A DNA stretch of 64,000 nt from the NCBI RefSeq assembly GCF_013200955.2, contig NZ_CP053697.2, positions 3,968,001-4,032,000 on the forward strand, written 5' to 3'. The stretch comes from Pseudomonas campi (GTDB lineage Bacteria > Pseudomonadota > Gammaproteobacteria > Pseudomonadales > Pseudomonadaceae). Of the stretch, positions 1 to 64,000 are shown piece by piece. The notes under the pieces were generated by a model. That model did no database searches, was not told where the DNA came from, and saw only the letters and a program-made list of their open reading frames with translations. The position numbers and the translations under genes are program-made. How positions within the stretch are numbered: position 1 is the stretch's first letter; each line of letters opens with the position of its first letter.

Positions 1-284
1 ACAGCGTGAGCAATGCCGCCGGCTTCCATGTCGCCCAGCAGCTGGGCCTGGAAGGGCCAAACCTGTTTATCGGCGCCGGGCCGCGCGTATGGCCACAGCT
101 ACAGACGCTGGCCGGGCTGGACTTGCAGGATGGGCTGATCGGCCAGGCGCTGTTGTTGTTGGTCGAGGAAAGCAAAGATTTTCGTGTGCAGGCGGTATTG
201 CTGGAGGGAGATGAGCCTGGCGCGCCAGCCGCGGACTTCACCGCGCTGACCGCCGGCATCGAGGTACGGCGCCTCGACCTGTAG
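1..284 (+). CDS. C-terminal fragment of a beta-ketoacyl synthase-like protein (cut by window edge)
   Basis: The reading frame is open from the left edge, so the GTG at position 6 is unlikely to be the true start. The visible part begins SNAAGFHVAQQLGLEGPN, which matches the region before the active site of ketosynthase folds (N-x-A-A-G-H and L-G-L-x-G-P-N). Where a catalytic ketosynthase would have a Cys, this protein reads FIGAGPRVW, with no Cys. That suggests a non-condensing partner such as a chain-length-factor or Ketoacyl-synt_2 type subunit, as found in aryl polyene and dialkylresorcinol loci. It faces the darA-darB-btrH genes, which fits that context. The TAG stop is also the start of a REP-like repeat. 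The family call rests on a short fragment. Confidence 0.5.
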   Translation, partial: SVSNAAGFHVAQQLGLEGPNLFIGAGPRVWPQLQTLAGLDLQDGLIGQALLLLVEESKDFRVQAVLLEGDEPGAPAADFTALTAGIEVRRLDL

Positions 285-352
285 GGTGGATGACGTTCCT
301 TTCATCCACCACCCGCCACGCCCGGTGGATCGATAAAGCGCGATCCATAGGG
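281..352. repeat. REP-like hairpin, GTAGGGTGGAT family
   Basis: Begins GTAGGGTGGATGACG and contains the inner pair GGTGGAT / ATCCACC, then CGATAAAGCGCGATCCA. The first bases include the TAG stop of the ketosynthase-like gene. A second, complete copy lies at 460-532, and related copies occur near 14690 and 26882. Confidence 0.75.
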
Positions 353-418
353 TAGCCCGGATGCAATCCTGGAATGGAGTCAGACCGTAACGCGCTCCCC
401 GGATTGCATCCGGGCTAC
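352..418. repeat. REP-like hairpin, GTAGCCCGGATGCAATCC family
   Basis: Arms GTAGCCCGGATGCAATCC and GGATTGCATCCGGGCTAC close a hairpin with a 31-base loop. The same family recurs at 51828-51879 with a 16-base loop. Confidence 0.8.
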
Positions 419-459
419 GGTGACCCTCTCCCCTGCGCTTAGCCCAGGCACCCAGATCC

Positions 460-532
460 GTAGGGTGGATGACGCTCTTTTCATCCACCACCAGCCCCGC
501 TCGGTGGATCGATAAAGCGCGATCCACCCTAC
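460..532. repeat. REP-like hairpin, GTAGGGTGGAT family (complete copy)
   Basis: Runs from GTAGGGTGGATGACG to GCGATCCACCCTAC, so the outer ends are inverted repeats, with inner TCATCCACCACC / GGTGGATCGA pairing. With its neighbours at 281, 352 and 536 it fills the 297 bp between two convergent genes. Confidence 0.8.
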
Positions 533-535
533 GGT

Positions 536-576
536 AGCCCTCTCCCCCGGCCCCTCTCCCACAAGTGGGAGAGGGG
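536..576. repeat. REP-like hairpin, CCCCTCTCCCAC family
   Basis: CCCCTCTCCCAC and GTGGGAGAGGGG form a hairpin of 12 pairs separated by AA, preceded by CCCTCTCCCCCGG. The family recurs as larger two-hairpin units at 52547-52635 and 57718-57806. Confidence 0.8.
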
Positions 577-581
577 AGCCA

Positions 582-1595
582 TCAGCCCTTGCGCTTGGCC
601 CAGGCACCCAGCTCTTTCATCAATACCCGTTCCTGCCCGGCAATGCCGCGCAGCATCTCGGCGATCGGGCGGAAGTCCGGCGCCTCGCCCTTGTTGCGGC
701 TGGCGCGTACGCAGGCCGAGGCGAACTGGCGCCAGTCGTCGCCGATGGCGGTGAGCTGGGCCGAGGCCTGCTGCAGCGGGGCAGCGCCGATCAGCTCGCC
801 GGCCTCCTGCAGGAAGCTGGCGTACATGAAGCGGAAGCCGGCGCCGCCGGTGCCGATCTCTTCCTGCATGCGCACGATATGGGTCAGGTACAGGCGGTTG
901 TACTTGGCCTGCGCCGGGTCGAGCTGCTCGATCTGCTTGGCCAGGTGCTGGATGCCACGAATGCCGATCCACGGCAGCGGCATGCCGTCGAGGATGCGCG
1001 TGGTCGACAGCACGCTCTGGCGGATCAGCTGGTCCCAGTCCTGCTCCAGCGGCACCTCGTCGAGCCAGTACATCAGGCCCTTGGCGGCCAGTGCGCCCTT
1101 GGCGAAGCGCGCCTTCTGCAGGTCGGCGCTGGCACAGCGCACCGGCTCCTCGAATACCGGGTCGCTGATCAGGTACTCGTCGCCATCCCGGCCGTAGGCC
1201 AGCAGGTTGTGCGCGTTGAAGTGGAAACGCATCTCCGGCGGGAAGTACGGCAGCCAGAACACCGAGCTTTGCAGGCCGGCCAGACGCCCGCTGTCGAGCA
1301 GCGCGTCGAGCTCACGGCGACCCTGCTCGGGGTTGCCGAAGGTGCGGCTGTGCAGGCGCGCGCCGAGACGCTTGCTGAGGGTCTTGATCAGGTGCTTGGG
1401 CGGCATGCGGTAGGCAATCAGCGGCATACCGCTGAGCTTGACGATCGGCAGGTAGGCGAAGGCCAGGCCCGAGGCCAGACCGAAGGCCATCGGCTCGCTC
1501 ATCGGCAGGCCTGCATGGCTCAGCAGGCTGGCCATCACCCCGCTCTCGCAGTGGGCGCTCTGGCGGTGCTGGAAATGCGGTTCGAAGCGGGTCAT
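582..1595 (-). CDS. BtrH N-terminal domain protein (butirosin-type acyl transferase fold)
   Basis: A 337-residue protein. The start at 1595 overlaps the upstream stop as ATGA. The N terminus carries HCESG (His15-Cys16) followed by a helix, the pattern of the BtrH_N family, a cysteine-protease-like fold that in butirosin biosynthesis moves an acyl group from a carrier protein to an amine. A segment near residue 110, HFNAHNLLAYGRDGDEYLISDP, supplies the His and Asp typical of the family. Such proteins are common in aryl polyene, flexirubin and dialkylresorcinol loci, and this one lies downstream of darA and darB on the same strand. The substrate is not known. The last 22 bases of the gene are duplicated at about 431-453. 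Confidence 0.72.
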   Translation of the reverse strand: MTRFEPHFQHRQSAHCESGVMASLLSHAGLPMSEPMAFGLASGLAFAYLPIVKLSGMPLIAYRMPPKHLIKTLSKRLGARLHSRTFGNPEQGRRELDALLDSGRLAGLQSSVFWLPYFPPEMRFHFNAHNLLAYGRDGDEYLISDPVFEEPVRCASADLQKARFAKGALAAKGLMYWLDEVPLEQDWDQLIRQSVLSTTRILDGMPLPWIGIRGIQHLAKQIEQLDPAQAKYNRLYLTHIVRMQEEIGTGGAGFRFMYASFLQEAGELIGAAPLQQASAQLTAIGDDWRQFASACVRASRNKGEAPDFRPIAEMLRGIAGQERVLMKELGAWAKRKG

Positions 1596-1999
1596 GCCGG
1601 GGCCTTCTGGTAAGCGATCAATTGCGCGACGGGCAAGCCGAACGCATCGGCGTAACGAGCCAGGATGGCGGCGCTCAGGTTTCGATAGATGGCCGGGCGA
1701 AAATGCCGGCGAATGCGCCATTGCCACAGCCCGGTGATCTGCGCCAGCGCCGGCTCGTCCAGGCGGTAGCGGTACATCAGGCATTTCAGTGGCGACAGCT
1801 CGCCGCGTTGCCAGGCGGCTTCGGCGGCGGCTTCCTGCTCCTGCAGCTCGGCCACGGCAAGCTGAGTGGCATAGGCCTCCGGCTCCCAGCCATCGCTCTG
1901 CGCGCGCTGGTAATGGCCGCTGGCGTCCACCGCGTAGACCAGCTTGCTGTGGCCGCCGTAGGTGGAGCTGTGGTCCTGGGGCACTTCGTCGAGCTTCAT
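1592..1999 (-). CDS. conserved hypothetical protein with possible helix-turn-helix half, dar cluster
   Basis: A 135-residue protein, translationally coupled to the BtrH-like gene (ATGA overlap). The N-terminal half is polar and not recognisable. From about residue 80, EPALAQITGLWQWRIRRHF followed by ILARYADAFGLPVAQLI resembles the rhythm of a Cro/C1-type helix-turn-helix, so a DNA-binding role is possible but unproven. The Shine-Dalgarno candidate AAAAGG, nine bases before the ATG, lies inside the arm of the palindromic element at 2005-2173. Position between darB and btrH suggests a role in the same pathway. The function is not known. Confidence 0.65.
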   Translation of the reverse strand: MKLDEVPQDHSSTYGGHSKLVYAVDASGHYQRAQSDGWEPEAYATQLAVAELQEQEAAAEAAWQRGELSPLKCLMYRYRLDEPALAQITGLWQWRIRRHFRPAIYRNLSAAILARYADAFGLPVAQLIAYQKAPA

Positions 2000-2004
2000 C
2001 GTTT

Positions 2005-2173
2005 AGAACCTTTTCACGATTTTCTGAATTAGAGCCAGACAAGGCGCTACGCCAGTAACAGCCTCCGGCTGGTCAAAGCGCCGAGGAAGCGCAGTTTACG
2101 AGTTGTAAATGAGCATTCCGAGGACATTTTTAACGCGGTATGGCCGACAGTCGGGAAATCGTGAACAGGTTCT
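2005..2173. repeat. 142-bp palindrome family, copy a (169 bp, internally expanded)
   Basis: Terminal arms AGAACCTTTTCACGATT (left) and AATCGTGAACAGGTTCT (right). The conserved core is GAGCCAGACAAGGC, GAGGAAGCGCAGTTTACGAG, GTAAATGAGCATTCCGAG and TTTTTAACGCGGTATGGCCG. Relative to copies c-e it carries about 27 extra bases next to the inner stem, including the small hairpin CAGCCTCCGGCTG. It fills the gap between the darB stop codon and the next gene's start almost exactly. Confidence 0.9.
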
Positions 2174-3324
2174 TAGACCACCGTCAGATGCATAAAGGCG
2201 CTGGAGAAACGCCCGCTTTCCGGGACATAGCAGAGCAGGCGCTGACCGCTGCGCAGGCTGCCGCCATTGAACAGTTCTTCGAGGATGATGAAGATCGAGG
2301 CCGCGCCGGTGTTGCCTTTGCTGGTCAGGTTGGTGAACCAGCGCTCCTGCGGTATCGGCAGATCGGCATTGGCCAGGCCCACGGCCAGCGGTTCGCGGAA
2401 GAACTCCGAGCTGTAGTGCGGCAGGAAGTAGTCGATCTCCGCCACGCGCAGCTCGCGGCGCGCCATGATGCGTTTGAGCGTTTCTTCCACGGTGTATTTG
2501 ACGATGTTGTCGTTGAGCAGTTTGACGTCCTGCTTGATCGCCATCACCGAGCGGCGGTTGCGCTCTTCGCCATCGTAACGGCTCCAGCCGGTCAGCTGGC
2601 CATCCTGCATTTCGGCGCCGGCGTACATGCACGGCGGCATCTGGTCGGCGAAGGAAAGAATGTCGATCCAGTCGATTCGCAGGCTCGGCCCACTGGTATT
2701 CGGCTGGCCCTGCAGCAGTACTGCACCGGCACCGTCGGAGAGCATCCAGCGCAGGAAGTCCTTCTCGAAGGCGATCTCCGGGTGGTGTTCCAGCTCGTCG
2801 ACGCGGCTTTCGTATTCGGCATTGAAGTTGCGCGCGTGCATCAGGCTGGAGGCGACTTCCGAGCCGCAGGCCACGGCGTTGCGGCTCTCGCCGCTGGCCA
2901 CGCTGAGCCAGGCGTACTTCAGCGCGGTCATGCCGCACAGACAGATGCCGGCGGTGGAGACCACCTCGCACGGCGGGTTGCCCAGTTCGCCCTGGACCAT
3001 CACCGCATGGTTGGGCATCACCTGGTCCGGCGAGGAGCTGCTGGCCACCAGGCAATCCAGATCGGCCAACTCGAAGCCGCCACCTATCAGGCCGCGCACG
3101 GCAGCGGCGCTGAGCTGGGCATTGCTCAGGCTCGGCTCGCCACTGACGGGGTCGATCACATAGTGGCGCTGCTGGATGCCGTTGCGCCGCAGCACCAGTT
3201 TGCGCGCCCGCGACGGCTGGCCGCCGACCAGGCCCAGGCGCGCTTCCATCTGCTCGTTGTCCACCGGGTCGTGCGGCAGGCAGGCGCTGATGCGGTTGAT
3301 GAATACGGGTTGTACCACGGGCAT
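2173..3324 (-). CDS. darB: DarB-like beta-ketoacyl-ACP synthase III
   Basis: A 383-residue KAS III-family condensing enzyme. The catalytic triad is visible: Cys128 in STAGICLCGM, His in FLPHYSSEFF and Asn in SKGNTGAAS. In dialkylresorcinol biosynthesis DarB makes the diketide-type intermediate that DarA then condenses. I chose the ATG at 3324, which is 13 bases after the darA stop and matches the usual family N terminus; an in-frame ATG at 3375 would overlap darA. The stop codon TAA lies at the edge of the palindromic element at 2005-2173. The KAS III call is firm; the dialkylresorcinol assignment follows from the adjacent darA. Confidence 0.78.
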   Translation of the reverse strand: MPVVQPVFINRISACLPHDPVDNEQMEARLGLVGGQPSRARKLVLRRNGIQQRHYVIDPVSGEPSLSNAQLSAAAVRGLIGGGFELADLDCLVASSSSPDQVMPNHAVMVQGELGNPPCEVVSTAGICLCGMTALKYAWLSVASGESRNAVACGSEVASSLMHARNFNAEYESRVDELEHHPEIAFEKDFLRWMLSDGAGAVLLQGQPNTSGPSLRIDWIDILSFADQMPPCMYAGAEMQDGQLTGWSRYDGEERNRRSVMAIKQDVKLLNDNIVKYTVEETLKRIMARRELRVAEIDYFLPHYSSEFFREPLAVGLANADLPIPQERWFTNLTSKGNTGAASIFIILEELFNGGSLRSGQRLLCYVPESGRFSSAFMHLTVV

Positions 3325-3337
3325 TCCTCGGGTCACT

Positions 3338-4255
3338 TCACTCGCCGGACGGGCCGGCAAAGTAGGCCTTCTCACGCTGGATGCGCGCCTTGAACAACGG
3401 CGCCAGCAACTTCTTCAACAGGGCACTGAGCGGCACCACGGTGACGATCAGGCACAACAGGAAAACGATATAGACAACCAAGCCCACGCTACGCCGGCGG
3501 CTTTGCTGCGGGCCGAGGGCGGCGAGCAGGCGGCTCCACAGCTGGAAGCTGCGGTTGCCGACCTTCTCGCTGGCAATCAGCTTCTCGTCGATCTTCACCG
3601 CGCCCAGGCCCTTGAGCATCGGCTGCTCGATCGGCAGCCCGTCATGCGTCAGGCGCTGCGCCATGGCCGCGCCGAAACGGCTGGCGGCGGCGATCTCGGC
3701 CGGATCTATGCCGGCACGCGGCACCCAGCTGTAAGATTTCTGCCGACCGGTGAACAGCCACAGCGGGGTAGCCAGGAAGCTTGCCGCGGTGCCGCAGGCG
3801 TCGGTCAGGGCGATGTTGTCGACCAGCCGCGCGCCCAGTTCGGCGAGCCGCACCTTGACCTTCTCCTGGGCCATCAGCCACATGTTGCGGCAGCCGATCA
3901 GGGTCACCACCGGGCTGCCCTGGAGCAGGCGCGCGGCCTCGGGCGAGGCGAGGAAGCTGGTCAACGGCAGCGACGGTGAGAGGAACCACACCTGGTAGGC
4001 AAGGATCACCAGGTCGTAACGCTTGCCGGCATCCACCGCCAGCGGCAGCAGTGGCTGCGGACGCTGCAGCACGGTTTCCGGGAAGATGCGGAAGAAACCG
4101 AGGAACGGCCAGGGGAAGGGAAAGGGCTGCGCCGGCTGCAAGGCGAGGAAGTCCACCTGGATATCGCTGCACGCCTGCAAAGGCGCACATACCGACTGCA
4201 CCAGCCGATCGAGCTGGCCGGTTTGCGAAAAATGGACCACCAAAACCTGGCGCAT
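3338..4255 (-). CDS. darA: DarA-like dialkylresorcinol condensing enzyme
   Basis: A 305-residue protein starting MRQVLVVHFSQTGQ, a flavodoxin-like beta strand and turn that opens the DarA family. A hydrophobic stretch near residues 260-282 (SVGLVVYIVFLLCLIVTVVP) predicts one C-terminal membrane segment. DarA condenses two acyl precursors to a cyclohexanedione or resorcinol precursor in flexirubin-like and dialkylresorcinol pathways. It is first in a strand-consistent set darA-darB-unknown-btrH, with 13 bases to darB. No darC-like aromatase is seen in the window. The gene is divergent from a DUF2141 gene with 32 bp between starts. Confidence 0.75.
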   Translation of the reverse strand: MRQVLVVHFSQTGQLDRLVQSVCAPLQACSDIQVDFLALQPAQPFPFPWPFLGFFRIFPETVLQRPQPLLPLAVDAGKRYDLVILAYQVWFLSPSLPLTSFLASPEAARLLQGSPVVTLIGCRNMWLMAQEKVKVRLAELGARLVDNIALTDACGTAASFLATPLWLFTGRQKSYSWVPRAGIDPAEIAAASRFGAAMAQRLTHDGLPIEQPMLKGLGAVKIDEKLIASEKVGNRSFQLWSRLLAALGPQQSRRRSVGLVVYIVFLLCLIVTVVPLSALLKKLLAPLFKARIQREKAYFAGPSGE

Positions 4256-4287
4256 CGCGAGCGAATTCCCTGCAAAATGGCCGAATT

Positions 4288-4734
4288 ATGCCACAGCGAA
4301 TTCTTCAAACCGTAACCCGGGCCGGCTATCAAGGCCTGTTAGGCCTGCTGTTCGTCAGCTCGCCAGCCTGGGCCGGTGACATTCTGGTCAGCCTCGAAGG
4401 CAAACAGGCCAATGGCGCCGTGCACCTGGCACTGGTCTTCGCCGACCGCCCTGCGTGGCAGGAGCCGCCGCTGCGCCTGATCCAGGGCGAGGCGCCAGTC
4501 TTGCGCCTGCGCAACCTGCCACCCGGACGCTTCGCCATCCAGCTGTTTCAGGACAGCAACGGCAATGGCCACCTCGACCTCAGTCCGCGCGGCATACCTC
4601 TGGAGCCGGTGGGTTTTTCGAACAACCCCGCCCTGCTCAATGGCAAGCCCAGGCCACTGGACTGCCTGTTCGTGCATGGCGCCACGGACAGCCGGCTGAC
4701 CGTCCGCCTGCAGGCGCCACGGAACAAGCCCTAG
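4288..4734 (+). CDS. DUF2141 family secreted protein
   Basis: A 148-residue protein with a signal peptide ending near residue 29 (SSPAWA-GD). The mature part shows the DUF2141 pattern: LEGKQANGAVHLALVF, then PPGRFAIQLFQDSNGNGHLD with a calcium-loop-like DxNxNG, then GIPLEPVGFSNN. The family is periplasmic or secreted and of unknown function. The ATG at 4288 gives a proper signal peptide; the frame is open further upstream only because of shadow sequence from darA. It ends one base before the convergent lipocalin gene. Confidence 0.82.
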   Translation: MPQRILQTVTRAGYQGLLGLLFVSSPAWAGDILVSLEGKQANGAVHLALVFADRPAWQEPPLRLIQGEAPVLRLRNLPPGRFAIQLFQDSNGNGHLDLSPRGIPLEPVGFSNNPALLNGKPRPLDCLFVHGATDSRLTVRLQAPRNKP

Positions 4735-5310
4735 CTACGGTTGATCGATCGCCGAGTCTGCCACACGCCAGATCAGCTCGCTGGTGTCATAGCCGCGTGC
4801 CTGGGCCTGCTGCAGCATTTCGGAGCGCGTCTCCAGGGAAATCTGCGCGTCGCGCGTCAACAGCCAGAGGTACTCGCGATTGGGATTGCCGACCAGCGCG
4901 GTGCGGTAATCGCTATCCAGGTACAGCACCCAGTAATCGCCCTTGGCCACGCCGGGGAACAGGTTGCTGAACCAGTTATCGAAGCTGACCCACAGCTTGT
5001 CCGTCTGCCCGGCCACCTGCGGGGTCGCTTGGCCCTTGGCTTCGATCCACTCGCCGTCGAGGGTGCGGCAGCGGTTGCGCACGCCAACCGCGCCATCGGA
5101 CTGCAGCTGGTAATGCGCCTCGGACTGCGCACAGTTGCGCTGAAAGAACATCGGCAAGCGCGCCTGCTCGTACCAGGTGCCCTGGTAGCGTTGCAGGTCC
5201 ACCGCGCCAGCGGTCTGCGGCGCCTCGCTGCTGGCACCCGGGCCGGCACAACCGACCAGGCCCAACAGCACGGTCGGCAGCAGCAGGCGAGACAAAGCGC
5301 GCGCGATCAC
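4735..5310 (-). CDS. blc: outer-membrane lipoprotein, lipocalin family (Blc)
   Basis: A 191-residue protein with a lipobox (LLGLVGC, Cys21) and the lipocalin signature GTWYEQARLPMFFQ near residue 45, followed by the eight-strand barrel pattern through WLLTRD near residue 150. Bacterial lipocalins bind lysophospholipids or fatty acids and are anchored in the outer membrane. The start is GTG, forming a GTGA overlap with the stop of the preceding small lipoprotein gene, so the two are translationally coupled. Confidence 0.88.
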   Translation of the reverse strand: MIARALSRLLLPTVLLGLVGCAGPGASSEAPQTAGAVDLQRYQGTWYEQARLPMFFQRNCAQSEAHYQLQSDGAVGVRNRCRTLDGEWIEAKGQATPQVAGQTDKLWVSFDNWFSNLFPGVAKGDYWVLYLDSDYRTALVGNPNREYLWLLTRDAQISLETRSEMLQQAQARGYDTSELIWRVADSAIDQP

Positions 5311-5561
5311 TTCAGACCCTGGCCGGAAAACATCATGACCTTGTCGCCAGCGTACTGCACGCTGATAAAGACCTTCTCATCGCCCCAGTTGCAGCTGGTG
5401 ATACCGATGGCGCCAGAGCACTCGGTGGGGCTGCCGAGCAGGCTTTCCACTTCGGCCTTGGGCATGCCGGCCTTGAGCTTGGCGTAATTATCCTGATTGA
5501 CCTTGCTGCAGGCGGCGAGCAGGACACAGACGGACAGCAGGGCAAGATTGCGCAGCGACAT
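5307..5561 (-). CDS. small lipoprotein, DUF3862/BamE-like fold
   Basis: An 84-residue protein with signal sequence and lipobox (VLLAAC, Cys18). The segment YAKLKAGMPKAEVESLLGSP is the helix-hairpin pattern shared by SmpA/BamE-like small lipoproteins, followed by beta strands with a Cys pair (ECSG...TSCNW). A good Shine-Dalgarno GGAG lies six bases before the ATG at 5561. It is co-transcribed with the lipocalin gene. The exact role is unknown. Confidence 0.82.
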   Translation of the reverse strand: MSLRNLALLSVCVLLAACSKVNQDNYAKLKAGMPKAEVESLLGSPTECSGAIGITSCNWGDEKVFISVQYAGDKVMMFSGQGLK

Positions 5562-5631
5562 GGGAGACTCCTGAGGGGTTTTAACTGCGGGAGAGCTTGG
5601 CACAGTCAGCCCGCTTGTGCGCCATTGGACG

Positions 5632-6234
5632 TCAGAAGCGTGAGCCGGGTTCCTGCAGGAAGGCCAGTTCGGCTGGCGTCGAGATGCGCGCAAGGATCGC
5701 GTTGCGATGGGGAAAGCGGCCGAAACGGGCGATCACCTGCTGGTGGCGCACGGCATAGTCGAGGTATCCGCCAAACAGCTCGCGCTCGGCGGCTGGCACC
5801 TGCTCGCGCAGGGCGCGGAAACGTTCGACGGCCAAGTTCTGCGTGGCCAGATCCTCGGCATGCTCCAGCACCAGATAGACGAATACCTGGCGAATCGCCG
5901 CGAGCTGCCGCTCCAGGCCTTGCGCCAGCCCCCAACGCACCAGTTGCTGGGCGCGGGCATCGCCGGCAAAGGCCTGTGGCGTGGCGCGATGGATCATCCG
6001 TGGCAGCTGGTCGAGCAGCAGGATCAGGGCCAGCCAGCCCTCGGCCTGCTCGGTCCAATCCTGCAGCCCACCCGCCAGCGCCTGGGCACTCAGCTCGCCG
6101 AAACGCTCACGCGCCTCGGCGTCCTGGCTCGCCTGGTAGCCGAACCACAGCTTGCTGCGCTGGGCCGCCACGTCGCTGGCGGCTTCGGCATCACCGAACC
6201 ACCAGTCGAGCAGGGGCTGCCAGGCCGGCATCAT
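5632..6234 (-). CDS. DUF924 family protein
   Basis: A 200-residue alpha-helical protein with the DUF924 pattern: LLDWWFGDAEA at the start, W-L-A-L-I-L-L-L-D-Q-L-P-R in the middle, Y-L-V-L-E-H-A-E-D and a C-terminal FGRFPHRNAIL. The family has a TPR-like helical fold and no settled function. The ATG at 6234 has an excellent Shine-Dalgarno, AAGGAGG with five-base spacing; this lies inside the arm of the palindromic element at 6236-6379. Confidence 0.88.
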   Translation of the reverse strand: MMPAWQPLLDWWFGDAEAASDVAAQRSKLWFGYQASQDAEARERFGELSAQALAGGLQDWTEQAEGWLALILLLDQLPRMIHRATPQAFAGDARAQQLVRWGLAQGLERQLAAIRQVFVYLVLEHAEDLATQNLAVERFRALREQVPAAERELFGGYLDYAVRHQQVIARFGRFPHRNAILARISTPAELAFLQEPGSRF

Positions 6235-6235
6235 C

Positions 6236-6379
6236 AAAACCTCCTTACGATCTGGCTGCGCGTCGGCCATACCGCGTTAAAACTGACCTCGGGATGCTCA
6301 TTTACAGCTGTAAACTCCGCTCCCTCGGCCAGTTTTGCCTTGTCTGGCTCTAGCTCGCAAGATCGTAAAGCAGGTTTTA
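6236..6379. repeat. 142-bp palindrome family, copy b (inverted orientation)
   Basis: Left arm AAAACCTCCTTACGATCT, right arm AGATCGTAAAGCAGGTTTT. The inner stem is AAACTGACC / GGCCAGTTTT. Orientation is opposite to copies a, c and d. The left arm provides the ribosome binding site of the DUF924 gene, and the right arm provides the TAA stop of fbp. Confidence 0.88.
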
Positions 6380-7384
6380 GCCCTGGTGGTAGGCCGTGGC
6401 GCGCTCGACTTCTTCTTTGGAGCCAAGGAACACCGCCACGCGCTGGTGCAGGGACTCCGGCTGGATGTCGAGAATGCGCTGGGTGCCGTTGGTGGCGGCG
6501 CCGCCAGCCTGTTCGATCAGCATCGACATCGGGTTGGCTTCGTACATCAGGCGCAGCTTGCCCGGCTTCTCCGGCTCGCGGGCGTCACGCGGGTACATGA
6601 ACAGGCCGCCACGGGTGAGGATGCGATGTACATCAGCCACCATCGAGGCGATCCAGCGCATGTTGTAGTTCTTGCCCAGCGGGCCTTCCTTGCCAGCCAG
6701 CAGCTCGGAGACGTAGCGCTGCACCGGGGCTTCCCAGTGACGCTGGTTGGACATGTTGATGGCGAATTCGGCGGTGCTTTCCGGCACGCGGATGTTCTCG
6801 TGAGTGAGCACGAAACTGCCCATTTCGCGATCCAGGGTGAAGCCCATCACGCCGTCGCCGAGGGTCAGCATCAGCATGGTCTGCGGGCCGTAGATGGCGT
6901 AGCCGGCCGCGACTTGCTGGGTGCCCGGCTGAAGGAAGGCCTCTTCGCCAAGATCACCGCTTTCGCCATTGCGATCCGGGCAACGCAGCACGGAGAAGAT
7001 GGTACCGACCGAGACGTTGACATCGATGTTGCTGGAGCCGTCCAGCGGGTCGAACACCAGCAGATAAGCACCTTTCGGGTACTGGCCAGGGATCTGATAG
7101 GCATTGTCCATTTCTTCGGACGCCATGCCGGCCAGGTGGCCGCCCCATTCGTTGGCTTCGAGAAGGATCTCGTTGGAGATCACGTCGAGCTTCTTCTGCA
7201 CTTCACCCTGCACGTTCTCGGTGCCCATGCTGCCGAGCACGCCACCGAGGGCGCCCTTGGACACGGCGTGGCTGATTTCCTTACACGCACGTGCGACCAC
7301 TTCGATGAGGAAACGCAGATCAGCCGGGGTGTTGTGGCTGCGGGTCTGTTCGATCAGATAGCGGCTGAGGGTGACGCGCGACAT
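6377..7384 (-). CDS. fbp: fructose-1,6-bisphosphatase class I
   Basis: A 335-residue enzyme, full length for the family. It hydrolyses fructose 1,6-bisphosphate in gluconeogenesis in the cytoplasm. Metal-site motif [10 protein letters not shown] lies near residue 113, with a substrate-binding region [15 protein letters not shown] near 240 and [12 protein letters not shown] near 275. Shine-Dalgarno GGAG lies before the ATG. The TAA stop is at the boundary of the palindromic element on its 3' side. Confidence 0.96.
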
Positions 7385-7507
7385 GGAGGAGCTCCGGAAG
7401 GGAAGTCAAAATCGCGCGCAGTTTAACCGTTTGCGGGCGCCAGCGCCTCTGCAGAACCCGACAGCTGATGAGAGGATGGCGACACGGGGATAATTGAGGA
7501 GTGCACC

Positions 7508-7539
7508 GTGACCGCGCCCCACTGTGGGGACGCGGTTAC
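7508..7539. terminator. GC-rich hairpin downstream of estA
   Basis: GTGACCGCG-CCCC and GGGG-A-CGCGGTTAC pair just after the estA stop (7550, minus strand). No T-run follows on the minus strand, so it is either a weak or Rho-aided terminator or a transcript-stabilising hairpin. Confidence 0.4.
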
Positions 7540-7549
7540 GGTAGAGGGC

Positions 7550-9370
7550 TTACAAGTCCCAGGACAGGGAGAGGTTGATCCCCTGCTGGTCATCGTCGTC
7601 GCTGTTGCGGTAGCTGTAGCTACCGCGCAGCGACAGGCCTTCGGCCAACTTGTGGCTGACACCCAGGCTGGCACGAGTGGTCTTGTCGGTGGGCACATAG
7701 CCTTCCAGCGTGTACTCGATACCCGGCAGGGCGTTCTGCGACATGCTCACTTCGCTGACGTCGTCCTCGTACTCGCGCTCCTGCGCCACTTCGGCAAACA
7801 GGCGGGTCCGGGTATTGAGGTCGATGATGCCCTGCAGGCCAACACCCAGACGCTTGGAGGTCCGCTCCTGGTCGTCATAGGTCAGCGCAGTGGAACTCTG
7901 GCCATCTTCCGCATAGCCATCCAGTTCGACACGGGCATAGTCGGCGCTGATGAACGGGCTCAGGTGCCACTGGCTACCCGGCTGGGCGATGTCGTAGCCG
8001 AAACGGCCAGTGAAGGCCCACAGCGAGCCATCGGTGTCGCCTTCCTCGGCACGGGTGGTCGGACCCAGATCCATCTTGCGCTTGAGATCGGCATAGTCGA
8101 GGTGACCGGCACTGGCCGCCAGCTCGGCCCACCAGCGGTTTTCCTGATACTGGGCAAAGGCGGTGCCGATGTAACTGTTGAGGTCGTAATCGGAGTCGGC
8201 AGCGCCGGCTTCCAGGCTCTGCTCGTAGAAACCGGCGGCGAGACCGGCACGCCAGGCCTCGTTGATGCGGTAGCTGCCACCGAAGTTCAGGTTGTAGCCA
8301 TTGCCATCGGCAGAGCTGTCATAGACGTCGTAGTCGAGGCGCTGGCCGCCAGCATTGACGAATGCACGCCACTGGCCAACCGCCTGCCAGGCTTCCCAGT
8401 CGGCCTGCCACTGGGCACGCAACTGATCCTGGTGCGAGCGCAGGTTGCCATGCGCCATTTCCGGCAGCAGGCCGATTTCCCACGGGGCAGACAACAGCGA
8501 GTAGGCATAGTCGGAGATCAACGTCTGCCCGGCAATGGTCGGGTGCACGCTGTCGTCGAACAGCAGCTTGCTCGGATCGGGGCTGGTACCGTTGAGCCCG
8601 TAGACCGGGTTCTGGTTGGCGCCGCAGTCGTCAAAGCAGGTGCTCAGCAGCTCGGTGCGATCAGCCAGCAGGCCGTAGCGCGCCGGGTCGGCCAAGACTT
8701 CCGAGAGCATCAGGGGGACGTTGAGGGGAATGACCTCTGCATTGACCTGAGCGAGTTGAATGACCAACTCGTTGTTGAAGTCTTGGGCCAGGTTCGAAAC
8801 GGTGTTCTGCAAACCCCCGCCGAAGAAATTTGGGGTCAAGCCCACGTCCGGCAGCAACCAGACCATGATGTATTTGCCGCCTGCTTGCTGCAGCGCCTCA
8901 ACGCTATCGACCAAGCGCCCTGCAGAGGCTTGAGCGGTTTCAGTACTGAACACCTGCCCCTGGAGGAAGTCATTACCGCCACCGGTGAGGTAGTAAAGCG
9001 CATTGGAATCCGCACGGAAGCCATTGCTCGCCAGGTAGTTGTCGTTGACCGTATCGAGAATCTGATCGGTGCGATAGCCGCCCACCGCCCAGTTGTTACC
9101 CCCGGCATTGGCCGCCGCGCTGTCGTCCTCGCCAAAACCCAGCTTGCCGCCCAACAGCATGGGGCTAACCGGGCCGAAGGCCTCGCCTGCCAGGTAGGTC
9201 GGTCCGACCCGATTGGTGTACCGGATGGGGCCGTCGGCGCCAGTATTCCAGCCGGCATCGCTCAGGCTGTCGCCGAATACCACCATGGTTGAATAGGGGG
9301 ATGCCGACAGGGGCAGGGAAGCACTGGCAAGCAGGCAAGCCGCGGCCAGCGGAGTCAGAACGCGCTTCAT
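7550..9370 (-). CDS. estA: esterase EstA, GDSL-type autotransporter
   Basis: A 606-residue outer-membrane lipolytic enzyme. A signal peptide of about 23 residues precedes [10 protein letters not shown] with nucleophile Ser35; GGGNDF is block III, and DDSVHPT supplies the catalytic Asp and His. From about residue 335 to the C-terminal LSLSWDL is a 12-strand autotransporter beta domain ending in Leu. In P. aeruginosa EstA displays the esterase on the cell surface and affects rhamnolipid production and motility. A PsrA-type operator lies 73-88 bp upstream of the start. Confidence 0.93.
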
Positions 9371-9442
9371 CGAAATGTCCTTGTGATTGTTATTGGACTG
9401 GGTACCACTCGCCGACTCTAGCGTGATTCGTATCTCATTTCA

Positions 9443-9458
9443 TCAAACTCTTGTTTGA
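9443..9458. promoter_or_regulatory. PsrA-type operator upstream of estA
   Basis: Perfect 6-bp inverted repeat TCAAAC-TCTT-GTTTGA. It contains CAAAC-N4-GTTTG, the published PsrA consensus (G/C)AAAC-N2-4-GTTT(G/C) of Pseudomonas. It is in the estA 5' region, about 80 bp before the start codon. Binding is inferred. Confidence 0.6.
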
Positions 9459-9507
9459 ACTAATCATCGCCCGACGGATCGCCACCGTTACCTGCATGAT
9501 CGCCTCA

Positions 9508-10872
9508 TCATGCGCCGGTTTGTGGCTTGCGCAGCAGGCTGAAGGCCATCCCGCCGAGCAGCGCCACGCCGGCCAGCAGCACTGCCCACAGGCCGATGCG
9601 CTTCCAGTCCGCCTGCGACTGCGCCTGCTGCGCGGCCGCCTCGACAGCCGCCGGCACCTGCTGCGGCGCCGTCGCCAGACCCAGACTGGAAAGACGCGCC
9701 GGCTCGTAACCAGGAATCAGCGTACTCAGCGGCAAGGCCGCCGACTGCCCGGCCGCTTTGCCGATGGCCAGCTGGTAAGGCGCCGAACCGCGGGCGAGGA
9801 ACACCACCTGGGTACTGCGCATCGCCACCTGCAATTGCGGCGCCTGCTGGCCCAGGCCGCCGCCGCGCTCGTCCACCTGCAGGCGCAGCTGCTGCACCGG
9901 CGCGCCATACAGCTCGATCTCGTCCTGCCGCACCTCCTTGCCATTCTGCGGCAGGCGATAGAGCAGACCGCGGGCCAGCGGCTGCCACTCCAGCTTGCCA
10001 TCACGGCGGCTGGACAAGCTTACCGGCGCCAGGGTGTTGGCCTGATCGAGGCTGAATTTGACCCGTTGTATGGGCAGCGACAGCGGCAGCTCCCAGCTGT
10101 ATTCGCCGGCTTTGCTGCTGCGCGCCGGCAGTGGCGCAGACCAGACCAGCGGCGGCGCCGTGTCGGCATTGCCGATGCTGACCAGCTGCGCGGCTGTCAG
10201 GGCCGGCGCCTGCTGCGGCGCCAACCAGAGCAGGCGCAAATAGCGCGCCTTATGCCCCGGCAGCGCGACCTCGCGCTGGTCGATGCGCTCGTTGGCGAAG
10301 CTCAGACGCGCGATGCTGCCCTCGCCCCAGCTGCTCCAGTGCTGCAGGTCGTCGCTGGCCTCGATGGAAAAACGCTGGAAGCCTTCGCTGTCGGCGCTCC
10401 AGTCCAACAGCAGGCGATGCAACGGCAGGTCCACGGCACTGGCGTCGAGCAACCACCCGCGCAGGATCTGCTCGGCCGGCGCCGACTCCTCGGGCGCCAC
10501 TTCGACCAGGGTGCCGCTGGTGCTGCGCTGCACGCGGATGGCCGGCGCGCCCTGGGCAGTCGCCGCGCCCATCAGCGGGAACCATTTGACCGCCACCTGC
10601 TGGCGCTGCTCGGCGGCCTGCGCAGTACCGAGGGTCAGGGCATAGGCCAGGGCCTCGCCTTCACCGTTGAATACGCGCAGGTCACGCAAGTCTGCATGGC
10701 GGGCGGCGAAATGCAGAGCCGGCGGCAGCTCCAGGCGATACCAGGGGCCCTCGCCAGCCAGCGTCAGGGGCACGCGGGTGGCGTAGTCTCCAGCCTGCTC
10801 ACCCGCATTCGCCCAAGGCGCCAAGAGCAGCGCGGCCAGCAGCAACGGACGACACAACAAGACTTTGCTCAT
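9508..10872 (-). CDS. DUF3999 family membrane-anchored protein
   Basis: A 454-residue protein with an N-terminal signal sequence (ALLLAPWANA) and one C-terminal membrane helix (IGLWAVLLAGVALLGGMAF) near residues 423-445. Between them lie repeated beta-sandwich-like segments. The periplasmic DUF3999 family is usually encoded directly after a DUF2339 gene, as here: the ATG overlaps the DUF2339 stop as ATGA. Function unknown; a cell-envelope role is inferred from topology. Confidence 0.85.
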   Translation of the reverse strand: MSKVLLCRPLLLAALLLAPWANAGEQAGDYATRVPLTLAGEGPWYRLELPPALHFAARHADLRDLRVFNGEGEALAYALTLGTAQAAEQRQQVAVKWFPLMGAATAQGAPAIRVQRSTSGTLVEVAPEESAPAEQILRGWLLDASAVDLPLHRLLLDWSADSEGFQRFSIEASDDLQHWSSWGEGSIARLSFANERIDQREVALPGHKARYLRLLWLAPQQAPALTAAQLVSIGNADTAPPLVWSAPLPARSSKAGEYSWELPLSLPIQRVKFSLDQANTLAPVSLSSRRDGKLEWQPLARGLLYRLPQNGKEVRQDEIELYGAPVQQLRLQVDERGGGLGQQAPQLQVAMRSTQVVFLARGSAPYQLAIGKAAGQSAALPLSTLIPGYEPARLSSLGLATAPQQVPAAVEAAAQQAQSQADWKRIGLWAVLLAGVALLGGMAFSLLRKPQTGA

Positions 10873-13800
10873 GCTTTCACCTGTGCGGATTCACCGTCCG
10901 CCTTGCGTGGCGGCAGCGGTGCGAAATAGCCGACGACCAGCAACAACACGCCGACGCCGATAAAGGACACGATGCGTTCCAGGCCACCGCGGTTGCCCAG
11001 CTCGACGAAGAACAACTTGGCCACCACCACGCCGATCAGTGCGGCACCCACCAGCCACAGTTCGCGCCGGCCGCGCAGGTGACCGACGATCATCAGCGGC
11101 AGGGCGATCAGGGTCCAGACGATGGACAAGCCGGCCTGCACCAGCATCGAGTCGAGCAGCAAATCGAGCTGATAGGGCACGCCGCCCCAGTGATGAGCGG
11201 CGCGGAACACCGTGGCGGTGAACAGGGCAAACAGCGAAACGCCAGCCACCAGCTGCGCCACCTGCTCCGTGCGCACCGCCGCAACGCCCAGCTGCGGCAG
11301 CCCGCTGCGCAACCACTGATACACCCCGAGCAGGCTGAACAGCAGGCCCAGCTCCAGCGGGTTGACCAGCGGGATATAAGGCAGCGGCTCGGCGCCGCCG
11401 GCGCTGGCGATATTGGCCAGCCAGAACCAGCCGAGCATCAGCACCGCCAGCGGGGCGGCCGCCCACACCCGGTATTCGCGTGGATAAGCCGCCACCGGCC
11501 ACGGCCATGGTCGCGACGCCGCCATCAGCAGGAGGAAGGCGCTCGGCAGCAACGCCCAGCCCAGCCAGCGCCAGGCGTTGTACTGCTCGGACAACAGCAT
11601 CAGCAGGTAGCGCAGCTCCAGCGCCAATACCCCGAGGATCAACCAGCAGCCCAGCACATGGGCGGCACTCAAGGCACCACCCGGCAACAGGCCCGCGAGG
11701 CGGCGCAGCGACAACAGGTGCACGGCGAACAGTAGCCCCCAGGCCAACCAGCCGAAATCCGCCGCCGGGTGATAGTTGCGTTCGCCGACCTGCAGCAGGA
11801 TCACCCCGGCCACCGGCACCAGCAGCGTGCACAGCAAGGCCAAGGCGCGCCAGCGCAGACGTGCCGCCAGCCAGGCCCACAGCGCCACGCTCAGCGCCGC
11901 GGCCAGCAACAGCAGCGAACCCTGCAGACCCGGCGCGACAAAGCGCACGATCTCGGCCGCCAGGGCCAGCGCCCACCAGCCCGCACCCCACACCAGCAAC
12001 AGTTGCGACAAGCGCTGCAGGCTCAGGCTGCCCAGTTCACCGGCCTGCTGGCGCAGCAACACATGACGCAGGCGCCAGGCGCCAATCTGCGCGGCAATGG
12101 CCAGTACCAGCGGCGTCCAGAAGCCGGCATGGGCCAGCGGACGCAGCCCCTCGCTGGGCAGATAGCCGAGCAGCAGGGGGCTGGCCGCGAGGAAGGCAAT
12201 GCCGCCAACCACCTGCAGCAGCAGGCCGAAGAAGAAACTGACGCGCAGCTGCAGGCGCAGGCTGAGCCAGATGATCAGCAGGCCGGTGCCCGCCCACACC
12301 GCGCTGGCGCTGTGCCAGGGCAGCACGAACAGCACCGCCAGGTTGATGAACACCAGGCCGACCAGCATCACCAGTGACAAGCCGCGCAGCAGGCCGCGAT
12401 CGCTGCTGACCAGCTTGTCGCGCGCAGCAATCAGCATGCCGGCCACCAGCGCCAGGCCGATCAGCGAGCAGACCAGCAGGCCACGCCAGCCGGAATCGAG
12501 CACGCCGCCCTCGCCCTGTTCTGCCCCCTGCAGCTTGCTGAGGAAGATCAGGCCACCGAGCAGTTGCACAGCAAAGGCGCTGAACAGGAAAGTGCGCGAC
12601 TGCAGGCGCAGGCCAACCCACAACGTCGCCAACCCGGCCAGGGCCCAGCTGATGGCGGTGCCCTCGGCGGCGAAACACAGCGGTGCGATCAGATAGAGAA
12701 ACAGCAACCCGCCCACTGCCAGCAACGGCAGGCCACGGCGTTCCCAGGCCTTGCTGGTCTCCAGCGGCGCCTGGCGCAGTTGCCAGAAGCTGAACAGCAG
12801 CGCCGCACCGAGCATCAATGCGCCCAATGGCGCGCCCCCCAGCACCGTGGCGCTGGGCATGCTGAAACTGAGTTCACCGAGGAACGCCAGCGCCGCGCCC
12901 AACTGCAGCAGCAGGGCAAAGGCGCGCGCCAACGGCCGCCCCTGGCGCAGGCCGAGCCAGAAGATCCCAGCGCCTTCCACCGCCCAGGCTGCCGACGTCC
13001 AGCGCGCATCCAGGCCCAGCGGGATGGCCAGGCTGGCGAAGATCACCCCGAGGGCCAGGCAGGTTTCCACCAGCAACAGCGTACGCCCCGGCGCGCGGCC
13101 ACTGAGCACGCGGGCCAGCAACAGATAGAACAGGCCCAGACCGAGGGCGCTGAAGGCGGCGGCAAACTCGATGTGCTGCACTATCGCGTACTGCAGGCCG
13201 AAGCCCACCAGCGGCGTGCCGAACAACACGCTGCCATCCACGTAATCGGCCTTGTCCCGCGCCCAGCGCAGCAGTTCGCCACGTTCCTGCGGCGCCGCCT
13301 CGGCCTCGCGCAGCTTGCGCCGGGCAAACAGCAGGCCGATGGCCACGTACATCAGGAAGAACAGGATCAGGAATGGCTCGGTGCTCCACAGCAGTTCCGC
13401 CTTGTAGTAACGCAGCCCCCAGGCGAAGCCGATGCCGAAGGTGCCGAGGAAACCGACCAGGTTGAGCAGGCGCCAGGCCTTGAACCAGGCGATGGCGAAG
13501 ATGCCGCTGTTGAGCAGGATCAAGTAGGAAAACAGCGCCACATGGTTGCCGCTGCCAGTGGAGGTCAGGATCGGTGCGGCGAAGCCGCCCAGCGCCGCCG
13601 CCACCGCCAGACCCAGGGCGTTCTGCGCCACCGCCAGGATCGCCGAAAACACGGTGACCAGCACCAGCAGGCCGAGGGCCATCTTCGGATCGAGCAGCGG
13701 GTGCAGGCGCATCGCCGCGAAGGTGGTCAGGTACAGCACGGCCACGCCGGTGCCTTGCAGGATCAGGCCGTAGCTGCCGACCCGCTCGCGCAGCCACCAG

Positions 13801-14477
13801 CCCAGCCCGAGCAGGGCAATGGCACTAGCGGCGACGCCGGCATAACGCATCTCGACCGGCACCACCATGCCTTCGGTGGCATAACGCAGAAGGAAGGCCA
13901 GGCCGAGAAACAACAGCACCACGCCAACCCGCAGCACGGTATTGCCACCGAACAGCCAGGCCTTGGCCAGACCGATGGCCCGCTCGATGGGCGAAGGTTC
14001 GCGGGGCTTTCTGGGAGCAGGCGGCGCGATCGGCTCGGCAGGGCGGGCCGGCTGGATCGGCGCCGACTGCCAGCTGTCCGGCTGCTCGCGGGACAGCACC
14101 GGCTCGGTGACGGGCTGCAACTCTGGCAGCTCGAAGACCAGCTCGCTGTCCGGCTCGACCGGCGCGGGTGCAGACGCGGCCGGCAGCACCAACTCTGGCA
14201 CAACGGCAGCGGGTTCGGCGGGCACGGATTGCTCGGCGGGTTGGCCGCCCTGCTCCAGCTTGAGCAAGCGTTCGTAGAGTGCCGTGGTGCCACGCTCGAA
14301 GCGCTCGGCAAACCCCTTGAGTTCCTGGCGCAGCTTGGCGTTCTCGCCCGCCAACTGGTGCAGGCGCAGGGCTTGCCCCAGCCCCAACCCGATCAAACCG
14401 CCAAGCAGGGCACTGGTGACCGATTCACCGGCCAGCGCACCGAGCACCAGGCCGACCAGCATGAAGATCCATTGCAT
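10869..14477 (-). CDS. DUF2339 family large polytopic membrane protein
   Basis: A 1202-residue protein. The N terminus has two hydrophobic stretches (MLVGLVLGALAGESV, ALLGGLIGLGLGQAL), then a short coiled coil (residues 38-65) and a Pro/Glu-rich linker to about 150. The rest is nearly continuous membrane helices, of the order of thirty, with Trp-rich turns. The ATG at 14477 was chosen because upstream codons are Arg-rich shadow sequence and the family begins with the MxWIFxLxG helix. It forms a unit with the DUF3999 gene. The role in the envelope is unknown. Confidence 0.87.
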   Translation of the reverse strand: MQWIFMLVGLVLGALAGESVTSALLGGLIGLGLGQALRLHQLAGENAKLRQELKGFAERFERGTTALYERLLKLEQGGQPAEQSVPAEPAAVVPELVLPAASAPAPVEPDSELVFELPELQPVTEPVLSREQPDSWQSAPIQPARPAEPIAPPAPRKPREPSPIERAIGLAKAWLFGGNTVLRVGVVLLFLGLAFLLRYATEGMVVPVEMRYAGVAASAIALLGLGWWLRERVGSYGLILQGTGVAVLYLTTFAAMRLHPLLDPKMALGLLVLVTVFSAILAVAQNALGLAVAAALGGFAAPILTSTGSGNHVALFSYLILLNSGIFAIAWFKAWRLLNLVGFLGTFGIGFAWGLRYYKAELLWSTEPFLILFFLMYVAIGLLFARRKLREAEAAPQERGELLRWARDKADYVDGSVLFGTPLVGFGLQYAIVQHIEFAAAFSALGLGLFYLLLARVLSGRAPGRTLLLVETCLALGVIFASLAIPLGLDARWTSAAWAVEGAGIFWLGLRQGRPLARAFALLLQLGAALAFLGELSFSMPSATVLGGAPLGALMLGAALLFSFWQLRQAPLETSKAWERRGLPLLAVGGLLFLYLIAPLCFAAEGTAISWALAGLATLWVGLRLQSRTFLFSAFAVQLLGGLIFLSKLQGAEQGEGGVLDSGWRGLLVCSLIGLALVAGMLIAARDKLVSSDRGLLRGLSLVMLVGLVFINLAVLFVLPWHSASAVWAGTGLLIIWLSLRLQLRVSFFFGLLLQVVGGIAFLAASPLLLGYLPSEGLRPLAHAGFWTPLVLAIAAQIGAWRLRHVLLRQQAGELGSLSLQRLSQLLLVWGAGWWALALAAEIVRFVAPGLQGSLLLLAAALSVALWAWLAARLRWRALALLCTLLVPVAGVILLQVGERNYHPAADFGWLAWGLLFAVHLLSLRRLAGLLPGGALSAAHVLGCWLILGVLALELRYLLMLLSEQYNAWRWLGWALLPSAFLLLMAASRPWPWPVAAYPREYRVWAAAPLAVLMLGWFWLANIASAGGAEPLPYIPLVNPLELGLLFSLLGVYQWLRSGLPQLGVAAVRTEQVAQLVAGVSLFALFTATVFRAAHHWGGVPYQLDLLLDSMLVQAGLSIVWTLIALPLMIVGHLRGRRELWLVGAALIGVVVAKLFFVELGNRGGLERIVSFIGVGVLLLVVGYFAPLPPRKADGESAQVKA

Positions 14478-14623
14478 GCATTTGCTTCCCGAGCCGTTGG
14501 GGCGAAATCCTTTGCGCGCGGCAGCCAACGCTGCACGTGCGACCGCGGATGGCCGAGTATATCGGCGCGCTCGCCTGACCATACAGAGACGATTGCCAAC
14601 TGGGCCACAGGCACATAGCCCCG

Positions 14624-14798
14624 AGGACGGGTGAAACCCGCGACCTCGGCAAGGCGGATAGCGCCCGGCCCGCGGGCACGTAGGGTGGATCACGCTTCAC
14701 CGATCCACCGAGCGAGGCCAGTGGTGGATGAGCAGAGCGTCATCCACCCTACATCGGGTGACACCCCGCGACAGGGGCAACGCGGGTTTCACCCGTCC
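14624..14798. repeat. nested REP-like structure (one REP inside another)
   Basis: Outer arms GGACGGGTGAAACCCGCG (14624) and CGCGGGTTTCACCCGTCC (to 14798) belong to the GGGTGAAACCCGCG family seen intact at 31790-31840. Inside them sits a GTAGGGTGGAT...ATCCACCCTAC hairpin (about 14681-14752) of the family at 281 and 460. Together with a partial GAGCGGATTTTATCCGCGAT hairpin at about 14812-14831 and the terminator below, this accounts for most of the 448-bp gap after 14477. Confidence 0.75.
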
Positions 14799-14874
14799 TA
14801 CCCAGTGTGAGAGCGGATTTTATCCGCGATGAAGATTCTCAGACGGCCACAGATGAAACTGAACAGTCGCCCAA

Positions 14875-14905
14875 ACAAAAGCCCCGGTTGATTAGGCCGG
14901 GGCTT
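14875..14905 (-). terminator. rho-independent terminator for the acyl-CoA dehydrogenase at 14926
   Basis: AAGCCCCGG and CCGGGGCTT pair around TTGATTAGG; on the minus strand the stem is followed by TTTTG. It lies 21 bp after the stop. Confidence 0.85.
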
Positions 14906-14925
14906 CTGGTCTTACCGCGCCAGTT

Positions 14926-16704
14926 TTAGAACTGAGCGGCGTCCAGCAGGTACAGGCTTTCGCTACCAGCCTTGACCGAAGCGGTCAGCGAGTGGATGCG
15001 CGGCAGCAGGCGGGCGAAGAAGAAACGCGCGGTGCCCAGTTTGCTGACGTAGAAATCGCCTTGATCCTGCTTGGCCAGCGCGGTGCGCGCCATCAGGGCC
15101 CACATGTAGGCATAGGCGGTATAACCGAACACATGCAGGTATTCGACCGAAGCGGCGCCGACTTCGTTCGGGTTGGCCTTGGCGCGCTCCAGCAGATCGG
15201 CGGTCATCAATTCCAGGTTGGCGATGGCGTCTTTCAGCGGGTTGATGAACTCGGCCAGGGAGGCGTCGGCGCTGTCGGTGAAGGCCTTGATCTCTTCGGC
15301 GAAGTGCTTGTAGAACGCACCGCCGCTGCCGACGACTTTACGACCGACCAAGTCGAGCGCCTGGATGCCGTTGGTGCCTTCGTAGATCTGGGTGATGCGG
15401 CAGTCGCGGATCAGCTGCTCCTGGCCCCACTCACGGACGTAGCCGTGGCCGCCGAAAATCTGCTGACCGTGAGTGGTGGTTTCCAGCGCCATGTCGGTGA
15501 GGAAGGCCTTGGCCACCGGGGTCAGCAGAGCAACCAGCTCTTCCGCGCGCTTGCGGGTGGCGGCGTCTTCGCTGAACTTGGCGGTGTCGAGCTGCATGGC
15601 CACGTAGCTGGAGAAGGCGCGACCACCTTCGTTCAGCGCTTTCATGGTCAACAGCATGCGACGGACGTCCGGGTGCACGATGATCGGGTCGGCGGCCTTG
15701 TCTTTAGCCACCGGGCCGGTCGGCGCGCGGCTCTGGATGCGATCGCAGGCGTACTCCACGGCGTTCTGGTAGCTGCGCTCACCCAGGGACAGACCCTGGA
15801 TGCCGACGCCCAGACGCTCGTAGTTCATCATGGTGAACATGGCGGCGAGGCCCTTGTTCGGCGCATCGACGATCCAGCCAGTGGCGCCGTCGAAGTTCAT
15901 CACGCAGGTGGCCGAAGCCTTGATGCCCATCTTGTGCTCGATCGAACCACAGGACAGCGCGTTCTTCTCGCCCAGCGAGCCGTCGGCATTGACCATAAAC
16001 TTCGGCACCAGGAACAGCGAGATGCCTTTCGGACCGGCCGGGGCGTCCGGCAGCTTGGCCAGCACCAAGTGGATGATGTTCTCGGTCAGGTCGTGCTCAC
16101 CGCCGGTGATGAAGATCTTGGTGCCGGAGATTTTGTAGCTGCCGTCGGCCTGCGGTTCGGCCTTGGTGCGGATGATGCCCAGGTCGGTGCCGGCATGCGG
16201 CTCGGTCAGGCACATGGAGCCCGCCCAGGTGCCGCCGTACATGTTCGGCAGGTATTGCTCTTTCAGCTCTTCGCTGGCGTGGGCATTGATCGACAGGCAG
16301 GCACCGGCGGTCAGCATCGGGTACAAGCCGAACGACAGGTTGGCCGAGTTGACCATTTCCTCGACCTGGGCCGAGATCACCTTGGGCATGCCCATGCCGC
16401 CGAATACCGGGTCACCACCGACGCCAACCCAGCCGCCTTCGGCATAGGTCTGGTAGGCCTGCGGGAAACCGGCCGGGGTTTTCACCGCACCGTCGGTCCA
16501 GGAGCAGCCTTCTTCGTCGCCGCTGCGATTGAGCGGGGCGATCACGCCACCGGTGACCTTGCCTGCTTCTTCGAGGATGGCTGCGGCGGTGTCTTCGTCC
16601 ACCACTTCGGCCAGGGCCGGCAACTGTGCCCACAGCTTGGAAACTTCGAACACTTCATTGAGCACGAAGCGCATGTCGCGCAGGGGAGCTTTGTAGTCAG
16701 CCAT
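14926..16704 (-). CDS. acyl-CoA dehydrogenase, long-form (paralogue 1)
   Basis: A 592-residue flavoenzyme that introduces the trans-2 double bond in acyl-CoA beta-oxidation. The N-terminal extension MADYKAPLRDMRFVLNEVF is the AcylCoA_DH_N cap of the 600-residue class. FAD/substrate segments are MCLTEPHAGTDLG (about residue 160) and ITGGEHDLTENI; the catalytic base is Glu in YEGTNGIQALD (about residue 440). It is one of three same-strand paralogues and, from memory, corresponds to P. aeruginosa PA0506 (FadE1). It ends at a strong terminator. Confidence 0.93.
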   Translation of the reverse strand: MADYKAPLRDMRFVLNEVFEVSKLWAQLPALAEVVDEDTAAAILEEAGKVTGGVIAPLNRSGDEEGCSWTDGAVKTPAGFPQAYQTYAEGGWVGVGGDPVFGGMGMPKVISAQVEEMVNSANLSFGLYPMLTAGACLSINAHASEELKEQYLPNMYGGTWAGSMCLTEPHAGTDLGIIRTKAEPQADGSYKISGTKIFITGGEHDLTENIIHLVLAKLPDAPAGPKGISLFLVPKFMVNADGSLGEKNALSCGSIEHKMGIKASATCVMNFDGATGWIVDAPNKGLAAMFTMMNYERLGVGIQGLSLGERSYQNAVEYACDRIQSRAPTGPVAKDKAADPIIVHPDVRRMLLTMKALNEGGRAFSSYVAMQLDTAKFSEDAATRKRAEELVALLTPVAKAFLTDMALETTTHGQQIFGGHGYVREWGQEQLIRDCRITQIYEGTNGIQALDLVGRKVVGSGGAFYKHFAEEIKAFTDSADASLAEFINPLKDAIANLELMTADLLERAKANPNEVGAASVEYLHVFGYTAYAYMWALMARTALAKQDQGDFYVSKLGTARFFFARLLPRIHSLTASVKAGSESLYLLDAAQF

Positions 16705-16742
16705 GGAGCAATCCTCGAACGAAACAGCAGGTATACGGGAGT

Positions 16743-16761
16743 GTTCGAAGTTTAACCGAAC
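16743..16761. promoter_or_regulatory. inverted repeat upstream of acyl-CoA dehydrogenase 1
   Basis: GTTCG-AAGTTTAAC-CGAAC lies 39-57 bp before the start at 16704. It is a possible operator but does not match the PsrA spacing. Confidence 0.3.
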
Positions 16762-16874
16762 AACTTTTCAGACACATAGGGTCGCGTCATGACCAGACAG
16801 TCACAGTCTGTTTACCGAACGCCACAACGCAAAAACCCGCCAACTAACAGCCTCTTGCAGCACTAAGCCGCTGG

Positions 16875-18671
16875 TCAGAGGGCGAAGTGCTCGGCCGGCA
16901 AACGCATCAGGCACTCGCTACCCGCCTCGGCACCGGCCAGGTGAGTGGCGGTACGCGGCAACAGGCGCTTGAAGTAGAACTCGCAGGTGGCCAGCTTGGC
17001 CTGGTAGAACGCCGCCTCGCCGGCGCCCGCCGCCAGCTTTTGCTCGGCGACCAGGGCCATGCGCAGCCAGAAGTACGCCAGGGTGATGTAGCCGGAGTAC
17101 ATCAGGTAGTCCATCGACGCGGCGCCGACTTCGTCCTGGTTCTTCATCGCCGCCATGCCGATCTTCTGGGTCAGCGTGCCCCACTGTTGGTTGAGTGCCG
17201 CCAGTTGGGCGACATAACCCTTGAGCTGCGGATGCTCGGCCTGGGCTTCGCAGAACTTGTGGACGATCTTGGTAAAGCCACGCAGCAGCTTGCCCTGGCT
17301 GCCGAGCACCTTGCGCCCGAGCAGGTCGAGGGCCTGGATGCCATTGGTGCCTTCATAGATAGGCGCGATGCGGCAGTCACGCACCAGCTGCTCCATGCCC
17401 CACTCGCGGATGAAGCCATGGCCGCCGAACACCTGCATGCCGTGGTTGGTCACCTCCAGCCCGGTCTCGGTCATAAAGGCCTTGCAGATCGGCGTGAGGA
17501 AGGCCAGCAGGTTTTCCGCCTCCTCGCGTTGCTCGGCGCTGTCGGCGGCATGCGCCTGGTCGAGCAGTTGCGCGGTGAAGTAGGCCAGCGCGCGGTTGCC
17601 TTCGTTGAAGGCCTTCATGGTCAGCAGCATGCGCCGCACATCGGGATGCACGATGATCGGGTCGGCGGACTTGTCCGGCGCTTTCGGCCCGGTCAGCGCA
17701 CGCATTTGCAGGCGCTCGCTGGCGTACTTGATCGCGCCCTGAAAGCTGCTCTCGCCTAGGCACAGGCCCTGCATGCCGGTGCCCAGGCGCGCGTGGTTCA
17801 TCATGGTGAACATGCAGTTGAGGCCCTTGTTGGCCTCGCCGATCAGGTAGCCGGTGGCGCTGTCGAAGTTCATCACGCAGGTGGCCGAGGCCTTGATGCC
17901 CATCTTGTGTTCGATCGAGCCGCAACTGACGCCGTTGCGCTCGCCCGCCTCCCCTTCTGCATTGGGTAGGAACTTGGGCACGATAAACAGCGAGATGCCC
18001 TTGGTCCCGGCCGGCGCATCCGGCAGCTTGGCCAGCACCAGATGGACGATGTTCTCGCTCATGTCGTGCTCGCCGGCGGAGATGAAGATCTTGCTGCCGG
18101 TCACCGCATAGCTGCCGTCGGCCTGGGGTACGGCACGGGTCTTGATCAGGCCCAGGTCAGTACCGCAGTGGGCCTCGGTCAGGCACATGGTGCCGGTCCA
18201 GCGGCCTTCGGTGAGCTTGCTCAGGTAGGTCTGCTTCTGCGCTTCAGTGCCATGGGCGTGGATCGCCGACATGGCGCCGTGGGTCAGGCCGGGGTACATG
18301 CCCCAGGAGGTATTGCTGGCGCCGACCATCTCGCTGATCAGCAGCCCAAGGGAGTGCGGCAGGCCCTGGCCACCATAAGTCGGGTCGGCGGCCAGGCCCA
18401 TCCAGCCGCCTTCGGCGTACTGGGCAAAAGCTTCCTTGAAGCCCTTGGGCGTGGTCACCACGCCATCGTTGATCTGGCACTCCTCTTCGTCGCCCGAACG
18501 ATTCAGCGGCGCCAGCACCTGCTCGCAGAACTTGGCGCCCTCCTCGAGAATCGCACCGACCATATCCGGGCTGGCATCGCTGGCGCCCTGAGCGGCGTAG
18601 CTACCGTGGAAGTCGAAGACGTCATCGATCAGAAAGCGCATATCGCGCAGGGGCGCTTTGTACTCGGGCAT
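16875..18671 (-). CDS. acyl-CoA dehydrogenase, long-form (paralogue 2)
   Basis: A 598-residue paralogue of the genes at 14926 and 20250. It has the same N-terminal cap ([19 protein letters not shown]), [25 protein letters not shown] and the catalytic Glu motif YEGTNGIQALD. The C-terminal domain is intact, ending RLPAEHFAL. It follows the diguanylate cyclase gene by 109 bp and precedes paralogue 1 by 170 bp. Chain-length preference cannot be told from sequence. It differs from paralogue 1 in having Ala rather than Pro before the active-site His (EAHCGTD versus EPHAGTD). Confidence 0.92.
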   Translation of the reverse strand: MPEYKAPLRDMRFLIDDVFDFHGSYAAQGASDASPDMVGAILEEGAKFCEQVLAPLNRSGDEEECQINDGVVTTPKGFKEAFAQYAEGGWMGLAADPTYGGQGLPHSLGLLISEMVGASNTSWGMYPGLTHGAMSAIHAHGTEAQKQTYLSKLTEGRWTGTMCLTEAHCGTDLGLIKTRAVPQADGSYAVTGSKIFISAGEHDMSENIVHLVLAKLPDAPAGTKGISLFIVPKFLPNAEGEAGERNGVSCGSIEHKMGIKASATCVMNFDSATGYLIGEANKGLNCMFTMMNHARLGTGMQGLCLGESSFQGAIKYASERLQMRALTGPKAPDKSADPIIVHPDVRRMLLTMKAFNEGNRALAYFTAQLLDQAHAADSAEQREEAENLLAFLTPICKAFMTETGLEVTNHGMQVFGGHGFIREWGMEQLVRDCRIAPIYEGTNGIQALDLLGRKVLGSQGKLLRGFTKIVHKFCEAQAEHPQLKGYVAQLAALNQQWGTLTQKIGMAAMKNQDEVGAASMDYLMYSGYITLAYFWLRMALVAEQKLAAGAGEAAFYQAKLATCEFYFKRLLPRTATHLAGAEAGSECLMRLPAEHFAL

Positions 18672-18780
18672 GCTGGCTTCTCCGTAACGGGTGCGTGGGT
18701 ATCACCCTACGCTACGGCCGAAGCAGGCCCGGCAACAATCACCGTGCAGATGCTGAATACAGCACCATCAGCAGCCGCGC

Positions 18781-20070
18781 TCAGCTGTCGGCACTTTCCA
18801 GCTTGACCGCACCACGCCGCTGACCGGGGCTGCGAATACAGTTGCGCCCGGCACTCTTGGCGCTGTACAGCGCCTTGTCCGCCGCCTTGATCACCTCCTC
18901 CGGACGACTCTGCTCCAAGCTACGCTCGGCTACGCCCATGCTCACCGTCACCGAAACCTCGCCGGCCCTGGCACCGGCGCGGCGCTGACGTCCCTGCTTG
19001 TCGTCCTGCGGGCGCTGCTGCTTGTCACGCAGCTGGATGCGGTAGACCTCGATGGCCTGGCGCACCACTTCCAGGTGTGGCAGGCATTCGGCCAGGGTCT
19101 TGCCGGGAAACACCAGGGTGAATTCCTCGCCGCCATAACGGTAGGCCTTGCCGCCGCCACCGATCTTGCGCAGCTGAGCGGCGACTAGGCGCAGCACCTG
19201 ATCGCCGACATCGTGACCATGGGTGTCGTTGAACTTCTTGAAGTGATCGACGTCGGCCATGGCGATCACATAGCTGCGCCCCAGACGCTCCAGGCGGTCG
19301 TTCAGCGCGCGGCGCCCCGGCAGGCCGGTAAGCTCATCCCGAAAGGCCATCTGATAAGCCTCGTGCGCCACGGCCGAGACCAGCATGAGCATGCTCAGGC
19401 TGCTCATCACCTGCAGGGCATGGGGCAGGATGAAGGTCTGCGGCAACATCCACAGCTGCGCGAACAGGCCAAACAGCAGGGCGGCATGCAGCGGCCGCGG
19501 CTGGCGCAGGTACTGCACCAGCAGCAACACGCTGGCAATCAAGAACAGCGGGTAGGCCAGCTGGATCAGGCTCATCCAGCTGCCATGCAGCAGCGGCCAG
19601 TGGATTTCCGTCAGCCAGCGCTGCAGCGTAGCGGGATAACGCTGCGCCAGGGCCACCGCCACACCCCCGACCGCCAGCAGCACGGCGGCACGCGCCACCA
19701 GATCCTGGAGCAGATGGCTGCGCTCGCGCCAGGCACCGAACAGGCCGTACAGCAGCGGCAGCAACAGGCTGCATAGGTGGAACACCAGTGCCGCGTCCTC
19801 GCGCACCTTGGCGTGCTGGCGGAAGTAATCGGTCTGCGTATCGAGCAAGAAGTAGCCCAGGTACACCACCACCAGCAGCGACAACTCACGCTGGCGGTTG
19901 TAGACCACGCAGAAAGTACCGCCGAGCAATAACAGCAAGGTCGGCAGCACATTGAACAGCGACAGGAAGAACTCATTCAGCACCGCCAGACGCGCAGCCA
20001 GCCCCCCGCCAAGCAGCAACAGCAGCGGCAACAGGAAATGACTGAAACGGATAGCGGCAAGCGGGAACAC
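18781..20070 (-). CDS. membrane-bound diguanylate cyclase (GGDEF)
   Basis: About 429 residues. Six to seven predicted membrane helices fill residues 10-235, followed by a GGDEF domain: RDELTGLPGRRAL, then DVDHFKKFNDTHGHDVGD with metal-binding Asp, then RYGGEEF (active-site GGEEF). The inhibitory I-site RxxD is absent; the equivalent residues are RKIG, so product inhibition may be weak. A basic insert (about residues 350-370, QQRPQDDKQGRQRRAGARAG) interrupts the domain after the active site. I chose GTG at 20070, with GGAG eight bases upstream; ATG codons at 20115 and 20142 are alternatives. It lies between fadE paralogues on the same strand. Confidence 0.85.
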   Translation of the reverse strand: MFPLAAIRFSHFLLPLLLLLGGGLAARLAVLNEFFLSLFNVLPTLLLLLGGTFCVVYNRQRELSLLVVVYLGYFLLDTQTDYFRQHAKVREDAALVFHLCSLLLPLLYGLFGAWRERSHLLQDLVARAAVLLAVGGVAVALAQRYPATLQRWLTEIHWPLLHGSWMSLIQLAYPLFLIASVLLLVQYLRQPRPLHAALLFGLFAQLWMLPQTFILPHALQVMSSLSMLMLVSAVAHEAYQMAFRDELTGLPGRRALNDRLERLGRSYVIAMADVDHFKKFNDTHGHDVGDQVLRLVAAQLRKIGGGGKAYRYGGEEFTLVFPGKTLAECLPHLEVVRQAIEVYRIQLRDKQQRPQDDKQGRQRRAGARAGEVSVTVSMGVAERSLEQSRPEEVIKAADKALYSAKSAGRNCIRSPGQRRGAVKLESADS

Positions 20071-20195
20071 GGCAAGCACTCCAGTGCGGCAAGGCACTGC
20101 AACGGAATGCGGCATTCTGCCTGCACATGGGCATTCCGGCATCAGTAATAGCTCGCATTTTCAGCAGCTAGCGATCACCGGTTTTTTCCTGGGCG

Positions 20196-20228
20196 AAAAA
20201 AAACCGCGACCCGAGGGCCGCGGTTTTT
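20196..20228 (-). terminator. rho-independent terminator for the acyl-CoA dehydrogenase at 20250
   Basis: AAAACCGCG-ACCCGAGGGC-CGCGGTTTTT; on the minus strand a GC stem is followed by eight T. It lies 21 bp after the stop and isolates the diguanylate cyclase gene from the upstream unit. Confidence 0.9.
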
Positions 20229-20249
20229 CTGACCTGAGGTCGGAAGGGC

Positions 20250-22055
20250 TTAGTAGCCCAGGTCGAAGTGAGCTTCGTCCATTTCCATCAGGTTGCTGGC
20301 GCCGGACAGCATCGCTTCGACGTGCGCGCGGGTACGCGGCAGGATACGTGCGAAGTAGAAGCGTGCGGTCTGCAGCTTGGCCTTGTAGAAGGCCTCGTCG
20401 GCAGTACCGGCAGCCAGTTTCTCGGCAGCCAGGCGTGCCATGTCAGCCCAGAAGTAGGCCAGGCAGGCGTAACCGGAGTACATCAGGTAGTCCACCGAAG
20501 CGGCACCGACTTCTTCGCGGTCTTTCATCGCGGCCATGCCCACTTTCATGGTCAGGTCGCCCCACTCCTTGTTCAGCTTGGCCAGCGGCTCGACCAGGCC
20601 TTTGATGGCCTCGTTGGCTTCGTTGGTCTGGCAGAACTTGTGCACAATCTTGGTGAAGCCTTTCAGTGCTTCGCCCTGGGTCATCAGGACTTTACGACCC
20701 AGCAGGTCGAGGGCCTGAACGCCAGTGGTGCCTTCGTACAGCATGGAGATACGGCTGTCGCGAACGTTCTGCTCCATGCCCCACTCGGCGATGAAGCCGT
20801 GGCCGCCATAGATCTGTACGCCGTGGTTGGCCGCTTCGAAGCCGACTTCGGTCATGAACGCCTTGGCGATCGGAGTGAGGAAGGCCAGCATCGCGTCAGC
20901 GGCTTTCTTCTCTTCTTCGTTCTGGCTGTACTTGACGATGTCGACCTGCTTGGCGGTGAAGTACACCATCGCGCGGTTGCCTTCGGCGAAGGCTTTCATG
21001 GTCAGCAGCATGCGACGCACGTCCGGGTGGACGATGATCGGGTCAGCGGCTTTTTCCGGCGCTTTCGGGCCAGTCAGGGAACGCATCTGCAGACGCTCGC
21101 GAGCGTACTTCAGGCCGCCCTGGAAACCGATTTCGGCGTGAGCCAGACCTTGCAGAGCAGTACCCAGGCGGGCAGTGTTCATGAAGGTGAACATGCAGTT
21201 CAGGCCTTTGTTCGCCGGGCCGATCAGGTAACCGGTGGCGCCGTCAAAGTTCATCACGCAGGTGGCGTTACCGTGGATACCCATCTTGTGCTCGAGCGAG
21301 CCACAGGACACGGCGTTGCGCGAACCAACGGAACCGTCGGCATTGACGTTGAACTTCGGCACGATGAACAGCGAGATGCCTTTGGTGCCTTGCGGCGCGT
21401 CGGGCAGGCGGGCCAGCACGATGTGGACGATGTTATCGGCCATGTCGTGTTCGCCAGCGGAGATGAAGATCTTGGTGCCGGACACCTTGTAGGAACCGTC
21501 AGCCTGCGGCTCGGCCTTGGTGCGCAGCATGCCCAGGTCGGTACCGCAATGCGGCTCGGTCAGGCACATGGTGCCGGTCCACTCGCCGGATACCAGCTTG
21601 GTCAGGTAGGTGTGCTTCTGGTCGTCGGTGCCGTGCTCGGCGATGGTGTTCATCGCGCCGTGCGACAGACCTGGGTACATGCCCCACGACCAGTTCGAGG
21701 TGCCGACCATTTCGCTGACAACCAGACCCAGGGACTCCGGCAGGCCTTGGCCACCGTGGTCAACGTCATGGGCCAGGGAAGGCCAGCCGCCTTCGACGTA
21801 GTGCTTGTAGGCTTCCTTGAAGCCGGTCGGAGTTTTCACGCCTTCCGGGGACCAGGTGCAACCTTCCAGGTCACCCACGCGGTTGAGGGGGGCGATTACC
21901 TGCTCGCAGAACTTGGCGCCTTCTTCCAGAATGGCGTCAACCATGTCCGGGGTGGCGTCTTGGCAGCCAGGCAGGCTCTGATAGTGCGCTTCGTAGCCGA
22001 GCAGTTCGTCGCGAACGAAGCGGATATCACGCAAGGGGGCCTTGTACTCAGGCAT
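20250..22055 (-). CDS. acyl-CoA dehydrogenase, long-form (paralogue 3)
   Basis: A 601-residue enzyme with N-terminal cap [44 protein letters not shown] and catalytic Glu in [15 protein letters not shown] (Thr replaces Asn of the other two). It is first of the three paralogues in transcription order, with its own promoter region and terminator. Tandem PsrA-type operators lie 108-134 bp upstream, pointing to control by fatty acid supply. From memory it corresponds to P. aeruginosa PA0508 (FadE2). Confidence 0.93.
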
Positions 22056-22162
22056 AGCGGTAAACCTCTACGGTGGATTCCTTGATTTTGTTTGACCGGA
22101 ACAATCTCGGTCGCTTGTGGGATTACTCCCAGAGCCCGGCAGCCATGAGCTGGCGCAGCAAT

Positions 22163-22189
22163 CAAACAGGCGTTTGAAACATACGTTTA
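22163..22189. promoter_or_regulatory. tandem PsrA-type operators upstream of fadE-like paralogue 3
   Basis: Two abutting sites: CAAAC-AGGC-GTTTG (22163-22176, exact match to the PsrA consensus) and GAAAC-ATAC-GTTTA (22176-22189, one mismatch). PsrA is a TetR-family repressor that releases DNA on binding long-chain fatty acids and controls beta-oxidation genes in Pseudomonas. Confidence 0.7.
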
Positions 22190-22224
22190 CGCCCCAACCT
22201 TGTCAAGCATCCGAAAGCGACCAC

Positions 22225-22992
22225 TCAGGCAAGCAGATCGACCATCGGCTCTGGGCTCGGCAACTCATTGAGTCCCCGATACAGATCAAGACTAGGCGCA
22301 GATATCGGAGGCTGCTGCACAGGTTTCTCCTCTTTCTCTTTATCTTTGTCTAGCCGCTCCTGCTCGCGCTCTTCGGCACGCAAGCGCCGCTCCTCGCTGG
22401 CGGCAACGGCCTCTTCACGCTGTTGCTGGGCCAGATCGGTGCGCGCCTGAGCAGCCATGGCCTGGGCTTGCGCCGCGACACGCCGATCCTGGGAGGACGG
22501 TTCTGCCGGCGCCAGCGCAGCGCGCTGCACCACTTCCATTTTGCGCAGGGTGGCTTGCGGATCATTGGGAATCGGGCTGACATCGATGCTGACTTCGCCA
22601 CTCACCACATAAGACTTGCCATCCGGGCCGCGTTTGTAGCTATAGGAAGGGGCGCCCGCATAGGTGCCCCCCACGGCTGCATGGGCCTGTTCATGGGCGC
22701 GCACTTCGCGATCACGGCTGGCCAGTTCGGTGACTTGCGCTTGTTGCTGACGCTGCTGTTCGGCGTCACTCGCAGAAGACTTGGCGTCCTCGCCATTGCC
22801 TGGGCTGTCGGCCTCCTCGCGCAACGAGGCCTGCTCATCCGAGCCCGGCGCCGGAGTGGGCGTGACAGGGGATTGATTGCTGCGGTTGAGTTCGGGGGAA
22901 GACGGACCAACGGAATCAGCGGACGAGAGAGCACGTGCCGACAAGGGTGACGGCGAAGGCGCGACATAAGGCGTGGCGCTGCCGATCTGCAT
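22225..22992 (-). CDS. SprA-family putative metalloprotease
   Basis: A 255-residue protein with a low-complexity Ser/Pro-rich N terminus (residues 8-80), then [19 protein letters not shown], where HEQAH is an HExxH zinc motif. [19 protein letters not shown] and PIPNDPQAT complete the SprA-related core. The C-terminal third is a charged Gln/Glu/Arg helix. No signal peptide is evident. It lies 48 bp after the flagellar-rod-like gene, and the two may be co-transcribed. Confidence 0.82.
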
Positions 22993-23040
22993 CCAACTCC
23001 TCCTCGCCCTGATGCCGGGCGAGACTGCTCTTGCGTACGC

Positions 23041-23334
23041 TTACGCGCGGGTATCGATCAGCGTACCCAGTACTTCGTCAGCCGTTTCCACGACCTTGGC
23101 ACCCGCTTGCACCTCGGTCTTTCCGACATTGAGGGCGACCAGGCTTTCGGCCAGGTCGGCCTGGGTGTTCGCCGCACCGCTCGGAGACGGGTTGACCTGC
23201 TGCGCCGGCGGCGTTTCTACCGGAGCCTGAGGCAGGGTGTTGCTGGCAATTTCAGTGGCGGCTTGGTCAACGCGACGCTGCCCGGCCTGAATGGCGTTCA
23301 GACCCGAATTGAAGGCACTACCAGAAATTTCCAT
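23041..23334 (-). CDS. small flagellar rod/hook-like protein, orphan
   Basis: A 97-residue protein. Its ends look like flagellar basal-body rod proteins: the N terminus SGLNAIQAGQRRVDQAATEIAS resembles the N-terminal helix, and the C terminus ESLVALNVGKTEVQAGAKVV followed by ETADEVLGTLIDTRA resembles the C-terminal helix with its aKvi-tademlgtllDir pattern. The middle is a short Pro/Gln linker. No flagellar genes are nearby. The role is unknown. Confidence 0.75.
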   Translation of the reverse strand: MEISGSAFNSGLNAIQAGQRRVDQAATEIASNTLPQAPVETPPAQQVNPSPSGAANTQADLAESLVALNVGKTEVQAGAKVVETADEVLGTLIDTRA

Positions 23335-23426
23335 GCTGCGATCCCACTCGTACAGAGGTATGCAGAAGAGTTAAGCAGAAAATGCTCATTTTTTGTACAA
23401 GCAAATGGCTATGTCCGAGCCCCTAC

Positions 23427-24116
23427 TTATGCCGGCATCTCCAGCAAGTCCAATTGCAGATACCCGGCCACCGCCGCCGGGCTTGCCTGCGCCAGACGCG
23501 GCACCTGCCCCAGACATGGCGCAGGCAAGCGCTCGGCGAGGGTCGCCAGGTTCTCTTCCAGGCGCGAGGTGTGCGGCTCGACGATATTCGCCACCCAGCC
23601 GGCCAGGGTCAGGCCATCACGAGCAATCGCCTCGGCAGTGAGCAGCGCATGGTTGATGCAGCCGAGGCGCACACCGACCACCAGAATCACCGGCAGGCCC
23701 AAGGCAATCGGCAGATCGGACAGGTTCGCCTGCCCGGCCAGCGGTACGCGCCAGCCACCCGCGCCTTCGACCAGGGTGAAGTCGGCGCCCTGGGCGAGCA
23801 CATGCTGTACCGGGGCGAGCAGCGCGTCGAGCGTCAAGGCCACACCCGCCTCGCGCGCCGCCAGATGCGGGGCGATGGCCGGAGCGAAGGCCAGTGGATT
23901 GACCTGCGCGTAGGTGAGCGGCAGCGTGCATTCGCCGAGCAGGGCCAGGGCATCGCTGTTACGCAGCCCCTCTGCCGTTACCTCGCAACCGGAGGCCACC
24001 GGCTTGGCGGCCGCCGTGCTCAGCCCGGCCAGACGCGCGGCGCGCAACAGGCCGGCGGCGATGGTAGTTTTGCCGACTTCGGTGTCGGTGCCGGTGACGA
24101 AATAAGCCTGGGTCAT
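23427..24116 (-). CDS. bioD: dethiobiotin synthetase
   Basis: A 229-residue ATP-dependent carboxylase that closes the ureido ring of dethiobiotin from 7,8-diaminopelargonate. The P-loop is GTDTEVGKTTIAAGLL (residues 9-24); Lys and Ser of KPVASGCE follow near residue 40; EGAGGWRVPL lies near residue 117. Last gene of the bioBFHCD set, nine bases after bioC. Confidence 0.95.
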   Translation of the reverse strand: MTQAYFVTGTDTEVGKTTIAAGLLRAARLAGLSTAAAKPVASGCEVTAEGLRNSDALALLGECTLPLTYAQVNPLAFAPAIAPHLAAREAGVALTLDALLAPVQHVLAQGADFTLVEGAGGWRVPLAGQANLSDLPIALGLPVILVVGVRLGCINHALLTAEAIARDGLTLAGWVANIVEPHTSRLEENLATLAERLPAPCLGQVPRLAQASPAAVAGYLQLDLLEMPA

Positions 24117-24125
24117 GGTGACTCT

Positions 24126-24929
24126 CTAGAACGGTTTCTGCAGCACGCCATAGACCACCTGGTAGGTGGCTGGCAGGCCTTCGGGCTGGCGGAACACCTC
24201 ATAGGCCTCGACCAGCGCGCGAATCCGCGCCCGCCCGGTCAGGCCGCCGGGGCGTCCCGGATTGAGGTTGTGTGCGCCGAGCGCCTTGAGTTCATGGGTC
24301 AGCTCGCGCAGATCGGGGAAGTGTAGGCGCTGCGCCCGACGCTCCAGCCCGAGCACCTGCAGACCGCTGTCGGCACACAGCTGCTGATAGTCGGCGAAAC
24401 GGCGGAAGCGATTGACGTGAACCAAACCATCCACCGCCTGCCAGCTGTCGCGCAGCTCCTGCAGGGTACCGACGCACAGGCTGGTGAAGGCCAGCATGCC
24501 GCCGGGTCTGAGCACGCGGCGCGCTTCGTCGAGCACGGCAGAGAAATCGCCACACCATTGCACCGCCAGGCTGGAGAACAGCAGATCGCAGCAGCCATCG
24601 CGCAGCGGCAGGCTCTCGGCGTCACCAGCGACGAAACGCTGCGCACCGCCCAGCGGCCGGGCGTGCCGCAGCATGCCTTCGGCCAGATCGAGAGCCACGC
24701 CCTCGGCGCCGGGGAAGCGCACGGCCAGGACCCGACTGAAATGCCCGGTGCCGCAACCCAGGTCCAGCCAGCGCTGCGGCGCCAGCTGCAGCGGCAGGCG
24801 CGCCAACAGCTCGATACCCACGGCGCGCTGCAGGGCGGCGACGCTGTCGTAGCTGTGCGCCGCACGGGAAAAGGACTCCGCCACCCGGCGCTTGTCCGGC
24901 AAGCCGCTCTGTTCGTGCCAGTCAGTCAT
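24126..24929 (-). CDS. bioC: malonyl-ACP O-methyltransferase
   Basis: A 267-residue SAM-dependent methyltransferase that methylates malonyl-ACP to disguise it for fatty-acid-type chain extension to pimeloyl-ACP methyl ester. The SAM motif is [13 protein letters not shown] (about residue 55); [10 protein letters not shown] is the BioC family signature. The ATG at 24929 gives the family N terminus and overlaps bioH by eight bases. Confidence 0.94.
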
Positions 24930-25653
24930 GGTCAGCCTCGCTGAGGAACGCCAGGATCGCCGCCGCCACTTCATGGGGCCGCTCCAGCACGAAAGCGTGA
25001 CTGACGTCTTCGATCAGGCCGACCACGATATCCGGCTGCAGCGCCAGCAGATCACCGGCCACCTCCGCCGGCACCAGCGCATCGGCGCCGGCCAGCAAGT
25101 GCAACTGCGGTCCGGCGAAGCGCTGGATGGCACTGCGCCCGTCGAAATTGCCGAGCACCTCGAGCCCGCCCAGCAGTACCTCGGGCGCCAGTTGCGGCGC
25201 GCCGGCCTGCAGCTGCCGCGCCAGATCACGCGCGGTGTCGGCACCCTGGCTGCAGAGCAGGCTGAAACGCTTGCGGGTGGCGCGCGAGTCCTGCCGGCAG
25301 GCGTCGACAAAGGCGTTGAAGGTTGCCTCGGGCATGCCATGGGGCCAGTCGCTGCCGGCAACGAAACAGGGGTTGCTGGCCAGCGTCAGCAGGCCGCGGC
25401 AACGCTCGCCACGCAGCGCCGCCAGTTCGCTGGCGAGCATGCCGCCCAGTGACCAACCACCCAGCCAGGTGTGCTCGGGCAAGCGTTCGTCCAGCTCCAG
25501 CAGCCAATCGCGCGGCTCGCCACTATCTAGTTCGGGCAGCGCTTCGATAGTCACCTGCAGTTGCGGGGCCAGGCCGCGCAGGGCCTCGACCAGCACTTCC
25601 AATGGCAGGCTGCCGAGGCCCCAACCGGGTAGCAGAATCAGTTGTTCACGCAT
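24922..25653 (-). CDS. bioH: pimeloyl-ACP methyl ester carboxylesterase
   Basis: A 243-residue alpha/beta hydrolase that removes the methyl group from pimeloyl-ACP methyl ester. The nucleophile Ser is in [12 protein letters not shown] (about residue 73); acid region [11 protein letters not shown]; catalytic His in [11 protein letters not shown]. The HGWG oxyanion motif appears as LPGWGLG. It overlaps bioF by eight bases and bioC by eight. Confidence 0.95.
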
Positions 25654-26815
25654 CGTCGCGCACCTGTGGCCAGCACTCGGCCAGCGCGTCGAGCAGTTGT
25701 TCCAGCTGCGCCTCGCTGTGCGCGGCAGACAGGGTCACGCGCAGGCGCGCGCTGCCCACCGGCACCGTCGGCGGGCGAATCGCGCCGACCAGCAGACCAC
25801 GCTCTTTTAATAAGGCCGAGAGTTTCAGCGCACGCTCGCTGTCGCCGATCAGGATCGGCTGGATCGGCGTCGGGCTGTCCATCAGACTCAGGCCAATTTC
25901 GGCCGCACCCTGGCGGAAACGCGCGACCAGTCTGTTCAGGTGCTCACGCCGCCAGCCTTCGCTGCGCAGCAGTTCCAGGCTCTTCAGGGTGGCGCAGGCC
26001 ACCGCCGGCGGTTGGCTGGTGGTGTAGATGTAGGGCCGGGCGAACTGGATCAGCGTCTCGATCAATTCCTCGCTGCCGGCGACGAAAGCCCCGGCCGTGC
26101 CGAACCCCTTGCCCAAGGTGCCGACCAGCACCTGCACATCGTCCAGACCCAGACCGAAGTGCTCGACGATGCCGCCGCCGGTGGCGCCCAGCGGGCCGAA
26201 GCCGTGGGCGTCGTCGACCATCACCCAGGCGTTGCTGGCCTTGGCCTCCGCACAGAGGTTGGGCAGATCGGCCAGGTCGCCATCCATGCTGAACACCCCG
26301 TCAGTGACCACCAAAGTGCTGCCCGTGGCTTTCTCCAGACGACTGGCCAGGCTGGCGGCGTCGTTGTGCAGGTAGCGGGAGAAACGCGCGCCGGAGAGCA
26401 GGCCGGCATCCAGCAGCGAGGCGTGGTTGATGCGGTCTTCCAGCACCGTGTCGCCCTGCCCGACCAGCGCCGTCACCGCCGCCAGGTTGGCCATATAGCC
26501 GGTGGAAAACAGCAATGCGCGCGGCCGACCGGTGAACTCGGCCAGGGCCTCTTCCAGCTGGTGATGCGGGGTGCTGTGGCCGATTACCAGGTGCGAGGCG
26601 CCGCCGCCGACGCCCCACTTTTCCGCCCCCTGCTGCAGCGCCCGGATCACTTCGGGGTGGTTGGCCAGGCCCAAATAGTCGTTGGAGCAGAAGGCCAGCA
26701 GTTGGCGACCATCGACCTGCACCAGCGGCCCTTGCGGGCTATCCAGCAGCGGGCGCTGGCGATAAAGATGCGCAGCGTGGCGTTCGGCGAGGCGGGCGGC
26801 TAGATCGAAACTCAT
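25646..26815 (-). CDS. bioF: 8-amino-7-oxononanoate synthase
   Basis: A 389-residue PLP enzyme condensing pimeloyl-ACP with L-alanine. [14 protein letters not shown] lies near residue 45; the PLP site has [10 protein letters not shown] and Lys in [14 protein letters not shown] (about residue 235). The ATG at 26815 gives the family start [17 protein letters not shown] pair separates it from bioB upstream, and it overlaps bioH downstream. Confidence 0.96.
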
Positions 26816-26832
26816 GGCAAACACCGGAAGCC

Positions 26833-26913
26833 GGTGGATAACCGCAAGCGGGTTATCCACCCTACGGGGGAATGGGGCCTTGTAGGGTGGATGACGCTCT
26901 ATTCATCCACCAA
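26833..26913. repeat. two REP-like hairpins between bioB and bioF
   Basis: GGTGGATAACC / GGTTATCCACC followed by CCTAC (26833-26865), then GTAGGGTGGATGACG...TTCATCCACC (26882-26911). The two halves face each other as CCTAC...GTAGG. They sit within the biotin operon and could attenuate or stabilise its transcript. Confidence 0.72.
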
Positions 26914-26921
26914 ATGGAGCA

Positions 26922-27980
26922 TCAGGCCGAAGTGGCGTCGTAGAACAGCTTGGAGTCGCGCTGCTCGACCAGGGCCTGTTCGATGGCGGCCTGGTGCACT
27001 TCGTCGGCATGCTCTTCGCGCTCTTCCGGCTTGATGCCGAGACGGGCGAACAGCTGCATGTCCTTGCTCGCCTGCGGGTTCTTGGTGGTCAGCAGCTTCT
27101 CGCCGTAGAAGATCGAGTTGGCGCCGGCCATAAAGGCCAGGGCCTGCATCTGCTCGTTCATCGCCTCGCGCCCGGCGGACAGGCGCACGTGGGATTTCGG
27201 CATCATGATTCGCGCCACGGCGAGCATGCGGATGAAGTCGAACGGATCGACGTCCTGCTCCTCGGCCAGCGGCGTGCCCTTGACCTTGACCAGCATGTTG
27301 ATCGGCACGCTTTCCGGGTGTTCCGGCAGGTTGGCCAGCTGGATCAGCAGGCCGGCGCGGTCATCGACCGACTCGCCCATGCCGAGGATGCCACCGGAGC
27401 AGATCTTCATCCCGGACTCACGCACGTAGGCCAGGGTCTGCAGGCGCTCGCTGTAGGTGCGGGTGGTGATGATGTTGCCGTAGAACTCCGGCGAGGTATC
27501 CAGGTTGTGGTTGTAGTAGTCGAGGCCGGCCTCGGCCAGGGCGCGGGTCTGCTCCTGGTCGAGCTTGCCCAGGGTCATGCAGGTTTCCAGGCCGAGCTTC
27601 TTCACGCCTTCGACCATCTTCAGCACGTAGGGCATGTCCTTGGCCGACGGGTGCTTCCACGCCGCGCCCATGCAGAAGCGGGTGGAGCCGATGGCCTTGG
27701 CCTCGGCGGCGGCCTCCAGCACCTTCTGCACTTCCATCAGTTTTTCTTTGTCCAGGCCGGTGTTGTAGTGGCCGGACTGCGGGCAGTACTTGCAGTCTTC
27801 CGGGCAGGCGCCGGTCTTGATCGACAGCAGGGTCGAGACCTGCACGCGGTTGGCGTCGAAATGCGCGCGGTGTACGGTCTGGGCCTGGAACAGCAGGTCG
27901 TTGAACGGCTGTTCGAACAGCGCTTTGACCTCGGCGAGGCTCCAGTCGTGACGGGTGACGGAAGAAATGCTGGCACTCAT
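26922..27980 (-). CDS. bioB: biotin synthase
   Basis: A 352-residue radical SAM enzyme that inserts sulfur into dethiobiotin. The SAM cluster motif is [19 protein letters not shown] (Cys at about 60, 64, 67). [12 protein letters not shown] and [13 protein letters not shown] are family hallmarks, and the [2Fe-2S] ligands are present along the barrel. First gene of the operon; divergent from comF, with a BirA operator and promoter in between. Shine-Dalgarno AAGGA precedes the ATG. Confidence 0.97.
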
Positions 27981-28035
27981 CGGGGGTATTCCTTATTCGT
28001 TGGCTGCTAGGCTGGTCGCAACACGGCTGCTCGGC

Positions 28036-28064
28036 ATCGTCAGGGAAGGACCATGCGCTGTCAA
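28036..28064 (-). promoter_or_regulatory. sigma-70 promoter of bioB
   Basis: On the minus strand TTGACA (28064-28059), 17 bp, GACGAT (28041-28036). The -35 hexamer is part of the BirA box, so BirA binding would block RNA polymerase. Confidence 0.6.
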
Positions 28065-28790
28065 CCACACCGGGACAACCAGGTTTACATCTGGACAAAA
28101 AACAAACAATTCTGCCTGCTCTGCGCCGAACCCAGTGAGTCGGCGCTGCCGCTATGCGGCCCCTGCGAGAGCGAACTGCCCTGGTTGGGCGCGCACTGCG
28201 CGGTCTGCGCCGTGCCACTGCCGGATAGCGGACTGGTCTGCGGCGCCTGCCTCAAGCGACCGCCGGCTTTCGCACGAGTGGAAGCGCCGTGGCGCTATGC
28301 CTTCCCGATCGACTGCCTGATCACCCGCTTCAAGCACCAGGCCCGTTGGCCCTTGGGACGTCTGCTGGCCGACCTGCTGTCACATCATCTGCAACACGCC
28401 TTCGCCGAAGGCCTGCCGCGCCCCGACCTGCTGCTGCCGGTGCCATTGGCCGGCAAGCGCTTGCGCCAGCGCGGTTTCAACCAGGCCGAGATGCTCGCCG
28501 ACTGGCTGGGCGCCAGTCTCGCCCTGCCCACGCACAAGCACTGGCTGCAGCGCCCGCAAGACACCGCCCACCAGCAGGACCTGGATGCCGCCGCACGCCT
28601 GCGCAACCTGCGCCAGGCCTTTGCCCTGGACGCCAGAGCCGTCATCGCCGGCAAGCACCTGGCGGTGATCGACGACGTGCTGACCACCGGCGCCACCGCC
28701 GAGGCCGTCGCCCGCCTGCTGCGCAAAGCCGGCGCCGCGCGGGTGGATATCTACTGCCTGGCGCGCACGCCCAAACCGGGCGAGACCTGA
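28053..28790 (+). CDS. comF: ComF family phosphoribosyltransferase-like protein
   Basis: A 245-residue protein with an N-terminal zinc-finger-like part (CLLC...CGPC...CAVC...CGAC, four Cys pairs, residues 21-73) and a C-terminal PRTase fold: LLPVPLAGKRLRQRGFNQAE, then the PRPP loop VIDDVLTTGAT near residue 210. ComF is linked to natural competence DNA uptake. The ATG at 28053 is only weakly supported (GGA two bases upstream), but no later Met precedes the Cys cluster; with this start the BirA box lies inside codons 3-13. Confidence 0.88.
   Translation: MRCQPHRDNQVYIWTKNKQFCLLCAEPSESALPLCGPCESELPWLGAHCAVCAVPLPDSGLVCGACLKRPPAFARVEAPWRYAFPIDCLITRFKHQARWPLGRLLADLLSHHLQHAFAEGLPRPDLLLPVPLAGKRLRQRGFNQAEMLADWLGASLALPTHKHWLQRPQDTAHQQDLDAAARLRNLRQAFALDARAVIAGKHLAVIDDVLTTGATAEAVARLLRKAGAARVDIYCLARTPKPGET
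28059..28089. promoter_or_regulatory. BirA (BioO) operator of the biotin operon
   Basis: TGTCAACC-N15-GGTTTACA, an 8-8 inverted repeat with one mismatch. It fits the BirA box described for many bacteria (TTGTAAACC, 14-16 bp, GGTTTACAA). It overlaps the bioB -35 element and the first codons of comF. Confidence 0.85.
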
Positions 28791-28930
28791 GGATCTTTAG
28801 CTCGTCGACCCTGCTGCACCGGATTCGGGCGGTGCATCAGCGCAAACGTTCCGAAACAGGCTCTAAAAGAAGGCACACGACCTGCGCCAACCAGGGCGCT
28901 ACACTCTGCGCCCCGCAACCGGAGTCGCCC

Positions 28931-29905
28931 ATGTCCCATCCTTTCGCCACGCTGACCCCCGACCTGGTGCTGGATGCCGTGGAGAGCCTCGGCTACCTCA
29001 GCGATGCCCGCGTGCTGGCCCTCAACAGCTACGAGAACCGCGTCTATCAGGTGGGCATCGAGGACGAGACGCCGCTGATCGCCAAGTTCTATCGCCCGGC
29101 ACGTTGGAGCGATGCGGCGATCCGCGAGGAGCATGCCTTCAGCGCCGAACTGGCCGACTGCGAAATCCCGGTGGTGGCGCCCCTGGTGCGCGACGGCGAG
29201 AGTCTGTTCGAGCACGCCGGCTTCCGCTTCGCCCTGTTCCCACGCCGCGGCGGTCGCGCCCCGGAGCCGGGCAACCTCGACCAGCTGTATCGCCTCGGCC
29301 AACTGCTCGGGCGCCTGCACGCGGTCGGTGCCAGCCGCCCGTTCGCCCACCGCGAAGCGCTGGGCGTGGTCAACTTCGGTCACGAGTCGCTGGCGACCCT
29401 GCTGGATGGCAACTTCATCCCGCGCAGCCTGCTACCGGCTTACGAATCGGTAGCGCGCGACCTGCTCAAGCGCCTCGACCAGCTGTTCGCCAGCGTGCGC
29501 TACACGCCGATCCGCCTGCACGGCGACTGCCACCCGGGCAACCTGCTGTGCCGCGACGACAGTTTTCATATCGTCGACCTCGACGACTGCCGCATGGGCC
29601 CGGCAGTGCAGGACATCTGGATGATGCTCGCCGGCGAACGCCACGAACGCCTCGGGCAACTGGCCGAACTGGTCGACGGCTACAACGAGTTCCACGACTT
29701 CGCTAGCCGCGAACTGCCACTGATCGAAGGCCTGCGTGCCCTCCGTCTGATGCACTACAGCGCCTGGCTCGCGCGGCGCTGGGACGACCCGGCATTCCCC
29801 ATGAGCTTCCCCTGGTTCGGCACGGAACGTTACTGGGGCGAACAGATATTGATGTTGCGCGAGCAGATGGCGGCGCTGGATGAAGAGCCGCTGAAGCTGT
29901 TCTGA
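28931..29905 (+). CDS. srkA: stress response kinase A (YihE)
   Basis: A 324-residue aminoglycoside-phosphotransferase-fold Ser/Thr kinase. The catalytic motif is LHGDCHPGNLLC (about residue 200), with metal-binding Asp in IVDLDDCRMGP. N-lobe Lys is in LIAKFYRPARW. In E. coli SrkA counters MazEF-linked death after envelope and oxidative stress. The ATG at 28931 (GGAGTCGCCC before it) gives the family N terminus. The 140 bp upstream after comF shows nothing recognisable. Confidence 0.93.
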   Translation: MSHPFATLTPDLVLDAVESLGYLSDARVLALNSYENRVYQVGIEDETPLIAKFYRPARWSDAAIREEHAFSAELADCEIPVVAPLVRDGESLFEHAGFRFALFPRRGGRAPEPGNLDQLYRLGQLLGRLHAVGASRPFAHREALGVVNFGHESLATLLDGNFIPRSLLPAYESVARDLLKRLDQLFASVRYTPIRLHGDCHPGNLLCRDDSFHIVDLDDCRMGPAVQDIWMMLAGERHERLGQLAELVDGYNEFHDFASRELPLIEGLRALRLMHYSAWLARRWDDPAFPMSFPWFGTERYWGEQILMLREQMAALDEEPLKLF

Positions 29906-29937
29906 TCGGCGCCCGCACCCAGCGGACTGGCTCTACT

Positions 29938-30768
29938 ATGCTGAATACACCACTCCAGCGCCGCGAGGCATTCGCCGTGACTGCAACTCGACTGTGCAGC
30001 TGGCTCTGTGCGTTTCTGCTCGGCAGCCTTTGCCTGGCCGCGTCAGCCCAACCGTTGCACCTGTACACCGAGGAATACCCGCCGATCAACTTCACCCAGA
30101 ATGGCCAACCCACCGGTTTGGCCACCGAGGTGGTGCGCGAGATCATGCGCCGCACCGGGCAGAATGCGCCCATCAACGTGGTGCCATGGGCGCGTGGCTA
30201 TCAAGAGGCGTTGGTGCGCGCTAACACCGGGTTATTCGTGACCATGCGTACCTCTGAGCGCGAGCCGCTGTTCAAGTGGGTCGGGCCGCTGACCCGCAAT
30301 GTCATCAGCTTCTATTCCTTGACCAGCTCCTACCTGAGCCTGAGTGGACTCGAACAGGCTCGGCATTTCGACAAGATAGCCGTAGCGCGCGGCTGGCACA
30401 GCCACCAGCGCCTGCTGGCCGAGGGTTTCACCAACCTGGCCCCAGTTACCGGGCCGGCGCAGATGGTCAGTATGCTCAAGCGCGGCCGGGTCAAACTGAT
30501 AGTGCTGGACAACCTCAGCCTCAACACCTTGTTGACCCAGGGCGATATCCAGGCCGATGAGGTGCAGCGGCTATTCACCCTGACGCACAGCGACAGCTAT
30601 ATCGCCTTTTCCCGCGACACAGACGATGCACTGATACAACACTGGCAGCGCGAGCTGGATGCGATGAAGGCCGATGGCAGCTTTACCGCCATCTACCACA
30701 AATGGCTGCCCGGTGAGCCCGTGCCCAGCCAGGCACCACAACCGACACCAACTACTGACCCTCTGTAA
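29938..30768 (+). CDS. periplasmic substrate-binding protein (SBP_bac_3-like)
   Basis: A 276-residue secreted protein with a signal peptide ending near residue 38 (LAASAQP). The mature part starts LHLYTEEYPPINFTQNGQPTG, typical of amino-acid-type binding proteins, then IMRRTGQNAPINVVPWARGY and MRTSEREPLFKWVGPL. The C terminus ends in a Pro/Thr tail. No transporter genes adjoin it; this subfamily is frequent as orphans in Pseudomonas. Confidence 0.82.
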   Translation: MLNTPLQRREAFAVTATRLCSWLCAFLLGSLCLAASAQPLHLYTEEYPPINFTQNGQPTGLATEVVREIMRRTGQNAPINVVPWARGYQEALVRANTGLFVTMRTSEREPLFKWVGPLTRNVISFYSLTSSYLSLSGLEQARHFDKIAVARGWHSHQRLLAEGFTNLAPVTGPAQMVSMLKRGRVKLIVLDNLSLNTLLTQGDIQADEVQRLFTLTHSDSYIAFSRDTDDALIQHWQRELDAMKADGSFTAIYHKWLPGEPVPSQAPQPTPTTDPL

Positions 30769-30885
30769 ACTCTTCCTTACGCCAATCGTCAACCAATGCC
30801 CACTGCCAAAGCTGAACGACCAGACAAGCTCGCCCTGCCCCACTAGAATCGCTGGCTTAGTTAGCTGCCTAACCAAGGATTCTGC

Positions 30886-31782
30886 ATGGCCACCGCCAAC
30901 CCGCAGCGCGGGTATCTGCTGGGCATCATCGCCTACACCATCTGGGGTCTGTTCCCGCTGTATTTCAAGGCAATCCAGAACGTGCCGGCGCTGGAGATCA
31001 TCGTCCATCGCGCGCTGTGGTCGGCGCTGTTCGGGGCCGCGCTGCTGCTGGTGTGGAAGCATCCGGGCTGGCTGCGCGAACTGCGTAGCAACCCCAGGCG
31101 CCTGGGCGTGCTGGCCATCAGCGGCCTGCTGATCGCCAGCAACTGGCTGGTCTATGTGTGGGCGGTGAACAACGGGCGCATGCTCGAAGCCAGCCTGGGC
31201 TACTACATCAACCCGCTGATCAACGTGCTGCTCGGTATGCTCCTGCTCGGCGAACGCCTGCGCCGCCTGCAGTGGCTGGCCGTAGGCCTGGCCGCGCTGG
31301 GCGTGCTGCAGCAGTTGTGGCAGGTCGGCAGCATTCCCTGGGTCTCGCTGGTGCTGGCGCTGACCTTCGGTTTCTACGGGCTGATCCGCAAGCAGGCGCC
31401 GGTGGCCGCCCTGCCCGGCCTGGTGGTGGAAACCTGGCTGCTGCTGCCACTGGCGCTCGGCTGGCTGCTCTGGCACCCGGCGGCCATGAGCACGCAAGGC
31501 GCATTCTGGAGCACCTCAGAGGCGCTGTGGCTGATCGCCGCCGGGCCGATCACCCTGGTGCCGCTGCTGTGCTTCAACGCCGCCGCACGCCATCTGCCCT
31601 ACACCACCCTGGGCTTCCTGCAGTACCTGGCGCCGACCCTGGTGATGCTGCAGGCGATCTTGCTGTTCGACGAGCATCTCGACCCGAGCAAGCTGCTGGC
31701 CTTTATCTGCATCTGGGCCGGGCTGGCACTGTACAGCCTGGATATCTGGATCAGTCTGCGGCGCCGCGGACAGAGCCTCTAA
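30886..31782 (+). CDS. rarD: RarD, EamA-family membrane transporter
   Basis: A 298-residue protein with ten predicted membrane helices in two EamA repeats; it starts MATANPQRGYLLGIIAYTIWGLFPLYFK, the RarD family hallmark, and ends LYSLDIWISLRRRG. Substrate unknown (named for a chloramphenicol-sensitive phenotype). A possible -10 TAGAAT lies at 30844-30849. A REP hairpin begins eight bases after the stop. Confidence 0.92.
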   Translation: MATANPQRGYLLGIIAYTIWGLFPLYFKAIQNVPALEIIVHRALWSALFGAALLLVWKHPGWLRELRSNPRRLGVLAISGLLIASNWLVYVWAVNNGRMLEASLGYYINPLINVLLGMLLLGERLRRLQWLAVGLAALGVLQQLWQVGSIPWVSLVLALTFGFYGLIRKQAPVAALPGLVVETWLLLPLALGWLLWHPAAMSTQGAFWSTSEALWLIAAGPITLVPLLCFNAAARHLPYTTLGFLQYLAPTLVMLQAILLFDEHLDPSKLLAFICIWAGLALYSLDIWISLRRRGQSL

Positions 31783-31789
31783 CACTGCT

Positions 31790-31840
31790 GTAGGGCGGGT
31801 GAAACCCGCGCCGGGGACACGCGGGTTTCACCCGCCCTAC
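31790..31840. repeat. REP-like hairpin, GTAGGGCGGGTGAAACCCGCG family
   Basis: Perfect 21-bp arms GTAGGGCGGGTGAAACCCGCG and CGCGGGTTTCACCCGCCCTAC around a nine-base loop, directly after rarD. It may act as a transcript stabiliser or Rho-linked terminator. Confidence 0.85.
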
Positions 31841-31910
31841 ACAGCCCCACCGATTGAGCAAAAAACACCCACCCCGCCGCACCCCGCGCCACTGCTCACG
31901 CTGCGCCAGT

Positions 31911-32070
31911 CATCCCCGCCTTATCCACAGAAGCATCCCCGGTCTTTGTGCACAACGTATTGAAACTGCTGGTTTTTTAGTCAGCCACCGAGAACCGGCG
32001 GGGCACTAGGGGTGGCGCCGTCACTCCCCAGCTTATCCACAAGGCCATCCCCGCAAATCGGGGATATCAC
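31911..32070. repeat. DnaA-box module, copy 1
   Basis: Directly repeated at 32196-32355. In order: CATCC, perfect DnaA box TTATCCACA (31921-31929), AGAAGCATCCCC, palindrome TTGTGCACAA (31946), GAAACTGCTGGTTTTTTAG (31962-31980), stem CGGCG/CGCCG (31996-32020) with GGGCACTAG in its loop, CTCCCCAG, second DnaA box TTATCCACA (32033-32041), and hairpin ATCCCCG/CGGGGAT (32047-32065) ending GATATCA. No credible reading frame. Possible DnaA-titration or replication-control locus, or a pair of structured RNAs. Confidence 0.8.
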
Positions 32071-32195
32071 CGTGCAGCCAACTGAGCCGACACCTGTGCG
32101 CCAACGGCCTGGCTGCCCAAGGCAGAGCCGTCGCGCAGTCGCTCAGAAAACGCTCAATCCCACGTAACCCACAGCAGCCGGTGCCTGGCGTCGTT

Positions 32196-32355
32196 CATCC
32201 CGTGGTTATCCACAGAAGCATCCCCTGCCTTTGTGCACAACATCCGGAAACTGCTGGTTTTTTAGGCACTTAAAGAAAAGCCCCGGGGCACTAGTGCGTG
32301 CGCCGGGGCTCCCCAGTTTATCCACAGGTCCATCCCCGGAATTCGGGGATATCAG
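32196..32355. repeat. DnaA-box module, copy 2
   Basis: Same order and spacing as copy 1, offset by 285 bp: DnaA boxes at 32206-32214 and 32318-32326 (112 bp apart in both copies), TTGTGCACAA at 32231, GAAACTGCTGGTTTTTTAG at 32247-32265, GGGCACTAG at 32286, and hairpin ATCCCCG/CGGGGAT at 32332-32350. The central stem has changed to AGCCCCGG/CCGGGGCT (32279-32310), so pairing is kept while sequence is not. The 125 bp between copies (32071-32195) shows nothing recognisable. Confidence 0.8.
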
Positions 32356-32390
32356 AATCTGCCGACGATCAAGAGGTCGTAGGCAGATTC
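32355..32390. terminator. long hairpin abutting the stop of the ACT-domain gene
   Basis: GAATCTGCC-GACGA ... TCGTA-GGCAGATTC, touching the stop at 32391. No T-run, so intrinsic termination is doubtful; it may block 3' exonucleases. Confidence 0.4.
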
Positions 32391-32909
32391 TCAGGGGTCG
32401 ACGCGCAGGTTCAGCTCCACCATCAGGTCATCGGCGAGGTTTTCCAGTTTGTCGCGCAGCACATCCAGCGACAGCGTCAGCGGTACCGCCAGCACCGCTT
32501 CGGCGTGGAACAGCGGTTCGCTGCTCATCGGCGCGGGCGCCACTTCGGTGGTCAGGCTTTCCAGGTTGACGCCCTGCTCGGCCAGCAGGCGGGTGATGTC
32601 GCGGACGATACCAGGGCGATCGTTGCCGACCAGGTCGAGGAGGATGGGCTTCCAGGTGCAGGATGGCTCGATGCCGCTTTCCGCCACCAGCACGCGGATG
32701 CCCTGGGCGTTCAGGGCCTGCAGCGACTCGACCAGTTCGTCGTAGCCTTCCGCCGGTACCGCCACGCGCAGGATGCCGGCGAACTGCCCGGCCATGCGCG
32801 ACATGCGGCTCTCCAGCCAGTTGCCGCCATGGGCGGCGATGCACTGGGCGATGCGCTCGACCAGGCCCGGCTGGTCCGGGGCGATTACCGTGAGTACCAG
32901 ATGATTCAT
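32391..32909 (-). CDS. GcvR-like protein with two ACT domains
   Basis: A 172-residue protein with tandem ACT domains: residues 3-75 (LVLTVIAPDQPGLVERIAQC, GGNWLESRMSRMAGQF) and about 90-170 (LDLVGNDRPGIVRDITRLL, GVNLESLTTEVAPAP). This matches the glycine cleavage regulator GcvR and its Pseudomonas homologues, which sense glycine-type ligands and act through a partner. No DNA-binding domain is present. From memory it corresponds to PA0484. Confidence 0.85.
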   Translation of the reverse strand: MNHLVLTVIAPDQPGLVERIAQCIAAHGGNWLESRMSRMAGQFAGILRVAVPAEGYDELVESLQALNAQGIRVLVAESGIEPSCTWKPILLDLVGNDRPGIVRDITRLLAEQGVNLESLTTEVAPAPMSSEPLFHAEAVLAVPLTLSLDVLRDKLENLADDLMVELNLRVDP

Positions 32910-32934
32910 GGAAAACCCCCTGTTGTAATTAAAT

Positions 32935-32999
32935 GTAGGAGCGCGCTCTGTTCGCGAACCCGATCAGCGCAATGCTTCGCGAGCGGAGCTCGCTCCTGG
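32935..32999. repeat. REP-like hairpin, GTAGGAGCG family
   Basis: GTAGGAGCGCGCTC...GAGCGGAGCTCGCTCCT with inner GTTCGCGAA and CTTCGCGAG. It occupies the gap between the acetyltransferase and ACT-domain genes. Confidence 0.65.
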
Positions 33000-33011
33000 G
33001 ACTGCAAGCCT

Positions 33012-33461
33012 TCAATCCGCCAGGCTCAGCCAATAGGTATAAAACACCTCATCGCGTACATAGCCTAGCTTTTCATAGAGGGCCTGGCCGCCCAGGTTGG
33101 TCTTTGCCGTTTCCAGCTGCAGGCCACAGGCGCCAGTGGCCACGCCGTGGGCGCGGGCGGCATTCATCAGCGCCTCGGCGACACCCTGGCGGCGCGCACT
33201 GGGCGCCACATACAGATCGTTGAGCAGCCAGGCCGGCGCCATACTCAGCGAGGAAAACAAGGGATAGAGCTGCACGAAGCCCTGTGCCACACCCTGCTCA
33301 TTACGGGCGATAAACAGGGTCGAATCGTCGCGCTGCAGGCGCGCGCCGATGAACTTGGCGATCTCCCCGGCGGCCCGGGGCACCTCGTAGAATTCCAGGT
33401 AGCCAGCGAACAGGCCGACCAGTTCATCCAGATCATTTACACCCGCTTGTACCACGCGCAT
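33012..33461 (-). CDS. GNAT family N-acetyltransferase
   Basis: A 149-residue protein with the acetyl-CoA-binding motif LYVAPSARRQGVAEALMNAA (about residues 80-100) and a C-terminal NLGGQALYEKLGYVRDE. Substrate unknown. The ATG at 33461 has GGAGG five bases upstream; the GTG at 33473 lies within that Shine-Dalgarno, so the shorter form was chosen. Confidence 0.88.
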   Translation of the reverse strand: MRVVQAGVNDLDELVGLFAGYLEFYEVPRAAGEIAKFIGARLQRDDSTLFIARNEQGVAQGFVQLYPLFSSLSMAPAWLLNDLYVAPSARRQGVAEALMNAARAHGVATGACGLQLETAKTNLGGQALYEKLGYVRDEVFYTYWLSLAD

Positions 33462-33552
33462 TGCAACCTCCACTGTCAGTTGATCGCGCCAGTATAGGTA
33501 GAGCGCCGCCTGGCGGGCACTGACAGGCCGTGACTGATTTTTTCGTTTGAGT

Positions 33553-33582
33553 CATGTAGTATCCCGCGGCTCGTACTACATG
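33553..33582. promoter_or_regulatory. candidate operator dyad upstream of glcB
   Basis: Perfect 9-bp inverted repeat CATGTAGTA-N12-TACTACATG, 49-78 bp before the glcB start. TAGTAT inside it resembles a -10 hexamer. The regulator is not identified. Confidence 0.5.
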
Positions 33583-33630
33583 GCCGTCCGGCCCGGATTT
33601 AGAGCTGTCTGGAATCAAGTGAGGCAAGCA

Positions 33631-35808
33631 ATGACTGAGCGCGTTCAAGTCGGTGGCCTGCAGGTCGCCAAAGCCCTTTACGACTTCATCAACAATGAAG
33701 CCATCCCCGGTACCGGCATCGCTGCCGACAAGTTCTGGGCTGGCGCCGAAGCCGTGATCAATGATCTGGCCCCGAAAAACCGCGCCCTGCTCGCCAAGCG
33801 TGATGATTTCCAGGCCAAGATCGACGCCTGGCATCAAGGCCGTGCCGGCCAGGCGCATGACGCCGCCGCGTACAAAGCCTTCCTCCAGGAAATCGGCTAC
33901 CTGCTGCCGGAACCGGCTGACTTCCAGGCCACCACGCAAAACGTCGACGAAGAAATCGCCCGTCTGGCCGGCCCGCAGCTGGTAGTCCCGGTGATGAACG
34001 CGCGTTTCGCCCTGAACGCCTCCAACGCCCGCTGGGGTTCGCTGTACGACGCGCTGTACGGCACCGACGTGATCAGCGAAGAAAACGGCGCCGAGAAAGG
34101 CAAGGGCTACAACAAGGTCCGTGGTGACAAGGTCATCGCTTTCGCCCGCGCCTTCCTCGACGAAGCCGCGCCACTGGAAGGTGCCTCCCACGTCGACGCC
34201 ACCGCTTATGTAGTGAAGAACGGCCAACTGGCCGTGAGCCTGAAAAACGGCAACAGCACCGGCCTGAAGAACGCCGCCCAGTTCATCGCCTTCCAGGGAG
34301 AAGCTGCCAAGCCTGCAGCCGTACTGCTCAAGCACAACGGCCTGCACTTCGAAATCCAGATCGACGCCAGCACCCCGGTCGGCCAAACCGACGCCGCCGG
34401 CGTCAAAGACGTGCTGATGGAAGCCGCGCTGACCACCATCATGGACTGCGAAGACTCGGTTGCCGCCGTCGATGCCGATGACAAAGTCATCGTCTACCGC
34501 AACTGGCTCGGCCTGATGAAAGGCGACCTGGCGGAAGAAGTGGCCAAAGGCGGCCAGACCTTCACCCGCACCATGAACCCGGACCGCGTCTACACCAAAG
34601 CCGACGGTAGCGAGCTGACCCTGCACGGCCGCAGCCTGCTGTTCATCCGCAACGTCGGTCACCTGATGACCAACCCGGCGATTCTCGATGCCCAGGGCAA
34701 CGAGATTCCGGAAGGTATCCAGGACGGCCTGTTCACCAGCCTGATCGCCATCCACAACCTGAATGGCAACACCAGCCGCAAGAACACCCGTACCGGCTCG
34801 GTTTATATCGTTAAGCCGAAGATGCACGGCCCGGAAGAAGTCGCTTTCACCAGCGAAATCTTCAGCCGCGTCGAAGACGTCCTCGGCCTGACTCGCAACA
34901 CCCTGAAAGTCGGCATCATGGACGAAGAGCGCCGCACCACCGTCAACCTGAAAGCCTGCATCAAGGCCGCCAGCGAGCGCGTGGTGTTCATCAACACCGG
35001 CTTCCTCGACCGTACCGGTGACGAAATCCACACTTCCATGGAAGCCGGCGCCGTGGTGCGCAAGGCCGCCATGAAGAGCGAGAAGTGGATCGCCGCCTAC
35101 GAGAACTGGAACGTCGACATCGGTCTGGCCACCGGCCTGCAAGGTCGCGCCCAGATCGGCAAAGGCATGTGGGCCATGCCCGACCTGATGGCCGGCATGC
35201 TCGAGCAGAAGATCATGCACCCGATGGCCGGTGCCAACACCGCCTGGGTACCGTCGCCGACCGCCGCCGCGCTGCACGCCCTGCACTACCACAAGGTCGA
35301 CGTGTTCGCCCGCCAGGCCGAACTGGCCAAGCGCGAGCGTGCCTCCATCGACGACATCCTGAGCATCCCGCTGGCGCCGAACACCAACTGGTCGGCCGAG
35401 GAAATCCAGAACGAACTGGACAACAACTCGCAGGGCATCCTCGGTTACGTGGTGCGCTGGATCGACCAGGGCGTCGGCTGCTCCAAGGTGCCGGACATCA
35501 ATGACGTCGGCCTGATGGAAGACCGCGCCACCCTGCGTATCTCCAGCCAGCTGCTGGCCAACTGGCTGCGTCACGGCATCGTCACTGAAGAGCAGATCGT
35601 TGCCAGCCTCAAGCGCATGGCGCCGGTGGTTGACCGGCAGAACGCCGCTGACCCGCTGTACCGTCCGCTGGCGCCGAACTTCGACAGCAACATCGCCTTC
35701 CAGGCTGCCCTGGAACTGGTGGTCGAAGGCACCAAGCAGCCGAACGGCTACACCGAGCCGGTCCTGCACCGCCGCCGCCGCGAGTTCAAGGCCGCCAACG
35801 GTCTGTAA
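33631..35808 (+). CDS. glcB: malate synthase G
   Basis: A 725-residue monomeric enzyme, the usual length, condensing glyoxylate with acetyl-CoA to malate in the glyoxylate pathway. Visible markers: [17 protein letters not shown] (catalytic acid region, about residue 270), [29 protein letters not shown], and NIGLATG-type loop [20 protein letters not shown] near residue 500. The ATG at 33631 has GAGG six bases upstream. A terminator follows. Confidence 0.97.
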
Positions 35809-35827
35809 TTCGCCGCAGCTGTGAAAG

Positions 35828-35852
35828 AACCGCCCTCCGGGGCGGTTTTTTT
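35828..35852 (+). terminator. rho-independent terminator of glcB
   Basis: AACCGCCC-TCCG-GGGCGGTT followed by TTTTT, 20 bp after the stop. Confidence 0.93.
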
Positions 35853-35934
35853 ATGGTTCTTCGCATAATTTCGGGGAAAAGCGGTCTTGCCACCGGTTGT
35901 ATTTGGGGCATGGCTGCTTATTGACTGTTTCGAA

Positions 35935-36450
35935 GCTTCTGGTTTCGCCTCCCGGCGAGTTACTTTCTCTTTGCTCGCGCGAAAGAGAAAGTAACCAAAG
36001 AGAAAGCGCGCCCGACATCCGGCCCCGCCTGCGGCGGGGTTCCCTACCTCCGGTGCCGCTCCGGGGGCCCGGCATACACGGGCCATCCATGGCCCGTTAT
36101 GCCTCTCGCCGCATCCCTGCGGCTCGTCCCCCTACGCAACACCTCCAGTCGGCCTCCTGACGGGGCTGGGCTCCGAGTGGCCTGATGCTTTTCCAGACGC
36201 AGAACTTCCAGGCAACACCAAACGCCCCGTGCAGAAGGGCGAGCGGAATCGTTGCGTAAGGGGTTGAGCGACATGGATGTCGCGAGAGCGCCGATGGGCC
36301 AGGGATGGCCCTTCGGCGCGGGCCCCTGGAGCGACGATGGAGGGAGCGGACCCGGAGCGAAGCGTAGGGCCGGATGATCGGGGAAAGCGTTTTTGCTTAC
36401 TTTTTCCGCGTTTGGAAAAAGTGAGTCGCCCGGGAGGGCGAAACCAGAGC
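35935..36450. repeat. about 516-bp imperfect palindrome with terminal inverted repeats
   Basis: Ends GCTTCTGGTTTCGCCTCCCGG (35935) and, inverted, GCTCTGGTTTCGCCCTCCCGG (to 36450). Each end carries its own hairpin: GTTACTTTCTCTTT/AAAGAGAAAGTAAC (35959-35995) and CTTACTTTTTCC/GGAAAAAGTGAG (36396-36425). Inner blocks also mirror each other, such as CCTACGCAAC (36131) and GTTGCGTAAG (36251), giving a common centre near 36193. No credible gene inside. Similar intergenic repeats occur in other Pseudomonas, from memory. It makes up most of the 989-bp gap after glcB; 36451-36657 shows nothing recognisable. Confidence 0.75.
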
Positions 36451-36657
36451 TATCGACTTGCTCGATAAACAGCTGCGCATCGAGGCAAGGCAACCTCACA
36501 CAAACGTGCCAGCCCTGCGTCAATCATCATCTCCCCCTGATTCCGCGAAGAACCATTTTTATGCCCGGGGAACAGCCTCCGCTAACGGGGCACTCTTAGT
36601 GGACGGGCCTCGCGCAGACACTGGCAGCCAGAGCGCGGCTGAGCCGCCCCGGCGCTT

Positions 36658-36799
36658 AGAACCTGTCCACGATCTTTTGGACTAGAGCCAGACAAGGCAA
36701 AAACAGGTGAGGAAGCGGAGTTTACGAGCTGTAAATGAGCATTCCGAGCCTGTTTTTAACGCGGTATGGCCGACGGACAGGAGATCGTGGACAGGTTCT
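36658..36799. repeat. 142-bp palindrome family, copy c
   Basis: Arms AGAACCTGTCCACGATCT and AGATCGTGGACAGGTTCT pair perfectly or nearly so. Inner stem AAAAACAGG/CCTGTTTTT; core GAGGAAGCGGAGTTTACGAG and CTGTAAATGAGCATTCCGAG. Its right end contributes to the TAG stop of the gene at 36798. Confidence 0.92.
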
Positions 36800-37508
36800 A
36801 CTCCAGGCTCACGCCATGCTGCTGGTACAGCGCCTGCACCCAGCCTTCGTGGTACATCTGCTGCAAGCTCGTCTGCAGGCGCTGCAGCAGCGCTGGATCA
36901 AGCTGCGGATGGCAGGCGATGTCTTCCATCAGCGTCAGGAAGGGCAGCACCTCACGCGGTGCGGGCTTGGCCCCCAGCGCGTGAACCACCGCCGCGCTGG
37001 TCGCCCACAGCCGCGCGCGGCTGCGCTGCAGCATGCTCAGGTTGAGCGACTCCTTGTTCGAATAGAGCACGTCGAGACCGACACCCTGCAGGTAGTCACC
37101 CGCCCCCGAACCCTGATGACTGAGGATGCGCAGGCCACGCGCCTGCTCCAGGCTGTCCAGCTGCAGGTCGTCATCGGCCTTGGCGTACAGTCCCAGGCGC
37201 GAGATCAGCAGCGGACCGACCCAAGCGTAGTAGGGCTCGCGTTCCTGGCGGCGCTCGACCAGCAACACGCAACCGTTGGACTCCTGCTGGACCTTCACCA
37301 GGGCGCGCTGCAGCGGCAGAAAACTTAACTGGTAGGAGATGCCGGCACGCCGAAACAGCTCGCGGGTCAACTCGGGCACCAGCCCGGCACCCTGACCATC
37401 GAGGCTCTGCTGCACCAGCGGTGGCCGCTCCCAGGCAAACAGCTCGATCTCGGCGGCTGCGCTCGGCAGGCTGAGCAGGCTCAGCAACAACAGGCTAATC
37501 CCACGCAC
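36798..37508 (-). CDS. periplasmic substrate-binding protein, orphan (HisJ/SBP_bac_3-like)
   Basis: A 236-residue secreted protein; signal peptide ends near SLPSAAAE. The mature start IELFAWERPPLVQQS and PELTRELFRRAGISYQLSFLP, RALVKVQQESNG and WVGPLLISRLGLYAK match amino-acid-type binding proteins. It overlaps the 3' end of the larger binding-protein gene by 14 bases, so the pair is translationally coupled. No permease or ATPase gene is nearby. The stop TAG coincides with the edge of palindrome copy c. Confidence 0.8.
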   Translation of the reverse strand: MRGISLLLLSLLSLPSAAAEIELFAWERPPLVQQSLDGQGAGLVPELTRELFRRAGISYQLSFLPLQRALVKVQQESNGCVLLVERRQEREPYYAWVGPLLISRLGLYAKADDDLQLDSLEQARGLRILSHQGSGAGDYLQGVGLDVLYSNKESLNLSMLQRSRARLWATSAAVVHALGAKPAPREVLPFLTLMEDIACHPQLDPALLQRLQTSLQQMYHEGWVQALYQQHGVSLE

Positions 37509-39174
37509 GCAAGGCCTCCTGGTACTTCAGGGTGCGGCCAGGCGGGCGCTCATCCGCCAGTTGCGGCCAGGGCGCGCCCGGCTGCGGCAACCAGTACTGC
37601 GCCCCGCGCGGTGGATTGAGCTGCGGTGCACAAGGGTTCTGCTGGCGCTGAGCCACAACCTGCAGGTGCTGGTCGAAGGCGACCGCCAGGTTGTGCAGCG
37701 CCTGCGCCGCGCTGAGCTTGCCGCTGATCGCCGGGTGCAGCTGACGCCACCACAGGCTGGCCATGCCGCTGTAGTCCGGCACATTGGCCCCGGTGGGGGT
37801 CCAGCGCCGCGCCGCGCGGCTGCGGTAGAACTCGACCAGGCCACCGAGGCGCGGCGCCTCGGCGAGCAGGGCCGGGGAGTCCAGGTCGGAGCGGCGGATC
37901 GGCGTCAGCCCGACCAGGGTCTTGCGCAGCGACACGCTTTTGGCGGTGACGAACTGGGCATACAGCCAAGCCGCCTGGCGCTGGCGCAGCGGCGTCGTGT
38001 TGAGCAGGGTCCAGGCGCCGACATCCTGATAGCCGGACTTCATGCCGTCCTGCCAGTAAGCGCCGCGCGGCGACGGCGCGACCCGCCATTTGGGCTTGCC
38101 TTCGCCATCCACCACCGGCGTACCGGGCTTGGTGTAGTCGGCGGTGAAAGCGGTGTACCAGAAGATCTGCTGGGCCACGTGGCCCTGGGCGGCGATATTG
38201 CCGGCCTGATTGAAGCTCATCTGCTGCGCCTCAGGCGGGGCATAGCGCTTGAGCCAGTCGACATACTGCTGCACCGCATAGACCGCCGCCGGGCTGTCCA
38301 GCGCGCCGCCACGGGCCATGCTGGCGCCCGCCGGGCGACAGCCTTCGACGCGAATACCCCAGTCGTCCACCGGCAGGCCGTTGGGTAAACCGAGGTCGGC
38401 CACCCCGGCCATGCCCAGCCAGGCATCGGACAGGCGCCAGCCCAGCGAGGGGTCGTAGCCACCGTAGTCCATGTGGCCATAGACGCGCTGGCCATCGATC
38501 TCGCCGACCTGCTCGGTGAAGAAGGCCGCGATGTCCTCATAGGCCGACCAGTTCTGCGGCACATCCAGCTCGTAGCCATAGCGCTCGCGAAATGCCTGGC
38601 GCAGTTCCGGGCGCTCGAACCAGTCCTGGCGATACCAGTAGAGATTGGCGAACTGCTGGTCCGGCAGTTGGTAGAGCTTGCCGTCCGGCGCGGTGACGAA
38701 GGGCAGGCCGATGAAATCGGCGAGGTCGAGGGTCGGTGAGGTGACGCTGGCGCCGGCGCCGGCGATGAAGTCGGAGAGCACCAGCACCTGGCCATCACGA
38801 AAGTGCTGACCGAGCAGGTCGCTGTCGCTGACATAGGCATCGTAGAGAGGCAGGCCGGTCTGCTGCTGGGTGCGCAGCTTGTTCACCACGTCGTCCTCGC
38901 CACTGATCTCGTGGATCACGCGAATACCGGTGAGCCTGCTGAACAACGGCGCCAGCACCGTCGCCTCGTACCAGTGGGTGGGGATGTGCTCGGCGATGAC
39001 GCGCACCTGCACCCCCGCAAACGGCTTGCCCGCGGCGGCGAACCAGGCCAGCTCGGCGCGCTGCTCGGCGGCCGCCAGGGAGCTGGGTTGCAGCTCGGCG
39101 ATGGCTTCCTGCAGGGGGTTGGCGGCGTGGGTCAGGGTACTGAACAGCAAGACGAGCCACATCACGGAGCGCAT
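37495..39174 (-). CDS. large extracellular solute-binding protein (carbohydrate type), orphan
   Basis: A 559-residue secreted protein with a signal peptide (MWLVLLFSTLTHAA). The body resembles family-1 solute-binding proteins: FAGVQVRVIAEHIPTHWYEA, NLYWYRQDWFERPELRQAF, PQNWSAYEDIAAFF, then DVGAWTLLNTTPLRQRQAAW. At 559 residues it is longer than maltose-type proteins (about 400), like some polyol or glycerol binding proteins. The ATG at 39174 has AAGGAG six bases upstream. No transporter subunits adjoin it. Confidence 0.8.
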   Translation of the reverse strand: MRSVMWLVLLFSTLTHAANPLQEAIAELQPSSLAAAEQRAELAWFAAAGKPFAGVQVRVIAEHIPTHWYEATVLAPLFSRLTGIRVIHEISGEDDVVNKLRTQQQTGLPLYDAYVSDSDLLGQHFRDGQVLVLSDFIAGAGASVTSPTLDLADFIGLPFVTAPDGKLYQLPDQQFANLYWYRQDWFERPELRQAFRERYGYELDVPQNWSAYEDIAAFFTEQVGEIDGQRVYGHMDYGGYDPSLGWRLSDAWLGMAGVADLGLPNGLPVDDWGIRVEGCRPAGASMARGGALDSPAAVYAVQQYVDWLKRYAPPEAQQMSFNQAGNIAAQGHVAQQIFWYTAFTADYTKPGTPVVDGEGKPKWRVAPSPRGAYWQDGMKSGYQDVGAWTLLNTTPLRQRQAAWLYAQFVTAKSVSLRKTLVGLTPIRRSDLDSPALLAEAPRLGGLVEFYRSRAARRWTPTGANVPDYSGMASLWWRQLHPAISGKLSAAQALHNLAVAFDQHLQVVAQRQQNPCAPQLNPPRGAQYWLPQPGAPWPQLADERPPGRTLKYQEALRAWD

Positions 39175-39354
39175 TCGTCTCTCCTTTTTCTTATCAGGCC
39201 ATTCTAGTGCGGCATCTGCCGTTCGTCCCTCCAACCGCCCCAATACCGACGCAAATATGGCGATTTGCCCCAGTTGGCGGGCAGAAACGCGGTTTTCTGG
39301 CTATAGCAATACGGAGGTCGGCCGACAGTTAGGGCAGACCAGCATAAATACGCA

Positions 39355-39371
39355 TGGTCAAACCATGACCA
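39355..39371. promoter_or_regulatory. small dyad upstream of the chemoreceptor gene
   Basis: TGGTCA-AACCA-TGACCA, a perfect 6-bp inverted repeat 67-83 bp before the chemoreceptor start. Regulator unknown. Confidence 0.35.
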
Positions 39372-39437
39372 ATAAGTGGCCTCTAGCTACTAACTGGCTT
39401 CCTGTACACTTCGCGCCCCCATTTGGGTACACCTGCC

Positions 39438-41060
39438 ATGTTGAAGAATCTGTCGCTGACCCTGAAGTTGTCGCTGTTACCCGCCGTTGCCTTGTGCGGA
39501 CTGTTGCTCTATGTGGGCTACAGCTCGTTGCAGCTGGCGGATAACGATGTGCGCCTGGTGACGCTGGAAACCCACAGTTTTCCTACCCTGGAGAAAGCCG
39601 ACGCGGTGATCTTCCAGTTCTCGCGCCTGCCCGGCCTGTTCAACAACGCGGTGGCCGCCGGCGAGCTGGCGACCCTCGACGATGCGCGCAAGGTGCTCGC
39701 AGAAATCGCCAGCAAGCAGCAGGAGCTGCAGGGCCTGGCCAAGGACAACCCGACCCGCAGCGATGAACTGCAAGGTTGGCGCAGCGCCATCCAGCGCTAT
39801 GCCGACAATGCCCTGGCCGCCTCCGAGCAACTGGTCAAGGGCAGCGCCAGCTTCGAGGACCTGCGCCCCAGCCTCGACCGCATGGCCACTGACCTGAGCC
39901 AGGCACAGCAGCTCGGCGACGTCTTCCGCGCCCATGCCTACGAAGACTTCCAGACCACCCTGGCGCAGGCGCGCACCGACAACGCCACCACCACCCGCGT
40001 CGGCTATGGCCTGTCGATCCTGCTGGTGGCGCTGGTCAGCATCGGCTCGGTACTGGTGATCCGCGGCATCATGGGCAACGTGCATGGCGTGATCGACTCG
40101 CTGAAAGCCATCGCCCGTGGCGAAGGCGACCTGACCCGGCGGGTCAATGTCGACTCGAATGACGAGATCGGCGAGATGATCCAGCTGTTCAACCGCTTCC
40201 TGGAAAAACTCCAGGGCACCATCCGCCAGACCATCGATGCCGCCAGCCCGCTGGGGCAGATGTCGCAGGAGCTGTATCAGCTGACCCAGGGCGCCAAGCA
40301 GAACGCCCAGTCGCAGCAGCACCACACCGACTCGATCGGCCGCGATATCCAGACCATGACCAGCAGCATTCAGGAAGTCGCCCACCGCTCCCAGCAGGCC
40401 TCCGAAGAAGCCAATGCCGCGGCCCGCCAGGCGGAAACCGCACGGCAGAATATCGGCAGCCTGTCGACCAGCATCAGCGACCTGGGCAGCAGCGTGATGA
40501 GCGCCGTGCAGGCCATGGAGCAACTCGAAGAAGAAACCCAGCAGGTCGGCTCGGTGCTCACCGTGATCCGCAGCATCGCCGAACAGACCAACCTGCTGGC
40601 GCTCAACGCCGCCATCGAAGCGGCCCGTGCCGGCGAGCAGGGCCGTGGTTTTGCCGTGGTCGCCGACGAGGTGCGCAACCTGGCGCAGAAGACCGCCGCC
40701 TCCACCGCCGAGATCCAGCAGATCATCCAGCGCCTGCAGAGCAGCGCCAACGGCGTGCTCAACGTGATGACCAGCAACGGCGAGAAGGCCCAGGCCAGCA
40801 TCGAGCGCTCGGTACAGGCCACCCAGGTGCTCGAAGCGATTGCCCAGGCCGTCGGCCAGATCAACCAGCTCAACGCCGGCATCGCTCAGTTCACCCATGA
40901 GCAGATCGGCCTGTCGAGTTCGATCCAACAAGAAACCCAAGTGTTGCAGCAGGACGCACAAGCAACCGCACAGGGGGCCGAGGCCACTGCCCGTCTAGGC
41001 GAGCAACTGGTCAGCACAGGGGATCACCTGCGCGCGGCGACGGCCCAATTCCGCGTTTAA
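39438..41060 (+). CDS. methyl-accepting chemotaxis protein
   Basis: A 540-residue transducer. TM1 at about residues 9-29, a helical periplasmic sensor domain (30-190) without a PAS/Cache look, TM2 at about 193-215, HAMP, then a signalling domain with the conserved tip [20 protein letters not shown] and [18 protein letters not shown] near residue 390-420. It probably senses a ligand bound by a periplasmic protein or directly. Porin and PstS-like genes follow closely on the same strand. Start at 39438 gives a short cytoplasmic [13 protein letters not shown]. Confidence 0.93.
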
Positions 41061-41083
41061 TCCTTTCAACGGAGCATCACCGC

Positions 41084-42241
41084 ATGACTACTGCCCGCGT
41101 CCTCGGCCTGGCCCTCTGCCTTGCCAGCACCTCGGCATTCGCGCTGGAACAAGGCGAAGCCCTCATCAACGGTTTCGGCACCGTCGGCATCACCCACCTG
41201 GGTGGCGAAGACGATGGCCGTGGCTACGGCATCTCCGGCCAGACCAACGACTCCTGGCGTGGCGACCAGCTGAGCAAGTTTGGCGCCCAGCTGACCTACG
41301 GCGTCACCGACACCGTCGGCCTGACCCTGCAGACCACCGCCAAGGCCTACAGCGACGAGTGGAAGGCCAACTTGGAGTGGGCCTACCTGTCCTGGCAGAG
41401 CACCGACAACCTGATGCTGCGTTTCGGCCGCCTGCGCACCCCGGTGTACATGTACTCCGAGAGCATCGACGTGGGCTTCGCCTACCCCTGGCTGCGCCTA
41501 CCCGACGAGGTCTACAGCCAAGTCCAGCTGTCCAACTACGAAGGCGCCGACCTGGTTTACAACCTGCCGCTGTCCTTCGCCACCGTCTCGTTCCAGGTCG
41601 CTGGCGGCGCCGCCAAGAACCGTGACTACTATCTGTACGACGACGAGTTCGACATCGACTACGACAACGTCTTTGGCGCCAGCGTAAGCCTGGCCACCAA
41701 CGACTACGGTACCTTGCGCGTCGGCTACACCGAAGCCGACATCGAAACCGACATCTCCGGCAGCTTCGTCGACATCTTCGGCAACCCGAGCTCGGCCACC
41801 CTGCTGGCGCTGGACAAGGACACCGGCAAGTTCACCTCCATCGGCTACCAGTACGACAACGGTACCTGGCTGACCGCCAACGAGTGGACCAGCCGCGTGA
41901 TCGAGAACGACAACGCGCACAGCACCGACTCCTTCTACCTGATGGGTGGCCGCCGCTTCGGCGACTTCCTGACCCATGTCACCTATGCCCAGCTGGACGA
42001 GGATGATGGTCGCCAGAACTCCTGGACCCTCGGCCTGAACTACAACATCCTGCCGACCGTGGTGCTGAAGGGCGAATACAAGCGCGTGGACACCAACGGT
42101 GGCTACGACGGCGTGTTCGTGCGTGACGCCCAGGAGCTCTACGACAACACCGTCAACGAACGCACCAACGGCCTCCTCGGCGTGCCGGCCCGCAACTACG
42201 ACGGCGATATCATCAGCGCCGGCGTCGACTTCGTATTCTGA
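41084..42241 (+). CDS. outer-membrane porin-like protein
   Basis: A 385-residue beta-barrel protein with a signal peptide (STSAFA-LE near residue 21). Repeated amphipathic strands (LSKFGAQLTYGVTDTVGLTL, LMLRFGRLRTPVYMYSES) and terminal Phe in SAGVDFVF are typical of porins; FGRLRTP is the DcaP/OprP-like strand-turn motif. It lies 23 bp after the chemoreceptor and 11 bp before the PstS-like gene, so all three look co-transcribed. Substrate unknown. Confidence 0.82.
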   Translation: MTTARVLGLALCLASTSAFALEQGEALINGFGTVGITHLGGEDDGRGYGISGQTNDSWRGDQLSKFGAQLTYGVTDTVGLTLQTTAKAYSDEWKANLEWAYLSWQSTDNLMLRFGRLRTPVYMYSESIDVGFAYPWLRLPDEVYSQVQLSNYEGADLVYNLPLSFATVSFQVAGGAAKNRDYYLYDDEFDIDYDNVFGASVSLATNDYGTLRVGYTEADIETDISGSFVDIFGNPSSATLLALDKDTGKFTSIGYQYDNGTWLTANEWTSRVIENDNAHSTDSFYLMGGRRFGDFLTHVTYAQLDEDDGRQNSWTLGLNYNILPTVVLKGEYKRVDTNGGYDGVFVRDAQELYDNTVNERTNGLLGVPARNYDGDIISAGVDFVF

Positions 42242-42252
42242 GGAGCATGCAC

Positions 42253-42672
42253 ATGAAGCAGTCCATCCGCATTCTCCTGGCCGCCGCCAGCCTGGGCGCC
42301 GCTGCCCTGGCCCAGATCGGCATGGCCCAGGCCGAAGTTGCCGTGATCGTCAACGCCGGTTCCTCGGCTGCGCCGTCGCAGGCCGATGTCGCCAACATCT
42401 TCCTGGGCAAGAACAAGTCGCTGAAAGGCGTCGACCAGAAAGACTGGAACCCGACCAAGGAGAAGTTCTACGCCACGGTCACCAGCAAGAGTGAAGCGCA
42501 GCTGAAGTCCTACTGGTCCGGCCTGGTGTTCACCGGCAAGGGCCAGCCGCTGCCGAGCGTGGCCGGCGATGCCGAGGTGGTGGCCAAGGTCGCCGCCGAA
42601 GCCGATGCCATCGGCTATGTCGACAAGGCCGCGGTCACCGACCAGGTGAAAGTGCTGCTGACCCTGCCGTAA
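42253..42672 (+). CDS. small PstS-like periplasmic binding protein
   Basis: A 139-residue secreted protein; signal peptide ends near GMAQAE. The mature part (VAVIVNAGSSAAPSQADVANIFLGK, PTKEKFYATV, GDAEVVAKVAAEADAIGYVDK) resembles one lobe of the phosphate-type PBP family and is much shorter than PstS (over 320). The ATG at 42253 was chosen over 42247 because GGAG then lies seven bases upstream. Ends at a strong terminator. Confidence 0.82.
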   Translation: MKQSIRILLAAASLGAAALAQIGMAQAEVAVIVNAGSSAAPSQADVANIFLGKNKSLKGVDQKDWNPTKEKFYATVTSKSEAQLKSYWSGLVFTGKGQPLPSVAGDAEVVAKVAAEADAIGYVDKAAVTDQVKVLLTLP

Positions 42673-42690
42673 GACGGGGTCGTGGTGAAG

Positions 42691-42722
42691 AAGCCGACGG
42701 GGCAACCCGTCGGCTTTTTTAT
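42691..42722 (+). terminator. rho-independent terminator of the chemoreceptor-porin operon
   Basis: AGCCGACGGG-GCAA-CCCGTCGGCT followed by TTTTTT. Confidence 0.93.
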
Positions 42723-42732
42723 TGCCCGTTGA

Positions 42733-43656
42733 TCAGGCGCCGCGCCACTCGCGCGCGGCCTGCAGGAGAAACTCGACGAATACCCGCACGCGGATCGGCA
42801 CATGGCGGCCGTGGGGATAGAGCAAGGTAAACGGCCGCGAGCGCCCGGCAAAAGGCTGCAGCACTTCCACCAGCTCGCCACTGGCCAGCTGCCGCTCGAC
42901 GATGAAGCGGTAGGTCTGGAACAGGCCGGCGCCGCTGCTGGCCAGGGTCACGCCGCCAAGCACATCGTCGGCGCAGCAGTAGTTGCCCGCGGTAAAGATC
43001 TCCCGCTCGCGCCCCTGCTCATTGAACAGCCAGGAAATCTTCCGCCCGCTGCTGGGCAGCTCGAACTGGATGCATTCGTGCTGTGCCAGCTCATCCAGGC
43101 CCTGCGGCGTACCGGCCTGCTGCAGATAGGCCGGCGTCGCCACCACCACCAGCGCCGCCTCCTCCAGCGGCCGGGCGATCAGCCCCGAGTCCGGCTGGGC
43201 GCGCACGCGAATGGCCAGGTCGTAGCCTTCCTCGACGAAGTCGACATTGCGGTTGCTCAGGTGCACCTCCACCTTCACCCCCGGATAGCGCTGGCGGAAC
43301 GCCGGCAACAGCGGCAGCACGCGGTGATGGCCATAGGTGGTGGGCAGGCTGATGCGCAACGTGCCGGCCGCCTCCAGCTGTTGCCCGCTGACCTGGCGCT
43401 CGGCTTCGATCAGCTGGCTCAGCGCCTGCCGGCATTGCTCGAAGTAGCCCCGGCCACCTTCGGTCAGGCGGATGTGCCTGGTGGTGCGGACGAACAGGCG
43501 CACGCCCAGCCGTGCCTCCAGGCGGCCCACCGAACGGCTGACCGCAGCCGGCGTCACCCCGGCGACCTGGGCCGCCGCGGTGAAACCGCCCAGCTCGGCC
43601 GCCAGGCAGAACAGTTCGATGCTGCCGAGCTGCACCTCGTCGAAGCTGCGCCTCAT
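42733..43656 (-). CDS. LysR family transcriptional regulator
   Basis: A 307-residue regulator. Winged helix-turn-helix at residues 10-70 (SIELFCLAAELGGFTAAAQ, TPAAVSRSVGRLEARLGVRLF), with a LysR substrate domain from about 95. It is divergent from the SDR-tautomerase pair with 143 bp between starts, the usual layout for a LysR controlling its neighbour. The inducer is unknown. Confidence 0.92.
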   Translation of the reverse strand: MRRSFDEVQLGSIELFCLAAELGGFTAAAQVAGVTPAAVSRSVGRLEARLGVRLFVRTTRHIRLTEGGRGYFEQCRQALSQLIEAERQVSGQQLEAAGTLRISLPTTYGHHRVLPLLPAFRQRYPGVKVEVHLSNRNVDFVEEGYDLAIRVRAQPDSGLIARPLEEAALVVVATPAYLQQAGTPQGLDELAQHECIQFELPSSGRKISWLFNEQGREREIFTAGNYCCADDVLGGVTLASSGAGLFQTYRFIVERQLASGELVEVLQPFAGRSRPFTLLYPHGRHVPIRVRVFVEFLLQAAREWRGA

Positions 43657-43799
43657 GGATTAGTTACACCAGGTATCAAGTGAAGTGATCAGCGGCAGAT
43701 TTATCAGCTTCTGGCGCATGAATACAGTGTCTCGCAACAGGACGCGGATCTTGAAACCGAGCCTGCGGACTTCCGACTTACCTTCGAGAGAGCGAGATC

Positions 43800-44540
43800 A
43801 TGCCCAGCAGCCCCACGAAAACAGTGATCATCACCGGCGCCTCCAGCGGCATCGGCCTGGCCATTGCCCGCACCTTCCTCGACCACGGCTACAACGTGGT
43901 CGGAAATGCGCGCAACGCCGCGCGCCTGCAACAAGCCGCCGTGCAACTGGAGCGCCCCGAACGCTTCCTCGGCGTGGCCGGTGACATCGGCGAGCCGGCC
44001 ACCGCTCGCCAGCTGGTCGACGCCGCCGTGCAGCGTTTCGGCCAAGTCGACGTGCTGGTCAACAACGCCGGCATCTTCAACGCCAAGCCGTTCACCGACT
44101 ATTCCGTGGAGGAGATCGACGCGCTGATCAGCACCAACCTCAAGGGCGTGGTGTACGCCTCGCAGGCGGTGGCGGCACACATGATCCCGCGGCGCCGCGG
44201 GCATATCGTCAACATCACCGCGAGCATCGCCCTGCAGCCCAGCATCAAGGTGCCGGCGACCCTGCCGGTGCTGCTCAAGGGCGGCCTCAACCAGGCCACC
44301 CGCGCCCTGGCCCTGGAACTGTCGCCGCACAATATCCAGGTCAACGCGGTGGCGCCAGGCATCGTCGATACGCCGATGTACAGCGCCGAGCAGCACGCCT
44401 TTCTCAATACCCTGCAACCGGCCGGGCGCATCGCCCGCGCCAGTGAAATCGCCGACGCCGTGCTCTACCTCAGCCAGGCGGCCTTCACCACCGGCGCCGT
44501 GCTGCCGGTGGACGGCGGCATGAGCAGCGGCACCTGGTAA
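43800..44540 (+). CDS. SDR family oxidoreductase lacking the catalytic Tyr
   Basis: A 246-residue short-chain dehydrogenase fold. The cofactor motif TGASSGIG (residues 12-19) and NNAG (about 88-91) are intact. The active-site region reads ITASIALQPSIKVPATLP then VLLKGGLNQATRAL: the Lys is present, but the residue four before it is Pro, not Tyr. Related SDRs with this gap exist, from memory. It precedes the tautomerase gene by 33 bp and is divergent from the LysR gene. Confidence 0.88.
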   Translation: MPSSPTKTVIITGASSGIGLAIARTFLDHGYNVVGNARNAARLQQAAVQLERPERFLGVAGDIGEPATARQLVDAAVQRFGQVDVLVNNAGIFNAKPFTDYSVEEIDALISTNLKGVVYASQAVAAHMIPRRRGHIVNITASIALQPSIKVPATLPVLLKGGLNQATRALALELSPHNIQVNAVAPGIVDTPMYSAEQHAFLNTLQPAGRIARASEIADAVLYLSQAAFTTGAVLPVDGGMSSGTW

Positions 44541-44573
44541 GCCCCCGAATCATCACCCACGAGGAACCACAAC

Positions 44574-44780
44574 ATGCCCTTTGTCAGCGTCCGCATCACC
44601 AAGGACGGCGTCAGCCGCGAGCAGAAAGCCCAGGTCATCGCCGAAATCACCGAAACCCTGCAACGGGTGCTGAACAAGCGCCCGGAGCTGACCCATATCG
44701 TCATCGAGGAAGTGGATACCGATAACTGGGGCTACGCCGGCATGACCACCACCGAGTACCGCAGCCAGCAACCCGGCTGA
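44574..44780 (+). CDS. 4-oxalocrotonate tautomerase family protein
   Basis: A 68-residue protein with Pro directly after the initiator Met (PFVSVRITKDGVSREQK), the catalytic base of the family, and VIEEVDTDNWGYAGMT near the C terminus. It forms small oligomers that tautomerise keto-enol acids. It is co-transcribed with the SDR gene. Confidence 0.9.
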   Translation: MPFVSVRITKDGVSREQKAQVIAEITETLQRVLNKRPELTHIVIEEVDTDNWGYAGMTTTEYRSQQPG

Positions 44781-44798
44781 CTGATCCGATAGGCTGTA

Positions 44799-44940
44799 AG
44801 AACCTGTTTACGATCTTCTGAATTAGAGCCAGACAAGGCAAAAACGGCCGAGGAAGCGCAGTTTACGAGCTGTAAATGAGCATTCCGAGGCCGTTTTTAA
44901 CGCGGTATGGCCGCGAGTCAGGAGATCGTAAACAGGTTCG
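44799..44940. repeat. 142-bp palindrome family, copy d
   Basis: Arms AGAACCTGTTTACGATCT and AGATCGTAAACAGGTTC. Inner stem AAAAACGGCC/GGCCGTTTTT with core GAGGAAGCGCAGTTTACGAGCTGTAAATGAGCATTCCGAG split across the loop. It lies between the tautomerase stop and its terminator. Confidence 0.93.
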
Positions 44941-44943
44941 AAG

Positions 44944-44976
44944 AGGCCCGGGTGGATTATCCACCCGGGCCTTTTT
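44944..44976 (+). terminator. rho-independent terminator downstream of the SDR-tautomerase unit
   Basis: AGGCCCGGGTGGA-TTA-TCCACCCGGGCCT followed by TTTTT on the plus strand. It is 163 bp after the tautomerase stop, with palindrome copy d in between. Confidence 0.85.
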
Positions 44977-44980
44977 GCTT

Positions 44981-46030
44981 TTAGTGGTTGGCCTGCATCT
45001 CCGCCAACAGCAGGGCAACCAGTTCGCCCGCCGGCAGCTCGCGGGCCAGCGGTGCGCCCTGCCCGGCCCACTGCGCGGCGAAGTCATGGCAACCCTGGGC
45101 GCTGGCTGCCGCGTGCAGGGCCTTGGCCGCGTCGTAGGCGATCGGGTAATCCGGCAGCGCCGCGGCGAACTCGCCATACAGGCGATTGGGCAGGCCGCGC
45201 GCCGGGCGCCCGGAGATGTTCGCGGTGATCTGCGTGCGCTGAGCCTGCTCACTGCGCAGCGCCGCCCGGTACGGCGCATTGGCCGCCGACTCGGGACAGA
45301 GCACGAAGGCCGTGCCCAACTGCACGCCGGCCGCACCCAGGGCCAGCGCCGCATTGATCGCGGCGCCGTCCATGATGCCGCCCGCGGCGATCACCGGCAG
45401 CGTGGTCTGCGTCACCAGCAGACGCACCAGCGCCAGGGTGCCGATGGCCGCGTCGCCCGCCTCGGGCTCGAACACCCCGCGGTGACCGCCGGCCTCGATG
45501 CCCTGAGCCACCAGCGCATCGACGCCCGCCGCCTCGGCCAGGCGCGCTTCGGCCAGATTGGTGACGCAGGCCAGCACACGCAGGCCGGCCTGCTGCAACG
45601 CCGCGATCCAGGCCCGCGGCGGCAGCCCGAAGTGCAGGCTAACCACCGCCGGGCGCTCCTCCAGGAGCATCGTCAGCATGGCCGGATCGGCCAGGAAGCT
45701 GCGGTAGATTTCCGTCAGCCGCGCCGGCGGCTCGGCGCCGAATTCGCCGAACAACGGCCGCAGTTGCTCCAGCCAGGCTGCCTCGCGGGAGCCATCGGCC
45801 AGCGCCGGGCGGTGGCAGAACAGGTTGACGTTGAAGGGCGCGTCCGTCAGCGCGCGGGTCGCGGCGATCAGCGCGCGCGCCTGCTCCGGCGTGCTGGCAC
45901 CAATTCCCAGCGAGCCCAGGCCACCGGCATCCGACACTGCCGCCGCCAGCGCCGGAGTGGACACGCCGACCATCGGCGCCTGGATCAGCGGATGGCGGAT
46001 ACCCAGCAGTTCGGTGAGCACGGCAGACAT
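44981..46030 (-). CDS. nitronate monooxygenase family protein (FMN)
   Basis: A 349-residue TIM-barrel FMN enzyme. [21 protein letters not shown] opens the barrel; [18 protein letters not shown] and IAAGGIMDG with GVQLGTAFV bind FMN phosphate. Members oxidise alkyl nitronates to carbonyl compounds and nitrite; related enzymes act on enoyl-ACP or as quinone reductases, so the substrate is uncertain. Confidence 0.9.
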
Positions 46031-46179
46031 GGCGAAGAACTCCTACCCAAGAGAGTCGCCAATCTGCCGCAATCCACGCCGTGCCGCCAGCCTGATCGGC
46101 CGCCTGCGACCTATGTCCAATGGGCAAATGCGCGGCAAGCGCCGACCATGCTGACATCTCCGCCATCAGGGCAGCCCGC

Positions 46180-48108
46180 ATGCAGTCCAAGGAAAGCAGC
46201 GCCGCCGGCAAGACCGCCGTGCTGCAGAACATCCACGGCACCATGGAGTTTCTGCGCAAGTATCCGCCGTTCAACCAGATGGACAGCGCCCAGCTGGCCT
46301 ACCTGGTCGAGCACTGCCAGCTGCGCTTCTACGGCGCCGGCGAGAGCATCATCAAGCCCGCCGACGGCCCGGTGCAGCACTTCTACATCGTCAAGCAGGG
46401 CCTGGTGGTCGGCGAGCGCCCGCATTCGGCCAAACGCGGCAGCGAGACTACCTTCGAGATCGCCAGCGGCGAGTGCTTCCCACTGGCCGCCCTGCTCGGC
46501 GAACGCGCCACCCGCACCGAACACCTGGCCGGCGAAGACACTTTCTGCCTGCTGCTGGGCAAAGAAGCCTTCGTCCGCCTGTTCAGCCAGAGCGCACCGT
46601 TTCGCGACTTCGCCCTGCGCGGGGTGAGCAGCCTGCTCGACCAGGTCAACCAGCAGGTGCAGCTGCGCGCCGCGGAAAGCCTCGGCGCGCAGTACTCGCT
46701 GGACACCTCGCTGCGCGAACTGGCCATGCAACAACCGGTCGGCTGCAGCGCTGAAACGCCGCTGCGCGAGGCGGTGCGGCGCATGCACGAGCAGCATGTC
46801 GGCAGCATCGTCATCGTCGATGAAGGCAACCGCCCGCTGGGCATCTTCACCCTGCGCGACCTGCGTCGGGTGGTCGCCGATGGCAGCTCGCTGGAGCAGC
46901 CGATCGAGGCGCTGATGACCCAGCGCCCCTTCCACCTGTCGCCCCAGGCCAGTGCTTTCGATGCCGCCCTGGCGATGACCGAACGGCATATCGCCCACGT
47001 CTGCCTGGTCGAGCACGGCCAGCTGGTCGGCGTGGTTTCCGAGCGCGACCTGTTCTCCCTGCAGCGGGTCGACCTGGTGCACCTGGCGCGCACCATCCGC
47101 CATGCCGGCAAGGTCGAGACCCTGGCCGCCCTGCGCAGCGACATCCGCCTGCTGGTCGAACGCATGCTGGCCCACGGCGCCAGCTCGACGCAGATCACCC
47201 AGCTGGTCACCCTGCTCAACGACCACACCGTGTGCCGGGTGATCGAGCTGTGCATCGAGGAACTCGGCGACCCCGGCGTGCCGTTCAGCTGGCTGTGCTT
47301 CGGCAGCGAGGGACGCCGCGAACAGACCCTGCACACCGACCAGGACAACGGCATCCTCTTCGACGCGGCCAGCGCCGAGGAGGCCGAGGCCATCCGCCAG
47401 CGCTTGCTGCCCCTGGCCAAACGCATCAACCAGCAGCTGGCGCTGTGTGGCTTCAGCCTCTGCCCGGGCAACATCATGGCCGGCAACCCGGCGCTGTGCC
47501 TGTCGCGCAGCGAGTGGGCACGACGCTTCAGCAGCTTCGTGCGCGAGGCCAGCCCGGAGAACCTGCTCGGCTCCAGCATTTACTTCGACCTGCGGGTGAT
47601 CTGGGGCGACGAGGACGGCGGCGCGCAACTGCGCCAGCAACTGTTTGCCGAGATCCGCGACAACAGCCTGTTCCAGCGCATGCTGGCAGCCAACGCCCTG
47701 CAACACCGGCCACCGGTGGGGCGCTTCCGCGACTTCGTGGTGGCCCGCAGCGGCGCCGAGAAGGACACCCTCGACCTCAAGACCGAAGGCCTCACTCCCT
47801 TCGTCGATGGTGCCCGCCTGCTCGCCTTGGTCCACGGCGTCGAGGATTGCAACACCCAGCGGCGCTTCGCCGAGCTGGTCGAAAAAGGCGTGATCGATAC
47901 CCTCGACGGCGCCGCCTATGAGGAGGCCTACCACTTCATCCAGCAGACCCGCCTGCAACTGCACCAGCAGCAGGCGCTGCAGGGCCTGCCGTTTTCCAAC
48001 CGCCTCGACCCGGACAGCCTCAACCAGCTGGACCGGCGCATCCTGCGCGAGTCGTTCCGCCAGGCCCAGCGCCTGCAAGCCAGCCTGGCGCTGCGCTATC
48101 AGCTATGA
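46180..48108 (+). CDS. cNMP-binding / CBS / DUF294 nucleotidyltransferase-like protein
   Basis: A 642-residue signalling protein. An N-terminal cyclic-nucleotide-binding fold (about 20-140), two CBS domains (about 170-300, with HVGSIVIVDEGNRPLGIFT and HVCLVEHGQLVGVVSERD), then a nucleotidyltransferase domain with GSEGRREQTLHTDQDNG (about 385-400) and the DUF294 C-terminal helical domain. It overlaps the exonuclease gene by four bases. In Pseudomonas this pair often lies near acetate metabolism genes. The start at 46180 is favoured by family length. Confidence 0.9.
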   Translation: MQSKESSAAGKTAVLQNIHGTMEFLRKYPPFNQMDSAQLAYLVEHCQLRFYGAGESIIKPADGPVQHFYIVKQGLVVGERPHSAKRGSETTFEIASGECFPLAALLGERATRTEHLAGEDTFCLLLGKEAFVRLFSQSAPFRDFALRGVSSLLDQVNQQVQLRAAESLGAQYSLDTSLRELAMQQPVGCSAETPLREAVRRMHEQHVGSIVIVDEGNRPLGIFTLRDLRRVVADGSSLEQPIEALMTQRPFHLSPQASAFDAALAMTERHIAHVCLVEHGQLVGVVSERDLFSLQRVDLVHLARTIRHAGKVETLAALRSDIRLLVERMLAHGASSTQITQLVTLLNDHTVCRVIELCIEELGDPGVPFSWLCFGSEGRREQTLHTDQDNGILFDAASAEEAEAIRQRLLPLAKRINQQLALCGFSLCPGNIMAGNPALCLSRSEWARRFSSFVREASPENLLGSSIYFDLRVIWGDEDGGAQLRQQLFAEIRDNSLFQRMLAANALQHRPPVGRFRDFVVARSGAEKDTLDLKTEGLTPFVDGARLLALVHGVEDCNTQRRFAELVEKGVIDTLDGAAYEEAYHFIQQTRLQLHQQQALQGLPFSNRLDPDSLNQLDRRILRESFRQAQRLQASLALRYQL

Positions 48109-48812
48109 GCATCTTCAACTGGATCCGCCGCGACACCCCGCCCCTGAGCGCCGCCCAGCAACAGCGCCTGGCCGCGCTGCAACCCGCCGCACCTCTGGGC
48201 GATGCGCCGCTACAACAACAGCGTCTGGTGGTGCTTGACCTGGAAACCAGCGGCCTAAACCTGCAGCGCGACCAGCTGCTGGCGATCGGCGCGGTGGTGA
48301 TCGAAGACGGCGCCATCGACTTCAGCCAGCAGTTCGAATGCACCCTGCACCGTGCCGGGCACCAGGCCAGCGCCAGTACCCTGATCCACGGCATCGCGCC
48401 CAGCGCCATCGCCGCCGGCACCGATCCCGCCGAGGCGCTGCTGGCCTTTATGGAGTTCCTCGGCGACAGCCCGCTGCTGGCCTTCCACGCCGGCTTCGAC
48501 CAGCACATGCTCGGCCGCGCCCTGCGCGAGAGCCTCGGTTACCGCCTGCGCCACGCCTTCCTCGATGTCGCCGAACTGGCGCCGCTGCTGTGCCCCGAAG
48601 TCAGCCTGCGCCACGCCGGACTGGACGACTGGCTGGCGCACTTCCAGCTGCAGGCCGCCGAGCGCCACAACGCCAGCGCCGACGCCCTGGCCACCGCCGA
48701 GCTGGCGCTGATCCTGTTCAGCAAGGCGCGCCGCCAGAAGCTGGACAGCCTGGCCGCCCTCGACCAGCGCCTGCAGGGCCGGCGTCGGCGCCAGCGTGCG
48801 CCGTCGCTGTAG
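48105..48812 (+). CDS. DnaQ-like 3'-5' exonuclease
   Basis: A 235-residue DEDDh exonuclease. Exo I VLDLETSGL (Asp-x-Glu, about residue 44), Exo II HAGFDQHML, and Exo III ERHNASADALATA (His and Asp). Similar to the epsilon proofreading fold but short and without a polymerase link; role unclear. Translationally coupled to the DUF294 gene (ATGA). Confidence 0.9.
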   Translation: MSIFNWIRRDTPPLSAAQQQRLAALQPAAPLGDAPLQQQRLVVLDLETSGLNLQRDQLLAIGAVVIEDGAIDFSQQFECTLHRAGHQASASTLIHGIAPSAIAAGTDPAEALLAFMEFLGDSPLLAFHAGFDQHMLGRALRESLGYRLRHAFLDVAELAPLLCPEVSLRHAGLDDWLAHFQLQAAERHNASADALATAELALILFSKARRQKLDSLAALDQRLQGRRRRQRAPSL

Positions 48813-48825
48813 ATCGACCGATAGC

Positions 48826-48844
48826 CAGACTCAATATCATTAGT
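48826..48844 (-). promoter_or_regulatory. candidate Fur box upstream of the PepSY pair
   Basis: On the minus strand ACTAATGATATTGAGTCTG matches 12 of 19 bases of the Fur consensus by hand alignment. A TAGAAT -10-like hexamer follows at 48881. PepSY proteins of the PiuB type are often iron-regulated. Confidence 0.35.
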
Positions 48845-48929
48845 AAACAATTCTCGATTCCCCTGGCGTCGGGCGCTCACTAGAATGTCGGCACCTCTCC
48901 TGCCGACAGCTTCTGCGCACCTAAACCCC

Positions 48930-50057
48930 ATGCACTCACGCACTATCCGCCGCTGGTCCGTCATCCACACCTGGAGCAGCCTGGTCTGCACCCTGTTCCT
49001 GTTGATGCTGGCCCTGACCGGCCTGCCGCTGATCTTCCACCACGAGCTGGAACACCTGCTTGGCGAGGCGCCGCAGCTGCGCGAGCTGCCGGCCGACAGC
49101 CCGCGCCTGGACCTGCAGCAGCTGGTCGAGGCGGCCGAACGGGCGCGCCCCCATGAGGTGGTGCAATACCTCGGCTGGGAAGCGGACGAACCCAACGGCG
49201 TGGTGACCATCATGGCCGCCACCGCCGGCACCGAACCCAACTCCTCGCACACCTTCATGCTCGACGCCCGCAGCGGCGAGGCCGTGGCCATGCCGGCGGC
49301 CAACGGCGGTTTCATGATGCTGATGCTGCGCCTGCACGTGGATATGTTCGCCGGCCTGCCGGGCAAGCTGCTGCTGGCCTTGATGGGCATTCTCTTCGTG
49401 CTGGCGATCATTTCCGGCGTGGTGCTCTATGCCCCGTTCATGCGCCGCCTGCCCTTCGCCGCCGTGCGCCGCGACAAGTCCACGCGCCTGCGCTGGCTCG
49501 ACCTGCACAACCTGATCGGCATCGTCACCCTGACCTGGGCCCTGGTGGTCGGCGTCACCGGGGTGATCAGCGCCACCGCCGACCTGCTGATCGAGGCCTG
49601 GCGCAATGACACCCTGGCGGCGATGGTCGCGCCCTACCGCAACGCCCCGCCGCTGACCCAGCGCGCCCCAGCCAGCGACCTGCTGCAGATCGCCAGCCAG
49701 GCCGCACCCGGCATGCAGGCGGACTTCATCGCCTTCCCCGGCACGCGCTTCTCCAGCGCGCACCACTACGCGGTGTTCATGGTCGGCAGCACGCACCTCA
49801 CCGCGCACCTGTGGACCCCGGTGCTGATCGACGCGCAAACCCTGGCCGTGACCGCCGTCGGCACGCGCCCCTGGTACATGGACGCCCTGGCCATGTCGCA
49901 GCCGCTGCACTTCGGCGACTACGGCGGCCGGCCGATGCAGATCCTCTGGGCCGTGCTGGATGTGCTGACCATCATCGTCCTGGGCAGCGGCCTGTACCTC
50001 TGGTGGGTGCGCCGCCGCGCGCCGCGCGCGGCCCTGCGCGACGAGGTGGTGGCATGA
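48930..50057 (+). CDS. PepSY-associated TM helix protein (PiuB-like)
   Basis: About 375 residues with four membrane helices: residues about 12-32 (VCTLFLLMLALTGLPLIF), 145-170 (LLLALMGILFVLAIISGVVL), 190-212, and 340-360. PepSY-like domains lie between. Conserved His residues (VIHTWSS, FHHELEH, LHVDMFAG, LHNLIG) resemble those of iron-uptake-linked reductase-like proteins. The ATG at 48885 overlaps a -10-like TAGAAT, so 48930 was preferred; neither has a clear Shine-Dalgarno. It overlaps the next gene as ATGA. Confidence 0.85.
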   Translation: MHSRTIRRWSVIHTWSSLVCTLFLLMLALTGLPLIFHHELEHLLGEAPQLRELPADSPRLDLQQLVEAAERARPHEVVQYLGWEADEPNGVVTIMAATAGTEPNSSHTFMLDARSGEAVAMPAANGGFMMLMLRLHVDMFAGLPGKLLLALMGILFVLAIISGVVLYAPFMRRLPFAAVRRDKSTRLRWLDLHNLIGIVTLTWALVVGVTGVISATADLLIEAWRNDTLAAMVAPYRNAPPLTQRAPASDLLQIASQAAPGMQADFIAFPGTRFSSAHHYAVFMVGSTHLTAHLWTPVLIDAQTLAVTAVGTRPWYMDALAMSQPLHFGDYGGRPMQILWAVLDVLTIIVLGSGLYLWWVRRRAPRAALRDEVVA

Positions 50058-50218
50058 GGCAAGCGACCTTCGCCCTGCCGACCGTACTGGCCCTGCTGGG
50101 CGCCGCCGGACTGTTCGCCGCCCTGCTCGGCGATGGCTGGTGGGACGCCCTGGCCTGGCTCGGCCTGGGTCTGCCGGCCGTGCTCGGCGTCTGGCCGCTG
50201 TGGCCACGGCGCGGCTGA
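50054..50218 (+). CDS. 54-residue two-helix membrane protein in the PepSY unit
   Basis: Starts in an ATGA overlap with the PepSY gene. Two hydrophobic helices (ALPTVLALLGAAGLFAALL and ALAWLGLGLPAVLGVWPL) separated by GDGWWD, ending in basic PRRG. Such a small partner is often found after PiuB-like genes. Function unknown. Confidence 0.7.
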   Translation: MRQATFALPTVLALLGAAGLFAALLGDGWWDALAWLGLGLPAVLGVWPLWPRRG

Positions 50219-50284
50219 AGCCTGCACTCGCGCGGCCCGGAATGATCACCTAGAGTGGGCGCACCATCCCCAGCAGGTGAGTTC

Positions 50285-51757
50285 ATGGCCAGCGAGTCCC
50301 CCGTTCTCGGCGTTGCCATCATCGGCGCCGGCTTCTCCGGCATCGGCATGGCGATCCGCCTGCATCAGGCCGGCATCGACGATTACCTGGTCCTCGAACG
50401 GGCCGCCAGCATCGGCGGCACCTGGCGCGACAACCACTATCCGGGCGCCGCCTGCGATGTCGAATCGCACCTCTATTCGTTCTCCTTCGAGCCGCGCGCC
50501 CACTGGTCACGCAAGTACTCCGGGCAGGCGGAAATCCTCGATTACCTGCAGCACTGCGTGACGCGCTACGGCCTGGCCCCGCGCATCCGCTGCAATGCCG
50601 CGCTCGCTGGCGCCGACTATGACCAGGCGGCCGGTCTCTGGTGCCTGCGCCTGGCCGATGGCGAGACGCTGCGCGCCCGGGTGCTGATCAGCGCCGTCGG
50701 CGCGCTCAGCGAGCCGAGCATTGCGCCGCTGCCGGGGCTGGCGGAGTTTCGCGGGGTGCAGTTCCACTCGGCGCAGTGGAACCATCAGCATGACCTGCGC
50801 GGCAAGCGCGTGGCGGTGATCGGCACCGGCGCCAGCGCCATCCAGTTCGTCCCGCAGATCGCCGAGCAGGCCGGGCAGCTGCTGCTGTTCCAGCGCACGC
50901 CGCCGTGGATCCTGCCCAAGGCCGACCGGCGCTTCAGCGCCACCGAGCAGCGCCTGCTGCAGCTGGCGCCCTGGCAGAAGGCCTACCGCGCGCTGATCTA
51001 CTGGATCAACGAGTCCCGCGCGCCCGGCTTCACCCGCAGCAGCGACTGGCTGCTCAAGCCGGCCGAGGCCATGGCCCGCCACCATCTGCAGCGCCAGGTC
51101 GCCGACCCGGCCCTGCGCGCCGCGCTGACCCCGGACTACCGCATCGGCTGCAAGCGCATCCTGATCGCCAACGACTACTACCCGGCCCTGCAACGGCCCA
51201 ACGTGCAACTGGTGCAGAGCGCCATCAGCCGGGTCGGGGCGGACTGCATCGACAGCGCCGACGGCGTGCGCCATCCGGTCGATACGCTGATCTTCGCCAC
51301 CGGCTTTCGCGCCACCGAATACCTCAGCGGCGTGGACATCCGCGGCCGCGCCGGGCTGCCCCTGGGCCAGGCCTGGCAGGCGGGCGCCGAGTCCTACCTG
51401 GGTATCGCCTGCGCCGACTTCCCCAACTTCTTCATGCTCACCGGGCCGAATACCGGCCTGGGCCACAGTTCGATGATCTTCATGATCGAGGCGCAGATCC
51501 ACTTCATCCGCCAGGCCATCCAGCACCTGCGCCGCGCCAACCTGCGCAGCATCGAGGTGCGCCGCGAGGTGCAGCAGGCCTTCGCCCGCGAAGTGCGCCA
51601 GCGCATGGCCAGCTCGGTGTGGGCCAGCGGCTGTCGCAGCTGGTACCTGGACGCCGCCGGCCACAACACCACCCTGTGGCCGGCCAGCACCCTGGCCTAC
51701 TGGCGCCGCACCCGGCACTGGCGTGCCAGTGAATTTGCCCTGGAAAGCCAGGCCTGA
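50285..51757 (+). CDS. Baeyer-Villiger flavin monooxygenase
   Basis: A 490-residue two-dinucleotide-fold enzyme. FAD site GAGFSGIG (residues 14-21), second motif GTWRDNHYPGAACD, the Baeyer-Villiger fingerprint FRGVQFHSAQW (FxGxxxHxxxW) near residue 157, and the NADPH site IGTGASAIQ near 180. It would insert oxygen next to a ketone; the substrate is unknown. TAGAGT at about 50253 resembles a -10. The ATG at 50285 gives the family start. Confidence 0.92.
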   Translation: MASESPVLGVAIIGAGFSGIGMAIRLHQAGIDDYLVLERAASIGGTWRDNHYPGAACDVESHLYSFSFEPRAHWSRKYSGQAEILDYLQHCVTRYGLAPRIRCNAALAGADYDQAAGLWCLRLADGETLRARVLISAVGALSEPSIAPLPGLAEFRGVQFHSAQWNHQHDLRGKRVAVIGTGASAIQFVPQIAEQAGQLLLFQRTPPWILPKADRRFSATEQRLLQLAPWQKAYRALIYWINESRAPGFTRSSDWLLKPAEAMARHHLQRQVADPALRAALTPDYRIGCKRILIANDYYPALQRPNVQLVQSAISRVGADCIDSADGVRHPVDTLIFATGFRATEYLSGVDIRGRAGLPLGQAWQAGAESYLGIACADFPNFFMLTGPNTGLGHSSMIFMIEAQIHFIRQAIQHLRRANLRSIEVRREVQQAFAREVRQRMASSVWASGCRSWYLDAAGHNTTLWPASTLAYWRRTRHWRASEFALESQA

Positions 51758-51827
51758 GTTCTGCGTAGCACCAGGCAAGGCAAGATCGGCGATGCGTGCT
51801 GTCTAACCAAGCACATGCGCCCAACTC

Positions 51828-51879
51828 GTAGCCCGGATGCAATCCGGGAAATTCCGCTCCCGGATTGCATCCGGGCTAC
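51828..51879. repeat. REP-like hairpin, GTAGCCCGGATGCAATCC family
   Basis: Arms GTAGCCCGGATGCAATCCGG and CCGGATTGCATCCGGGCTAC with a short loop; same family as 352-418. Confidence 0.85.
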
Positions 51880-51906
51880 GCTTGCTCACCTGCTAAGGAG
51901 CCCCCG

Positions 51907-52530
51907 ATGAGCACTATGACCCTGTTCCATTCCCCCTCTTCGCCCTTCGTACGCAAGGTGCTGGTGCTGCTGCACGAGACCGGACAGAGCGAGCGCGTGG
52001 CTCTGCAGGCAGCGCAGCTGACGCCGCTCAGCCCGGACGCCGGGGTCGTCGAGAGCAACCCGGCCGGCAAGATTCCCGCCCTGCGCCTGGCCGATGGCTC
52101 GGTGCTGCACGACAGCCGGGTGATCCTCGATTACCTCGACCAGCAGCATGTCGGCGCGCCGTTGATCCCGCCTAGCGGCAGTGCGCGCTGGCGCCGCCTG
52201 ACCCTGGCCTCGTTGGCCGATGCCATCCTCGATGCGGCGGTGCTGATGCGCTACGAGACCTTCCTGCGGCCGCCGGAAAAGCGTTGGGACGAATGGTTGG
52301 CCGCGCAACAGGAGAAGATCGAGCGAGCCCTGGCCTACTTCGAGCAGGACTGCCTGGCCGAGCTGAGCAGCCACTTCGATATCGCCGCCCTCAGCCTGGC
52401 CTGCGCCCTCGGCTACCTCGACCTGCGCCAACCCGAGCTGGGCTGGCGTGAACGCTATGCCGGGCTGGCCGCCTGGTACGCCGATGTCAGCCAGCGGCCG
52501 TCGATGCTGGCGAGCATGCTTCCGGCCTGA
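51907..52530 (+). CDS. glutathione S-transferase family protein
   Basis: A 207-residue thioredoxin-fold plus helical protein. LFHSPSSPFVRKVLVLLHE opens the glutathione domain; NPAGKIPAL and LHDSRVILDYLDQ provide the cis-Pro and the glutathione-contacting Ser. The C-terminal half is helical. Shine-Dalgarno AAGGAG lies six bases before the ATG, directly after a REP hairpin. Confidence 0.92.
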   Translation: MSTMTLFHSPSSPFVRKVLVLLHETGQSERVALQAAQLTPLSPDAGVVESNPAGKIPALRLADGSVLHDSRVILDYLDQQHVGAPLIPPSGSARWRRLTLASLADAILDAAVLMRYETFLRPPEKRWDEWLAAQQEKIERALAYFEQDCLAELSSHFDIAALSLACALGYLDLRQPELGWRERYAGLAAWYADVSQRPSMLASMLPA

Positions 52531-52546
52531 GAGCCTCTCGGACACT

Positions 52547-52635
52547 CCCCTCTCCCACTTGTGGGAGAGGGGCCGGGGGAGAGGGTATGGGCCAGCACAC
52601 CCTCTCCCCAACCCTCTCCCGTGAACGGGAGAGGG
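52547..52635. repeat. double REP-like hairpin, CCCCTCTCCCAC family
   Basis: CCCCTCTCCCACTTGTGGGAGAGGGG, then CCGGGGGAGAGGG...CCCTCTCCCC, then CCCTCTCCCGTGAACGGGAGAGGG. An almost identical unit is at 57718-57806. Confidence 0.85.
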
Positions 52636-52701
52636 GGCAAAAGCGCTCCGCACCGGCCTCGACACGCCCGCTGGTGCGGCAGAAAAGAGCCTCAGCAGGC
52701 T

Positions 52702-53247
52702 CTAACCGAAGTAACCGAACACAATCAGCCCCTCGGCCGGGATCACCAGCAGCAGGCCTTCGTCCTTGTGGCTGTAGAACGCGCCGGGGCCGTGCATTGC
52801 GCGGAGGATACGCCGAGTCAGGGCCTGGTCGCTGTCGGCACATTGCAAGCCCAGCTCCACCGGCGAAATCTTTTCCCCTGCCGGGGTCGTCTGCCAGGGT
52901 TCATAGCGGTAATAAGGCTCGTCGGCATGCCCACGGGCCTGGCGCGCCTCGGCCAATGCGGCCAGGCCATGGCTGGCCAGACGCTGCCGCATGGCCGCCG
53001 ACATGCGCCACACCGCCACCCCGCAACCCTCGCGCAAGCCACTCTCGCCGCCGATCAGCACTACACCGGCCGGTTCGATGCCCGCTGGCAGGGCCGCGAT
53101 GGAGTGTTGCCGCTCGGCCACCTTGAACCCCAGGTACAGCACCAGCAACAACCAGCAGTACAGCAGCAGGCCGCGATAGAGCAGGCGGCCGAGCCAGCGG
53201 ACAGCCTGTCCCAGACGCGCATTCAGCACAGGAAATAACCCAGCCAC
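52702..53247 (-). CDS. hypothetical membrane-anchored protein (last of a four-gene chain)
   Basis: About 181 residues from a GTG start at 53247 (another GTG at 53229 would sit next to the upstream stop). One membrane helix at about 22-42 (LLYRGLLLYCWLLLVLYLGF), then a soluble domain with GVVLIGGESGLREGCGVAVW and YYRYEPWQTTPAGEKISPVEL. No family recognised. It overlaps the preceding small membrane gene. Confidence 0.65.
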   Translation of the reverse strand: MAGLFPVLNARLGQAVRWLGRLLYRGLLLYCWLLLVLYLGFKVAERQHSIAALPAGIEPAGVVLIGGESGLREGCGVAVWRMSAAMRQRLASHGLAALAEARQARGHADEPYYRYEPWQTTPAGEKISPVELGLQCADSDQALTRRILRAMHGPGAFYSHKDEGLLLVIPAEGLIVFGYFG

Positions 53248-53492
53248 AGCGCCACCACCAGCAATCCGCCAAGCTGCAGGCCACGACGCAGGAAGGCGCC
53301 GCGCTCGGCATCAACCCACGCCCAGGACGGCACTTGCAGGGCCAGGCTAAGCAGCGCCAACGGCGTGAAGAAGGCATTGAACGGCCAGGACGGCAGCAGC
53401 AGACCAAGCAACACGACCAGCAGGTAAGCCAGGGTGCTGCCGCTCATCAGGCCGACGCTGAAGTCCCATGCGTAAAAACGGCTTAGCGACAT
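53223..53492 (-). CDS. small membrane protein, three helices
   Basis: An 89-residue protein with hydrophobic segments at about 15-34, 38-56 and 70-88, ending LGYFLC. The start overlaps the 43-residue gene by ten bases and the stop overlaps the next gene. No family recognised. Confidence 0.65.
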   Translation of the reverse strand: MSLSRFYAWDFSVGLMSGSTLAYLLVVLLGLLLPSWPFNAFFTPLALLSLALQVPSWAWVDAERGAFLRRGLQLGGLLVVALWLGYFLC

Positions 53493-53614
53493 TTCGGCTG
53501 TTCCTTGTGCTGCGGTTTATCCAGCCCGCGCTGCGCAGCGAACAAGCGGGCAATGCGCCGCGCCAGCAGATGCCCCTGGCGCGCGTCCTCGCGCAAGCCG
53601 ACATGGCCGCTCAT
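53483..53614 (-). CDS. 43-residue basic peptide gene
   Basis: Begins in an ATGA overlap with the 100-residue membrane gene and ends ten bases inside the next one, so it fits the coupled chain. The product (MSGHVGLREDARQGHLLARR onward) is polar and basic with no membrane helix. No homology recognised; it could be non-coding spacer, but the precise overlaps favour translation. Confidence 0.5.
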   Translation of the reverse strand: MSGHVGLREDARQGHLLARRIARLFAAQRGLDKPQHKEQPKCR

Positions 53615-53913
53615 CGCACGTACCACAGGCGGAAGAAACCCAGCGCCAGCAACAGGGCGACCTGGGCCAGGGCCACGCACAGCTGCAGGAAGGACTGCAC
53701 ATGGCTATTGGCGGCGGCATCCGGAACACCGATCAGGGCGCTCCAGAAGGCCTCCGGCAGCAGCAGGCCGAGGCTGGCCAGCGGCTTGCCCGTCAGCATC
53801 AGGCCATCGATCAGGCTGAACTGGCCGACGAACATCAGGCCGATCAGCAACAGCCCGGCCACCACCAGGCCAAGGGCGAAACAGGCGGAAAACTGCATCA
53901 ACAGGCGAATCAT
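53611..53913 (-). CDS. small membrane protein (first of a four-gene chain)
   Basis: About 100 residues with helices at 8-32 (FSACFALGLVVAGLLLIGLMFV), 40-60 and 75-98, ending FFRLWYVR. Possible starts are ATG 53913 (AAGGAG six bases upstream, chosen) and ATG 53916. The Shine-Dalgarno abuts the arm of palindrome copy e. No family recognised. Confidence 0.68.
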   Translation of the reverse strand: MIRLLMQFSACFALGLVVAGLLLIGLMFVGQFSLIDGLMLTGKPLASLGLLLPEAFWSALIGVPDAAANSHVQSFLQLCVALAQVALLLALGFFRLWYVR

Positions 53914-53925
53914 CATCAACTCCTT

Positions 53926-54067
53926 AGAACCTGCTCACGATCTCCTGGCCGTCGGCCATGCCGCGTTAACAGCAGGCTCGGAATGCTCATTTACAGCTCG
54001 TAAACTGCGCTTCCTCGCCTGCTTTTGCCTTGCCTGGCTCTAGTCCAAAAGATCGTGAGCAGGTTCT
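53926..54067. repeat. 142-bp palindrome family, copy e (inverted orientation)
   Basis: Arms AGAACCTGCTCACGATCT and AGATCGTGAGCAGGTTCT (near-perfect). Inner stem AGCAGGC/GCCTGCT. Exactly 142 bp, as copies c and d. Its left end touches the Shine-Dalgarno of the minus-strand gene at 53913. Confidence 0.92.
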
Positions 54068-54100
54068 TGGCGGGCGCGGCCGGGGCCGCGCCCGCAGTGA

Positions 54101-55450
54101 TTAGGCGGCCGGAGCCGCGGTGGTTTTACCTATGCCGTACCAGTCCAGCTTGCGGGTCAGCACCATCACGGCGGCCAGCAGAGCGAAGACCAGCAATGAG
54201 CCCATCAGCAGGGCGTAATCCTCGGCGTTGAGCAGGGCGTAGAGCATCGCGTAGAGCCCGGCCAGGCCGGCGGTGAACGCGGCGCCGCGCAACCAGCTGT
54301 GCAGCACGTGGCTGACGTAGAAGCCGATCAGCAGCACACAGGCCGAGGCGGCCAGGGCGTAGGCGCGGGCGAAGGCCATGTGCTCGGCGAGCGACAGCAG
54401 CAACAGGTAGAAGAGCGCCAGCGACAGGCCGACCAGGCCGTACTGCACCGGGTGCACGGCCAGGCGCTTGAGCACTTCGAAGAGGAAGAAGCCGGCGAAG
54501 GTCAGGGCGATGAACAGCAGGGCGTATTTGATCGCCCGGTCGCTCTTCAGGTATTGGTCCACCGGATCGACGAAACTGACGCCGAAATGGCGCGCCTTAA
54601 AGGCGTGGCACTCGCCGCCGCCCACGCAATCGCCCAGCGCCTCTTCCAGGTTGGTGGCGAAGAAGCTGGTCTGCCAGCGCGCGTTGAAGCCGTCCTGGCG
54701 AATTTCGCGCTCGCTCGGCAGGTACTCGCCGACGAAGCTCGGGTGCGGCCAGTCGGCCTTGAGTTCGACCTGGCTTTCGCGGCCGACCGGGGTCACGTCG
54801 AGCTGGCCGGTACCCTGCAGCTGCAGGTCGAACGCGTACTCCAGACGCTGCGCTGCGGACGGATCGAGCGCCGGCAACGGCGCATGCACGCCAGCCCCGA
54901 GCAGGCTGTCGGCGCTGCCCGGCTGGAAGCCGAGGGTCTGTTCATTGAGCTTGAGCTTGAGGTCGTTCTTGATGCCGCGAATATCGCTGATGCCGACCGA
55001 GAGGAACGGCGCCTCGAAGCGGTAGTCGGCGAAATCCTCACTGATGCCGAACTGCGCCGGCAGCTCGAAATGGCCGCTGATGCGGTTGTTGCTGTGGTAC
55101 AGGCGCGCCTCATAGATGCCACGAGCACGCAGCTCGGTGGTCACGTCGCCACCCATGACGAAACGCTCGGGCAGGAAGTACAGGCGCCCACGTTCCTCGC
55201 GCTCCTCGAGGTAACGCTGGCCGGTCTTGGCGTGGGTCTTCCACTCGCGCAGGGTCTTGCGGTACGGCAACACCAGCAGCGGGCCGGTCAGTTGCTGGCT
55301 GTAGCTGGAGCTGCGGGCAATGTCCTGCAGCACCTCGTCGCGCAGGCCCTGACGCTCCTCGATCATGCCGTCGATCATGATGATCGGGATCATCAGCAGG
55401 AAGATCAGCAGGGCGATCAACCCCAGCTTGATGGCAAGGCTTCGGTTCAT
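54101..55450 (-). CDS. creD: inner-membrane protein CreD
   Basis: A 449-residue protein: one N-terminal membrane helix (LGLIALLIFLLMIPIIMI), a large periplasmic domain (about 40-300), then five to six C-terminal helices. LTGPLLVLPYRKTL and YEARLYHSNNRISGHFELP are CreD hallmarks. CreD is the main output of the CreBC system, linked to envelope integrity and beta-lactam response. A degenerate cre-tag lies upstream. Confidence 0.94.
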   Translation of the reverse strand: MNRSLAIKLGLIALLIFLLMIPIIMIDGMIEERQGLRDEVLQDIARSSSYSQQLTGPLLVLPYRKTLREWKTHAKTGQRYLEEREERGRLYFLPERFVMGGDVTTELRARGIYEARLYHSNNRISGHFELPAQFGISEDFADYRFEAPFLSVGISDIRGIKNDLKLKLNEQTLGFQPGSADSLLGAGVHAPLPALDPSAAQRLEYAFDLQLQGTGQLDVTPVGRESQVELKADWPHPSFVGEYLPSEREIRQDGFNARWQTSFFATNLEEALGDCVGGGECHAFKARHFGVSFVDPVDQYLKSDRAIKYALLFIALTFAGFFLFEVLKRLAVHPVQYGLVGLSLALFYLLLLSLAEHMAFARAYALAASACVLLIGFYVSHVLHSWLRGAAFTAGLAGLYAMLYALLNAEDYALLMGSLLVFALLAAVMVLTRKLDWYGIGKTTAAPAA

Positions 55451-55494
55451 GGTGGGACTCTCCGGGGGTGAATGTGGGGGAGAGTCTGCTGCGG

Positions 55495-55510
55495 GTCAGT
55501 GTGCGGTGAA
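55495..55510 (-). promoter_or_regulatory. degenerate cre-tag upstream of creD
   Basis: On the minus strand TTCAC-CGCACA-CTGAC: the first half of the CreB target TTCAC-N6-TTCAC is exact, the second matches three of five. It lies 45-60 bp before the creD start. Confidence 0.4.
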
Positions 55511-55558
55511 TGCGCGGATTATGGAGAGAAGATGGAGTTTGTGTGGTTCGAGGAACCC

Positions 55559-55616
55559 TGTGGGGCGGCTTCAGCCGCGATGGCTAGAGCACATCGCGGA
55601 TAAATCCGCTCCCACA
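55559..55616. repeat. REP-like hairpin, GGAGCGGATTTATCCGCGATG family
   Basis: TGTGGGGCGGCTTCAGCCGCGATGGC opposite GCACATCGCGGATAAATCCGCTCCCACA, lying between creD and the CBS-domain gene. A partial relative is at about 14812-14831. Confidence 0.6.
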
Positions 55617-55657
55617 CGAGCGGGCCCGGCGTTTGCCTCGCCGCTAGCAGGTCCGGC

Positions 55658-56092
55658 TTATTCGCCGCGGATGTACTGCTCCAGTTGCTGGATCAGGCTG
55701 GCCTGGTCGGCGATGGTCACCTTGACCAGGTCGCCGATCGACAGCAGGCCGATCAGCTCGCCTTCGGCCACCACCGGCAGGTGGCGCAGGTGGCGATCGG
55801 TCATCAGCTGCATGCACTCCTGGGTGGTGTTGCGCGGGCCGACGGTGATCACCTCGGCGGTCATGATTTCACTGACCTTGGCGCCGAACGCCGAACGTTC
55901 CAGCAGCGCCACCTTGCGCGCATAGTCACGCTCGCTGACGATGCCGACCAGGCGCCCGCCGGCCATCACCACCAGCGCGCCGACGCCTTTTTCCGCCATC
56001 AGCTGCACGGCCGCGAGCACCGTGTCATCGGGGCCGACGCTGTAGATATAGGCATTGGCTTTGGTTCTGAGAATTTCTGCGACTGATCTCAC
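55658..56092 (-). CDS. tandem CBS domain protein
   Basis: A 144-residue protein made of two CBS domains: SVGPDDTVLAAVQLMAEKGVG then LVGIVSERDYARKV, and VGPRNTTQECMQLMTDRHLR then LIGLLSIGDLVK. CBS pairs bind adenosyl ligands and act as regulatory modules. GTG start at 56092 fits the family length; an ATG at 56122 is possible. It lies between creC and creD, so it may share their regulation. Confidence 0.9.
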   Translation of the reverse strand: MRSVAEILRTKANAYIYSVGPDDTVLAAVQLMAEKGVGALVVMAGGRLVGIVSERDYARKVALLERSAFGAKVSEIMTAEVITVGPRNTTQECMQLMTDRHLRHLPVVAEGELIGLLSIGDLVKVTIADQASLIQQLEQYIRGE

Positions 56093-56240
56093 TCTTGTTC
56101 TACTCCCTGGCAATGACCCCATTGTTTTAGCAGAGACCGACGCGTTTCACGACTATCGGCATAGGTCGCAGGCGAAGTCGCTCTGCAGCGCAACGACACA
56201 CGAACAAATGCAACAAGCGGGCCCGCGCGCAGCAGCGGCG

Positions 56241-57665
56241 CTAACTCAAGGCCAGTCGCAGCAGCGCCTGGACACCGCCGGGCACATTGCCGACCTGCAA
56301 CGAACCGCCATGCAGGCCGGCCACTTCCTGCACGAAGTTGAGCCCCAGACCTGTGCTCTTGCGCCCACTGCTGGGGCGCGGCAACGAGTAGAAGCGCTCA
56401 CTCAGACGTGGCAGCGCATAGTCGGGAATGGCCTCGCCCTGATTGAACAGGCTGAGCTGTACGGCGTCGCCCTTCACCTCGGCAGAGAAGCGCAGCAGGC
56501 CGCCGGGCGGGGTGAAGTCGAGGGCGTTGTCCAGCAGGTTGGCGAGGGCCTGGCGCAACAGAAAGCGCTCGCCGCTGACGCTCAACCCGGTATCGATAAG
56601 ATTTTCCACCTGCAACCCGGCCGCCTCGATACGCGCCGCCTGGCTTTGCCGCAGCTCCTCGACCAGCTCATGCAGCAGCACCGGCACGCGTTCTTCCAGG
56701 CCCTGGCGCTGTTCGACCAGGGCCAGGTTGAGCAGGCGCTCGATCAGTTGCTGCAGGCGTGCGCCTTCGCTGGCGATATTGGCCACGAAACGCTGGCGCT
56801 GCTCGGCCGGCATCTCGCCTTCGAGCAGTTCGGCGGCGCCACGGATGGCCGCCAGCGGGCTCTTCAGTTCGTGAGTGAGGGTGTGCACGTAGCGCTCGAC
56901 ATAGTCCTTGCCCTCCAGCTCCGTGCGCATCTTCTGCACCGCCGTCGCCAGCTGGGTCAGCTCGCCACCGCGCAGAGCCGGCAGCTCGGCGCGCTGGCCC
57001 TGGCTGACCGCCTGGGCATAGCGGGTCAGCTTGCGCAGCGAGCCGCTGAGCCACCAGGACAACACCCCGCCAATCAGCAGGCCGAGCACGATCAGCCCGG
57101 CGCCGAGCCAGCCGAGGCGGCGCTGCGAGCGCTCGATATAGGGTTGCAGCGACTTGTTCGGCTTGGCCACCGAGACCACGCCGATGATCTGCTCGCCATC
57201 CTTGATCGGCGCCGCCACGTACATCACCGAACTGTCCTCATCGGCCGGGTCTTCGCGGGTCGAGCGGGCGCCGTACTGGCCCTGCAGGGTCAGGTAGACA
57301 TCGTTCCAGCGCGAGTAGTCCTGGCCCAGAGCCGCGCCGCTGGAGTCGAGAAGGACGATGCCCTGGGCATCGGTGACATAGATGCGGTGATTGACCGCGC
57401 TCTTTTCCACGCCCCATATCTGCGCCTGCGGCTGGCGCTGGCCATAGGCCTTGAGCAGCGCGGGCAGACGACTCTGCCCCAGGCTGCCGGCCTTGACCTC
57501 GTCACGCAGGATTTCCGCCAGCAGGTTGGCGGTATCGACCAGGGTTTCCTCGGTGCTCTGGCGCACACCGGGGCGGATCTCGTCCATCACCGTGCTCAGC
57601 ACGAACCAGCCGGCCAGGCCGACGAAGAGGAAATAAACCAGGAAGATCCGTACGCCTAAGGGCAT
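56241..57665 (-). CDS. creC: sensor histidine kinase CreC
   Basis: A 474-residue kinase, the usual length. TM1 at about 6-28, a periplasmic sensor (30-180), TM2 at about 185-205, HAMP, HisKA with phospho-acceptor His in HTLTHELKSPLAAIR (about residue 267), and a HATPase domain with DNALDFTPPGG and GRKSTGLGLNFVQ. It phosphorylates CreB. The ATG at 57665 was chosen for the start MPLGVRIFLVYFLFVG. It is separated from creB by a REP unit. Confidence 0.94.
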   Translation of the reverse strand: MPLGVRIFLVYFLFVGLAGWFVLSTVMDEIRPGVRQSTEETLVDTANLLAEILRDEVKAGSLGQSRLPALLKAYGQRQPQAQIWGVEKSAVNHRIYVTDAQGIVLLDSSGAALGQDYSRWNDVYLTLQGQYGARSTREDPADEDSSVMYVAAPIKDGEQIIGVVSVAKPNKSLQPYIERSQRRLGWLGAGLIVLGLLIGGVLSWWLSGSLRKLTRYAQAVSQGQRAELPALRGGELTQLATAVQKMRTELEGKDYVERYVHTLTHELKSPLAAIRGAAELLEGEMPAEQRQRFVANIASEGARLQQLIERLLNLALVEQRQGLEERVPVLLHELVEELRQSQAARIEAAGLQVENLIDTGLSVSGERFLLRQALANLLDNALDFTPPGGLLRFSAEVKGDAVQLSLFNQGEAIPDYALPRLSERFYSLPRPSSGRKSTGLGLNFVQEVAGLHGGSLQVGNVPGGVQALLRLALS

Positions 57666-57717
57666 TGCTGAGCACCTTGAAAACTGTTGTGACGTCATGG
57701 CCCAGAGCCTGACAACT

Positions 57718-57806
57718 CCCCTCTCCCACTTGTGGGAGAGGGGCCGGGGGAGAGGGTGTTGGCCCACCTACCCTCTCCCCAACCCTCTCCCGTAAACGGG
57801 AGAGGG
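57718..57806. repeat. double REP-like hairpin between creB and creC
   Basis: Nearly identical to 52547-52635: CCCTCTCCCACTTGTGGGAGAGGGG...CCCTCTCCCGTAAACGGGAGAGGG. It occupies much of the 207-bp gap inside the creB-creC transcription unit. Confidence 0.85.
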
Positions 57807-57872
57807 AGCAGAAGCGCTGCGTGCTGGCTCTACGCGCCGTTATGGCGCTGCAAAAAAGATCCGCAAAGCTTC

Positions 57873-58553
57873 TCAGACCAGCTTAAGGCTGTAGCCCAGC
57901 CCCCGATGGGTCTGGATCGGTTCGGCATCCGCGGCCACCTGGCGCAGCTTGGCGCGCAGGCTCTTGATGTGGCTGTCGATATTGCGCTCGTAGCCGGCAT
58001 CGGCCGCCACGCCAACCGAATCGAGCAGCTGTTCGCGGGAGAACACCCGCTGCGGCTGGCCGAGCAGGGTCTGCAACAGGCGGAATTCGTGCCGGGTCAG
58101 GGCCAGCAACTGGCCGTGGTAATGGATCTGTACCCGTTCGGCATCCAGCAGGAACGGGCCGTTCGCAGCCTCGACCGGGGCAGTCACGCGAGGTGCCATG
58201 CGCTTGAGGATGGCCTTGACCCGCGCCGCCACTTCACGGGGGCTGAAGGGCTTGATCACATAGTCGTCGGCACCGATTTCCAGGCCCACCACCCGATCGA
58301 TCTCGGCATCACGGGCAGTGAGGAAGATCACTGGCACTTCGGAAAAGCGCCGCAGCCGCTTGCAGGCCTCGAAGCCACTGATATCCGGCAGGCCGACATC
58401 GAGAATCAGCAGATCGGCCGGGCTGCGCTCCTGCAGGGCCAGGGCCGGTTCGGCCAGTTGCAGCCAGGTGGTGGTGAAACCCTCGGCCTGCAGGGCATAG
58501 ACCAGGGTATCGGCGATGGCGGCTTCGTCTTCGACAATCAGAATGTGCGGCAT
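57873..58553 (-). CDS. creB: response regulator CreB
   Basis: A 226-residue OmpR-type regulator. Receiver with Asp pair in ILIVEDEAA, phospho-acceptor in LLILDVGLPDISG (about residue 51), Lys in YVIKPFSPREV; winged helix from about 130 with LTRHEFRLLQTLL and RNIDSHIKSLRAKLR. It binds cre-tags and activates creD. ATG at 58553. Confidence 0.94.
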   Translation of the reverse strand: MPHILIVEDEAAIADTLVYALQAEGFTTTWLQLAEPALALQERSPADLLILDVGLPDISGFEACKRLRRFSEVPVIFLTARDAEIDRVVGLEIGADDYVIKPFSPREVAARVKAILKRMAPRVTAPVEAANGPFLLDAERVQIHYHGQLLALTRHEFRLLQTLLGQPQRVFSREQLLDSVGVAADAGYERNIDSHIKSLRAKLRQVAADAEPIQTHRGLGYSLKLV

Positions 58554-58623
58554 GGCGTCCGTGCGGGCAGAGGGCTGATGCCGGCACGGTGCCGCAGCGG
58601 CAGGCGCGGCGTCAATCCGCTTC

Positions 58624-59868
58624 TCAGTCGAAGTACGAGCCCTTGCGCGCCTCCAGCCCCGACCAGAGTTCCTCGATGTTCTTGAAGCCCCAGTCCTCGA
58701 CCGACTCACGGCCGACGATCTTGTCGCGGCCAACCAGCTTGGCCAGGTCGATGATCTCCGGGGGAATCGGCACCTTCGAGCGGGCGGAGAAGAACACCTT
58801 GATCCGTGGCGTCAGCAGCGACTTTTCGTGCTGCTCCATGACCACGCCGAGGCGGCCGCTTTCCAGGCGCACCAGGGCGCCGACCGGGTAGATGCCGACC
58901 GATTTGACGAAGGCCTGGAACACCTTCTCGTCGAAATGGCCCTTCCATTCGGCCATCTTGCGGATCGACTCGGCGGGGTCCCAGCCCTGTTTGTAGGGGC
59001 GATCCGAAGTAATCGCGTCATACACATCGCACACCGCGCCCATGCGCGCGAACAGGCTGATCTGCTCGCCGGCCAGACGATGCGGGTAGCCGGTCCCATC
59101 GTATTTCTCGTGGTGGTGCAGGCACACATCCAGCACCAGCGCGCTGACCTGCTGGAGGTCGCGCAACATCTTGCTGCCCGCTTCGGGGTGACTGCGCATG
59201 GTGCCAAACTCGGCGTCGGTGAGTTTGCCCGGTTTGTTGAGGATCGCATCCGGGATCGCCATCTTGCCGATGTCATGCAGCAGGCCGGCCATGCCCGCCT
59301 CCCGCACCTGCTCCTCACTCAGGCCAAGCTGACGGGCCAGGGCAATCATCAGGGCACACACGGCCAGCGAGTGCATGTAGGTGTATTCGTCGGAGGTTTT
59401 CAGCCGCGCCAGACTGATCAGCGCATTGGGGTGGCGCAGCACCGAGTCGGAAATCTCTTCCACCAGTTCGGCAGCGTGCTCCAGTTCGACCGCCTGGCCC
59501 ATGCGCGCATCACTGAACATCTCGACCACGGCCGCCTTGGAGCGCGCACAGAGTTTCTGCGCCCGCGCCAACTCCTGCTCCAGGCTGACCCGTGCCGGTG
59601 GCGTCTTGCTCTCGGCGGCCAGCAGACGCGCCTCGGTTTCCGCCGCGACTTCCTCAACCGTCTTGCTGGCCTGACCAGGCGCCAGATCGAGGCCCTTGCC
59701 GACATCGATCCACACCTCGCTGACTTCGCTGGCATGGATGCGCAGCAGGTCGCGTTCGCTGTCGAGCAGGAAGCGGCCCTTCCAGAAGGGATGGTCCATC
59801 CATGAGCCGCAGAATTCGTGGATATACATACCGAGACACAACTCGGAAACCGCAATGCGCTTCAGCAC
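58624..59868 (-). CDS. c-di-GMP phosphodiesterase, DUF3391 plus HD-GYP
   Basis: About 414 residues from the GTG at 59868, which matches the usual N terminus LKRIAVSELCLGMYIHEF; ATG codons at 59916 and 59949 are alternatives, and none has a good Shine-Dalgarno. N-terminal DUF3391 (1-130), then HD-GYP with LLHDIGKMAIPD and HHHEKYDGTGYP (all GYP residues present). It degrades c-di-GMP. It precedes creB on the same strand by 70 bp. Confidence 0.9.
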   Translation of the reverse strand: MLKRIAVSELCLGMYIHEFCGSWMDHPFWKGRFLLDSERDLLRIHASEVSEVWIDVGKGLDLAPGQASKTVEEVAAETEARLLAAESKTPPARVSLEQELARAQKLCARSKAAVVEMFSDARMGQAVELEHAAELVEEISDSVLRHPNALISLARLKTSDEYTYMHSLAVCALMIALARQLGLSEEQVREAGMAGLLHDIGKMAIPDAILNKPGKLTDAEFGTMRSHPEAGSKMLRDLQQVSALVLDVCLHHHEKYDGTGYPHRLAGEQISLFARMGAVCDVYDAITSDRPYKQGWDPAESIRKMAEWKGHFDEKVFQAFVKSVGIYPVGALVRLESGRLGVVMEQHEKSLLTPRIKVFFSARSKVPIPPEIIDLAKLVGRDKIVGRESVEDWGFKNIEELWSGLEARKGSYFD

Positions 59869-60040
59869 GTTAGAGACCAGGGACAGGTGAGAGGAATGCA
59901 ACGACCCACTCAGCATATGCGATAGAACGCCACAGAGGCACATTGACATCAGTCAACCAACACGTCCTTTAGTCGAGTCGGATGCAGCCGCCAGACGAGC
60001 GGTTATCATCCACCCTCCACGAGGGCGACAAGGACTTGCC

Positions 60041-60928
60041 ATGCGTCGACTGCTGACCGCCAGCAGCATCATCCTGCTGCTTCTGCTCAATACCCTGACC
60101 CTGATCGGCCCGCTGCTGCTGATCGCCCTGCTCAAGCTGGCCGCGCCCAACCGGCGCCTGCGCGCGCTGTTCTCGCGCGGGGTGATGTGGGTCGCCGAGA
60201 CCTGGGCGGAAATCGACAAACTGATCTTCGCCTGGCTCACCCCCACCGTCTGGGACATCCGCGGCGGCGCCGGGCTGCGCAGCGACCGTTCCTACCTGGT
60301 GGTGAGCAACCACCAGTCCTGGGTCGACATCCCGGCGCTGGTCCAGGCCTTCAACCGCAAGACGCCCTACTTCAAGTTCTTCCTCAAGCAGGAGCTGATC
60401 TGGGTGCCGTTCCTCGGCCTGGCCTTCTGGGCCCTCGATTACCCCTTCATGAAGCGTTATTCCAAGGCCTACCTGGCCAGGCACCCGCATATGCAGGGCA
60501 AGGATCTGGAGATCACCAAAGCCGCCTGCGAGCGCTTCAAGGATTTGCCGGTGACCGTGGTCAACTACCTCGAAGGCACCCGCTGCACCCCGGCCAAGCA
60601 GGCCCAGCAAGGCTCGCCCTACCAGCACCTGCTCAAGCCCAAGGCCGGCGGCGTGGCTTTCACCCTGGCCGCGCTGGGCCCGCAACTGGATGCCTTGCTG
60701 GATGTCACGGTGGTCTATCCGGGCAACCGCGCACCGGGCTTCTGGGCGCTGCTCAGTGGCCAGCTGGAGAAGGTCATAGTCGACATCCGCACCCTGGAGC
60801 TGGACCCGACCCTGTGGAGCGGCGACTACGAGGGCGATGCGCAGTTCCGCCAGTTCGTCCAGGGCTGGGTCAGCGCTTTATGGGCAGACAAGGACGCACG
60901 GATCAGCGAGCTGAAGCGCCAGCTGTAA
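60041..60928 (+). CDS. inner-membrane acyltransferase (PlsC/YihG type)
   Basis: A 295-residue protein with an N-terminal membrane helix (SIILLLLLNTLTLIGPLLLIALL), the acyltransferase motif I SNHQSWVD (NHxxxxD, about residue 88), FLKQELIWVPFLG, and motif III YLEGTRCTP. It probably acylates lysophospholipid at the cytoplasmic face. From memory it resembles E. coli YihG. Confidence 0.92.
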   Translation: MRRLLTASSIILLLLLNTLTLIGPLLLIALLKLAAPNRRLRALFSRGVMWVAETWAEIDKLIFAWLTPTVWDIRGGAGLRSDRSYLVVSNHQSWVDIPALVQAFNRKTPYFKFFLKQELIWVPFLGLAFWALDYPFMKRYSKAYLARHPHMQGKDLEITKAACERFKDLPVTVVNYLEGTRCTPAKQAQQGSPYQHLLKPKAGGVAFTLAALGPQLDALLDVTVVYPGNRAPGFWALLSGQLEKVIVDIRTLELDPTLWSGDYEGDAQFRQFVQGWVSALWADKDARISELKRQL

Positions 60929-60966
60929 CAGGCGCCGGCAGCAAGCAGCAAGAGTCAGAAAAGCCG

Positions 60967-61998
60967 TTACTGCGGCAAATCGCGGCGGATCATCCAGTGG
61001 CCTTCCGGCGGCATCAGCCGGCTGATATCGAAGCGCGACAGGCTGCGCTGATCGAGCATCTCGATCAGCGGGCTGACCAGCCTGGGATGCGGCTGGCGCT
61101 CCAGCGCACGCACGGCCAGATCAATGGCGATGCGCGCCTGCAGCACCGGTGAATCGGTGGGGGCGGCGAGGATGAAGCCATCGCGGATCTGCTCGATGAT
61201 GCGCTCGGTGGTGTAGGTCGCCAGCACCTGGGCGCGGTAATGATTGCCGGAAGTCTGCACCAGCTGCGCGGCAAAACCGGCGGCTTCGGCATTGCCCAGC
61301 AGGTAGTCGACATCGCTGTGCTCGCTCAGCAGACGACGCACCAGCTGAGCCTGGCTGGCGCGATCCACCGGCGCATAACCGCCGTGATAGAGCGTCACCG
61401 GCTGGTTCTGCAAAGCCTGGTGCAGGCTGCTCTCGCCATCCGCCACCCAACCGGCGCCCTGTGGTCCCGGCAGCCAGCCGATACTGAACGGGCCGGGCTC
61501 GCGACTGCCTTCGATATAGGCGAGCACTTCGCGCATCATGTCGGCGAAGCTGACTTGCGAGCGGGCGCTGATCCCTGCGCAATCCAGGCGATTGACCAGG
61601 TCGATGACCGGTTTGCCCTCGCCCTGCAGCTGGGCGATCAGCGGGCACAGATCCGTGGTGTTGATCGAGGCGATCACATAGGCGTCGGCCTTCTGCGCGC
61701 GGCACGCCTGCAGCTGGGCAATCTGCGTCTGCGGGTTCTCGTAGCCACCGGCTTCGTAGATGCCCAGTCGCACGCCCTGGCGCGCGGCCTCGTCATCCAG
61801 GCCCCAGGCCACGCCCCACCAGTAGCGATCCTTGCCGTGCGGCAGCAGCGCACAGATGCGCCAGGCTTGCGCGGCGCGCGCCAGCGGCTGGTAGTTCAGC
61901 GGCTGGCCATCTGCCTGCACCGCCACGGGGTACCAGTCAGCCACAGCTTGCAGGCTGGTCAGGCAGAGGCAGAACAACAGGCCCTTGAGCGCGCGCAT
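60967..61998 (-). CDS. torT: TorT-like periplasmic binding protein, orphan
   Basis: A 343-residue type I periplasmic binding protein. Signal peptide to about residue 20 (LTSLQAVADW); ICALLPHGKDRYWWGVAWGL is the TorT hallmark, then ARQGVRLGIYEAGGYENPQ. TorT works with TorS to sense trimethylamine N-oxide; no torS, torR or torCAD is in the window. Confidence 0.82.
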   Translation of the reverse strand: MRALKGLLFCLCLTSLQAVADWYPVAVQADGQPLNYQPLARAAQAWRICALLPHGKDRYWWGVAWGLDDEAARQGVRLGIYEAGGYENPQTQIAQLQACRAQKADAYVIASINTTDLCPLIAQLQGEGKPVIDLVNRLDCAGISARSQVSFADMMREVLAYIEGSREPGPFSIGWLPGPQGAGWVADGESSLHQALQNQPVTLYHGGYAPVDRASQAQLVRRLLSEHSDVDYLLGNAEAAGFAAQLVQTSGNHYRAQVLATYTTERIIEQIRDGFILAAPTDSPVLQARIAIDLAVRALERQPHPRLVSPLIEMLDQRSLSRFDISRLMPPEGHWMIRRDLPQ

Positions 61999-62128
61999 CG
62001 AGACGAGCCTTAGCCGGTGACAGCAGAGTGGTTTCCCAGCAGCTTAGGCGCTGGCGCTGGATATTCCTACGGGTGAGGGCGACCACGCCTGATACACTTC
62101 GCCTCATTCCTTCTTGCAGGCTCCTCCC

Positions 62129-63505
62129 GTGAACAGCGCTTTCTCCTCCTTGCCCCTTTCCGCCGCCATGCTGGCCAACCTCGACGCCCTCGGTTATGCC
62201 GAGATGACGCCGATCCAGGCGCAAAGCCTGCCGGTGATTCTCAAGGGCATGGACCTGATCGCCCAGGCCAAGACCGGCAGCGGCAAGACCGCAGCCTTCG
62301 GCATCGGCCTGCTGGCACCGCTAAATCCGCGCTTCTTCGGTTGCCAGGCGCTGGTGCTGTGCCCGACCCGCGAGCTGGCCGACCAGGTCGCCAAGGAGCT
62401 GCGCCGCCTGGCCCGCGCCGCCGACAACATCAAGATCCTCACCCTCTGCGGCGGCGTGCCGTTCGGCCCGCAGATCGGCTCGCTGGAACACGGTGCCCAC
62501 GTCATCGTCGGCACCCCGGGGCGCATCCAGGAACACCTGAAGAAGGGCACCCTCAAGCTCGACGGCCTCAACTGCCTGGTGCTCGACGAAGCCGACCGCA
62601 TGCTCGACATGGGCTTCTACGACAGCATCGCCGAGATCATCAACCAGACCCCGGCCAAGCGGCAGACCCTGCTGTTCTCCGCCACCTACCCGACCGGTAT
62701 CAAGCAGCTCAGCGCGACCTTCATGCGCGACCCGCAGCAGGTCAAGGTCGAGGCCCTGCACGACGATGCGCAGATCGAACAGCGCTTCTACGAGATCGCC
62801 CCGGAGCAGCGCATGGATGCCGTGCTCAAGCTGCTCCACAGCTACCGCCCGGAATCCTGCGTGGCCTTCTGCTTCACCAAGCAGCAGTGCCAGGAGCTGG
62901 TCGATCACCTGACGGCCAACGGCATTTCCGCAGCCGCACTGAATGGCGACCTGGAACAGCGCGACCGCGACCAGGTGCTGGCGATGTTCGCCAACCGCAG
63001 CCTGTCGGTGCTGGTGGCCACCGACGTGGCGGCCCGCGGCCTGGATATCGACGCCCTGGACATGGTGATCAACGTCGAGCTGGCGCGTGACTCGGAAATC
63101 CACATCCACCGCGTTGGCCGTACCGGCCGCGCCGGTGCCAAGGGCATGGCCATGAGCCTGGTCGCCCCGGCCGAAGGGCAACGCGCCCAGGCCATCGAAA
63201 CCCTGCAGAAGAGCCCGCTGAACTGGCACCCGCTGAGCAGCCTCAAGGTGCAGAGCGGCGAGCCGCTGCAACCGCCGATGGTCACCCTGTGCATCGGTGC
63301 CGGGCGCAAGGAGAAGCTGCGCCCCGGCGACATCCTCGGCGCACTCACCGGCGAGGCCGGGCTGCCCGGCGCGAAGATCGGCAAGATCGCCCTGTTCGAC
63401 TACCAGGCCTTCGTCGCCGTCGAGCGCGACGTGGCCAAGCTAGCGCTCAAGCGCCTCAGCGAAGGCAAGATCAAGGGTCGCTCGCTGCGCGTACGCCCAC
63501 TCTGA
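62129..63505 (+). CDS. dbpA: ATP-dependent RNA helicase DbpA
   Basis: A 458-residue DEAD-box helicase acting on 23S rRNA during 50S assembly. Q motif (EMTPIQAQSLPVI), motif I AKTGSGKT, Ia PTRELA, DEAD, SAT, and motif VI HRVGRTGRAG; the C-terminal about 75 residues are the DbpA RNA-binding domain that targets hairpin 92. GTG at 62129 was preferred to TTG at 62114. Confidence 0.95.
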   Translation: MNSAFSSLPLSAAMLANLDALGYAEMTPIQAQSLPVILKGMDLIAQAKTGSGKTAAFGIGLLAPLNPRFFGCQALVLCPTRELADQVAKELRRLARAADNIKILTLCGGVPFGPQIGSLEHGAHVIVGTPGRIQEHLKKGTLKLDGLNCLVLDEADRMLDMGFYDSIAEIINQTPAKRQTLLFSATYPTGIKQLSATFMRDPQQVKVEALHDDAQIEQRFYEIAPEQRMDAVLKLLHSYRPESCVAFCFTKQQCQELVDHLTANGISAAALNGDLEQRDRDQVLAMFANRSLSVLVATDVAARGLDIDALDMVINVELARDSEIHIHRVGRTGRAGAKGMAMSLVAPAEGQRAQAIETLQKSPLNWHPLSSLKVQSGEPLQPPMVTLCIGAGRKEKLRPGDILGALTGEAGLPGAKIGKIALFDYQAFVAVERDVAKLALKRLSEGKIKGRSLRVRPL

Positions 63506-63745
63506 GCACCTGATTACGGTCTGCCCCAACCGGCGATGAACACGGCGGGCAGATCGCAACCAGCCGCTGAGTGCAAGGTCGCTCAAGGATCGGCCCCGCG
63601 CGGCCACCCACTACCGACCTCACAGCCCAGCGGCAAAATCGCCCGCGGCTTTTGCCCCAACGCCCGCTAGACTGGTGCCTTGACGGTGGCTTGCGCCGTC
63701 TTCTCCAAGACCCTTATCACACTCCCGGCGGGTAGCCGTTCGCCC
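63506..63745. other. 240-bp gap between dbpA and yccS
   Basis: GATCTGCCCGCC-type inverted bases flank 63520-63556 (GTCTGCCCC ... GGCGGGCAGATC) without a T-run. TAGACT at 63668 could be a -10 for yccS. Nothing else recognised. Confidence 0.4.
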
Positions 63746-64000
63746 ATGCCTTCATCGCTCGACTTCACCCTGCGCAGCCTGTGGGCGCGCGAAAAATTCA
63801 CCTACGGCATCCGCGTGTTCATCGCGCTGGCCGGCTCCATGGCACTGTGCTGGTACCTGGACAAGATCGCCCTGGTCATCCCGCTGTTCCTCGGCTGCAT
63901 CGCCAGCGCCCTGGCCGAGAGCGACGACCACTGGCGCGGCCGCCTGCAGGCCCTGCTGGTCACCCTGCTGTGCTTCGCCGCCACCGCCACCGCGGTGCAA
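63746..64000 (+). CDS. yccS: YccS/FUSC family membrane protein, N-terminal part (cut by window edge)
   Basis: The first 85 residues are visible: SSLDFTLRSLWAREKFTYGI then VFIALAGSMALCWYLD, KIALVIPLFLGCIASALAES and DDHWRGRL. This is the N-terminal signature of YccS, an inner-membrane FUSC-type protein of about 700 residues. From memory its neighbour in P. aeruginosa is also dbpA. Confidence 0.85.
   Translation, partial: MPSSLDFTLRSLWAREKFTYGIRVFIALAGSMALCWYLDKIALVIPLFLGCIASALAESDDHWRGRLQALLVTLLCFAATATAVQ

Follow-up and report, generated by a model that had tools for sequence, protein, structure and literature searches.

The rarD-gcvR intergenic region

The DNA considered here, referred to as the window, is a stretch of 64,000 nucleotides comprising positions 3968001-4032000 of the complete 4,436,925-bp genome of Pseudomonas campi. 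Two direct copies of a non-coding module of about 165 bp (about 31905-32070 and 32190-32355) are located between the convergent rarD and gcvR-like genes; aligned at an offset of 285 they agree at 128 of 170 positions, and the likeness between them fades beyond about 31905-32070. A preliminary description of this DNA, made from its letters, had reported two direct copies of about 160 bp, 285 bp apart, between rarD and a GcvR-like gene, and this was borne out. No GcvR equivalog above its cut-off was obtained for the gcvR-like gene at 32391-32909. Because both genes are convergent, the module is not their promoter region, and a promoter role for either of them was rejected. A long inverted repeat, GTAGGGCGGGTGAAACCCGCG...CGCGGGTTTCACCCGCCCTAC, lies directly past rarD at 31790-31842 and could represent either a terminator or a repetitive palindrome. 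For the whole window Rfam gave a single match above the gathering score, a TwoAYGGAY RNA (RF01731) at 36065-36130 on the minus strand. The features of the region are listed below in window coordinates.

30886-31782, plus strand: rarD, EamA transporter (TIGR00688, above cut-off), convergent neighbour
31921-31929, plus strand: copy 1, strong DnaA box 1 (TTATCCACA), with a partner at 112/113 bp in relatives
31933-31941, plus strand: copy 1, putative weak DnaA site GCATCCCCG, 12 bp from box 1
31946-31955, minus strand: copy 1, the palindrome TTGTGCACAA, possibly a weak DnaA site in inverted orientation
31953-31965, minus strand: copy 1, IHF-consensus site (TTTCAATACGTTG, one mismatch to WATCARNNNNTTR) at the fixed offset +32
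31973-31978, minus strand: copy 1, T6, read as A6 on the minus strand; A-tract next to the IHF site and 60 bp ahead of box 2
31996-32019, no strand: copy 1, weak central stem around GGGCACTAG, structure poorly conserved
32033-32041, plus strand: copy 1, strong DnaA box 2
32047-32065, no strand: copy 1, ATCCCCG/CGGGGAT inverted repeat with the inverted half-box GGATA
32206-32214, plus strand: copy 2, strong DnaA box 1
32231-32240, minus strand: copy 2, TTGTGCACAA
32238-32250, minus strand: copy 2, weakened IHF site, two mismatches (three to the stricter WATCAANNNNTTR)
32258-32263, minus strand: copy 2, T6/A-tract
32279-32310, minus strand: copy 2, strong hairpin AGCCCCGG..CCGGGGCT followed by TTTTC on the minus strand, probable terminator of the gcvR-like gene
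32318-32326, plus strand: copy 2, strong DnaA box 2
32332-32350, no strand: copy 2, ATCCCCG/CGGGGAT inverted repeat
32391-32909, minus strand: ACT-domain gcvR-like gene (PF13740), convergent neighbour and anchor of the comparison

Within the window the DnaA box TTATCCACA is confined to four positions, 31921, 32033, 32206 and 32318, always on the plus strand, against an expectation of 0.08, and none of 100 shuffles contained four such boxes. Both copies thus hold two perfect boxes in the same direction and exactly 112 bp apart, as had been claimed. A comparison of box density with the genome background, recommended in the preliminary description, gave 29 boxes in the whole 4.44-Mb genome versus 8 for the reversed pattern, and four of the 29 fall within 406 bp. 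The common offsets from box 1 are likewise confirmed in both copies: TTGTGCACAA at 31946 and 32231 (+25), GGGCACTAG at 32001 and 32286 (+80), the second boxes at +112, and ATCCCCG..CGGGGAT at 32047 and 32332 (+126).

Conservation of the module in Pseudomonas

The module beside gcvR is kept by most Pseudomonas species examined. To avoid selection by the module itself, 80 titled loci were picked by the GcvR-like protein alone; 65 of them contain a pair of perfect boxes spaced 112 or 113 bp, eight (P. alcaligenes, P. subflava, P. jinjuensis, P. panipatensis and others) have degenerate and often multiple copies, and in seven, for example in P. resinovorans, the module is absent. In a set of 134 gcvR-anchored loci, some of them from the same genome, a spacing of 112 bp between neighbouring boxes was counted 75 times and one of 113 bp 43 times, with 163-266 bp where modules are in tandem. 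The proposed conservation of the 112-bp spacing in relatives holds in the form of 112 or 113 bp. A single module is the usual state, and tandem copies are found in relatives of the window's species.

For finer comparison 111 distinct modules (L001-L141) were collected, defined by two perfect boxes 112/113 bp apart and a TTT filter which dropped none, so that the invariance of the boxes among them is by construction. All of these modules adjoin gcvR except one (L050), which has rarD and no gcvR within reach. Neutral change was gauged on 42 four-fold gcvR sites from 88 of 106 loci (the other 18 were left out, their gcvR start not being located), with a mean pairwise identity of 0.59 and a 95th percentile of 0.85; 47 of the 130 non-box columns of the module lie above this percentile. 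The conserved blocks are ATCCCCG at +14, TTTGTG..CAA at +24, TGAA at +40, T6 60 bp before box 2, a run ahead of box 2, and GGATA after it. ATCC is present at the offset of the putative weak site GCATCCCCG in 97/111 modules, with columns 14-20 near invariance, TGTGnnnAA at +26 in 109/111, TTTTT exactly 60 bp ahead of box 2 in 108/111, and GGATA at box2+29 in 101/111. The earlier idea that fixed spacing betrays a selected nucleoprotein site is supported both by the spacing and by conservation above that of four-fold sites.

The sequence model R1, derived from 41 diverse modules, matches 339 of 398 genomes of the genus at E<=1e-15, by a hand count that includes partial matches (e.g. G134) and with a cut chosen by eye once the values were known; a separate count of 335/398 takes in matches inside coding sequence. 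Among the 59 genomes above the cut 58 have a gcvR match, and of 30 loci examined in this low-scoring group none holds a complete module, 10 match in the right half and 20 do not match; rarD was not found nearby in three of these 20. It can be said that the module was lost in several lineages and is therefore dispensable over evolutionary time. In the ten right-half loci (L200-L202, L206, L209-L211, L215, L218, L220) all that stands beside gcvR is the region of box 2 with the GGATA half-box.

Half-modules are also found elsewhere, at 4047069-4047140 of the window's genome (L003, L149) and in relatives (L029, L030), and comprise one TTATCCACA, an ATCCCCG-like block and an inverted TGTGCATAA-like site. 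In the P. alcaligenes/P. panipatensis group several degenerate modules or part-modules share one intergenic region (L066, L067, L084, L098, L110, L112). Among 390 genomes of the order 21 match R1 at E<=1e-6, 12 of them from the same genus with the window's own genome included. Three of the nine others, G518, G490 and G565, represent another genus of the family with R1-like DnaA-box sites, and neither gcvR nor rarD was found near their matching loci (L162-L164). Listings of open-access papers, to which the search was confined, showed no report of the site, or of DARS, in Pseudomonas.

The IHF-consensus site between the boxes

The most informative part of the module is the conserved IHF-consensus site, a predicted binding site that is absent from the preliminary description. 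It occupies the minus strand at a constant +32 from box 1, with at most one mismatch in 96 of the 111 modules (29 of 41 when thinned to <86% identity), and at any other offset or strand the consensus is matched with at most one mismatch in no more than 2/111. Anywhere between the boxes WATCARNNNNTTR with 0-1 mismatch is present in 98/111 modules versus about 9.6/111 in shuffles, the latter being an approximate dinucleotide shuffle with the coordinate shifted for the 113-bp class; the fixed-offset control keeps relatedness and is the stronger of the two. At least two mismatches are noted in 15/111 modules and also in copy 2 of the window, which has two against one in copy 1, and in all four two-pair loci examined (L001, L062, L063, L064) the gcvR-proximal copy has the worse site.

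An A-tract stands 5' of the IHF core by 7 nt (68/111) or 8 nt (41/111), an arrangement that is that of lambda H'. The one-base difference between the 112-bp and 113-bp classes sits between the IHF core and the A-tract, and hence most modules share the same distances from box 1 to the IHF site (32) and from T6 to box 2 (60). Genes for IHF alpha and IHF beta are both present in the genome, each above its NCBIfam cut-off, as is one for a second DnaA-domain protein of the size of Hda.

Resemblance to E. coli datA

In PMC5742627 datA is described as needing two strong boxes and a weak box in one direction together with a single IHF site, and the IHF bend as joining boxes 2 and 3. The MG1655 datA locus (L142) has TTATCCACA at 3745 on the plus strand, a perfect IHF consensus at 3810 on the minus strand and TTATTCACA at 3907 on the plus strand, which by our own assignment are read as box 2, the IHF site and box 3. 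The Pseudomonas module is similarly non-coding, with two same-direction boxes flanking one opposite-strand IHF consensus and with further putative weak boxes; of the features of datA it shares the same-direction strong boxes and, by consensus, the single inter-box IHF site. Its conserved weak-site-like blocks at +12, +26 and box2+29 might correspond to the low-affinity box 7 that datA needs for its activity. The two differ in that box and IHF core are 65 bp apart in datA and 32 in the module, and box and box 162 bp in datA and 112/113 in the module. Moreover, the Pseudomonas boxes point toward dnaA (68/68 genomes among the matches listed) whereas those of datA point away from oriC, and tandem copies are present in some Pseudomonas species.

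Among the matches listed, 68 single-contig genomes allowed the distance from module to dnaA to be expressed as a share of the genome, most genome sizes being rounded to 0.1 Mb. The median among these listed matches is 8.9%, with 67 of the 68 between 6.4 and 11.7% and one at 17.9%, and the module is on one arm in 58 of them and on the other in 10. E. coli datA lies about 10.1% from oriC, on what we take to be the oriC coordinate, and proximity to oriC is thus common to both, a position which is consistent with datA and not decisive, because conserved gene order could explain the distance. The module is not oriC or a copy of it, in agreement with the preliminary description: dnaA is 415 kb away, and a separate DnaA-box cluster adjoins it.

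Sequence homology to datA is not established, since R1 finds no match in the E. coli datA locus (L142); the best it gives among three E. coli loci is a partial match to the DARS2 region (L144, E 0.0003). Neither queG nor rsgA, the neighbours of datA, is present in the window, orn gives a weak 26% match 16 kb away, and no glyVXY-queG neighbourhood or sequence similarity marks an orthologous locus. Sequence and gene order being unlike those of datA, the module is spoken of as working like datA and is not filed as its orthologue.

Taken together, the evidence speaks for a DnaA-IHF nucleoprotein site under selection which, judged from predicted sites, looks and lies like datA, and the datA-like candidate of the preliminary description gains support from the predicted box-IHF-box layout, the fixed spacing and the position. 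That the module is a chromosomal DnaA-IHF control site working like E. coli datA is given a probability of about 0.57; binding of DnaA and IHF, binding at the weak sites, looping and ATP hydrolysis at the module are what we infer. DnaA would bind the two same-direction strong boxes and spread to the weak sites beside each, and a bend put by IHF into the intervening DNA would bring the two DnaA groups together. ATP-DnaA assembled in this way would, as at datA, hydrolyse its ATP and be kept from oriC, delaying a second initiation, and the site would be near enough to oriC for duplication early after initiation. The module of the window is doubled, with the better IHF site in copy 1 and the probable gcvR terminator in copy 2. 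DnaA-box clusters of Bacillus subtilis and Streptomyces coelicolor resemble the Pseudomonas module in being such clusters; they repress untimely initiation and are termed datA analogues in PMC10950094.

Alternative explanations

A rather unlikely but not far-fetched alternative is passive titration, in which several bound DnaA molecules lower the free pool, no ATP hydrolysis is stimulated and IHF only tightens binding. The clustering of strong boxes and weak-site-like blocks near oriC would suit it, and PMC12371093 argues for titration of DnaA by the E. coli chromosome, counting datA and the DARS loci among the titration loci as well. Nevertheless, titration alone needs neither a fixed 112/113-bp spacing nor a fixed IHF offset nor a constant distance of 60 bp from T6 to box 2.

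The hairpins of the module bear on two further readings. The claim that the central stem stays paired despite sequence drift does not hold well genus-wide, where covariation is marginal and the central helix is paired in 53% of cells. The named stems have 60% of cells paired against 29-45% when slid, a value reached by 6/500 shuffles, and their covariation score is reached by 25/500; pairs changed on both sides are no more frequent than in shuffles (271/500 reach the count), and the RNAalifold consensus structure contains no compensatory pair. Compared with shuffles, copy 1 folds with a z of -0.58 and copy 2 with -3.48, and the copy 2 hairpin (32279-32310) has a z of -4.83, an MFE of -29.0 and a T-rich tail on the minus strand. 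Some relatives also have a strong central hairpin with a T-rich minus-strand tail; the central hairpin has a z below -1 in only 18/41 modules, and many lineages do no better than shuffles. The simplest reading is that the copy 2 central stem is probably the gcvR terminator on the minus strand; a consensus terminator scan did not call this hairpin.

It is conceivable, if improbable, that the module is a transcription barrier at which DnaA, IHF and lineage-specific terminators stop read-through between rarD and gcvR. This is in line with the convergent 3' ends, with the T-tailed hairpins of copy 2 and some relatives, and with the stop of transcription by IHF at datA in E. coli, mentioned in PMC10950094. 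A barrier leaves the paired boxes and the tandem amplification unexplained, however, and in 17 of the 30 low-scoring loci rarD and gcvR are separated by 4-166 bp with no module match, which argues that no barrier is needed there.

The possibility of a DARS-like DnaA-reactivating site, raised in the preliminary description, appears still more improbable. The module resembles DARS1 and DARS2 as a non-coding DnaA-box cluster, its DnaA boxes and IHF site recall DARS2, which requires IHF according to PMC4245941, and box 1 (+) with the inverted weak site at +26 recalls DARS boxes I and III. A DARS core, defined as box I (+), box II (-) at +14 and box III (-) at +26, a pattern matching both DARS1 and DARS2, is nevertheless found nowhere in the 64-kb window, where the inverted box II at +14 is lacking. 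The same genome has three such cores at other loci, 2832982, 3646836 and 3647354 (L185, L166), and DARS identity of the module was rejected on these two grounds, geometry and the cores elsewhere. The last two cores are 518 bp apart, immediately downstream of a LonB-like protease gene.

Across the genus a DARS core was found in 195/199 Pseudomonas genomes, mostly once and mostly elsewhere than at the module (reversed control, 0). For 31 sites in 25 genomes the distance to dnaA is 23.7-35.7% in 27 cases, 17-18% in three and 13.5% in one, the three genomes with sites at 17-18% including that of the window; the E. coli distances are 32.9 and 20.6%. Beside gcvR a DARS-type core, consisting of a strong box and an inverted box, is located at L111:4530-4559 and L160:1626-1655 (G175), which lends the DARS-like reading some colour and indicates that datA-like and DARS sites are not cleanly apart everywhere.

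Finally, the twin regulatory RNAs or structured transcript proposed earlier are hardly credible, for the folding of copy 2 and the pairing of the named stems are all that speak for them, whereas copy 1 folds no better than its shuffles, RNAalifold found no compensatory pair, the module has no Rfam match, no sigma-70-like promoter was found in 31700-32500, and the terminator accounts for the stem.

Significance for the control of replication in Pseudomonas

In E. coli the datA and DARS loci help to time the start of replication. It may tentatively be proposed, with more doubt than confidence, that Pseudomonas has the full E. coli-type set of DnaA-switch sites at similar relative distances from oriC, and that the brake arose twice or diverged beyond recognition. 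The compared distances are about 9% for the datA-like site and mostly 23.7-35.7% for the DARS cores in Pseudomonas, and about 10, 33 and 21% in E. coli. Since the datA-like site has no detectable relation to datA in sequence or synteny, the brake would have arisen twice or diverged with its architecture and place kept.

The conserved module together with the DARS-type cores makes the generality of the DnaA ATP/ADP switch testable in another order of bacteria, and natural losses, halved modules and tandem copies are ready comparisons between species. The layout suggests that Pseudomonas may restrain the replication of its chromosome by means of a datA-like site.
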